NCBI GenBank assembly: GCA_022705745.1
Contig: JAKJDW010000007.1
Coordinates: forward strand, 1 to 45,696
Reading direction: 5' to 3'
DNA from: Patescibacteria group bacterium
Lineage (GTDB): Bacteria > Patescibacteriota > Gracilibacteria > Absconditabacterales > Absconditicoccaceae
DNA: 45,696 bases
A program made the position numbers and the translations under genes. A model generated the notes under the pieces. The model ran no database searches, had not been told where the DNA came from, and saw nothing but the letters and a program-made list of their open reading frames with translations. Positions 1-45,696 of the stretch are shown one piece after another. Positions within the stretch are counted from its first letter, which is position 1, and the number at the start of each line of letters is the position of its first letter.

Positions 1-88
1 AAAGGGGGGCTTGGAGTGAGTCCCTACTTCTCTCACTGAAAAGGGGGGCTTGGAGAGAGCCTCTACTTCTCTCACTGAAAAGGGGGGC
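1..88. repeat. 39-bp tandem repeat at the window edge
   Basis: A unit of 39 bp opening with aaaggggggc begins at positions 1, 40 and 79; the third copy runs straight into SufB sequence. As 39 is 13 codons, the repeat keeps the SufB frame open. It replaces the SufB segment that normally carries the LPEW/PMPxWG region. It may be a real repeat expansion, or an assembly-edge artefact. Confidence 0.8.
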
Positions 89-1273
89 TATGACTGATTA
101 GTTTGGTATGCAAGACCAAGTTCTGATAATACTGGATATGCCACAAATCGAGATGATGTGCCACAAGAAATCAAAGACAAGTTTGATAAGTTATGAATTC
201 CTGAAGCAGAAAAAAAATATCTGGCTGGAGCATGATGACAGATGGATAGTGTAAACTTTTATCATAAAATCAAAGAAAAATGGGCAAAAGTTTGAGTTAT
301 CTTTGAAGATATGCCAACTGCAATTCAAACTCATCCAGAATTAGTAAAAAAATATTTTATGAAATTAGTTCCACCTGCAGATCATAAATTCGCAGCATTG
401 CATTGAGCTGTACGAAGTTGATGAACTTTTATATATGTGCCCAAATGAGTAAAAGTAGACGAACCTTTGCAGGCATATTTTAGGATGAATACTTATGCAT
501 GATGACAGTTTGAACACACATTGATTATTATAGATGATGATGCTGAATGTAATTATATAGAATGATGTTCAGCACCAAAATATGATAAGTCTTCGATACA
601 TACAGGTTTGGTTGAAATTTTTGTAGGGAAAAATTCAAAAATGAAGTATGCTTCAGTAGAAAACTGGTCAACTAATACATATAACTTGAACACGAAAAGA
701 GCTTTAGTAGAAGAAAATTCATATATGGAACGAGTTAGCTGAAACTTGTGATCTCAAACAACAATGCTTTATCCATGTAGTATTTTGAAATGAGATAATA
801 GTAAAACAGAGATGTTTGGAATAGTTCTTGCTTCCAAGGGACAAAATCAAGACATTTGATCGAAAGTCATTCATATTGGGAAAAATACCTCTTCCAACAT
901 TGTTTCTAAATCTATTTCTAAAGATTGAGGAATTTCTACATATAGAGGTCTTGTTTCTATATCCAAAAGTGCTGATAATGCCGTTAGTAACACTCAATGT
1001 GATGCTTTTATTTTGGATAAGGATTCTGTTAGCATTACTATACCAACAATTAAAGATAATAATGGGAATGCAAGTATTTCACATGAAGCAAGTACATGAA
1101 AAATTGATGAATCAAAATTATTTTATCTTAGCTCTCGTGGTATTGAAATAAGTAAAGCGACTAGCATGATAGTAAACTGATTTTTTTCTCAAGTAAGTAA
1201 AAAACTTCCATTGGAATATGCGTGAGAATTGAATACTTTAATTGATATTGAAATGGAAAATAGTGTTTGATAA
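2..1273 (+). CDS. sufB: Fe-S cluster assembly scaffold SufB (5' end outside window)
   Basis: SufB is the scaffold subunit of the SUF iron-sulfur cluster assembly complex (SufBC2D) in the cytoplasm. Read with TGA=Gly, the frame gives the SufB core: DDVPQEIKDKFDKLG, GIPEAEKKYLAG, PLQAYFRMN, QFEHTLII, YIEGCSAP, the NWSTNTYNLNTKR stretch, SKSISKDGG, and the closing LPLEYAGELN and EMENSVG, then TAA. Recognisable SufB sequence starts near position 88. Upstream the frame stays open to the window edge through in-frame 13-codon tandem repeats that do not look like SufB. About 423 codons are visible against a usual 465-480, so the true start probably lies before the window. SufC and SufD are not in the window. 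Confidence 0.93.
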
Positions 1274-1420
1274 TTTTTTTGACTAAATGTTATGAAAACA
1301 TCAGCTTTGTGCCTGGTGTTTTTTGAAAAATAAAAAACTATTGAATTATAGTATAAAATAATTATATAGTACTTTGTAATACAAAGTAGTCTATTAAAAT
1401 TTAATTTTAAAAAATTAATA

Positions 1421-1750
1421 ATGTATGATACAAACAATATTTCTATTCAAATGAGAAAAGGAATTTTGGAATATCTCATATTACTGATTATTAGCAAAGG
1501 GGAGGTGTATGCATCGGATATTATTACTGAATTGCAAAAATACGATCTTCTGATCGTGGAAGGGACCTTGTATCCACTTTTATCTCGCTTAAAGAAAGAC
1601 CAGCTTTTGCAGTATTATTGGGTAGAGTCCAAGAGCTGACCTCCTAGGAAATATTATAAACTTACTTCATCTGGGAAAGAGGTTCTAAAAAAAATGGAAT
1701 CTACACGAGATCAGCTTAATGCTGCTATTCTTTGAGTTCAAAATTTATAA
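1421..1750 (+). CDS. PadR-family transcriptional regulator
   Basis: This is a 109-residue winged-helix protein of the PadR family, small homodimeric repressors. The pattern is clear: the N-terminal helix MRKGILEYLILLIIS, then VYASDIITELQKY, the recognition-helix region VEGTLYPLLSRLKKDQLL, and the wing PPRKYYKLTSSGKEVL. A single TGA (Gly, before PPRKYY) splits it under the standard code. The next gene starts 31 bp downstream and encodes a HAAS/PspC-like membrane protein. That pairing is common, with PadR controlling the HAAS-domain partner, so a two-gene autoregulated unit is likely. The inducing ligand cannot be inferred. Confidence 0.9.
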
Positions 1751-1781
1751 AAACCTTTTTTTATATTTTTATTTTAATCTT

Positions 1782-3791
1782 ATGAAAACTCTTAATCTTA
1801 ATGAAAAGAAATTCCAACTAGAAATTGATGTGTTTAAGTTTCTTAGTGATTATGTAGAAAGAATTAATTCTTTTGTGAAAAAAAACCAAATTGACCCTGA
1901 TTTACACCAAGATATTATTCAAAGATTATCTGATCAATTAACAGAAAAAGAAAAACATTGAATTACTCAAAAAATAGCGGTTCAGATTGTGAATAAACTT
2001 GGTGAGCCTGAAGAAATTTTTGGTGAAGAATCAGATTTTGAAAATTTATGAAATGAAAAAACAAAAAAAGAAAAATCTGAATACTTTTATGAGAAATTGC
2101 AAAAAAATCAACGAAATAGACCACAAGAAAGTGCTATTCTTCTCGGAATATGCGGAATGTTTGCACAAGTAAGCGGACGAAATGTTCGAGTGTGGAGGGT
2201 GTTATTTCTTTTTGCAAATCGAATATTTTTTATGGGTGGAATGGGAAATATACTTATTCTTGGACGATTTTGATATTTCCTTTTGGCATTAATTTTTCCA
2301 AGAAAAGAAAAAGATTATGAAGAAAAATCAATTTTGAAGTATTTTTTGAATCAGATTTGGGATCTGAGACTTATTGTTAGCAATAGTATCAAATTCTGCT
2401 TCAAAACTGTGAAACGATTTTTTTGTACTGCAATTCCTACATTCTTAAAACGAGCTAAAAAACTTTTTTGACCTTTTTGGAATTTTGTAAAAATTGGATT
2501 TTTAGTACTCCGAAGTATATTCTTGATCTTTATACTCATAATGCTTGGAATCTTCTTTTATTATTTACAAACTGGTTATGTTTGGAATAATGTAGAAATG
2601 ACCTCAATTTTCCCAATAATCACTTCGTTGGGAGTTGCCTTTGGTTTTCTTTCAGCTTTATTACTTTTACTAGGAAGTATCTGAGCTTTATTCAAGAAAA
2701 AACTGATGAATCCTGCGAGTTTGATTACGGCGATTGTAAGCTGAATTTTAGCAGTAATTATTGTTTGAATTACAGGAATTCAAGTTCTTCACACCTTATA
2801 TAATGGTCAAGAAGAGATTTTTACCAAGGAACTTATTATTCCGCTTCCTGAGAATAAACAACCATTAATCATTAATGTAGCATATTTTAACCCCGACCTT
2901 CAAATAGTATTTGGTGAACTTATAAAAGAAAATAAACTTATAAATTACATTCCTTACGAATGAAATAATATTAAGGCTGTTTTCTCCTATAATATTTTAG
3001 CCAAAGACAATACCACACTTGGAAGAATAACAGAGAACCTTTCTGATCTGGTATTTAAAATCAAAGATGGAATACTCACTATTTCCCATAAAGATGGTAA
3101 GCTTTTTGATGCGATTGTACCACTAGCAAAAATGAACTATTCCGTGGATCTTTATATTCCAAACGATTGGAAATTTAATATTACAAATCCTATTTATAGA
3201 ACTAATCTTCGTATGCCAGAACGGGTAGGTAAGCGAGGATACACTTGGTATAATGGACAAAACTGTTCTGACCGAATCACTTACGATGAAAAAGAAAATG
3301 TTTTTTTCTGTCCACTAGAATTTAATCCAGGTGATTGAAATTTCAGACAGACTATTGAAAACGACATTAAAAACAATAAGACTGATGAACTTTCACCTTT
3401 AGAAGGACTTAATACTGACTGGAGCTTTACTTATCATAACTCAAATTATTGGCAGCTCCATAGTATTCTTTGGAAAACTGATAACAGATTTATTGTAAAA
3501 CTTTCTGATCAGATGTTTAATCTTTTCCTAGAAGTTGAAGCAAATATTGACGAGAAGGGAAACATTTCTTATACTAGACTCAAAATAAAAGAAGTTGAAC
3601 AAAAAGGAATGATGACATCGGAAAGAATGAAATTTTATGAGGGCTGGGAGAACTTAAAAGATTTTGATATTATTATTGAAAATAATTTTTGAGAAAAAAC
3701 TGGAAATTATATTTCTAAGGAGGAGTTTGAAGAACAAGTTTCATCATTAAAAAATGAAATTAACAATTTGAAAACGGAATTATGATATTAA
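1782..3791 (+). CDS. HAAS and PspC-domain membrane protein, PadR partner
   Basis: This 669-residue membrane protein has an N-terminal helical HAAS-type domain (about residues 10-90, including ITQKIAVQIVNKLGEP). A PspC-like segment follows at about 108-170 (RPQESAILLGICGMFAQ, then a hydrophobic stretch ending LIFPRKEKD). Next come further hydrophobic helices (about 240-335) and a long extracytoplasmic region with beta-like sequence. The end is a short predicted coiled coil (EEFEEQVSSLKNEINNLK). HAAS domains are known partners of PadR regulators, and PspC domains act in envelope stress sensing. The combination suggests an envelope sensor controlled by the upstream PadR. About eleven Gly residues are TGA and the others GGN. 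Confidence 0.82.
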
Positions 3792-3897
3792 TTTTATAAT
3801 TTCTATTGACTTTTATGCTAAGATATATAATATTTCAGTGTAAACAAATATTAATTTAATGCCGGGGACAGGGGTTTAATACTGAACACAGATAATT

Positions 3898-4317
3898 ATG
3901 GCTAGACAAGAAGTTGTGGATAGAAAAAAAGTTATATGGGTTGTGATAGGTGTGGTTTTTACTATACTGTTAATTCTGGTTCTTATGTGGGGAATCCCGA
4001 CTTATCAGGTTTGGGAACAGGAGATGTCGGGTAAGGCCGAAATGGCTCGAGCTGAGCAGAATCGAAAAATCCTTATAGAAGAAGCAAAAGCTAAGCTTGA
4101 GGCAGAAAAGCTTAATGCCGAGGCTGAAGTTGAGCGTGCAAAAGGAATGGCACAAGCAATGGAGATCGAAAATGGTAAGCTCTCTTCTACTTATAATCAG
4201 TATCTTTTCATCCGTACCTTGGAAAAGTTGGCAGATAAGGGAAGTATTCCTCAAATTATCTACCTTCCAAGTGAGGGGCTTGTCCCTGTTATGGATTTAA
4301 AGACAGTTACAGAGTAA
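3898..4317 (+). CDS. Membrane-anchored coiled-coil protein resembling the tail of an SPFH protein
   Basis: This 139-residue protein has one N-terminal transmembrane helix (about 12-33), a charged Ala/Glu/Lys-rich coiled coil (about 42-90, EAKAKLEAEKLNAEAEVERA), and a C-terminal part (YNQYLFIRTLEKLAD, IPQIIYLPSEG). The coiled coil and tail resemble the region after the SPFH/band-7 domain in stomatin/prohibitin proteins, but the SPFH domain itself is absent. It may therefore be a truncated or minimal relative; the molecular role is unknown. All seven glycines are GGN and none is TGA. The coding sequence is also visibly GC-richer than its neighbours, which fits a different origin or different codon selection. 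Confidence 0.7.
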   Translation: MARQEVVDRKKVIWVVIGVVFTILLILVLMWGIPTYQVWEQEMSGKAEMARAEQNRKILIEEAKAKLEAEKLNAEAEVERAKGMAQAMEIENGKLSSTYNQYLFIRTLEKLADKGSIPQIIYLPSEGLVPVMDLKTVTE

Positions 4318-4325
4318 AGAAAATT

Positions 4326-4365
4326 TAAATTAGGGAGGAGTTTTGTTCTTTCCTAATTTTTATTA
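4326..4365 (+). terminator. Rho-independent-type terminator after the coiled-coil gene
   Basis: A stem pairs aaattaggga with tttcctaattt and is followed by T-rich sequence, just after the stop at 4317. Confidence 0.55.
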
Positions 4366-4461
4366 TAAATTGAAAAATGAATAGAGATTTATGTTTTTTT
4401 AATTGATTTATTTTGAGAATATCTTATAAGGTTGGAGATTTAATCATTACAACTTCTTAGA

Positions 4462-5004
4462 ATGGATATATTACGAATAACACTTTCAATAGCTGTTTTA
4501 ATACTATGATTTATAGGGATTTTTTTGCCAGTTTTGCCATGACCACCTTTGGCATATTTGTCTTTAATTTTTATACAGATAGCAAACAAACCATTTTCTA
4601 CACAATTTCTAATTATTATGGCTGTTGTTTGTGTTTTTCTTATGATAATGGATTATGTTATACCAATAATTTGAACTAAAAAAATGTGATGAACAAAGCG
4701 ATGAGTAAATTGAAGTACAATATGATTAGTCCTATGAGTTGTAATATTGCCTATTATGTGAGTAGTCATTTGACCATTTGGGTTAATTTGATTGTTATGA
4801 TGACCTTTTTTGTGAGCTTATGTATGAGAAATAGTTTATCAAAAGTATAAAAAGCAAAAACTAGACAATAAAAAAGCATTAAAATCGGCATTTTGATCTT
4901 TTTTGTGATTTATATCTGGAGTTTTGATTAAAATTATTTATACAATCCTTGTAGCAATATATTTGTTTCCCAAAATATTTGGACTGATCAAAGGCATGCT
5001 GTAG
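4462..5004 (+). CDS. DUF456 family membrane protein
   Basis: This is a 180-residue integral membrane protein. It shows the DUF456 pattern: GIFLPVLPGPPLAYL near the N-terminus, a central DYVIPIIGTKKMGGTKRG followed by GSTIGLVLG, then GPFGLIGLLGGPFLGAYV and a final hydrophobic helix. The family function is not established. Gly codons are mostly TGA here, the opposite of the preceding gene, so under the standard code the gene disappears into short fragments. The start is the first ATG of the open frame, about 140 bp after the upstream gene; no strong Shine-Dalgarno sequence is visible. Confidence 0.85.
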
Positions 5005-5018
5005 TTTGTAAAGTTTTT

Positions 5019-5121
5019 GCCCCTTAATTACGAAGTTCTCCGTAACGAGCAAGGGAGGAAGGGGATTTTGTGATAAATGAGGGCTTTCATCCCCCTTAAT
5101 CCCCCTTACTAAGGGGGACTA
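5019..5121. repeat. GC-rich ccccctt dispersed repeat, copy 1
   Basis: This block contains ggggattttgtgataaatga followed by a doubled cccccttaat/cccccttact motif and aagggggac. A near copy lies at 19131-19220, and a related version at 33110-33213. The c-runs and g-runs can pair to form hairpins. It is intergenic, with no coding potential seen. Confidence 0.8.
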
Positions 5122-5174
5122 CCACCAACCTTATAACTTGTAAATTGTTACTTTTAACTTTTAACTAATGAGTC

Positions 5175-5723
5175 ATGATTATTTGAATTACATGAACACT
5201 TGGTGCAGGAAAATGAACAATTTCAGACTATTTGATAGAAAAAAAATGATTTAAGCATTATTCTGTTAGTGGCTATATTACTGAGGAAATTAAAAAAAGA
5301 TGAATGGAAGTTAATAGAGATACTATGTACCAAGTATGACGAGAACTCAAAAGAGAAAATTGAGCAGATTTTATAGTAAAAGAATTATACAAAAAAGCTA
5401 AAACAGAATGATGAAAAGCAATTATAGAAAGTATTAGATCTCCATGAGAAGTAGATTGACTCAAGGAATTAGATGATTTTAAGTTAATCTCTGTAGATGC
5501 AGATATAAAAACTAGATATGAAAGAATTAAGTTACGTTGAAGTGAAAAAGATAATGTGGATTATGAAACTTTTGTTGCTAACAATGCAAGAGAATGGGAT
5601 AGTGATAGTACAGATCCTACAAAAATAAATTTATCAAAATGTGTTTTGCAGGCAGATTTCAAGATTGATAACAATTGAAGTTTTCAGGACTTGTATGATC
5701 AAGTTGATGAGATAGTGAGTTAA
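5175..5723 (+). CDS. P-loop nucleotide kinase, UPF0200/adenylate-kinase-like
   Basis: This 182-residue protein begins MIIGITGTLGAGKGTISDYL, with a Walker A motif of GTLGAGKGT at about residues 7-15. Further features are VSGYITEEIKKRG, GRELKRENGADFIVKELY, IIESIRSPGEVDGLKEL and ISVDADIKTRYERIKLRG. This order resembles the archaeal UPF0200/dephospho-CoA-kinase-related P-loop kinases (IRS.xEV and R-rich lid). The natural substrate is not clear: it could be a (d)NMP kinase. The start is the ATG at 5175, which puts the P-loop in the usual N-terminal place. An upstream ATG at 5168 is in another frame. A 17-bp inverted repeat follows the stop. Confidence 0.75.
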
Positions 5724-5737
5724 TGAGTAGTTTGTTC

Positions 5738-5792
5738 ATATACCACCCGGGTGCAATTGGTTAGCTACGCGAACAGCACCCGGGTGGTATAT
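5738..5792. repeat. Ccacccgggtgc hairpin repeat, complete copy
   Basis: Two perfect 17-bp arms (5738-5754 and 5776-5792, opening atataccacccgggtgc) enclose a 21-base loop containing aattggttagct and gcgaaca. The same arms and loop recur at 39464-39519. Degenerate or partial copies lie at 8973-8995, 19054-19098 and 45021-45060. The element sits between convergent genes here and could also act as a bidirectional terminator. Confidence 0.88.
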
Positions 5793-5867
5793 GATAAACT
5801 TTCAACTTGTAACTATTTTTTTTGCCACTCAGATGCTGTTTACAGTGCTATCTATGGGTGGTCTTTT

Positions 5868-6905
5868 TTATTTTTTGATATACAATTTTACCATTTCATC
5901 GTTGTTATTCAAGTTTTTGATTTTGAAGTCGTATCATACCATACGATCAGCAAATTCGCTTGATGAAATAAAACAACCTTTAGAATTTTTACCATATATT
6001 CTTATCAGATTTTCATAAAGGGACTTGATATTATCGTCTTTTAGTCTTTTCCCATAAGGAGGATTGCAAACTATATAGTCGTTTTGTCTCTCTAAATCTT
6101 TTATGTTTCTTTGTTCAAATGTGATTGTATCTAAAACTCCAGCTCTTTTAGCATTGTTTTTTGCTAATTCTAAAATTTTTGGATCAATGTCGTATCAAGT
6201 TATTTGATATTTTCATTCAAAGATTTTTGATTCTAATTCTTTTTTTATTTCATCAAATTTATTTTGATCAAAATCTTCAAAAGTTTCAAAAGCAAAGTTT
6301 CTCTGAAGTCCAGGAGCGATGTTTTTTGCTATCATTGCTGCTTCAATACATATTGTACCAGATCAGCACATTGGATCTAGTAGGGGAGTCTTGAAATGCC
6401 GACCACACATTCTAATTAAACTAGCAGCTAAATTTTCTTTTAATGGAGCTTCGCCAGTTTCTTTTCTATATCATCTGTTGTGTAAAGATTCTCAACTTGT
6501 ATTAACAAAAATACTACATTTGTCGTTTATTATTTGAACAAGAATACTGATTGGTTCTTTTTGGGGATCGGATAGCCAATGTCAGTCTCATCAAGTTAAT
6601 TTTTTCAAAATAGCCTTATTTACAATACTTTGTGTGGACTTATTACTATTTATTTGTGATTGAAAAATGTTTGTAGAGATACTGACTTTATGTCATTTTC
6701 TTATAAATTTCTTTCGGTCTATATTCTGCACAAACTCAAACAATTGATCAAAATTTTTTACTATTTTTTCTCCTACCTCTAGATAAACTTTATTTGCAAT
6801 TCTAGAATTAAGATTGATTTTATAAACATCTTCCATTTTTCAATTTACATACATTCCACTACTAAAATTATCAAAAATTTGACATCATAAAATTTTGAGT
6901 TCATT
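5868..6905 (-). CDS. RlmL-type 23S rRNA guanine-N2 methyltransferase, N-terminus frameshifted
   Basis: This is a SAM-dependent RNA methyltransferase of the COG0116 (RlmL N-terminal/THUMP) family. Visible motifs are [21 protein letters not shown], the SAM-binding [14 protein letters not shown] with NIAPG, GYDIDPKI, and the catalytic NPPYGKRL. The frame opens at an internal ATG at 6905 and gives 345 residues. The 16 codons just upstream (ATG at 6954: [18 protein letters not shown]) are the expected RlmL N-terminus but lie in a different frame. One extra base near 6900-6902 separates the two. The gene is thus either frameshifted, misassembled or translated from the internal start. There is no RlmK-like C-terminal half, as is usual for short family members. 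Confidence 0.85.
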
Positions 6906-7071
6906 GGCTAAAGCTACAGCTGTTCATTGAAAACATGTGATTAGTAATTTCATTTTTTTCTATTTTTTCTAAAAAATCAAAATCATTTTAGTTTTTTTCT
7001 TCTTGAAAACAAAGCTTTCTTAATTAAAGTAATATTCGTTATTGATACGACTTATTTCACACTAAAAATAA

Positions 7072-8955
7072 ATGAACGAATATCAAAATCTAGTATTGGA
7101 AATAATAGAATTAAACTCCCAAAACAAGGTTACTCTAGATGAATTCAAAAATATCAAGAGGATGTTTTCTAAAAAACATAAATTATCAGATATTCCTACA
7201 AATATAAAACTAATTCGTGCATATCATCAACTTCTAAAAGCAAAAAAAATTTCAAAAAATATCGATATAGAAAATCTTTTCAAAAAAAGATCAATTCGTT
7301 CAGATTCTGGTATCGTTGCTGTTCAAGTTCTTACAAAACCATATCCATGCCCTGGGCAGTGTATTTTTTGTCCAAACGAAAAATGAATGCCCAAAAGTTA
7401 TATAAGTACAGAACCTGGAGCAATGAGAGCTGCACTTAATCAATTTGATCCTATAAGACAAGTTTACAATAGATTGCTTTCGTTAAACATGACAGGTCAT
7501 CAAACAGATAAAATTGAGATGATAGTATTATGATGAACTTGGGACTTTTATCCAAAGGATTATAAGATAGAATTTATAAAATCTTTGTATGATGCTTGTA
7601 ATACTTTTTGTCAGTTGGATATAGATGTTTCTGGTAGTGATGATCTAGATCAACAAGCAATAAAAACCAAGAGATACTGATATAATATCACAAACTTGGA
7701 TACGATAAAATATTCTTCCTCAATTCAAGAAGCGATTACAATAAACGAAACTGCAAACAATAGAATTATAGGTCTTACCGTAGAAACTAGGCCAGAGTTT
7801 ATTACTGATGAAAATTGTAGATTTTGGCGTGAATTGTGAGTTACTAGGCTGGAAATTTGAGTTCAATCTTTGTATGATGATGTTTTGGAAGCTAATAAAA
7901 GATGACATTCTGTTCAACAAATTCGTCAATGAATTCATAAATTGAGACAATATGGATTCAAGTTCTCTATCCATATTATGCCTTGACTATATCAATCTGA
8001 TTATGAAAAAGATTTATGAACTTTTGAAAAGACTTATTCAGATCCGTTTATAAAGCCAGATGAAATTAAATTTTATCCAACATCAGTGATTTCAAACACT
8101 GAACTTTATGACTTATATATCTCTTGACATTACAAACCTTTGCTTATAGAGCATATTCAAAAATTAATTAAAGAAACTTTTAAAAAAATTATTCCTCCTT
8201 ATACGAGGATTAAGAGGTTGATTCGTGATATTCCATCTCATGAAATTGTTGCATGATCAAATATTACAAATCTTTCTCAACTTACGCATAATGAGTTGTT
8301 GGAAGAATTTAGAAATAACTCTGAAAGCGCAAAGAAACTATATTCTAGGTTGTATTGAAATTATCAATTATTTGATTCATTTGAAGAATTTATTACATTT
8401 TGTTTGAAACAGAAAAACCTTAATCTAGAAAATTGAAATATTAATACATACATCATTTGACAGGATCCTGACTTGGAAACTTATAGAAAATTTGTTTGTT
8501 TGGATACTCGTAGTAGAGAGATCAGACATAAACCAAAATTCAAAAATTCACAAGAAAAAGATTCCGTAAATTTTATAATTAGACAGTACGAGAGTTCTGC
8601 TGGTATCGAATACTTTCTTTCTTTTGAAGATTTACAGTGATATATTTATGGATTTACTAGACTACTATTGCCAAAAGAATCTGAAACTATTGATTGGGAA
8701 TGATTATGAAAACAAACGGCTCTTATTAGAGAATTACACATTTACTGACAACTTGCAAGTTTGAAAGAAAATATTAAATCATCATACAAAAAACAACATA
8801 AGTGATTTGGTTCTCAAATAATGTTCATTGCAGAACAAATTTCGAAAAGTTTCTGATATCAAAGGTTGTCTGTTATTTCATGAGTTGGAGTTAGATGATT
8901 TTTCAAAAAAATTTGATATAGCCTAGATGGAACTTATATGGTAAAAAGTTTGTAA
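7072..8955 (+). CDS. elp3: Elp3-type radical SAM/GNAT tRNA U34 modification enzyme
   Basis: Elp3 attaches an acetyl-derived carboxymethyl group to uridine 34 of tRNA. This protein has 627 residues. The radical-SAM cluster motif CPGQCIFCPNEKG has cysteines at about 93, 97 and 100, followed by the family hallmark STEPGAMRA. Then come IVLGGTWDFYP, VETRPEFIT, EIGVQSLYDDVL and PGLYQSDYEKD. The C-terminal acetyltransferase part includes RQYESSAGIEYFLSFED, ELHIYGQLA and SVISGVGVRGFFKK. The length fits bacterial and archaeal Elp3. Many glycines, including those in conserved motifs, are TGA. No other Elongator subunits are present, as expected for prokaryotic Elp3. Confidence 0.95.
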
Positions 8956-8972
8956 AGTTGAAAGTTTCTCTC

Positions 8973-8995
8973 TACCATCCGGGTGCGATTGGCTA
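8973..8995. repeat. Partial copy of the ccacccgggtgc hairpin repeat
   Basis: The half-element taccatccgggtgcgattgg keeps the left arm and part of the loop of the repeat at 5738-5792, with substitutions. No right arm follows, so no full hairpin can form. Confidence 0.6.
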
Positions 8996-9030
8996 AACTT
9001 TTCTTATTATCTTAGTTTAGGATGTTTTTT

Positions 9031-9064
9031 ATAAAAAAATAGACACGAATTAATTCGTGTCTAT
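9031..9064 (-). terminator. Palindromic terminator for the minus-strand DUF523 operon
   Basis: The perfect 26-bp palindrome atagacacgaatt/aattcgtgtctat at 9039-9064 is followed on the minus strand by a T-tract (aaaaaaa on the plus strand at 9033-9039). It sits 31 bp past the stop of the DUF523 gene. Confidence 0.85.
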
Positions 9065-9095
9065 AAAGGTGTTGTGATTATGTTATAAAAAGTAA

Positions 9096-9509
9096 CTATA
9101 TCTCATCTTCTGTTTTTACTTTTATGTTGTTTGTTTTTAGAAGTTTTGCAGTTACTCCGTCTCAATCAATTAGTTTTCCTGAAAAAGTTCAATCATAAAC
9201 TTTTCCAACACCACAGGATGGAGATCTTGCCTTTAAAATAGCTTCATTGCAATTGAAAGCTTTAGCTATTTTTAAGACTTCCTGAGATCATTTTTCGAAT
9301 TGACTAGTTAAATCTACTCAATCTTTGGTTATTACTTTACCATTTTTTAGTTCAGCTGGAGATCTAGGAGTTGTTAAACCTCATAATTGTTCAGGACATA
9401 CAGGAATTGCTTGACCCTTCTTTATTAATTCAATTACTTTTTCACAAGGTTTTGATTTTCAATTCCATTGACAATTTATTCCAGCCAAACAGGCACTTAC
9501 GATTTTCAT
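9096..9509 (-). CDS. DUF523/TudS-family protein (thiouracil desulfidase-like)
   Basis: This 137-residue protein shows the DUF523 pattern in order: MKIVSACLAGINCQWNGKSK with two Cys near the N-terminus, VCPEQLGGLTTPRSPAE, FEKGSQEVLKIA, ILKARSPSCGVGKVYDGTF and GDGVTAKLL. Family members such as TudS bind a [4Fe-4S] cluster through three conserved Cys and remove sulfur from thiouracil. The cysteines in CLAG, VCPE and PSCG are all present here. The actual substrate in this organism is not known. It lies 42 bp downstream of a small membrane protein gene on the same strand and shares its terminator. Confidence 0.92.
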
Positions 9510-9551
9510 ATTCAAAGATATTCGTCTATAAAAGCATCATTTCTGATTTCT

Positions 9552-10055
9552 TTATTTTTGATAATATTCATCTTTTAGTTGGTATAGTACATTTTTCATT
9601 TCTTCCATAATTGTAGGTACTGCCAAGTTTTCAACACTTTCTCAATCATTTGTCAATTGTTCGGTTCAGAATTTTTGGATTAATACTTCTTGAAATTTAG
9701 ATTGGAATTCTTCTGCAAATTGTTCATTTGTCATTAAAACTGCTAATTCTGGATCCTCTTTCATCATTTGAGCTATTTCTGTGATTGGTCATACAATTTC
9801 ATCATAGTGTCTTATAAAGAAAAATGCAAAAATGCTAGTTATCAATAATGCTAATCAAGAGATGATTGTTCAAGCAATAGCTAATCATTTTTTTTGTTTT
9901 TTAGCTAATGCGATAATTCCAAAAATTAGTCATAAAATTATAATAGGGATTCAGATGATTGCTCAAACTATTGTAATAGAAAGAAGTAATCAAACTAACG
10001 AAAGTACAAAACTTGTAACGGCAAGTCATTTTTTTTGGTTTTTTACTTGTGTCAT
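9552..10055 (-). CDS. DUF4190-like small membrane protein
   Basis: This 167-residue protein has two hydrophobic segments, about residues 11-50 (GLAVTSFVLSLVGLLLSI, then a second half ending IFGIIALAKK) and 61-85 (KGLAIAGTIISGLALLI). The double LA..xxxG pattern followed by KK resembles DUF4190 domains. After it comes a soluble, acidic tail (about 90-167) rich in Glu and Gln. The function is unknown. It is the first gene of a probable two-gene operon with the DUF523 gene. Nearly all its glycines are TGA. Confidence 0.7.
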
Positions 10056-10225
10056 TTTAGAAAATTAAAATATAAACTGTTTATTTTATATGAATATTCA
10101 CTTCAAGGTCAATAGTAGTTTTTGAGTTTTTTATAACATTAAGATTTGTTTTTTTTATTTTCTCTTGTAATATGAAGAGTAAAACTTATACATTTCTTGT
10201 ATTTTATTTTTTTTTGTTTAAATTA

Positions 10226-10528
10226 ATGTCAGAACACATTATTAGCCAGACAAAATTATTTGTTAGTGGCTTACCATGGAAAATGAGATGAATGCAACTT
10301 AGAGAAGAATTTGAACAATTCGGAGAAGTTGTATTTGCAAGAGTTGTATTAGACAACGAAACTGGTAGAAGTAGAGGATTCGGTTTTGTGGAATTTGTAA
10401 ATCCAGAAGATGCTTTAAAAGCAAAAGAAGCTATGAACGAAAAAGAGCTTTGAGAAAGATTGATTAGGGTAGATTTTGCTAAAGAAAATCCGGACAGAAT
10501 CCAAAATAAAGAAGAATCTGAAGAATAA
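10226..10528 (+). CDS. RRM-domain RNA-binding protein
   Basis: This 100-residue protein is a single RNA recognition motif. RNP2 is LFVSGLPWKM (about residues 11-20) and RNP1 is RSRGFGFVEF (about 48-57). Between them are LREEFEQFGEVVFARVV and after them DALKAKEAMNEKELGERLIRVDFA. The short acidic tail has no Gly-rich extension. It resembles the small stand-alone bacterial RRM proteins related to those induced by cold in cyanobacteria; target RNAs are unknown. Two glycines are TGA. A strong terminator follows, so it appears monocistronic. Confidence 0.93.
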
Positions 10529-10550
10529 TATACTATTATATACCAGAAAT

Positions 10551-10588
10551 AAAAAACTTGGACAATAATTAGGCTGTCCAAGTTTTTT
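10551..10588 (+). terminator. Terminator of the RRM gene
   Basis: Stem aaaaaacttggaca pairs with tgtccaagtttttt around a ten-base loop, 22 bp after the RRM stop. The T-tract lies within and after the right arm. Confidence 0.9.
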
Positions 10589-11412
10589 GTATAGCGGGGA
10601 GATTGAATTTACTAATATTTGGGGTGTTGAATAATTTGATATTTTATTATTAGTATTGATATGAGTAAGTTGATATATCTTATTATTTTTGAAAATTGGG
10701 TAAAGTGTTTAGTATGTTTTGGTTTCAATCGGAGGTTTCGATGGTAAAATAAGATATTTTACTTAGAATTGTTTGGTCCTACATTTCAAGTATTAATAAA
10801 ATGTATTGAAAAGTATTTTTTAAAATGTATATTGGGTGTAAGACTGAGTGGTGCGTAGGTGTTACAATAATATTTACATCTCACTAATATCATGGAAGCC
10901 GATTATTCTTGATCTAATCAAGATGAGCTATCCACCTCCTATTTGGGAGATAAATAAGTATCGTTTACGGCCACTTGGTTTTTTTATTTTTTGAAATTTT
11001 TGTTGGAAAAGAAATTTACTAATATCTGTTATCTGGAATTTTGAGCATTGTTGATATTTAGGATACGAAAAACTATTTTTTGGGTTAAAAGCAAAATATA
11101 AAGATTCAAACTTAGTTTTTATTTCCTTATCTGCATTTATAGTAAATAATCTGGTGAATGTGTATATAACTATGTGCGTTTCTCTTATTTTCTCTTGAAA
11201 AACTTGGGTAAATTGTTTAAAGTGTTGTAATATTTACTAGAAGGTTGGCTTGGAATAAAATATCTTATTTGTAATTATCTGGTAATGTATTGTAAATCAC
11301 AAGTAAGTACTTAACTAAAATAAACTTGAATTATTGTTATAAAACGATAGAAGGTATGTGGTAGGAGGCAGAAAAAAAAGAATAAATTCTTTAGTAATTT
11401 AATAAAAATATA
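10589..11412. other. 824-bp gene-free interval with diverged repeats
   Basis: No open frame of useful length is seen on either strand when TGA is read as Gly. The interval contains the candidate RNA at 10844-10985. It also holds two diverged related stretches, one around 10680-10763 and one around 11188-11272. Both include ttgggtaaa.tgtttaa and end in a run like ataaaatatct, suggesting an old duplication flanking the candidate RNA. Confidence 0.6.
10844..10985 (+). ncRNA. Candidate structured RNA of unknown class
   Basis: The ends ctgagtgg (10844-10851) and ccacttgg (10971-10978) can pair over 8 bp with wobbles. Inner cgta/tacg extends the stem. Inside are two local hairpins: tcttgat/cta/atcaaga at 10907-10923 and ctcc..ggag at 10936-10949. 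A T-run follows at about 10979-10985, like an intrinsic terminator. It is GC-richer than its surroundings. The stretch ggaagccgattatt faintly recalls the pRNA start region of 6S RNA, but no tmRNA, RNase P or SRP signature is present. The class is unassigned and expression is inferred only. Confidence 0.4.
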
Positions 11413-13866
11413 ATGATAAAACAAAATGTTCAAACTATAGACAATCAAGATATTTCTGATATCTCAAATGATCCAAAGATTTTGCAGGCTCAGCAAATCC
11501 AAAAAATTTTGGAACAACAGGAACAAATAATGGCAAAATATCAAGAATTGAAAAACTTATATGAAAATCATCAGCTTGATTTATCACAAAAAGAGCTTGT
11601 GCATCAGCAAATGCAAAAATTGAATGCATTGTATACTCAAAACAAAGAAACTTTACTTAAATTCTGAATTTGACAAGATAAGGCAAATAATGAAAGCACA
11701 AAAACATCAGACAAAAAAAAGAAAAAAAAGATTTCTTTTAAATTAGTCTTGGGTTTAATTTGAGCAGGTTTGGTTTTGATGATATGATGAGTGGCATTTT
11801 TTCTTTATTCTTTATTACAAAATTTAGATAAGGTTCAAAAATTTGGTCTAACAGTAGATCAAGTAATGCTGTTTTTGCAAATATTTGTAGCTGTATTTTT
11901 ATGAATACTTATAGTTATTTCGCTACTTATTCTATCTATTAATTTATTTAGAGTAATAAAAAAAACATACAAAAAGAAAATATTTTCTATTTTGTGATTG
12001 ATATGATGAAGTATTTTGTTTTTGCTTATTTTGGTGTTTTGATTTTTTACTATTAATGTTATTAAAAATATTGATTTAGATCCATCTACACAATTGGTGC
12101 ATGGTCATTTAATCTTAAAAGATTGACCAAAAGAAATTTGACTTGATCCTGATTTGTACATTATTGCCCCAGTTAACATTGAATTCACTTTAAATTATAA
12201 AGTATTCAATAGAGAAATTACTTCAAATTTATGAAGTCCAAAAATTTTATGACTTTCTCTGGATTGTTGAAATTGACAAATTTTGCCAATAAATGGAGAT
12301 AAATTCCAATGATCTTGTTTTTATCAAACAAAATGAGATTATCCAATAAAATTGAATGTAAGTTACAGCGATTCCCAATGACAAAATAATAAAGATGTTT
12401 CGATTCGAGATGTTGTTGTTAGATCGCAAATAAATATTAGTTCAAATTTATGAGAAATTCAAACAAATAATAATGAATTGCTTGTTTGAAAAAATCCCGT
12501 AAATGTTATATATGATGCATCAGATATTTTTAAAGAATTTCAATTGAATGATTATCAAATAGAGTGGGACTTTGATTGAGATTGAACTTTTGATAAAACA
12601 TGACTTGCCTATTATATGTACATATATACGGGTGTTGGTGTTTTCTATCCTGGTTTTAAAATACCTTCTTTGAATAATTATATTTATTCTTTTCCCATTA
12701 GAATAGAGCAATCTGAAGCCCCTGTCGCTTATGTGAATTTTGATGAATTAGAAAAAGGGAAATACAATATTTCGGCTCAATTTTATTGAGGTTCTCCAGT
12801 TATTTCTGAGTATAAATTTAATATCATCGATAAACAAACAAATAGTTTGGTAGATTCAATTTTTTCTAAAAACTCAACTATTCAATATGTTTTCCCTGGT
12901 GATGGCTTGTATTCTGTCCAAATTGTTTTTGTTACTGCTGATGGAAAACAAGGGTCAGCTGAGAGTCAAAATATAGATGTTGGCTGATCTTATTTTCAGA
13001 TATATTACGATGTTTTTACAAAAACTCCCACAAAATCTGATTTTGAGAAACAGGATGATTTGGAAAATATAAGAATTACAGAAGTCCCTACAGTTATAAA
13101 AGTAGATATCAAAAACATAATTCCAAGTGTGGCTGGTACAAATATAAAAGCATTTGTAAATGATTCGGCTGTTTTGATAGAAAATAACTCTTTTCAAACT
13201 GTTATAGATTCAAATGAATGAGCTGTAATTAAAATTGCGGTTTGAGATCCAAATACTGACGACTTCTCAGAAAAAGAGATAAATGTTATTGTGGATAGAG
13301 ATGATATTATTTGAAGTTTTTTGGTTACTCCAGATCTTGTTGGTATTTCTCCGTTCAAGGTAAAATTCGATGCTTCTGCTACTACACTCACCGATCCAGA
13401 AGATAAAATAGTTTATTTTTCTTGGGATTTTTGAGACTGAAATAAAAATGAAAATTTATCTCATTCTATTGTGGAACATACATATACATACGATTTCGCA
13501 ACAGAAAATTGAGTTTTTTATCCTACGGTTACTTTAACAACAAAAAAAGGTCGTGAATTGACTATATGATGATGAACTAGAATTTCTGTTACAAAACCGA
13601 TTGTAAATGTGGAAATAGTATTAGATTCTCATCCTGCACAAAGTGCTAATGTTTGAGATAGAATAGAAATGTCTTTAAACATGGATGGTTCTCCTACAAA
13701 AATTGTATGGAAATTTGGAGATTGAAGGGAATTGGAATGTCCAGGAAGGTCATGTACTGATGTTTCTCAGGTGTATGAAGTCCCATGAGAATATGTGATT
13801 ATAGCTTCGATATTTTATGAGAACATGCCTATGGTGGAGTGAAAAATTAATTTAGTAGTGAAATAA
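11413..13866 (+). CDS. Membrane-anchored PKD-domain surface protein
   Basis: This 817-residue protein begins with a soluble Gln-rich helical part (about 1-85) and a Lys-rich patch. Three hydrophobic segments follow at about 113-215. The rest is extracytoplasmic and beta-rich. At least two PKD-type domains are clear: one around residue 670 (YFSWDFGDGNKNEN, then EHTYTY) and one around residue 770 (IVWKFGDGRELE, then VSQVYEVPGEY). A WDFDGDGTFDKTG near 390 marks another PKD-like or Ca-binding repeat. PKD domains usually mediate surface or glycan contacts. No enzyme domain is recognised. It is followed after 26 bp by gatC. Confidence 0.75.
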
Positions 13867-13892
13867 AAATCTTAGTATTTTATTAAAAAAAC

Positions 13893-14171
13893 ATGTTGGA
13901 TTTAGAGCAATTAAAACACTTACAAAAATTATCAAATATAAATCTTGCTCAGGAGCAACAAGAAATTTTTTTGGGAAATTTGAAATGAATAATTCAAATG
14001 TTGGATAATTTGTGAAAATTAGATCTATCGGATGTGAATACTTCGTTAAATATCTCAAACACTCTTAGAACTATGAAAGAATCAAAATATTTTCCTTATA
14101 AAAAACAGATTTTGGATAATGTAGAGCACGAGTTAATAAATAATTCAGTGAAAATAAAAGGTGCGATATAG
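13893..14171 (+). CDS. gatC: Asp/Glu-tRNA amidotransferase subunit C
   Basis: GatC is the small subunit that stabilises GatA in the GatCAB complex, which converts Glu-tRNA(Gln) and Asp-tRNA(Asn) to the amidated forms. This 92-residue protein has the family layout: LEQLKHLQKLSNINLAQEQQ, LGNLKGIIQMLDNLGKLDLSDVN, and the C-terminal IKGAI in the place of the usual PKV-like end. GatA and GatB are not in the window. It starts 26 bp after the PKD gene and precedes fusA by 184 bp. Confidence 0.85.
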
Positions 14172-14355
14172 AAGAGTTTAAAGTTCAAAGTTTATAAAGT
14201 TACAAGTTATAAAGTTACAAGTCAAAAGTTACTTATACGATAGTTTTACAAAAATTGTTATAAAAAATTGTCTTGAAAAAGCTAAGTAATTTATTATAAG
14301 GATGTTCGATATTGCAATTTTTTTTGCATTTTTTATTATTTTATTTTTTGTGAAG

Positions 14356-16464
14356 ATGGCACAAGTGATTCCTTTGGATAGGGTGAGAAACATTGGTATT
14401 ATGGCACATATAGATGCTGGTAAAACCACTTTTTCGGAAAGAGTCCTTTATTATACAGGTAAAAAACATAAAGTTTGAGAAACTCATGATGGAGCAGCTG
14501 ATATGGATTGGATGGATCAAGAAAAAGAGAGATGAATTACGATCACATCAGCGGCGACTACCTGTTTTTGGAAAGACTATCACATAAATGTTATAGATAC
14601 TCCAGGTCATGTAGATTTTACTGTAGAAGTAGAAAGATCTCTGAGGGTTTTAGATTGAGCTGTGGCAGTTTTTGATGCTTCTCAAGGAGTAGAGCCTCAA
14701 TCAGAAACTGTTCGAAGACAGGCAGACAAATATTCTGTTCCTAGAATGGCTTTCATAAATAAGATGGACAAAATGGGGGCAGATTTTTTTATGGCTGTGG
14801 ATAGCATTAAATCAAAACTTACAGATAAATGAGTTGTATGTCAAATCCCTTATGGTGCTGCGGATGATTTCAAATGAATAATAGATTTATTAGATATGAA
14901 ATTGTATACATTTGAATGAGAGATGGGAGTAAATGTTGTAGAACATGAAATCCCTGCAGAGTTACAAGCTAAAGCTGAAGAATATAGAGAAAAAATGATA
15001 GATGCTGCTACTATGTTTGATGATGAATTGGCAGATAAGTTTTTGGAATGATGAGATATCCCAAAAGAATTAATCATAAAAGCTATTAGAAAAGGTACAG
15101 TAAGCAACGAATTATATCCAATATTATGTGGGACAGCATTAAGAAATACATGAGTTCAATTAGCATTAGATTATGTTACTAGATACTTGCCTAGTCCTTT
15201 GGATAGATGAACTATTTATGGAATAGATCCAGACAATGAAGAGAAAAAACTTGAAAGACACGCTTCTCCTACAGAGCCAGTATCTGCGTTAGCGTTCAAA
15301 ATTGCATCAGATCCATTTGTTGGTACTTTGACTTTTGTTAGAGTTTATTCCGGAACTATTAAATCTGGGGATTCTTTGCTAAATCCTATTACAGGTCAAA
15401 AGGAAAGAGTGGGGAGATTGCTTTTGATGCACGCAAACAAAAGAGAAGAAATTTCAGAAATATGAGCATGACATATTTGTGCGTTCTTAGGATTAAAAGA
15501 TACAAGAACAGGAAATACTTTATGTGATATCAAAAACCCTATAATACTTGAAAAAATAGAATTCCCAGAACCTGTTATCAACATTTCTATTGAACCAAAA
15601 ACCAAAGATGATCAAGAAAGATTATGATTAGCTTTGGCAAAACTTATGTATGAAGATCCTACATTTAGAGCTCATTCTGATGAGGAAAGTGCTCAAACAA
15701 TTATTTCTGGTATGTGAGAATTACATTTGGATATTATAGTAGATAGACTAAAAAGAGAACATAAAGTAGAAGTAAATACAGGAAAACCACAAGTAGCATA
15801 TAGAGAGACAATTATGGCTGATAGTGTAGAATGAGAATGAGTATTCAAAAGACAAACTGGAGGTAGAGGACAATATGGACATGTATTACTTAGACTTGAG
15901 AAACTTCAAGATAAAAACTACGAATTCGTATCAGAAATTAAATGATGAGTGATTCCAAACGAATTTATACCAGCTATTGATAAGGGAGCAAAAGAAACTA
16001 TGGCTCAAGGTATTTTAGCCTGATATCCTATCATAAATATTAGAGTAGTTCCTTATTTTGGATCTTATCATGATGTGGATTCTTCAGAAATAGCGTTTAA
16101 AATTGCGACATTTAGAGCCTTCAAAGCTGCATTTACAAAACCTGAAGCACAAGCTTGTATTTTGGAACCGATAATGAATGTAGAAGTAACAACTCCAGAA
16201 GATTATGTTGGAGATGTGATGGGAGATTTATCTTCTAGAAGAGGTATGATTCAATGACAAGAACCAAGAGGTAATGCAACCGTAATCAAAGCTAAGGTTC
16301 CTTTGTCAGAAATGTTTGGTTATGCAACTGATCTTAGATCAAATACTCAGGGTAGAGCGAGCTTCTCTATGGAATTTGGTAGCTATGAGAGAGTTCCAGA
16401 AAATATTTCAAAACAAATTATAGATGAGAGATCTGGGAAAGTTAAATCAATGGATGAGGAGTAG
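14356..16464 (+). CDS. fusA: Translation elongation factor G
   Basis: EF-G is the GTPase that drives ribosomal translocation and helps recycling. The 702-residue product has G1 AHIDAGKTT (residues 17-25), G2 around [12 protein letters not shown]3 DTPGHVD, G4 NKMDKMGAD, and the domain III-V motifs [29 protein letters not shown] and EPIMNVEV. About 20 glycines are TGA, several at invariant positions, which is the strongest proof of the recoding in the window. The ATG at 14356 matches the usual EF-G start. The frame is also open to an upstream ATG at 14302 that would add 18 hydrophobic residues. A GC hairpin and a terminator follow. Confidence 0.98.
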
Positions 16465-16477
16465 AAATTCATCTCAA

Positions 16478-16512
16478 CCACCCGGCCCCGTAGTCCTACG
16501 GGGCGGGTGGTA
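16478..16512. repeat. Gtagtcctac GC hairpin repeat
   Basis: Arms ccacccggccccgtag and ctacggggcgggtgg form a strong hairpin 13 bp after the fusA stop. The same core (ccccgtagt..actacgggg with flanking ggtggtaggata and aaatgataaa) recurs at 41022-41100 and 43011-43055, with variants at 29975-30002 and 43102-43126. Confidence 0.85.
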
Positions 16513-16558
16513 GGATATAATAAATGATAAAATAATACAGTAATAAATAAAATAATAT

Positions 16559-16588
16559 AAGGAACGGTTTTGTAATCGTTCCTTTTTT
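16559..16588 (+). terminator. Terminator downstream of fusA
   Basis: Stem ggaacggtt/aatcgttcc is followed by a run of T, about 95 bp past fusA. Confidence 0.85.
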
Positions 16589-16592
16589 ATGC

Positions 16593-16618
16593 TGTTGATT
16601 TTTGGATGTTAAAACTTA
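16593..16618. repeat. 26-bp direct repeat, left copy
   Basis: The sequence starting gttgatttttggatgtta matches 17681-17706 in 25 of 26 positions, in the same orientation. The pair brackets the polysaccharide deacetylase gene. Confidence 0.85.
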
Positions 16619-16664
16619 TGGGCATATTTTTAAAAATGGCTAGCTAATATGGAAAGATTGGTAG

Positions 16665-17582
16665 CTAATTATTTTTTTCCCATAAATATTTCAAATCATC
16701 TGCTTTTGTTGTGGGATTTATGCGTATCGTGGGTAGTTTAAATCTTTCATTTATTGTAATTTGTTTACCATGATTAGTTGTACGAGCAAAAATATAATAA
16801 TCTCCAATCAAACCTAAAACTGCCTTTGAGTATTTCCCAGAAGGATAGCAAAAACTAATTACTGGAGAGTTTGTTTTTTCTTCAATTTCTATTTTAGATT
16901 GCTCTAATTCGTGAATTATATTTTTATGGGATAATGATGAAATGTTTGTGTGATTTATTGAATGTGATCATATTTCAAATCCAGCATTAGAAATTTCTTT
17001 TATTTGTTCCCAGTTCGCATATTTGGGATCTTTGTTTGGTTTACTGGATATTATGAAAAATACAGCTTTTGCATTATATTTTTTTAATACTGGAAATGCG
17101 TTTGTATAATGATCTTTGTGTCCATCATCAAAAGTTAAAATTACAGCTTTGGATGGTATTTCTTTTGTCCCATTTATAATTTTAATTATGTCCCAAAAAG
17201 TTAGGGTCTCAATGTTGTTTGTTTGGAAAAATATTAATAACTTTTCTAAATTTTGTGGAGAATAAGACAACTTGTATCATAGTTGGTCTTTTGTGTTAGA
17301 TGGTATGTCTTGAATATAATGAAACATTAAAATCGGAATATCCATAATAATATTATGATTTCTTGAAATAATAGAATTGAATTTTTCTATTTCTTGATTT
17401 ATATGTGACTCATTTGTCCCGTCTTTTTCTTCTATATAGTATTCAATTCTGTTTTTGACCATAGATATTTGATTTTTTAAGTTTTTACTGTTAAAAGTGT
17501 GATTGTTTCATATAGACAATAAAAAGAAAGAAAACACCATGAACAAAAAGGCTATTATAAAATATCGTATATTTTTTTTCAT
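16665..17582 (-). CDS. Membrane-anchored polysaccharide deacetylase (CE4/NodB)
   Basis: This is a 305-residue carbohydrate esterase family 4 protein that deacetylates N-acetyl sugars in glycans or peptidoglycan outside the membrane. The ATG at 17582 gives an N-terminal signal anchor (MKKNIRYFIIAFLFMVFSFF); a later ATG at 17462 would lose it. The NodB domain has ILTFDDGHKDHY (catalytic and metal-binding Asp pair), VLKKYNAKAVFFII, the metal-binding GSHSINH (H-x3-H), and FCYPSGKYS. The upstream part includes PILMFHYI, typical of the family. The gene and its promoter region sit between two nearly identical 26-bp direct repeats. Confidence 0.92.
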
Positions 17583-17680
17583 TTTATTTCGTACTAATCA
17601 TAAAAATTTATTTCATGGTAATAAAAGTATATATGAAATCAAATGTTTTGTTTTTATCTTAATTAATATGTATTTTGTGC

Positions 17681-17706
17681 GTTGATTTTTGGATGTTAAA
17701 ATTTAT
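17681..17706. repeat. 26-bp direct repeat, right copy
   Basis: It matches 16593-16618 with one mismatch and lies about 100 bp upstream of the deacetylase start codon. Confidence 0.85.
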
Positions 17707-17753
17707 TAATAGAACTGATATTTAATATCGATTTTTAATTACAAAGTTCTTCA

Positions 17754-17781
17754 AAAAAAACTACCTTATGGTAGTTTTTTT
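17754..17781. terminator. Bidirectional terminator downstream of prfA
   Basis: The symmetric stem aaaaaaactacc/ttat/ggtagttttttt is usable from either strand. It lies 133 bp past the prfA stop on the minus strand. Confidence 0.8.
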
Positions 17782-17913
17782 ATTAATTTAATAAAACAAA
17801 AAACAGTTGTCGCGTGTCGTGAATAGATTTCTAGATTTTGCTCTAAATGACAGTAATTATGTTCGAAATTGAAATGACTGGCTTCACTCTGTTTGTGGTT
17901 TAATTTTCTATTA

Positions 17914-19005
17914 TTAATTATTAACTGTAGAATTTTGTCACTCGATTTTTGTCAAAAGAATATTTTGATTTTCTATTATTATTGTATTCAAAATTTCATC
18001 TAGATTCCCTGCTAATACTGAAGGAATATTTGACCAAGATTGTTTGATCCTGTGGTCTGTAATTCTGTCTTGTGGAAAATTATATGTCCTTATTTTTTCT
18101 GATCTATCTCAGCTACCAATTTGATTTCATCTAATATCTTTTTGTTCTTTTTGCTGTTTATCTAACTCTATTTGATACAATCTAGATCTAAGTACCTCTC
18201 GTGCTTTTTCTTTATTTTTTAATTGGGATTTACTATCTCATATATCTACAATCAATCAACTTGGTTTGTGATTTAATCTCACTCATGTTTGGTTTTTGTT
18301 AGCATTTTGACCTCCACAAGAAGATCAAGCATAAGTATCCATTACCACATCTTTAGGATCAATATGTATGCTTACTTCATCTACTTCAGGCATAATTGCA
18401 ACGGTTACTGTAGAAGTATGAACTCTTCATTGGGATTCTGTGTCTGGGATTCTTTGTACTCTATGCACTCAGCTTTCAAATTTCATCAAAGAGTATACTT
18501 TGTCTCAAAATATTTTTACCATAACGAATTTTACTCATCCAATATCTGTGAGTTGCTCTTCAACTATTTCAGTTCTTCGTCACTTTTTTTGAGCAAAAGC
18601 TAAATACATCCTCAATAGTTCTGCTCAAAATAAAGCAGATTCGTCTCATCATGCTGCAGGTCTGATTTCCAAGAAAATGTTTTTATCATCATTTGGATCA
18701 CTAGGTAATAATGCTATTTTGATTTGTTGTTCCAATTCTTCTAATTTGGCTTCAGATTCTTTTTTTTGTTCTTTGGCTATTTCTAGCATATCCTCATCGC
18801 TTTCAGCATTTAATATTTCTTTAGCTTCTTCTAGTTGACCATGGTAATTTAGATATTCTTTTGCAAGTTCATATTTTTCTTGCATATCAGAAATTTGTTT
18901 GTTTATTTTTATAGATTCTTGCTGATTTCCAAGAGTTTCTGGGTCTATGGCAAGTTCGCTTAGTCTTAAGTATTCTTGTACTATAGATTTTAATTTTTCA
19001 ATCAT
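17914..19005 (-). CDS. prfA: Peptide chain release factor 1
   Basis: RF1 reads UAA and UAG and triggers peptide release. The 363-residue product matches RF1 throughout: ARPAAGGDESALF-like segment IRPAAGGDESALF (about 116-128), [18 protein letters not shown] carrying the PxT codon-recognition motif (PDT), the GGQ at 231-233, and [18 protein letters not shown]. The length is normal. The catalytic loop is unusual: [11 protein letters not shown], where most RF1 proteins have SSGAGGQHVNK (or HINK), so the residue before GGQ is Cys rather than Ala and the one after is Asn rather than His. With UGA meaning Gly, RF2 is expected to be absent and this should be the only release factor. Confidence 0.96.
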
Positions 19006-19053
19006 TTATTAGGGAGTTGAAAATAAAATGTTTGTAAAGTTTATAAAGGGCTC

Positions 19054-19098
19054 TATACCACCCGGGTGCAATTGGTTAGCTCCGCGAACAGCACCCCA
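19054..19098. repeat. Ccacccgggtgc hairpin repeat, degenerate right arm
   Basis: The left arm and loop (tataccacccgggtgcaatt, then ggttagct and gcgaacagcacc) match the copy at 5738-5792. The right arm is altered after gcacccc, so only a short hairpin can form. Confidence 0.75.
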
Positions 19099-19130
19099 GG
19101 CTGTTGGCAAGATAGGTTTATAAAGTTATA

Positions 19131-19220
19131 GCCCCCTTTGTTAAGGGGGGAAGGGGGGATTTTGTGATAAATGAAGGTTTGTTTATTTGATCCCCCTTAA
19201 TCCCCCTTATTAAGGGGGAC
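19131..19220. repeat. GC-rich ccccctt dispersed repeat, copy 2
   Basis: Its second half matches 5065-5119 closely: ggggattttgtgataaatga, then atcccccttaatccccctta and taagggggac. The first half, gccccctttgttaagggggg, is itself a hairpin. Confidence 0.82.
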
Positions 19221-19265
19221 AACTTTCAACTTGTAACTTTATAAACTTTTTACCAATTAGCGTAG

Positions 19266-19925
19266 CTAGTAAAAAATATTTGCAAAGATAGTGAATATAA
19301 ATTGAAATATTGAGTTACTAACTGTTCGTAAAAATTTTCAAACAATGCTTCTACCTGGTCATAAAATTAGTATCAAAAATGCGATTGAAATGTATGTGGT
19401 GTATCTTTCTACAAAGCTAGCAAAATTGTATGAAATCATTTTTACTATTCTAAATCAATCAAGAGGAGGTAAGGGGATCAAATTAAATACTGCTAAAATA
19501 ATATTGATTATAGAAAACTTTATAAAAAATGTAATGAAAGCGTTGGTATTATCCAAGAATATATCGTTGATTCCTAAAGAAAATATTTTAGACAGTATTA
19601 ATAATAGAATAATTCATATTGTAGCTAAAACTAGATTTGTAGCAGGTCATGCTAGAGCCACCATAAGTTCTCATTTTACTGGATCTTTGTAGTATGTTGG
19701 GTTTACTTGAACAGGTTTTCCCCATCAAAATCCTATTAAGAATATCATAAAAAATCAGATAGGATCCATATGTTTGAGTGGGTTGGTAGTTAGTCTTCAT
19801 TGTAATTTTGGAGTAGGGTCTCAAAGTTTATAAGAAACATATGCATGAGCATATTCATGCAATCATATAGAAATTAGTAGTATTATCGCCAAACTTATTA
19901 TATCTATAATTGTCATTCCAAGCAT
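19266..19925 (-). CDS. Site-2 protease family membrane metalloprotease (M50)
   Basis: This 219-residue polytopic protein is an M50 intramembrane zinc protease. The zinc-binding HEYAH lies at about residues 22-26 in the first membrane segment. It is followed by YKLGDPTPKLQGRLT and NPLKHMDPIG, typical of the small YwhC/Rv-like subfamily. The third zinc ligand region is NLIPLPPLDGFRI near residue 155. There is no PDZ domain. The start is set at 19925; an in-frame ATG at 19916 is almost as good. The substrate is unknown. It is the first of three minus-strand genes, followed by prfA after a repeat-rich gap of about 260 bp. Confidence 0.93.
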
Positions 19926-20075
19926 TACAGTTTGTAAAGTTCATAAAGTTATAAAGTTTATAAAGTTTGTAAAGCCTGCCACGCAGTACTGCGTGGTTCG
20001 TCAAGTTTGTAAAGTTCTTTATAACTTGTAACTTTATAAACTTTCAATTCGTAACTTTATAAACTAGTAGTTTAC
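19926..20075. repeat. Taaagtttgtaaag-type AT-rich repeat with a small GC palindrome
   Basis: Multiple copies of tttgtaaagtt, tttataaagtt and their complements (aactttataaac) surround the palindrome ccacgcagtactgcgtgg at 19979-19996. Similar AT-rich words recur near 8950, 14185, 29910 and 30140, always between genes. Confidence 0.65.
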
Positions 20076-22058
20076 TTAATTAGGGTTTTTTATAAATTCC
20101 CAAAAATTCTTTCGATTCCAAGCTTTCTCTTTGTCTATATATATGTTTTCTGTCAGACTTAAATTTTTGTAAATTTCTTCTCTTCGGTTGTACTCGTACA
20201 TATTCAATTTTTCCATATCTAGTTTATTTAACATGGATTCTTTAAAATTTAATTTAAGATATTGTCTTCATAAAACAACAATTGGCATATCAGTAGAATG
20301 GATATTGTTTATTTCTTCAATAATTTTTGACTTATTCTTTGACTCATTATATTGTTTTAGTAATGAAACCAGTCTTGCATTGCTGTATTGAGATGGATTG
20401 TTTTTTGGGTTTTCTACGGAAAATAATTTAGACATATCTGTAGTAAGTCACATGTCTATTATATTCAAAAATACATCATATTCTCCAGCAGTCAAAATTC
20501 ATTCTAATTCATTTATGTCTGATGATTTTTTGTATGTAAATCTATCCTCGATATCCATTTCTTTGAATATTTGTTTGAGTTTTGCGATAATGTAATTTGA
20601 TATATTGTTGTCAAAATATAAGATTTTCAAGTCTTCTTTCATTCAAACTCAGTTGTTTGTGTTGTCGTTGTGTAAATTGTAAAGATTAACGCTTCCGACT
20701 TGCTCTTTTTTATCTTTGTTAAATCCAAAAATGGTGTAAGAATTTAATCCAGGATTTAAATTTTTGTTTTTTGGTGTTATCCCATAGTTTGCAGACTGAT
20801 TTTTTTTACTGTATGTGTTTGGATAATATAAGTCTCAACTATTGTGCTGTATGGCTATTTTGTCGTAGCTGTTTTCAAACTTTAAATTTAGCATAAAATT
20901 TTGTTTACTATCTTCTGTATAAAAAGCGTAAGCTTTTTCTTTATTAGAAAATTTTAGATTTCCTGTAAATTCACTAATTCAACTTTCTATAAGTTCTTGT
21001 TTCCCCAAGCCTCATTTTATGTTTATACGGTTTAAAAACTCCGATATGTTTGCTCATGTAGATGTATATTTTACAAAAATATCTCTATCATACTTTTTCA
21101 TATATTCATCTTTTTCTGAATCAAAAAACTTGTTTTCAATTAGTCATCATAGGGCTCTTCTCAATCTTACTGTCATTTTTTCTGATTTGGTGTTGAAAAA
21201 CAATGTGACCAATCTATTGCTCTCAAGGTTTATGGTTTGGTATCATTTTAGATTTTCATCACCAATATATGCATCTATGATAGATCAATTCAATTGATTT
21301 ATATCTTCCTTGAAATTATCAAAGGAAATTGTGTTTTTGATTTGGTAAAATCATAAATTTGTGTCTTTGCAATCAGATAAATCAAATATTAAACTGTATT
21401 GATCAGTGGATTGAGATTTTATTTTTGCACAGTTGTTGTAAACTGGTTCTATTGCAAAACTTTGTTGATACATGTCTATGTTTGGTGCCAAAAGAGCATG
21501 TTGTGGTAAAATGTAATTTGTGAAAAATAAAGAATTGTCTTCCGAACTATTTTCAAATACTACTTTTACTTTATCTCATTCCATTTCTACATAAATATTG
21601 GAATATTTTTCTAAATATGATAAGTTAAAAGAGTTTTTTTTAATTATTTCATTGTATGTAAAATAAAGGTCTTCTATTGATAAAGGAACTCAATTTGACC
21701 AAATACTCCCAGTAGTTAAACTAACATGATAAGTTTTGTAATCTCTTGTGGTGACTTCACAAAGTTTGTTTTTGTATTCTGGTTTCCCATTTTGATCAAT
21801 TGTAAAATCCAGACATTTGTCAAACATAAGTCATTGATAGAATTTACTTTGCCGGTCATTACTCAGGTATGGTAAAAATGATGTTGTGGAAAAAATTCAT
21901 TCAATAAAAGTACCACCCTTACTTACCACTTGTTTGGAAGAAGCTCGCAGATATTGGTATATCACATATAAGCTGGTTAATATCCGCAATATTAGGGCTA
22001 CAAAAAAAGTGTACCTTAAGTATCTTTTTAAAGTATTTTTTTCTCTAAAGGAAATCAT
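20076..22058 (-). CDS. Family 5 extracellular solute-binding protein (oligopeptide-type ABC transporter)
   Basis: This 660-residue protein has an N-terminal hydrophobic anchor (YTFFVALILRILTSLYVI, about residues 16-33). The body is like SBP_bac_5: GGTFIEGIFSTTSFLPYLS, the highly typical WSNGVPLSIEDLYFTYNEI near 125, and later segments such as MTVRLRRALGGLIENKFF. It carries no ABC permease or ATPase neighbours here. The gene starts one base past the secG stop, so the two are translationally linked. Membrane tethering and linkage to secretion suggest a surface-exposed binding lipoprotein-like role. Ligand specificity cannot be told; peptide binding is the family default. Confidence 0.82.
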
Positions 22059-22059
22059 T

Positions 22060-22284
22060 TTATTTTACATAGGGTAAAATTAAAGAAATTATAACAAATA
22101 TTATACTTGTTATCAGTGCTATTTTTTTAAGTTTTCATTCTAATGATTTTTTGCTTCCGTATTCACTTCAAGCTCAAATCCCTCCAAGTGCGGATCCTAA
22201 ACCTCCCTTTGGGGACATAAGTAAGACGGCTCAAATAAAAATAGCTCAACTAAGCACCAACAATATGGTTAATAGAGTTTTCAT
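22060..22284 (-). CDS. secG: Preprotein translocase subunit SecG
   Basis: SecG is the small accessory subunit of the SecYEG protein-conducting channel. The 74-residue protein has two membrane helices. Between them is the cytoplasmic loop LLMSPKGGLGSALGG, the characteristic SecG signature (LLQ..KG.GLG..FGG-like), and GSEYGSKKSLEGKLKK. It is too short and too TGA-rich to appear as an open frame under the standard code. It forms an operon with the solute-binding protein gene one base downstream. Confidence 0.92.
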
Positions 22285-22584
22285 AACATAAAGATAAGAC
22301 AAAATAAAGTATTATATTTTTTAACTATTAGCCAAAAGATTTCAATACTATTTTAAATCCGATCTTATTGTGTTTTTTGAAGTTTTAAATAGATTTTACA
22401 AAGCAATTTGTTATTTATAAATTCTTTCGCTTGATAAAATGTTTAAATGATGATATTTGTTTATAGTATTTACTGATAGTAGTGCTTTTTGAATTATAAT
22501 TAATAAGATAAGTTTTGTACTTGAAAACAGATAGAAAATATGTAAAAGACAAAGAGTGGGTAATGATGTTTTTGATAACTAAGT
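22285..22584. other. 300-bp AT-rich interval, no gene seen
   Basis: Upstream of secG on one strand and of tRNA-Cys on the other, this stretch presumably holds divergent promoters. No clear consensus pair or ORF was found. Confidence 0.5.
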
Positions 22585-22661
22585 GGCACCCTGCTAGAGT
22601 GGTCTAATAGACGGGTCTGCAAAACCTTGGTTCACCGGTTCGAATCCGGTGGGTGCCTCCA
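22585..22661 (+). tRNA. tRNA-Cys (GCA), CCA encoded
   Basis: Acceptor arms ggcaccc (22585-22591) and gggtgcc (22651-22657) pair fully. The anticodon loop ctgcaaa carries GCA, read as Cys. The T-arm is accggttcgaatccggt. The discriminator is T, the identity base expected for tRNA-Cys, and CCA is encoded at 22659-22661. Confidence 0.95.
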
Positions 22662-22711
22662 TTGTTGTTCTAATAAGAATCAAGAGAAATTACTCAGTTC
22701 CGTCACTATCA

Positions 22712-22741
22712 AAAAAAGTCTCCAATCAAGGAGCTTTTTTT
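22712..22741. terminator. Terminator between tRNA-Cys and the S8 protease gene
   Basis: Stem ctcc/aatcaa/ggag is extended by a-run and t-run pairing (aaaaaaagtctcc..ggagcttttttt). It serves both converging transcription units. Confidence 0.75.
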
Positions 22742-22762
22742 GTTTTGTTAAATTATATGGTG

Positions 22763-25633
22763 TTATTTTGCTCTCATCAACATCAACATTACTCGACCTC
22801 TAAGTTCTTGGGCTTTGGGATTCTCTATTTTTGTCATAATTCAATCTTTTTTTAGTGCTTCCAAGTGCTTTTCGTAATATATATTATCGTTATTATATTT
22901 AGCTCATCGTAAAGCTCTGGATAATACTGTTCCAAATTCTGCTCTGCTCACTATTCCATTTGGATTGAACTCTTTGATTCAAACTCCCATTAAGCCCAAT
23001 TGACAAGCCTTTGTTACTCCGTTGTCATAATCTTTATTTAAGTCACTAGATATATCTGAAAATTCACATTTTTTATCAAGGTCTGGTTTTTGTAAGTTAA
23101 GGCTTAATACATAATTGGCTACCATTTTAGCCATTGCTATTCTAGTTAAATTACCGTGTAAATCTGCTTTATCTATGGTTGGCATAGTGGTTATCTGATT
23201 CATATAAGCAAAAATATATGCTTTTTGTAGTTCAATAGAAAAGTCTGTGTTTAAAAGTGATTTTACTGGACTACTATTTTTATTTTCTTCTATAAATTTT
23301 TTTATTTGAGATTCTATACTTTCTTCTTCTAGTTTATTCGCTAACAGGTCTAGTTGTTGGTTCCCAGATTCAACTATTCCAGTATTAATTGGAGGAGTGG
23401 GCAAAGTTCATCAAGCACCTCAACCTCATCACCCTCATCACCCTCATCCACCTCCTCATGAAGAAGGTTTTGACCTAGTAGTGATTTGAAATGTGGCACT
23501 TCCACTTCATACTGTCAGAGTAGATTCAAGTGTAGTAGAATAATTGGGACTTGAATTTAGTCTGATGGATAAGTTATCTCCATTTTCTACTCCAGTACTC
23601 AATCATGAAACTAAAATATCATTTTTTATCAATTCTCACGCAGTTATACTAGCGGTAAAAACATGTGATGTTTCCAATCATGATATAATAATTATGTTGG
23701 ATGTATAAAGTTTATTTAGTTCAGCATTTGTAATTCCTGTAAATGAAAACGGTTCTGGGTCGGATTTTTTATTTCTTGTAGTGATAGTAAAAGTAGCTTG
23801 ATTTGTTCAATAGCTTAAAGTCATACTATTGGAAACATTAAATTCATTTGGACTAGTCAGTCTAAGTTGAATAGTATCTCAAGAATTAATTGTTCCGCTT
23901 GCTGTTTCCCATCATGATGAATTAATTGCATATTCTCCAGTATCAATAGAAATTGTTATTTCACCAGTAGCAAAAAGGGTAACTATATTAGAAGTATAGA
24001 GAGTGTTTGGTTCTGCATTTAGTATAGAATTAAAACCTATAAAAAATCGTCATGTTTCACTATATTCTCAAGTATTGTTTTTTAGATCAAAAGCTTTAAC
24101 TCTCCAGTAATAAGTATTTTGTTCTAAATTAGATATTGTAATCCCAGTAGTATCCAAACTTGTTCAAGTGATTATATTTTGGAAATCAATTCATGTAGAT
24201 AATTCAAAATAGTATCAACTTAGTCATACACCTTTATCGGTAGCTTCTGACCAAAGAAATTGCATATCAGTTCAAAAAATAATTTCTCCACTTAAAGGGA
24301 ATATCAGTGTAGGAGCAGTAGGTCAAAAATTATCGAGAGCATAGAGTGTTTGGTATACATTAATTCTTGTTCCCGCAACAGTCTTTCAGCTAAGATTGTC
24401 CAAAAAGTCTCAACTATTTATAATTATATTTTTTATTTCTTGATAAGACAGATCTGGTCTAAAACTTCGTGCTAATGATGCTAATCCAACTACATGAGGT
24501 GTCGCCATAGAAGTTCAGCTGTCATATCAATATGCGTCATTACCTATAGTACTCAATATATTTGAACCAGGAGCTCAAACATCTACCGAAATTGCACCAT
24601 AATTTGAATACGAAGCCAACTCCTCACCACTATTGGTAGCTGCTACACAAATAATATTATCTAAATCGTAACTACAAGGATATGTGGTTGAATTTGAATT
24701 CCCATCATTATTGCGTCCATTATTTCAAGCTGCTGCAATAAATAATCATGAAAATCCTTTAATAGCATCAAGAATTCCATAATCATTATAACCAGTTTTG
24801 TAATATCGGAATCAAAAACTAGCATTGATAATAGTAGCTCAATTTTGCTGAGCAAAATCTATTCATTTAATGATAGTGGTGTCATATAACTCTATTCCAG
24901 ATCATGCTCTAATTGCCATAAGTGAAGCATTAGGACTAACTCAAACAATTCAAGTATTATTATTCATAATAGCTCATATCGTGCCAGCTACATGGGTTCC
25001 ATGTGTATCTCCTGTTTTGGGAGCTGGGTCTCTATCATTCTCTATATAATCATATCAATGTATACAATCTCATAAAGCAGTTCATTCTCCACTAATACAT
25101 GCGCTACCATCTCGCATATTACCACTAAGATCAGGATGATTATAAGAAATTCCATTATCAATAATAGCAATTATGGTTCATGTTCAATCAGATCATCAGC
25201 TAAATATATTCATACCAGACAACCATGATATTGCAGACAATCATCGTAATTTTGTAAAATCAGGATCATTTGGAGTAGAATAAGTATGATAGATATAGTT
25301 GGGTTGTGCATATTCTACATTTGGATCCTTATTGAGATTATCCACCATTTGTTCTACTGTTTCTTCTCATTGGATTTTCATAACTGCAATATTATAATTT
25401 TCAATATTATCTGTAATTTCCATATTTTTATTTTGAGCGAAAATTTTAATAATATTTTGTCATCTTTTGGTGGAAATATCAGCTTGAGAAGTTTTGTATT
25501 TTACAAGGACTTCTCCTGGGACATATTTGGGTGATACGGTATGTTGTGTGTTTTGTGCTATTACAGTAGAAAAAAATATCAGTATCAAAACAGGAATAAC
25601 TAGAAAAGATTTTAGGAAAATGTTTTTTTTCAT
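22763..25633 (-). CDS. Secreted subtilisin-like serine protease with C-terminal SLH-like module
   Basis: This 956-residue protein has a signal peptide (MKKNIFLKSFLVIPVLILIF). A propeptide-like segment follows (YVPGEVLVKYK). The S8 catalytic domain has Asp in IIAIIDNGI (about 158), His in HGTHVAGTI (about 214) and Ser in SGTSMATPHV (about 373). Beta-rich repeats come next: one fibronectin-like (YYFELSTG, TYYWRVKAFD) and others with LYTSNIV/LYTSNII. A linker of 14 consecutive Gly codons (about 727-740) leads to the C-terminal module from about 825 (LTRIAMAKMVANYVL, NGVTKACQLGLMGVG, FNPNGIVSRAEFGTVLSRAL). That module is shared with the surface protein at 33722-35761 and resembles an SLH wall-anchoring domain. 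Confidence 0.93.
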
Positions 25634-25870
25634 TAAATTTAGTATAGTGGATAAATAAATGTATTATATACATAAACTTGTAATAAATTCAATATGATTG
25701 AAATACAAAATTTACATTGAATAATAACACTACCTTTTTATAGAAAGTATTTACATTAGATCTATACAAAATTTCCATTGGGGGAACTTATAAGTTCTGG
25801 TTTAAATAAAAGTTTTTATGAATTTTCATTATTACTTAATTACTTATTCGGATGTGAATAAAATATTTCT

Positions 25871-27202
25871 CTATTTTTTATTTTTTTCTTCATTTTTTTC
25901 TTTGAAACGAATAACTATCGGTGTTCATACAAAACCAAAGTTTTTTCTAATTGAGTTTTCTATCCATTTTTTCAAAGCAAAATTAGCTCTTTCCTTTTTG
26001 TTCACAAAAACAACAAATGTTGGAGCATTAATATCTACCTGCGTAATATAGTAAATTTTACAAATTTTATTTTTTGGAAACCTTGGTGGTCTTTGCAACA
26101 ATTCTGCGTTTATAACCCTATTTAATTCATTTGTATCAATTCTTTTTTCAGCCTCTTTTTTAATTTTTGAGACCATACTTATCATTTCTCTGACTCCTGT
26201 ACCATCAGTAGAAATAATAGGAGCTATCGGTATATATTTAGCAAAATCCAATGTTGCTTGAACCTGCTTTTTAATCATTTTTTGTTGGACAGTATCCAAA
26301 AGATCCATCTTATTGATCGCAAATATAAGCGGTAAAGCTAAATCGTTGATCTCAGAAAGCAATGTCATATCCCTATGAGTAAGTCATTGTTCGGCATCCA
26401 GCATAAAAATCACAGCAGGTCTAACATATTTCAACATTCATTTGATTTTATCGTATGCAATTTTTTCTATACCATGTATACTTCATTTTCTTCTAATTCC
26501 AGCAGTATCATAAATTTTATATTTTTTTCCTCACATAGTAAATTCTCCAGTAATATAGTCACGAGTAGTCCCCAAATAATCCTCCACTTTGGCAAGCTCA
26601 GTTCAAACTAAAGTATTCAAAAGTGTAGATTTCCCAACATTAGGCTTTCAAATAATAGCTATTCATATAGGATTGTCTATTTTGACATTGTCCGTTCTTC
26701 ATTCTTTATCTTTGAAATAATCTATTATAAAGTCCTCTATTTCAGTTATATTCAAATTATTTTTTGCACTAATTCATATAATTTTTTCTACTCACAAATC
26801 ATAATAATCCGCGATACCCAAACTTAATTCATTTGGTTTGTAATTGATATCTAGCTTGTTTATGAGCAATACCGTCTGTTTTCTCCTATTGGAATCAAGA
26901 ATATATTGATATATTTTTTGCTCTTTTGCTGTAACACCAACTGAATCATCTATCACAAAAAGGATTAAATCTGATTCATCTATAATTTTTTTGATATAAG
27001 ATCGCTCCTCCTCAAATTCAATTAATCAAGGACTATCTGCAAACCTAACATCTCAAATACTATCTACATGAATATCATGAAAAATAATATCTGTAGTAGT
27101 ACCAGGAATATCAGTTACTATAGCTCTAAATTGTCCTATCAATCTATTAAAAATAGTAGATTTTCAAACATTCGTAGCTCAAACAAGTCATATTTGAAAC
27201 AT
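25871..27202 (-). CDS. der: Ribosome biogenesis GTPase Der (EngA)
   Basis: Der is a double-GTPase needed for 50S subunit assembly. The 443-residue product has a first G domain with GATNVGKST (residues 8-16), DIPGTTTD, DSPGLI and NKLD. The second has GKPNVGKST (near 184), DYLGTTRDYI, YDTAGIRRKG and NKMDLLD. The C-terminal KH-like domain carries RPPRFPKNKICKIYYITQ. In the first domain the common RPNVGKS is ATNVGKS and DTPG is DSPG; both are mild variants. The product ends in a Lys/Glu-rich tail. Both domains contain TGA-encoded glycines within the P-loops. Confidence 0.96.
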
Positions 27203-27746
27203 AGTGGAAGTAGTAAGTTAATAAAGTTAAAAAACCTGCCTGTAGTATTGCGATTATAAAGTTTTTAATTAGAATTCCTCCCTTGTAAAGCGAAGAAGCT
27301 GAGTCGAACCCCGATTTGTCGAGACAAAGGGAAGATTTTTTTAATAAGGTTCGTTTCTTAATATTATAAAGTCAATCAGAATAATTAACTTTCCAAAAAT
27401 CGTATAAAACCAATTTACTAGAATGAACTATACTTTTTTAGTATGTAAAGTAAATGCAAAATAATGTAAGAAATGATTTTATTTTTTCATAAAACAAAAA
27501 TCTGTGTTTTAGCACAGATTTTTATTTGAACAAATTATTATTTATTAAGGCAGCCCCGCAATTCTGCGGGGCTACAACATTATTGTGTTGTTTTATCATT
27601 TTAACATTTTATCATTTTAACATTCACCCGCTAAGCGGGGCAAGCATTTAATGTTCTAACAAAAAAAATCAAAGACATAAAACTTAGCATTGAAAAAAGT
27701 TTCCACAAAATTAGAGTCACAGTACTATTTTAAAATCAAAAAAAAT
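27203..27746. other. 544-bp intergenic interval with hairpins and repeats
   Basis: It lies between divergently transcribed der and ftsW and holds no credible ORF. It contains the hairpin aaaaatctgtg/cacagattttt (27496-27523), the GC palindrome agccccgca/tgcggggct (27552-27573), and a doubled tttatcattttaacat run (about 27590-27624). The last is the complement of the gataaaat family seen at 40909-41003. Confidence 0.7.
27496..27523. terminator. Terminator-like hairpin upstream of ftsW
   Basis: The symmetric stem aaaaatctgtg/ttttag/cacagattttt with A and T runs on both sides is shaped like an intrinsic terminator. No adjacent gene clearly ends here, so a short unrecognised transcript may end at this point. 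Confidence 0.55.
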
Positions 27747-28868
27747 ATGCCGATATTAGTTGTTTGAATTTTGCTCATGATATACTGAATCTTAGCAGTT
27801 TTTAGTGTGAGCATACATAAATCTTTTACTTTGACATTAGCTTTGGGAGGAGATCCTACAAATTATTTTTATTTTGTAAGACATTTAAAGAGCATTATTA
27901 TAGCCATAGTAACCGCTCTGATTGTTTACAGGATACCAATAAGCTTTTTTCAAAAACAAAAAAATATCATAATAATTACAATTATAGTGTTTGTATTACA
28001 AATATTAGTTTTTGTGCCATGAATATGAATTGAAATAAATTGAGCAAGATGATGGTTGGATATACCGTTTTTGCCGAGTATTCAGCCTTCAGAATTTTTT
28101 AAATTATGATATGTTTTATTTATTGCCTGATGGTTGATTAGGAAAAAAAAATCTATTGATAATGATAATCAACTAACATTATCGTTTATTGTGATAAATA
28201 TATTTTCATTATTAATATTTATTTTTATACCAGATTTTGGAAGTGCTTTGGTGATGGGACTAACTGGACTAATAATGGCTTTTTATACATGAATGGGCCG
28301 AAAAAAAGTAATTGGAATTCTTGTAATATGAGTAAGTGGTGCTATTATTTTTGGGACGATAGCATCTAGATTTAGCACTAGATTTGCTTATTTACAAAAA
28401 AGAATGAGCTATTTTATTAGTGCACCAAATGATGAGGATAGCAAATGAGTAGGATGGCAAAATGAACAAGCTTTGGCAGCGATATGATGATGAGGGTTTG
28501 CGTGAAAGTGATATTGAAAATGATTACAGAAATTTGGCTATCTTCCAGAAGCACAATCAGACTTTGTGTTTGCAGCATTTAGCGAAGAAGTATGATTTTT
28601 GGGAGCTATAGCCCTTTTATGATTATACTTTTACCTGATGTATTATGTGATCACAAAATTGGTATATGTAAAAGATGAGTACAGTAAAATGATAGCTATC
28701 GGACTTTTGTCATTGATTATAATACAGGCATTTATAAATATTGGGGTAAATCTGAAAATATTACCGAATACATGACTGACATTACCATTTATTAGTCACG
28801 GTGGAACCGCTATAATGACCAATATTATATCCTTGATGATCTTATATAAAATAATAAAAAATAGATAG
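27747..28868 (+). CDS. ftsW: FtsW/RodA/SpoVE-family peptidoglycan glycosyltransferase
   Basis: SEDS-family membrane enzymes polymerise lipid II into glycan strands; FtsW works at the septum. The 373-residue protein has about ten hydrophobic segments. Family motifs include GARGWLDIPF near 100, IQPSEFFKLG, FIPDFGSALVM, the loop GYGKGLQKFGYLPEAQSDF, FAAFSEEVGFLGA, and the closing LPFISHGGTAI. FtsW rather than RodA is favoured by the LPEAQSDFVFAAFSEE segment, but the assignment is not absolute. The start at 27747 was preferred because it supplies the first transmembrane helix. The tagtc/gacta inverted repeat follows immediately. Confidence 0.92.
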
Positions 28869-29005
28869 TCGCTGTTAGTCGATAGTCAATAGTCTATAGT
28901 CGCTAGTCATTAGACATTAGTCATTGGCTAAGGACTAGTGACTGTAGACTAGCGACTGTAGACTAGCGACTAATGACTATCGACTAGTGACAACTAGCGA
29001 CTATC
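28864..29005. repeat. Tagtc/gacta long inverted repeat
   Basis: The left half is rich in tagtc and the right half in its complement gacta. Arms gatagtcgct (28864-28873) and agcgactatc near 29004 pair, and tagtcgctagtc pairs with gactagcgacta further in. Within the right half the 14-bp unit actgtagactagcg is tandemly doubled (28941-28968). It lies directly after the ftsW stop and could stop transcription, but its low-complexity repeat structure exceeds a normal terminator. Confidence 0.85.
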
Positions 29006-29031
29006 AACTTTACCTTCTTAAAATACAATTC

Positions 29032-29904
29032 ATGAAAATAGTTATAGACAATCACAACATACTAAGTATACAGTATCCAGAAATAAATGAAACAAAAGAA
29101 TATTGCTATAATTTAGATTGATTTGAATTTTGTGATTTCAATAAATGAATAATCGTTTACCACAAAAAACAATTCAAAATCATCCATTTGAGAGATTTGT
29201 GAGATAAAATGTGAGTTTTTATGGTATGACAAAAAGATGAAGAATTGGAAAATATTGAATTAAATCTAGAAAGTGTTGAACATGCTCTAAAATTATTTAG
29301 TTGATTTGATGAAGACACCGGACATAAATACTATTTTTTGGCAAAATACAGTGAAAATAAAGTAGATATACTAAATGACAATCTAAAAAAATTATGATCT
29401 AAAGTTGTTGTAGATAAGACAGAAAAATGATTTTGTATCGAAAATAAAGACACAAATGAAGATGAAGTAATATATGATCCAATAAATTTTTTGTTTGGAT
29501 TACGGTTAGTTTATGGTGACTTAAATATCAAAAACAATGACTTAAAATCTATAAAAATACAAATACCATTGTTCTCATGATTTCAAGAAAACGAAGAACT
29601 TATAGATGAATGCATAAACAGCCTAACAGACAATAGTATTTTTTTCAAAAAAAATATTCAAAAGGTTAAAGATGGAATAGTTTATCAACTAACTAGTTCG
29701 GATTTTGAATTACTAGAAATATTTGCAAAATTATATCAAAGTATTGAAAAATGACTAAAAATAAGTAAAGTAGACGAGCTTGAAACAGTAAAACTACAAC
29801 TCATCGAGTTCATAAAAACAAACGATAAAATTCCAAGCAACTGAAAAGAAGAAGTATTAAAAGAGTTGGAAAATTGAATAATCAAAATCCTAGTAAACAA
29901 ATAA
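29032..29904 (+). CDS. Unassigned 290-residue protein with a faint LAGLIDADG-like motif
   Basis: I do not recognise a family with confidence. The protein is soluble, Asn/Lys/Glu-rich, without signal or membrane segments. Seen parts: YNLDGFEFCDFNKG, YHKKQFKIIHLRDLG, SGFDEDTGHKYYFLAKYS, and in the middle (about residue 152) NFLFGLRLVYGDLNI, followed by SIKIQIPLFSG. That last layout loosely resembles a LAGLIDADG helix and following beta strand, as in homing endonuclease-derived domains; acidic residues are partly retained. This is a weak analogy only. It follows ftsW after a 163-bp repeat, with no clear functional link. Confidence 0.7.
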
Positions 29905-29974
29905 GTTTATAAAGTTACAAGTTAAAAGTTTATAAAGTTCTCAATTAGAATCCCTCCCTTGGGGGAGGATGCTT

Positions 29975-30002
29975 TCCCGCACCGTAGTCTTACGGTGCGG
30001 GA
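29975..30002. repeat. GC hairpin with gtagtcttac core
   Basis: Perfect arms tcccgcaccgtag and ttacggtgcggga belong to the same family as 16478-16512, with a changed outer stem. Confidence 0.75.
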
Positions 30003-30021
30003 TAGGTGGGGGTTTTGCTCC

Positions 30022-30120
30022 AACTACCCCCAACTACCTCGCACTACTGCGGGGCGCAGCACTAGAACAACTTCCCCCTCCCGATGTATCGGGACTCCGC
30101 TTCGCTTCGCAAGGGAAGAA
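30022..30120. repeat. Dispersed GC-rich repeat, copy A
   Basis: The block includes aactacccccaactacc, ggggcgcagcactagaaca, ctcccgatgtatcgggac and gcttcgcttcgcaagggaag. It matches 45483-45590 over most of its length. It lies in the gene-free stretch 29905-30209. Confidence 0.85.
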
Positions 30121-30209
30121 TGTCTTCAGTCTTAAAGTTTGTAAAATATATGTTACTTAACTTACAAACTTTACAAACTTTACAAACTTGATGAACTCAT
30201 TTACTAAGT

Positions 30210-30280
30210 AGGGGCATGGTGTAATGGTAACACAACGGTCTTCGGAACCGTCACTGTGGGTTCGATTCCCCCTGTCCCTG
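30210..30280 (+). tRNA. tRNA-Arg (UCG)
   Basis: Acceptor arms aggggca (30210-30216) and tgtccct (30273-30279) pair with one G-T. The D-arm is in tggtgtaatggtaacac. The anticodon stem acggt/accgt encloses loop cttcgga with anticodon TCG, reading CGA (Arg). The T-loop is ttcgatt. One T-stem pair (T-C) appears mismatched. The discriminator is G and CCA is not encoded. Confidence 0.9.
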
Positions 30281-30308
30281 ATTTGAAAAACTAAAAACAT
30301 CAAAATAG

Positions 30309-30337
30309 AAAAATCCCTGATTAAAGTAGGGATTTTT
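30309..30337. terminator. Shared terminator between tRNA-Arg and the RNHCP gene
   Basis: Stem aaaaatccct/agggattttt is followed by t. It overlaps the last codons of the minus-strand RNHCP gene, whose stop is at 30321-30323. Confidence 0.8.
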
Positions 30338-30632
30338 TATATAAGCTTATAAATTTATCCAAATTTTCTACTTCATCATCTTTAGCTCTTTTGTTTCGGT
30401 GTTGTTTGTGGCATTTTTCACATTCAAACAAAATTTTCATATTTCAATTGGCTATAAAATACTCTCTAGGATACATTTTCCCATGACAGGTAGTATTTCT
30501 ATCTCAAGGAATATCTCAATCTACATGCAAAGAAACAAAACAATATGGACAGTGATTTCTGCATGTTTTGGAAGCTAAAGGAATTTCTTTTTTGCAATTT
30601 ATACAAATAAAACTTTCGTTTATTTTTTTCAT
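30321..30632 (-). CDS. RNHCP-domain zinc-binding protein
   Basis: This 103-residue protein matches the RNHCP family, named for its RNHCPYC motif. Cysteine pairs lie in FICINCKK and CRNHCPYC, then HVDGDIPGDRNTTCHGKMYP and ECEKCHKQHRNKRAKDDE. The Cys spacing suggests two zinc sites. The family function is not established. It is a single gene converging on tRNA-Arg and shares a terminator with it. It has three TGA glycines. Confidence 0.92.
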
Positions 30633-31029
30633 ATCTAATTTGGGGATAAATGTTGTATTCCAAAGCCTTGTTTATACAAGGAATATATTTTTAGTCATTT
30701 TAGCAATGATATAATATTATAGTGCTTGTTCATTCACAGTTTGGTCGTATTAAACTGATTAACTATATTATACCGATTTAAGAATTTTTTGAAAGATATT
30801 TTTTTTGGAAATAAAATTATGATGAGAGTTGTTGAAATTGTGAGATGAATATTTTTTGGTTTTATGAAAAGAGCTTAGTTTCTCAGAATAATATAAATAT
30901 GAAATAATGGAAGATGCTTTGAGCTTTGAAGTAGTAGAAAATAACTTTTTGAATAAAAAAACTATAGAACTTTTGCACCGGATGGTTTATTGGCGATATG
31001 CTTCTTTGGGGTTTGTGTGCTTTGACTTC
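30633..31029. other. 397-bp AT-rich interval
   Basis: No convincing gene is seen. A TGA-free plus-strand frame at 30907-31059 would encode 49 residues (start MEDALSFEVVENN). It has no ribosome binding site and overlaps the end of def on the other strand, so it is not called. Confidence 0.5.
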
Positions 31030-31515
31030 TTATTTAATCAATTTATCTACAAATAATATAGCGTCCAAATGGTCGATTTCATGCTGAACTATAAATGCAT
31101 TGTAGTTTCTTAGCTTTTTTTTCTTTTTTCTACCGAAGATGTCTAAATATTCTACCACTATATTTTGGTGTCTTTTTACTTTTCAAATTACATTAGGGAC
31201 TGATAAACAAGCTTCTTTTGAGATTGACATTTCCTTGGATTTTTCGGTAATTTCTGGATTTATCATGATATCTTCATCTATTCGTTCTGATCATTTTTTG
31301 TTTTCTTTCCAAAAAGTAATAGCAATCATCCTAATATTTCTTCATAATTGTGGGGCTGCTAGTCATACTCAATCATATTCGTACATTAGTTCCATTAAAG
31401 TTTCTGCGAATTCCAAAATATCTTGATTTATAGAATCTATTTTCTTACTTTTTGTTCTTAAAATTTTGTTGTCTGATCATGTTTGTACAGGATAGAATTT
31501 TTTTAAGTTAATCAT
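31030..31515 (-). CDS. def: Peptide deformylase
   Basis: Def removes the formyl group from the initiator Met of nascent proteins, using a divalent metal held by one Cys and two His. The 161-residue product has motif I GVGLAAPQ (about 52-59), motif II EACLSVP (about 103-109) and motif III QHEIDHLDA (about 143-151). Motif II is usually EGCLS; here the Gly is Ala, while the metal-binding Cys is kept. The length and order are normal for the family. It lies upstream of tRNA-Ser on the opposite strand. Confidence 0.94.
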
Positions 31516-31671
31516 TTTTTAGAAAAACAAACTTTATAGTAAAAATAATTACACTTGGAGTACTGAGTTGTAGTTTATTTTTTAATACTTGAAAATCAAT
31601 TCAAAATAAATATTATTACTGTGATCGTGTTCGACAAATGTGCAGATACTCTGTGTAATAAGTAAACCTGT

Positions 31672-31761
31672 GGAGAGGTGGCAGAGTGGTCGAATGCGGC
31701 AGTCTTGAAAACTGTTGTTCGTTCACACGGACCGTGGGTTCAAATCCCACCCTCTCCGCCA
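31672..31761 (+). tRNA. tRNA-Ser (UGA), CCA encoded
   Basis: This is a class II tRNA with a long variable arm (ttgttcgttcacacggac). Acceptor arms ggagagg and cctctcc pair. The anticodon loop in gcagtcttgaaaactg carries TGA, reading UCA as Ser. The discriminator is G, expected for Ser. CCA is encoded at 31759-31761. It should not be confused with a suppressor of UGA: the anticodon is UGA, which reads the codon UCA. Confidence 0.95.
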
Positions 31762-31780
31762 TTTATCACCAAATTACTAT

Positions 31781-32884
31781 ATGACATTTAGAAGCAAAGG
31801 ATTAGATTATTTAAAATTTTCAATCACTTTATTTTTATTGTTTGTGTTTGTATTGGTTATAGTATATGCGGACAAATTCCAAAAATGACCCGATACATTG
31901 TATGTAAATACGGTTGCGTTTGCACAAACAAACTCTGATGAACAGCATTTGATCAATCTAGAGTATGTTACTGCAGAAATATGAGAAGACAACAAATGAG
32001 TAATCAATTATATAGTTCAGCCTGGAGATACTTTATCCAAAATTGCTAGTACTTTTGGTACTACTGTTTCTCATATCAAAAAAACAAATAATATTAATTG
32101 ACCGATACAACCAAATCAAAAACTGATTATTACTGATGAGTCAGAAGGATTGATTTATACTATAGATTGAACTCAAAATATTTTGGTGTTTGCAAACAGG
32201 TATGGATTGAATGTGGAGGATTTAATGTCGTTAAACTATATTCAAGATGAAACGGAGATGCTACAAGATTGACAGGAAATATTTGTTCCTATTACATTGG
32301 AAAAAGCTTATGATATTTGAATGATGGAAAGACCTAAACCTGTCTACAAACCAAAAACTACGGTGACATACAAACCTACAATTACAAAGCCAACAGTTTC
32401 TTCTTATGTTGTAAGTAGTAGGACTCCCTCAGTTGCTTCTATTTGAGATTATTCTAGCTCTTCTATATTATCTAGTTGGGTGTTTAATAAAAATATTAAT
32501 AATAAGTTTTATGCATGACACTGTACTTGGTATATAGCAGCCATAACGCCTCAAATCTTCCCATATTTAGATGATACTTCTCAAGCTAGACCTTTTGGTT
32601 GAAATGCAAATCAATGGTATGCAAATGCAAAGTCTGCTTGATTTAGTGTTGGTAGTAAGCCTGTTGCATGATCCATAGTTGTTTATCGTAGATGAGGATG
32701 ATGATATGCAGGTGCAGGACATGTAGCAAAAGTTGTTAGTTATAATGCATGAGCTTGAACTATGGTTGTAGAGGAAATGAATGGAAGTAAAAAATTTGTA
32801 GTACAAAGGCGTACAGATAGAGTAGATAATCCAAATATAATTTGATATATTTATATGCCTGCTACTCCTTGGGTCCCAAATTAA
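31781..32884 (+). CDS. LysM-CHAP peptidoglycan hydrolase
   Basis: This 367-residue secreted protein has an N-terminal hydrophobic anchor (about residues 10-31), a LysM domain (YIVQPGDTLSKIAST, about 77-120) and a second, weaker LysM (YTIDGTQNILVFANRY, about 127-172). A Pro/Thr-rich linker (PKPVYKPKTTVTYKP) joins it to a C-terminal CHAP amidase/peptidase domain. CHAP catalytic residues appear as Cys in FYAGHCTWYIA (about 248) and His in GAGHVAKVV (about 313), followed by VVEEMNGS. LysM binds glycan; CHAP cuts peptide bonds in peptidoglycan. It starts 20 bp after tRNA-Ser and is followed by a strong terminator. Confidence 0.94.
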
Positions 32885-32907
32885 AATCAAAATATTTTTA
32901 TTAAAAA

Positions 32908-32938
32908 AATCTCGTTATTTAATAATGAGATTTTTTTT
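32908..32938 (+). terminator. Terminator of the LysM-CHAP gene
   Basis: Stem aaatctcgtta/tttaa/taatgagatttt is followed by a T-run, 24 bp past the stop. Confidence 0.88.
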
Positions 32939-32939
32939 G

Positions 32940-33470
32940 GTTGAATTAAAAGTTTGTAAATATTTCGATCTCCATTTTCTCTTTTAAATTCCTTCCAAAA
33001 CCCCTCTTCTTCCTCTAAATCACTCCCTGACTCCCTTTTTTGAACATAAATCACCCCTGACTCCCTCTGGTCTTCAATCACCCTAAAACCCCTCTTCTTC
33101 CTCTAAATCACCCCCTTAATCCCCCTCTTCGAAGAAGAGGGGGAAACTTCGTGTTGAGCCCTCTTTTTTTCAAAATCACCCCCTTAATCCCCCTCTTCGA
33201 AGAAGAGGGGGAAATGGTAGGGGGAAACTGGGGAAGCCCCTCTTTTTTCGACTGAAAGGAGTCCTCTCCCGATAGGTCGGGATCTCACTTTGTTCGAGAT
33301 CTATCGGGAAAAGAGGGGTTTGGGGTGATTTAAGATAAGCAAGTGGGTTTGGGGTGATTTAAGATAAGCAAGTGGGTTGGGGGATGATTTAAGATAAGCA
33401 AGTGGGTTTGGGGTGATTTAGGACAGTAGAGTGGGTTTGGACTGATTTAGAACGAAGTATTAGGGATTGC
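32940..33470. repeat. Composite block of direct and inverted repeats
   Basis: The left part has two copies of aaaacccctcttcttcctct (about 32997 and 33085). Two copies of a hairpin follow (atccccctcttcgaagaaga at about 33117 and 33189). Then come a gataggtcgggatc/gatctatcggg hairpin near 33275-33308 and five 29-30 bp tandem units beginning gggtttggggtgatttaag at 33316, 33345, 33374, 33404 and 33433. The right-hand units are roughly complementary to the left-hand aaatcacccc and aaaacccctc words, so the block as a whole is an imperfect inverted repeat. No gene is supported in it or up to 33721. Confidence 0.85.
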
Positions 33471-33721
33471 TCATTGTTAATTGTTGAACTGGATTTCAAA
33501 ATTACTTGAAAAAGTTTGAAATATAGATAAATTCAGTAATGAAGATGATGAAATATGTCTAATTTTGTTGGTGATGCTGGGACAAAATTCCACTAAATCT
33601 ACCACTTTCTTTTAGTTTAGAATTGGAAGAAGGAGTGTGATATGGATTGGAAATGATATGAAATCACTGACACGCAATTTGGTAATTAGATTTATTGTTT
33701 TTTATTTTTTTTAATGTACAG

Positions 33722-35761
33722 ATGAAAACATTTAAAAAACTTTTTGCTTATTCAGCGATTTTCGCTTTGTTTGCAATAGTGGTACCTATTTTTGCTAATG
33801 CTATTTCATACGATACGGAATTGACCGAAGCATATGCGTATGCAAAAAGCAAATGAATTACCACCATGAGTAATATTAATAGTGCAAACATGTACGGTAG
33901 TTTGACAAGAATAGCGATGGCCAAAATGGTAGCCAACTATGTTCTTGATTTAAAATTACAAGAAAGAGATACAAGTAAACAATGTACTTTCTCGGATGTG
34001 CCTGCTAGTTTGGATCTTGCATACGGTAATGGTGTGACAAAAGCATGTCAACTAGGGCTTATGGGAGTCGGGATTACGGACTTCAACCCAAACGGAATCG
34101 TAACCAGAGCTGAATTTGGAACGGTTTTGTCCAGAGCTTTGTGGGGGGACGAGAATAATGGTGGAGAACCGTATTACAAAAAACATCTTCAAGCTTTGAA
34201 AGATAACAGAATTATGATACAAACCAATGATCCTGGGAGAAGGGAAGTGAGGGGATATGTAATGCTTATGATGATGAGGGCTGATGAAAAATATAGTTCT
34301 GTTGTTGCTACGGGCTGTACTGCTGAAGAATTGCTTACTTGTCTTTTGTCTACTGGGGATTACCAAAAATGTATAGCTAATTGTAGTGGTGATACGACTC
34401 CTGTTCTTTCTGGTAAAGTTGTAATAAGTCGTCTTGATTCTGCTGGACTTCAAACTATTCCTGGGAATGCACAAAATGTAAATGTAGGAACTATCAAAAT
34501 TACTGCAGAAAACAATAAAGTTAAAGTAAATTCTCTTACATTCAAAGCAAATAATATTACAGGAGATATTGATAGTCTTGATAATATTTATGTAGCTAAT
34601 GATAGAATACTATCTTCTGTTCAGAGTTTTAATCCATCCACAAAAGAAGCTAGGCTTACATTTTCTCCTGCATTGATCTTATCTGCTGGGAAATCGGAAA
34701 CATTGAATGTCTATGTAAATATGGCCCCAAGAGATGATACTCCTCCTGATTCAAGATATAGTTTTAGTATAAGTAATCTTGTTGCTGATAGTCCAAAATC
34801 TGGGATCCCACTGGATTTAGGTACTATCAAAACTAGTTCTGATCTTGTAAGTGAGGTAGAATATAGTGTAGTTGCTGGAAGTACTTCCAATCAGATTGCT
34901 TGAAAAACAAACCAATCAATCGTCAAAGTTCAGTTGAAACTTGGTAATACTGGTGCTATAATCAAGAAAGTAATTCTTACAAAAAGTACAGCAGAAAATC
35001 AGAATTTTACTTGAGAAGCTTTTTATGATATTTTTGCTAATATAAAAGCCTATCACAGTGGTAACAGGGTTGCTACGGTAGGTATTGCAGAAAATGACCT
35101 TATTATTTCCAATCTTAATATAAGTGGAGATGCTAATGAAATTATAGAACTTGAACTGAAATGAGATATTATCTATGCTGGGAAAAAAACATCAGGTGCA
35201 TTTGTTGTGGATGTAAACGGAACGAACATAATTGATGGTCCTAGTAGATATGGTGCTGTAGTCAAAGCTGGATATGAGTATGTTTCCAATCCTTTTGATG
35301 TTGATGGACTCGATCTTGAGATAAAAAATGCTATGACTGGAAATCTGACAGTTTCTCCTGGCGATAATGATGTGGTGTTGTACAAAGCCACTATTACTTC
35401 CGCTGTAGATCTTGATGTGCTGGAATATATTCTAGATGCTGGAGTTAATATTGATACTTACGGTGGTTTTAAACTGAATAGAATTGAATTGTATGTAAAT
35501 GATTCTTCGGAATATATTAATATCGCTGAGTTTACGGGAGATACGACTCCTAAATTCTATCAAGGGAATGATAAATTCTTTCTTTATGCAGACCAGCCCG
35601 TTACTATCAAAGTGTTGGGAAGTTTTGCATCTACCGCTAAACCACAAGATTTCACATTCACATTTGGTATTACTAAAGTTAAAGATTTGCTAAATAATGG
35701 GACAATTGTTGGAAGTCCAACGATTAAAAGAGCTACCTGAAAAACTATATCGGTAAAATAA
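33722..35761 (+). CDS. Secreted SLH-like module surface protein, candidate S-layer protein
   Basis: This 679-residue protein has a signal peptide (MKTFKKLFAYSAIFALFA, cleavage near ANA). The next 180 residues form the module shared with the S8 protease: LTRIAMAKMVANYVL, TFSDVPASLDLAYG, NGVTKACQLGLMGVG, FNPNGIVTRAEFGTVLSRAL and YVMLMMMRA, with YPxAxxRAE-like features of SLH domains. The remainder is Ser/Thr/Asp-rich and beta-strand-like, without enzyme motifs, as in S-layer or pilus-like surface proteins. Only about five glycines are TGA; a 345-codon stretch has none, though it has many GGN glycines. That bias suggests strong translational selection. A CxxxxxxxC pair near 196-220 could form a disulfide. 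Confidence 0.85.
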
Positions 35762-35763
35762 TA

Positions 35764-35802
35764 GTAGCCGAATTTAAACGGCTGATATCCTCTTTTTTTT
35801 CC
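35764..35802 (+). terminator. Terminator of the SLH-module surface protein gene
   Basis: The short stem agccg/cggct with an AT loop is followed by ctctttttttt, directly after the stop. Confidence 0.7.
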
Positions 35803-35900
35803 TCGGTGAATTTTGAACAAACAATTTTTTTCAGATGAGAACAATCAGGGCAATTAGTTATCACAATTACTCGGTAAATCTCGAACAAACAATTCTTCCC
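35803..35900. repeat. Pair of direct repeats downstream of the surface protein gene
   Basis: Two related words, ctcggtgaattttgaacaaa (about 35803) and ctcggtaaatctcgaacaaa (about 35872), both continue caatt. They are separated by about 70 bp. Confidence 0.65.
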
Positions 35901-35996
35901 AGACATATTTTCCAAAGTTCAGCGGGACCTCTTTATTCTACCTTGATCAAGATGTGCTTGGGAAAGAGGTATTTGGAATGATTTAAAGGGGAAAAA

Positions 35997-36176
35997 ATGT
36001 GTTTTGATACCAGCAATATTACGAATATGGATGGAAGTTTCTTTTGGTTGATGACTTTTTTCGTATCTTCATTTGTTTTTTGATTGATAATTTTTATAAA
36101 CTACTTGCTGATAACTAGTGTGTTTATGAAAAGAGCTTTTATTACTAGTATATCCTACAGTTTTTATATAGAATAA
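35997..36176 (+). CDS. Small hydrophobic protein upstream of the PBP gene
   Basis: This 59-residue frame is visible only with TGA=Gly. It starts MCFDTSNITNMDG and carries one long hydrophobic stretch (FFWLMTFFVSSFVFGL, IIFINYLLITSVF), ending SYSFYIE then TAA. A purine-rich aaaggggaaaaa lies directly before the ATG, one of the better Shine-Dalgarno-like sequences in the window. The gene ends 12 bp before the penicillin-binding protein start, so co-translation is plausible. No family is recognised; it could be a chance frame. Confidence 0.4.
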
Positions 36177-36188
36177 TAATTCTGTTAA

Positions 36189-39100
36189 ATGAGAAATTAT
36201 ATAATTCCACCCAAAAAAACAAATTTTAATAGTTCAAACAGGTATCATTCAGTATATTGATATAGGGACAATAGATATAGATGACAGTGATTTTGGAAAG
36301 CTTTATTTAAAGTAGTCCTTATCTTGTGAATTATTTGATTTATTGTTTTGTTTGTACTTTTTCAAATAAGGATAAAATGAAGATTACCGGATATTACACA
36401 AGTAAAGAATATGGTTTTTTCTGAAGCTACGGTTATTACCGATAGAAACGATAAAGTTCTTTACAAGCTTTTTGATGAAAATAGAGAGTATGTAGATTAT
36501 TCTGGTATAAATAAAAATATGATAAACGCTATCGTTGCTATTGAAGATCAGCGCTATTGGGATCATAAATGACTTGATACTATATGAATATTTAGAGCAG
36601 TAATTACTAAAATATTAAATCCTAAAAGTAAGACGCAATGAGCTTCCACCATTCCTCAACAATTGATTAGAAATCTTCTTTTGACTAAGGATAGAAAAGT
36701 GGAAAGGAAATTAAAGGAAATTGTTCTTACAAAAAAATTGGATAATGTAATAGAGGATATGGTAAAAGATAATGTTGGAAATTTGCCGTCTGCTGAGATG
36801 AATGATAAAAAAAAGGAACTTATTTTGGAATTATATTTAAACAAGATAGAGTTTGGAAATAATGCTTTTGGAATTGAAGCGGCGGCTCAAACTTATTTCA
36901 ACAAGTCAGCCAAGGATCTTAATATTTTGGAATCTTCTATATTGGCTTCTATACCAAAAGGACCTACAGCGTACAATCCTTATATAAATAGAGTAGCCAC
37001 AATATGAGTTTTAAAAATTACGGATAACTTATGAAACGAGTATTCTTTGAGTGATACATGATTAAAAGCAGAAATATTTAACAAAATAGAATCAATATTA
37101 TCAAAAGCTGATTTTTCAAACAAAAAAGATTATTCATCTTTTAGTAAATATTACAATTGATTGATTGATTTTTCAATATATTATAACGATACAAAATATA
37201 ATGTAAAATATTCTTTATGAAGAAAAGATTTAGTTTTATCTCGTATGTTTCAAGATGAATATATAGAGGAAGAGGAGTTAAAACAAGCCATATTACAATG
37301 AATGACATTGGAATTAAAAAATTGATGATTCCCTATCAAAGCACCACATTTTGTGATGTGGATCAAAAAACTATTGGAAGAACAATATGATAACGAAACA
37401 TTGATGAATGGGTGATTAGTTGTAAAAACAACATTAGACTTAGATATTCAGGAAATAGCAGAAAAATCATTGTTGAATAATAAAAAATCTTTGGATGTGT
37501 ATGGAGCAACAAATGAAGCTATGGTATATTTAGATGCAGAAAAATGAGACATTTTGGCATATGTTTGATCTTTTGATTATTTTAATGAAGATATTGGATG
37601 ACAAAATGATATGGTTAGAGTTGCTAGACAGGTTGGATCTGCTATGAAACCTATGATTTATGCTTTGGGTCTAAGTACTTTACCTATAGCTATAGATACT
37701 CCGATTTACGATATTCCTTTCCAAATATGACCAGATAGACCTAGAAATTCAGATTGAAAATTTATGGGTATTTTACCTTTAAAAAAAGCACTTGGTTATA
37801 GTAGAAATATCCCAGCAGCAAAAATGATAACAGCTTTGGGGTGACAAGATGTAGCTGTTCCATTTCTTAGAAAAATGTGATTGAATTCGTTGAGTGTTAC
37901 TTGAGATTATGGATATCCTTTAGCTTTTGGAGCAGGGGAAGTTCCTATGTTGGAATTAGCTAGTGCGTATGCTCATTTAGCTGTTTCTGGGCCATGAGAA
38001 ATAAATCCGATTTTGGAGATTAGGACAAATAATGGATCTTTATTGTATGAAAAAGAGGAAAAGTTTCAGGAAGCTGTGGTTGCTCCATGAGTTGTATATT
38101 TGATGTGGAATATATTATCTGATACCAATAATATGCCACCAGAACGAGTAGGAAAATATTCGGTTCGTGGTCTTCAACTATGATTAAAATCTGGTACTTC
38201 AAATATGAAAACTCCCAAATGAGATCGTGCTAGAGATGGGCGACTTGTCACATATACTCCTACCAAAGTTGCTGTGTTTCGATGATGAAATGCAGATGGT
38301 TCGCCAATGTATCACAATGCTTATGGATGATTTTTGAATGCGGAAGCTATGAGAGAATTTTGGTCTACTTTATTAGTGAACAATTATATTTCAGATCAAT
38401 GAATGTCTGCTACAGAAATTGCAGAAGTAGCTATTTCCAAAATTTCCTGAAAATTGGCTACAGATTCTACGCCAGCTGAATTTGTTGTAAGATCTACGGC
38501 TTATATCAATTCTCAACCAAATCAAGCTGATGAGTGAGCTATGCCATTGGAGTTTGACTCTTCTTGTGGATGATTATCTAGCCCATATACACCAGCTAGT
38601 GAATTGGTAAATTGATATATTATTACTCCTACTACATTTATGCCAAATGGAATGGATTTAGCAGAAATTACTTCTTGGTGGCAATGGTCTACAAATCCTT
38701 CCTTGATGTGGGAATCTAGTCCAGAGTATTCGGGTAAAGTAACATTTAATTATGACAACATCTTGCTTGCTATGCCACAAGATTATTGTGAAAATAGAAG
38801 CCCACAAATTAGTGAAGATATTCAATTGAGTATCAAGAATTTAAGTGATGGACAAAAAATATCTACAAAACCTATGATTTGGTTTAATGTAACAGCTAAA
38901 AATAACATTAAAAGAGTTTCTGTTAGTATCAATGATAGAGTAATTGGTTCTAAAGAATATGATGGTAAATCTAATGATATTACTGATATTATTTCATCTA
39001 ATCTTTGAGAGGAAACTTGAAATTGAGAACTTACTTTATTGGCAATTGATACTCAGTGATATTCAAATAGAACTTCGATTAAGTTGTCCATTGTTTCTGC

Positions 39101-39449
39101 AGATACAGTGCCACCATTTATTATGAAAGATAAAACTTATGTAGTAAAAGATGGGGATAGGTATAGAGTGGTAATTATATTAAATGATGAACTTTCTAGT
39201 GTTGTTGGTTGAACAATAAAACAATGAGATAAGTTGTTAAAAAAGTTTGATCAAAATATAGGTGAATTTATGACCTCAGAGCCATGAGTGGTTTCAGTAG
39301 TAGCCAAAGATGGGTTTGGTAATGAATTAACCGACACATTAGACATAAGAGATTTTATTCCTTGATATAAAAAAGAAGAAACTAATGTTTCTTCAGATGT
39401 TTCTTCATGAGCTGAATCTAGTTCTGGATCAGTTTGAACAGGGGCTTAG
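36189..39449 (+). CDS. Bifunctional penicillin-binding protein 1A-type (transglycosylase/transpeptidase)
   Basis: This 1086-residue class A PBP polymerises and crosslinks peptidoglycan. After a short cytoplasmic tail and one membrane helix (about 40-60) comes the GT51 domain with EDQRYWDHKGLD (about 119), TQGASTIPQQLIRN (about 150) and LNKIEFGNNAFGIEAAA. The transpeptidase domain has the active-site SAMKP (Ser about 484; the common form is SxFKP), YSRNIPA (about 538) and the KSGTS motif (about 667). The C-terminal 250 residues are beta-rich extracellular extensions (ISIKNLSDGQKI, WFNVTAKNNIKRV). They end in a Ser/Gly tail, which is longer than usual for the family. Confidence 0.95.
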
Positions 39450-39463
39450 AAGTTACTTGCGAC

Positions 39464-39519
39464 ACACACCACCCGGGTGCAATTTGGTTAGCTTTGCGAG
39501 TAGCACCCGGGTGGTGTGT
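39464..39519. repeat. Ccacccgggtgc hairpin repeat, complete copy
   Basis: Perfect 17-bp arms (39464-39480 and 39503-39519, opening acacaccacccgggtgc) surround a loop of aatttggttagctttgcgag. It is nearly identical to 5738-5792 except for the outermost pairs and loop bases. It lies between the convergent PBP and tyrS genes, like the copy at 5738 lies between convergent genes. Confidence 0.88.
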
Positions 39520-39537
39520 TGTAGAAGAACAATAAAA

Positions 39538-40821
39538 CTATATTTGTGCGACTTTGAATACTTTTTTTCCTTTTCTTAACAAGAAAATTCAGTTTATACT
39601 ATCAGATTTTGTTAGAATTTTTTGAATATCATCTATTTTTTCTTCATTGCAAAATATCGCTCATGCTTGAATCATTTTTTTAGCTTCTCAGTTTGATTCA
39701 GTAAGTCATGACTGAGTACAAAGATCTAATATTTTTCGTTCGTCTCCTTTTAATTTAGTGCCACCAGTAGCATCTTTTAGAGCCAAAATTTCTTCTTGAT
39801 CTAATCATTTAATTAAATTTATTTTGTCTTCACTTCCAAATAATATTTGAGTGATTTTTTCTACTTCTTGTACAGCTTTTTTCCCGAATAGAACTTCCAC
39901 TACCCAAGATGCTAATTCTTTTTGTCCGTATCTAGATGCTGGATCTTGTTCATGTTTTTTGACAATTTCATCTATTTCTTCTAAAGATTTTAGTGAAAAT
40001 ACTTTCAATAACTTTTCAACTAAAGAATCGTCTGAATTCAAAAAGAATTGATAAACGAAATAAGGACTATTTTTGTTTTTATCTACCCAAACAGCATTCC
40101 CAGCTGACTTTCCATATTTGGCTCATGTAGCATCGGTAATTAAAGGTATTGTAAGACAATAAGAGGTTTCTCATAGTTTTTTGGATATTAAATCCATTCA
40201 TGTAGTTACATTTCATCGTTGGTCTGATCATCATAATTGTAGTTTTACTCCATATTTGCTAAATAGACTAAAAAAGTCGTATCCTTGGATTAGCATATAG
40301 CTCATTTCAGCATATGTGATAGATTGATCAGGATCTTCGATTCTTTTTTTTACAGATTCTTTGTTGATCATATAATTTATAGTGATATATTTCCCAACTT
40401 CCCTAAGAAACTGTAAATAATCCATTCATTTAAAAAAATCATAGTTATTTACCATTTCGTAGTTGAAATCTATATTGTAGTTCTGTTTTATATTGTCCAA
40501 AAAACTTGTTAATTGATTATAGATACAATTTTGATTGTGTCTCAATTGTTCTTCAGATAAAAAATTTCTTTCTTCACTTCTACCGCTAGGATCTCAGATC
40601 ATACCAGTTGCTCATCATACTAAGAAATAACATTTGTTCCCGTATTTCATTAAATGTACTGCTGCCATCACGGAAAACATGTTTCCTATTTGTAGACTAT
40701 CAGCACTAGGATCAAATCAAATATAAAAACTTTGACCTCATTTGTTGTATAGATCAAAAAGTTTTTCATCACTAAATTGATAGATGAGTCCACGGTTTTC
40801 TCGTTCTTGTCTTAAATCCAT
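39538..40821 (-). CDS. tyrS: Tyrosyl-tRNA synthetase
   Basis: TyrRS charges tRNA-Tyr. The 427-residue class I enzyme has FYIGFDPSADSLQIGN, in which LQIGN is the HIGH-box equivalent (near 46-50), FLVGGATGMIGDPSGR (about 75-90), the tyrosine-specificity region YDFFSLFSKYGVKLQLGGSDQ with NVTTGMDLI, and KYGKSAGNAVW as the KMSKS equivalent (near 235). The C-terminal S4-like RNA-binding part includes SGLTESNGEAKKMIQAGAI. The length is normal. The start at 40821 gives the expected N-terminus (MDLRQERENRGLIYQ). Confidence 0.96.
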
Positions 40822-40908
40822 TTTTTAAAGAATAAATTAAATGTGTAGTTATTGTATAATATTTTACTTTATTTTTGCAACAGAAGATAAATTGTTCGCT
40901 TCGCTCAC

Positions 40909-41003
40909 GATAAAATGATAAAATGATAAAATGATAAAATGATAAAATGATAAAATGATAAAATGATAAAATGATAAAATGATAAAATGATAAAATGATA
41001 AAA
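40909..41003. repeat. Tandem octamer array gataaaat
   Basis: About twelve head-to-tail copies of gataaaat are uninterrupted over 95 bp. Single copies of the same word follow other GC hairpins (16524, 41103, 43058), and its complement lies near 27590. Confidence 0.92.
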
Positions 41004-41021
41004 CAACATAGTAATGTTGTA

Positions 41022-41100
41022 GCCCCGCCCCGTAGTCTTACCCCGCCCCGTAGTACTACGGGGCGGGGCTTACAGGAGTTGGCGGGGGCGGGTGGTAGGA
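41022..41100. repeat. Nested GC hairpin repeats
   Basis: gccccgccccgtagt occurs twice (41022 and 41041, the first with cttac, the second with actac). The second copy pairs with actacggggcggggc. This is followed by ggcgggggcgggtggtagga, the outer arm of the family at 16478 and 43011. It looks like one element inserted in another. Confidence 0.8.
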
Positions 41101-41293
41101 GAATAAATGATAAAGAGATGAAGTGATGTAGGGGCGGTTATTAACCGCCCGTTATTTAGGCGGAGTTTCTTTGGCTCGCAATGAAATGATAAAGTGATAA
41201 ATGTTCGCTTTGCTAAGAATAAATAAATCATTGAAAAATAAACTGGGATTGTTAAATAGTAATTGTTTATTCTTACTTTTTAATGAAAAAATA

Positions 41294-42976
41294 ATGCTTA
41301 ATTTTTATAAAAAAGAATTTGCAGAAAAAATTCAAAAAACATCAATAAGTTTGTCTTTTGAAGAGGTTTTGAACAATATTGAAATTGTTCCATCCAATAT
41401 CCAATGAGATTTAGGATTTCCCTGTTTCAAACTTTCCAAAGAATTAAAAAAAGCACCAAATCAAATAGCACAAGATTTTGTTACAGAAATTGATGATAAG
41501 AATATTATTGCTGTTTGACCTTATATAAATTATGTTATTTCAACAAAAAACTTTGCTGAAAAGTTGATTTTAGAGATTAAAAATCAAGGTAATGATTTTG
41601 GGAAATTAGAGAAAAATAATCAAGAGGTTGTTTTGGAATGATGGCAACCAAATACCCATAAAGCGTTTCATATTGGTCATTTAAGAAATGCTTTGATTTC
41701 AGAATCTCTTTCGTCTTGCTTGAGATGGGCGGGATATACTGTTCACCCAGTAGCTTATCCCGGGGATATTTGAGCGCATGTAGCTAAATGGATTTGGTAT
41801 TATATCAATTTTTATCAGTGAGATATGCCTACAGAAAACTTTTGAGAATGGGCGGGGAAATTGTATTCACAAGCTACAAATAAGCTTGAGGAAAATTTAG
41901 ATAAATATAAGCCTGAAGTGGAGGATTTGCAAAAAAAACTTGAAGATTGAGATATTGAATTAAATAAAATTTGGAAAGAAACTCGTGAAAAATGTTTATT
42001 GGATTTTCAAGATATTTTTAATGAGCTTTGATGTGATATCCAAAAACGATATTACGAAAGTGATGTGGAAAAGCTTTGAATTAAAAAAGTTCAAGAATTA
42101 TTAGATTCCAAAATAGCAAAAATAGGGGAGTGAGGAGCGGTGATAATGGATTTGGAAGAATATAATTTATGAATATTTTTGCTTTTGAAGTCTACTGGAG
42201 CATCTCTATATTCCACCAAAGATATTGGGTTAGCTTTTTTGAAAAAGGAAGATTTCCCTGAATATGTTAAATCGCTTTGTATCGTGGGTTCTGAGCAGGA
42301 ACACCATTTTAATCAATTATTTAAGACCTTGGAGTTGATGTGATTCCCTCATGATCAATTAAAACATATTTCTCATGGATTAGTTGATCTAAAAGATGAA
42401 AAAATGTCATCTCGTGCTGGGAATGTAATTTTGTATACAGAACTTCGTGACAAATTACTACTAGAAGCTCAAAAAGTTTTGGGGAATAGAGATTTTGATC
42501 AAGAAAAAAAAGATGAAATAGCTAGGCAGGTGGCTTTTGCTGCGATGAAGTTTGATATATTATTGCCTGATGCTTCTAAAAAAATCTTGTTTGATCCTAG
42601 TCAAGCTTTGTCTTTTGAGTGAGAAACTGGACCTTATATACAATATACTCATGCAAGGGCTTATAGTCTGCTTAAGAAATGAAATTTAGATTTGTCTCAA
42701 TTTGATTGATCGGATTTAACAGAAGAAAATGAAAAAAGTATATTGATTCACTTAGGACAGTTTAGTGACTATATTTCTAAATCTGCACAAGAATATAAAC
42801 CAAATTATATTGCTAGATATTTACTAGATTTGTCGAAACTGTTTAATTCTTACTACAATAATACTAATAAAAAAATTACTGATTCAAACTCTGCATTGGC
42901 TTTAGTGTTTGCAGTAAAACAAGTTTTAAAAAATTGATTGTCGATACTTGGTATTGAAGCTCCAGAGGAAATGTAA
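41294..42976 (+). CDS. argS: Arginyl-tRNA synthetase
   Basis: ArgRS charges tRNA-Arg, needing the tRNA for activation. The 560-residue product has an N-terminal Add-1-like domain, then NTHKAFHIGHLRNALI with the HIGH box HIGH (about 131-134), AYPGDIGAHVAKW, LLKSTGASLYSTKDIGLAF (about 304-325), DEKMSSRAGNV as the KMSKS equivalent (about 368), and GPYIQYTHARAYSLL, a hallmark of ArgRS. It ends with the anticodon-binding DALR-type helices. The ATG at 41294 was chosen from homology; an in-frame ATG at 41201 would add 31 residues encoded partly by the repeat region. The window also has a tRNA-Arg gene. Confidence 0.95.
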
Positions 42977-43010
42977 GAAAGGTTCGCTCCGCTAAGTGGA
43001 GTGATAAATT

Positions 43011-43126
43011 ATCCTACCACCTAGTCCCGTAGTCCTACGGGGCGGGTGGTAGGATAATAAATGATAAAAAGATGAAGCGGGGTGGAGGATGTTAAATCCC
43101 TCTATCCCGTAGTCCTACGGGGAGAG
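43011..43126. repeat. Two gtagtcctac GC hairpins downstream of argS
   Basis: The first (43011-43055) has outer arms atcctacca/tggtaggat and core cccgtagtcctacggg. The second (43102-43126) keeps cccgtagtcctacgggg with a changed outer stem. Both belong to the family at 16478. Confidence 0.85.
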
Positions 43127-43266
43127 CAGCTCCCTTTGAAAAAGGGAGACAATTTATTGAAAGTGGATTTCTCCATGCGTTCACTTTGTTCACTTAGTCG
43201 AAATAACAAGCTTCGCTTGAAATGATAGGTTTGTAAATTCTCTTATCTATACAGGATTACGGGTTG

Positions 43267-43758
43267 TTATGCTTCTAACTTAATCAAAATTTCTTTGTTT
43301 TTTACATCTAGTTTTGTTAATTTTATTCAAGCAGAATTTAACATTTTTTTTGATGCTATATTTATATCTGTTCAGTCATATTTATCTGAAAGGTATACAA
43401 TTTCCTTTATCCCGGCTTGTATAATTAGTTTTGCACATTCGTTGCATGGAAATAATGCTACATAAATTTTTGTTCATTCAAGATTCCTTCATCAGCTATT
43501 TAAAATTGCATTTGCTTCGGCATGAACCACATAAGCATATTTGGTATCAGGAAGTTTTCATTCCCTATCCCAAGGAAAAGTATCGTCATCGCATCCACGA
43601 GGGAATCAATTGTAACCAATACCAACAATTCTATTTTTCTCATTTACAATACAAGCTCCTACTTGAGTATTTGGGTCTTTACTACGATGTGCGGAAAGCA
43701 TAGCAATTCACATGAAATATTCATCCCAAGAAATATAGCCCTCTCTTTTTTTTAGCAT
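43267..43758 (-). CDS. dCMP deaminase (ComEB-type cytidine/deoxycytidylate deaminase)
   Basis: This enzyme converts dCMP to dUMP for dTMP synthesis. The 163-residue product has [43 protein letters not shown], the zinc and proton-relay motif HAEANAI (about 87-93), and the second zinc motif PCNECAK (about 113-119). It ends after the usual helix-strand. Length and order fit ComEB/dCMP deaminases. No thymidylate synthase lies nearby. The start at 43758 ([11 protein letters not shown]) is the first ATG of the frame. Confidence 0.94.
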
Positions 43759-44086
43759 AATTTTTATGAAAAAATAAAAGCTCTTTCTTTTTTTCTAAAC
43801 AAGATAGGATTAAAATCAATAGTAAAAACTTAGCGTTTATTTGGTATTATTGTGTTTATGTAGCCAAGAAATTAAGCATTTACTTTATTAAATAAATGTT
43901 TTAGTTGTGGTTTTGATATGGTAGAAATAATTATGAAAAATTTGTCTTTTTTGTGGTTTGTTAAGTACAAGTTAAATTTATACTTATGTTTTTTAATATG
44001 TTATTTTAATATTGAAAAATAAAATTGCTTGCAAAAGTTTGAGATATAAGTACAAAAATAATGCTTTATTTATTTATATTTTACTG
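43759..44086. other. 328-bp AT-rich interval, no gene called
   Basis: Only a 34-codon frame from 43918 (MVEIIMKNLSFLW) was seen, with no supporting signal. The stretch likely holds divergent promoters for the deaminase and the next gene. Confidence 0.45.
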
Positions 44087-44992
44087 ATGAATAACAAAAC
44101 AAAAAAAACAATTGAAACAATTAAGGAAGAAGCAAAAAATTATTATAAATGAAAAAAGATGTGGCCAAGATATGCTATTATTTGATTTCTATTGCTTATA
44201 ATTGTGTTACAATTTATTTTACCAAAACAAAAAAAGATCCTAGTAGATGAACAGGTAACAGAAATTACATGAGATGTTACGGAAGAAAATCAAGAAAATG
44301 TTTTTAATTTTTTGTGAAAAGATATGGATTTGGATATGAATTTTGAAAAATCTTTGGTAAAAATATTGGATAAAAGGAACGAACTTTTGTTTATCTATAA
44401 GTATAAAACCGATATTTTAAACAAATTATGAGATGAGTTAAAAGAAAAAGATATTCCAGAGGAGTTTAGATATTTTATTTTACTCAATCAAGACGAAAAC
44501 ACTATTTTCCCTTTTGAATGAGATTTAAATGATAATCTAATAGTTGATGAAGAAATCAATGAAAGACTCAATTATTACAAATCTTTGGATAATTTTGTAG
44601 AGTATGTAAAATATTTATATAATAATTTTGACGATGATCGTTTGGTAGTAATTTGATATTTTATGTGATTAGATAATCTAAAAATATTAATGATGGAACA
44701 AAGTCAAACCGATTTCGAAAAACTATATTTTCCACCAAATATTCTAGAAAAATATTATGATTTAATGGCTTATGCTTATATTTATAATAATATTTTAGAA
44801 TACATAGATGTAGAGGATGTTTCAGTGGTTGAATATCCAGAAACATGAAAAGTAAGAGCTTGAGAAATAAAAGATTTAGTAAGACGAGCAAAAAAAGCAA
44901 AATATGATTTCAAGCTTATAAAGGAATTGAATCCTTGGATATTGCAAAACTCTCTTCCAAAATGAAAACGAGAAATTACTGTTCCAAACTAA
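44087..44992 (+). CDS. Membrane-anchored degenerate lytic-transglycosylase-like protein
   Basis: This 301-residue protein has one N-terminal membrane helix (about 29-46: AIIGFLLLIIVLQF). A mid region (about 120-250) has the helical rhythm of MltD/SLT-type lytic transglycosylases: IPEEFRYFILLNQDEN sits where PPELxxLPxxES would be, then LNYYKSLDNFVEYVKYLYNNF. The end YDFKLIKELNPWILQNSLPKGKREITVP closely recalls the MltD segment after the catalytic domain. The catalytic ES motif and the AYNAG motif are not conserved, so enzymatic activity is doubtful. It may be a peptidoglycan-binding or scaffold derivative. This identification rests on pattern only. Confidence 0.6.
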
Positions 44993-45020
44993 GATGAGTT
45001 CGTAAAGTTTATTATATCCC

Positions 45021-45060
45021 TACCACCCGTGCTGCTCGTAGTGTTAGCTAATTGCAATAC
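45021..45060. repeat. Rearranged copy of the ccacccgggtgc hairpin repeat
   Basis: taccacccgtgctgctcgta, then gttagctaattgcaat, contains the arm and, in inverted orientation, the loop word of the family at 5738. The other arm is missing. Confidence 0.55.
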
Positions 45061-45106
45061 TTTTATAAAAGTAAAGACTTTTTGTTTGAACTAACAAGCT
45101 TATAAA

Positions 45107-45475
45107 ATGAAAAAATCTTGGCAGAATTATAGTCATGAGAATAAAAATTATGCTAGAAAAAATAGAAAAAACCCAACAAAATGTGAGGGGTTAGTTTGGC
45201 ATATGATTTTGAAAAACAGAAATGTTGGAGTCAAATTTACAAGGCAAAAAATGATATGAAATTATATTGTGGATTTTCACTGTAAAGAATTAAGTTTAGT
45301 TATAGAAATTGATGGAGAAAGCCATAACTTTAAATCAAACTATGATTTAAAAAGAAAAATTTTTTTACAGAATCTATGATTAAAAGTGTTGATTTATACT
45401 GATGAACAGGTATTAAGTAATTTGGAATGAGTTTTTGAAGATATAGTATATAATGTAAAAAAACTAAAAAAATAG
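45107..45475 (+). CDS. DUF559 (Vsr-like endonuclease fold) protein
   Basis: This 122-residue protein has the DUF559 layout: NYARKNRKNPTKCEGLVW, then VGVKFTRQKMIGNYIVDFHC, LSLVIEIDGESH and NLGLKVLIYTDEQVLSNLEG. The conserved E...D-x-(F/Y)...EIDG-x-H pattern corresponds to the PD-(D/E)xK-type nuclease core shared with very short patch repair endonucleases. Acidic residues are kept: Glu in KCEG, Asp in IVDF, Glu and Asp in EIDG. Family members are often small stand-alone genes, with unclear in vivo role. There is no methylase partner nearby. Confidence 0.9.
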
Positions 45476-45482
45476 TCTTAAT

Positions 45483-45590
45483 AACCCCCAACAACCCCCA
45501 ACAACCCCGCAATACTGTGGGGCGCAGCACTAGAACAGCTTCCCTCTCCCGACGAGTCGGGACTCCGCTTTGCTTCGCGAGGGAAGAATT
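45483..45590. repeat. Dispersed GC-rich repeat, copy B
   Basis: aacccccaacaaccccgc, ggggcgcagcactagaaca, ctcccgacgagtcgggac and gcttcgcgagggaagaat match 30022-30120, with compensatory change in the cccga/tcggg stem (gatgtatc versus gacgagtc). The window ends about 100 bp later without another gene. Confidence 0.85.
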
Positions 45591-45696
45591 TCGTGGTAAA
45601 GTTCCTCCCTAGGGGGAGGTGTATAGGTTTAGTAATTCGGTAACAAAAAAGTAAAATTGATAAAAATTTTACAATATAAGTTACCAAAATGACAAT

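Follow-up and report, generated by a model that had tools for sequence, protein, structure and literature searches.

A derived SLH trimer with one predicted binding groove is shared by a subtilisin-family protease and a probable S-layer protein in Absconditicoccaceae

The DNA analyzed here, to which we refer as the window, is a stretch of 45,696 nucleotides from a Patescibacteria group bacterium of the family Absconditicoccaceae (assembly GCA_022705745.1, contig JAKJDW010000007.1). Its minus strand carries at positions 22763..25633 the gene for P1, a secreted protease of the subtilisin family (S8) that bears an SLH trimer at its C-terminus and comprises 956 amino acids when TGA is read as Gly and CGA as Trp. 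A signal peptide, a prodomain, the S8 domain, a beta-rich spacer, a poly-glycine linker and the anchor follow each other in this protein. The prodomain resembles Fervidolysin_NPro (25298..25540, minus strand; residues 32-112; PF22148, 47.6 bits), the catalytic domain is a Peptidase_S8 domain (24410..25186, minus strand; residues 150-408; PF00082, 169.9 bits), and the linker, recognized in the sequence at approximately 23399..23461 (minus strand), leads from the beta-rich middle part to the anchor module (22769..23242, minus strand; residues 798-955). The catalytic residues D159, H211 and S375 and the oxyanion residue N304 are all present, as is typical of the S8 family, and the protease looks active to judge from these positions. 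At E<=1e-6 the genome yields no S8 match besides P1; NCBIfam recovered for it generic subtilases only, below their cut-offs. TGA specifies 51 of its 99 Gly residues, which equals the genome average. The second gene of interest, on the plus strand (33722..35761), encodes P2, a probable S-layer protein of 679 amino acids. Its signal peptide (33722..33802, plus strand; residues 1-27), putatively cleaved after ANA, is followed by an N-terminal SLH trimer (33809..34282, plus strand; residues 30-187; found by Pfam and BLASTP) and a body of about 490 residues. With TGA translated as Gly (code 25), neither reading frame is interrupted.

The anchor modules of the two proteins are strikingly alike. Residues 798-955 of P1 and 30-187 of P2 align by BLASTP (table 25 translations) without a gap and with 96 of 158 positions identical (61%; E=1e-57), and reading CGA as Trp raises the number of identities to 97. 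An initial sequence-only reading of this DNA had reported long near-identical motifs common to the two proteins, and LTRIAMAKMVANYVL and NGVTKACQLGLMGVG are indeed exact matches in both. It had likewise placed the module at opposite ends of the two proteins, and this holds: the module stops one residue short of the P1 C-terminus and begins immediately past the signal peptide of P2. Its placement in the C-terminal part of P1 was right, while the proposed start at about residue 825 has to be moved to about residue 798. The three repeats of the P1 module, as delimited with the aid of Pfam, BLASTP, AF2 and Foldseek, span residues ~798-845 (SLH1), ~857-910 (SLH2) and ~917-955 (SLH3).

CGA codons occur in aromatic columns of the module alignment, and they also occupy the Trp position of EF-G, of TyrS (GGSDQWGN) and of SufB, in motifs that we take to be the canonical ones of these proteins. 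Regions of the window that support this reading are 14353-16464, 39538-40821 and 2-1273. Judged by these alignments, the genome reads CGA as Trp, besides TGA as Gly, and CGG is probably read as Trp as well. The assignment of both CGA and CGG to Trp has been described for Absconditabacteria (Shulgina and Eddy; PMC8629427). As a consequence, table 25 translations, including those underlying the sequence-only reading, are slightly wrong at CGA codons. A tRNA with the anticodon tcg (positions 30209-30281), called as Arg by ARAGORN, is a candidate Trp tRNA.

The shared module is a genuine SLH trimer and not a different domain, as follows from Pfam, from a profile search of the PDB and from structure prediction. 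The Pfam SLH model matches P1 with 23.7 bits against a cut-off of 20.8, and P2 with 20.6 bits for the whole protein, just below that cut-off, and 25.1 bits in the search of the genome; in both proteins it recognizes the middle repeat, SLH2, alone. When a module profile built from 31 sequences was compared to all PDB chains, its sole match was the SLH part of the S-layer protein Sap. The AF2 model of the P1 module, which carries Arg for Trp at positions 909 and 947 since the table 25 translation misreads CGA, has a mean pLDDT of 96.6 and a pTM of 0.91 and displays three helix-loop-helix units. Foldseek ranks 1-15 against the PDB are SLH trimers of SpaA and Sap (TMq 0.68-0.76), and the next match has E=2.4; the model thus has the three-repeat pronged spindle fold of SLH trimers. 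The Arg at position 43 (the TRAE motif) is kept in all three repeats, with 83/83 in SLH1, 80/84 in SLH2 and 80/83 in SLH3. An unrelated enzymatic domain was considered as the identity of the module and ruled out, since SLH trimers are the only significant PDB matches. Flavin monooxygenases, retrieved when P2 alone was compared to the PDB by phmmer, are chance matches (E ~0.2-0.6).

For SLH trimers, a functional binding groove is predicted if three successive repeats contribute, in this order, Gly29, Trp13 and Arg43 to one site (Blackler et al.; PMC6081394). Across 84 modules, groove 2 is preserved: its Gly in SLH2 is found in 84/84, the aromatic residue at the Trp13 position of SLH3 in 77/84 (with CGA read as Trp) and the Arg of SLH1 in 83/83; in P1 these residues are G883, Y919 and R831. 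The loop that holds this Gly is shorter than GIIxG by one residue. Grooves 1 and 3 have lost both Gly29 and Trp13, in that Gly29 is missing from SLH1 and SLH3 and Trp13 is replaced by Glu or Asp in SLH1 and SLH2 of the 84 modules. As a control we inspected 17 canonical SLH proteins with three repeats, drawn from the class but from families other than the present one, and both grooves are kept in them: for groove 1, Gly and Trp are each present in 16/17 and Arg in 15/17, and for groove 2, Gly is present in 17/17 and Trp and Arg each in 16/17. Within our sample, the groove loss is specific to this bacterial family. The Gly29/Trp13 rule for two or three working grooves leaves groove 2 as the one intact groove of the module. 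Since fold and homology are those of SLH trimers even though grooves 1 and 3 are lost, we regard the module as a derived variant rather than a non-member, one that is predicted from its residues to keep a single working groove.

Mining of the genome revealed at least nine copies of the module. They are found on P1, on P2, on a 952-amino-acid P2 paralogue (contig C44), on a 1072-amino-acid leucine-rich-repeat protein (C3), and at the contig ends of C55, C66, C12, C5 and C16. The sequence-only reading had proposed a common cell-surface anchor that attaches both a structural protein and a processing protease. An SLH trimer borne by many proteins of the genome, among them a probable S-layer protein and an S8 protease, agrees with the common anchor and with its two kinds of bearers. 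It had also named two outcomes that would speak against this idea, and neither came about: no enzymatic domain was matched, and the module recurs elsewhere in the genome, on seven or more other proteins or protein fragments. Its suggestion of a lineage-specific relative of SLH was apt as to the lineage-specific form, while the module proved to be a true member of the SLH trimers instead of merely SLH-like. In five contigs the sequence breaks off within or close to an SLH module, and the copies on C5 and C16 are about 96% identical over 277 bases; the genome therefore probably holds more module proteins than the assembly shows.

The module is present in 34 of the 36 genomes of the family that we sampled, with a maximum of 34 copies, whereas 9 of 23 genomes from other families gave weak matches only. 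Named family members include Candidate division SR1 RAAC1_SR1_1 (CP006913.1) and Candidatus Gracilibacteria MAGs. The Pfam SLH model yields the opposite pattern, with few matches in this family and 4-66 per genome in the others, and it largely misses the module: G016 has 0 Pfam SLH matches at 1e-4 versus 8 module matches, and G032 has 3 versus 34. On proteins that are not of the S-layer type, the module is C-terminal in nearly all cases and mostly lies 1-30 residues from the protein end; G004 and G016 also encode shorter proteins with an N-terminal module. In a tree of the modules, read without support values, protein types are mixed, and the P1 copy clusters with those of its own genome (from the C3 leucine-rich-repeat protein and the two S-layer proteins) and not with those of other S8 proteases. 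This grouping by genome suggests that modules move or are homogenized within genomes. Two proteins of the genome carry SLH domains that Pfam does recognize, a 475-amino-acid protein with an esterase-like C-terminal part (strong match; L028:3815-5242) and a 598-amino-acid protein with several apparent repeats (weak match; L027:4202-5998); canonical and derived SLH forms may thus coexist in it. A sequence filed under a Candidatus Epulonipiscium MAG (JAAYPH010000130.1) is 99.15% identical over 3415 bases to contig C3 of our genome and for this reason is probably misbinned.

P2 shares 47% identity over 609 residues with its 952-amino-acid paralogue on C44, and the N-terminal start MKTFKKLFAYSAIFAL is identical in both. 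The twelve S-layer-type ORFs begin with a signal peptide of the MKxxKKLFA type and continue with the module; the complete ones are about 680-1200 residues long, and two run off contig ends. The N-terminal module belongs to one long probable S-layer protein per genome, and in the genome studied here to P2 and the C44 paralogue. NCBIfam gave no name for P2, and the full-length AF2 model (pLDDT 45.6, from a five-sequence alignment) contains no confident fold for the body. The codon usage of these genes is distinctive. TGA encodes 10 of 119 Gly residues (8%) in the S-layer-type genes of this genome, including 5 of 53 in P2, as opposed to 698 of 1231 (57%) in neighboring ORFs (p=1e-26; loci: window 33722-35761 and L020:1575-4433). 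It was likewise avoided at p<0.05 in the S-layer genes of 9 of the 10 other genomes tested. EF-Tu has the same low share (3/36 Gly; 8%), and EF-G is intermediate (20/56). This avoidance, as in EF-Tu, points to high expression of the S-layer-type genes, as one would expect for an S-layer protein, and avoidance of reassigned codons may generally mark highly expressed genes in this code. By analogy, P2 would be an S-layer-type protein that assembles into an S-layer.

Two proteins of the genome score above the cut-off for PF04230 (polysaccharide pyruvyl transferase), and one of the corresponding genes lies 3.4 kb from the S-layer gene on C44. A csaB-like gene near the S-layer gene was found in eight genomes (G000, the genome studied here, and G014, G016, G020, G022, G027, G031 and G033), which are related, so that the counts are not independent. 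The order csaB-like gene, comEC, S-layer gene on one strand occurs in G000, G014, G016, G020, G031 and G033, and G027 has the same order, interrupted by further genes. The csaB-like gene of G022 lies within about 3.3 kb and is divergent, and the stretch shows no comEC. G001 has comEC near its S-layer gene and no csaB-like gene close by, and contig ends truncate the S-layer loci of G023 and G035. The assignment of comEC is confirmed by Pfam in G000 and elsewhere relies on the resemblance of the N-terminus. This gene order with comEC differs from the one known in Bacillus. Besides comEC, the C44 S-layer locus (L109:4075-17505) encodes a secreted protein of 1443 amino acids in which a staphylococcal-nuclease and a lamin-tail domain are combined, and murG is nearby; the locus is possibly a surface DNA-digestion and uptake cluster.

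The csaB-like protein belongs to PF04230 and reaches 43.5 bits against the CsaB equivalog model TIGR03609, whose cut-off is 213.1. Given a score so far below that of the equivalog, the csaB-like proteins could pyruvylate something other than the wall glycan. Critical residues of CsaB are R148 and R306-x-H308 (PMC10435577), and motifs resembling them (RD/RE..S and RLH) are present in the csaB-like proteins in an alignment that leaves out the P. alvei sequence. A UDP-GlcNAc 2-epimerase (MnaA, PF02350) had no match in the 94% complete genome, and the usual ManNAc acceptor may consequently not be made. A glycosyltransferase of the TagA/WecG type (PF03808) is present on C22 (62 bits).

Around the computed homology, fold, copy number, distribution, residue loss in grooves 1 and 3 and pyruvyltransferase synteny, we propose that the module is a wall anchor, an SLH trimer whose predicted groove 2 serves a probable pyruvylated sugar, on the S-layer-type protein P2 and the protease P1, and we hold this to be likely. 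The trimer would hold secreted proteins on the cell wall non-covalently, with a single pocket to which SLH1 contributes its Arg, SLH2 its Gly and SLH3 its aromatic residue. Most likely, the ligand would be a terminal sugar that the csaB-like enzyme has ketal-pyruvylated. P2 and the longer C44 paralogue would be abundant S-layer-type proteins anchored at their N-termini, and P1 would be anchored C-terminally with its poly-glycine linker allowing the catalytic part to reach outward. The preserved groove 2, the family-wide use of the module, the nearby csaB-like gene and the avoidance of TGA together make anchoring to a pyruvylated glycan the best explanation. The diverged csaB-like enzyme, the missing PF02350 match for ManNAc synthesis and the shortened SLH2 loop would also fit a trimer that binds a non-pyruvylated ligand, such as another anionic glycan or decorated peptidoglycan as in diderm Firmicutes. 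We judge this rather unlikely, since the conserved Arg of SLH1, Gly of SLH2 and aromatic position of SLH3 are those that contact the pyruvylated sugar in SpaA (PMC6081394), and since eight genomes have a pyruvyltransferase-like gene close to the S-layer gene.

The role of P1 is a separate matter. The sequence-only reading took it for an S-layer processing protease, which the common anchor would bring to its substrate so that it cuts during assembly. Consistent with this idea, P1 and P2 lie 8 kb apart in the window, and two genomes, G016 and G033, encode an S8 protease that likewise carries this anchor at its C-terminus directly upstream of the S-layer gene, between it and comEC. However, these two genomes represent one genus and hence one case, G001 and G014 possess the S-layer gene and the anchor and have no S8 match, and of the further S8 loci that we examined in this family, most are without the module. 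The anchor is also found on the leucine-rich-repeat protein and many unrelated proteins, so that sharing it says little about the substrate, and we consider a processing role improbable. An S8 protease as part of a universal S-layer locus was rejected, as it is present in that locus in G016 and G033 only. We give about even chances to P1 being an exported scavenging or host-attack protease of the cell surface that is tied to the S-layer by the common anchor only. The lineage includes the predator Vampirococcus with its numerous peptidases (PMC8080830), the presence of S8 proteases varies between genomes, and the poly-glycine linker and the beta-rich spacer suit an outward reach; the S8 gene that adjoins the S-layer gene in one genus argues against it. 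We favor a general surface protease over one dedicated to S-layer processing.

Absconditabacteria-type cells live on or against other bacteria, and our analysis names for them a specific anchor along with a probable S-layer protein, a candidate enzyme for the ligand that is encoded close by, and three candidate residues. In the open full-text literature on SLH and S-layers in Gracilibacteria, CPR and Absconditabacteria, which mostly lacks subscription papers and is weak evidence to that extent, we found no description of this anchor or of surface-protein attachment in Absconditabacteria. With its lost grooves, the module is a natural variant on which the published rule for SLH binding sites can be tested, the module profile offers a remedy for annotation where the Pfam SLH model misses most copies, and the avoidance of reassigned codons provides a marker for abundant proteins. 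A bolder reading, which we consider less likely than not, is that the family evolved a wall-anchoring system of its own, in which the SLH trimer with its single groove and a pyruvyltransferase encoded near the S-layer gene diverged together, serve a pyruvylated non-ManNAc sugar and dress host-dependent cells with up to ~30 different surface proteins.

The CsaB/SLH system, in which SLH proteins are anchored to a pyruvylated secondary cell wall polymer, likewise combines SLH proteins with a PF04230 protein and a TagA/WecG-type transferase, and the proximity of the pyruvyltransferase-like and S-layer genes is a further resemblance; it differs from the present case in that the enzyme here scores far below the CsaB equivalog cut-off and a UDP-GlcNAc 2-epimerase is not matched. 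Cwp84 of C. difficile is an S-layer-processing cysteine protease with CWB2 repeats. Like it and the surface-anchored subtilases of Gram-positive bacteria, P1 is a secreted protease on a wall-binding element, here a trimer also present on the S-layer protein; unlike Cwp84, proteases of the P1 type are optional in the family, and processing by P1 would be an analogy only. The closest structural counterparts are the trimers of SpaA from Paenibacillus alvei (PDB 6CWN and others) and Sap from Bacillus anthracis (3PYW, 6BT4), which have the same fold at ~13-20% identity in structural alignments. The module shares with them the three helix-loop-helix repeats, the Arg at the TRAE position of every repeat, the Gly/aromatic/Arg set of groove 2 and the terminal position on secreted proteins. 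It departs from them through the absence of Gly29 from SLH1 and SLH3, the exchange of Trp13 for Glu or Asp in SLH1 and SLH2 and an SLH2 loop that is one residue shorter, and it is predicted to possess one groove where SpaA and Sap have two or three.
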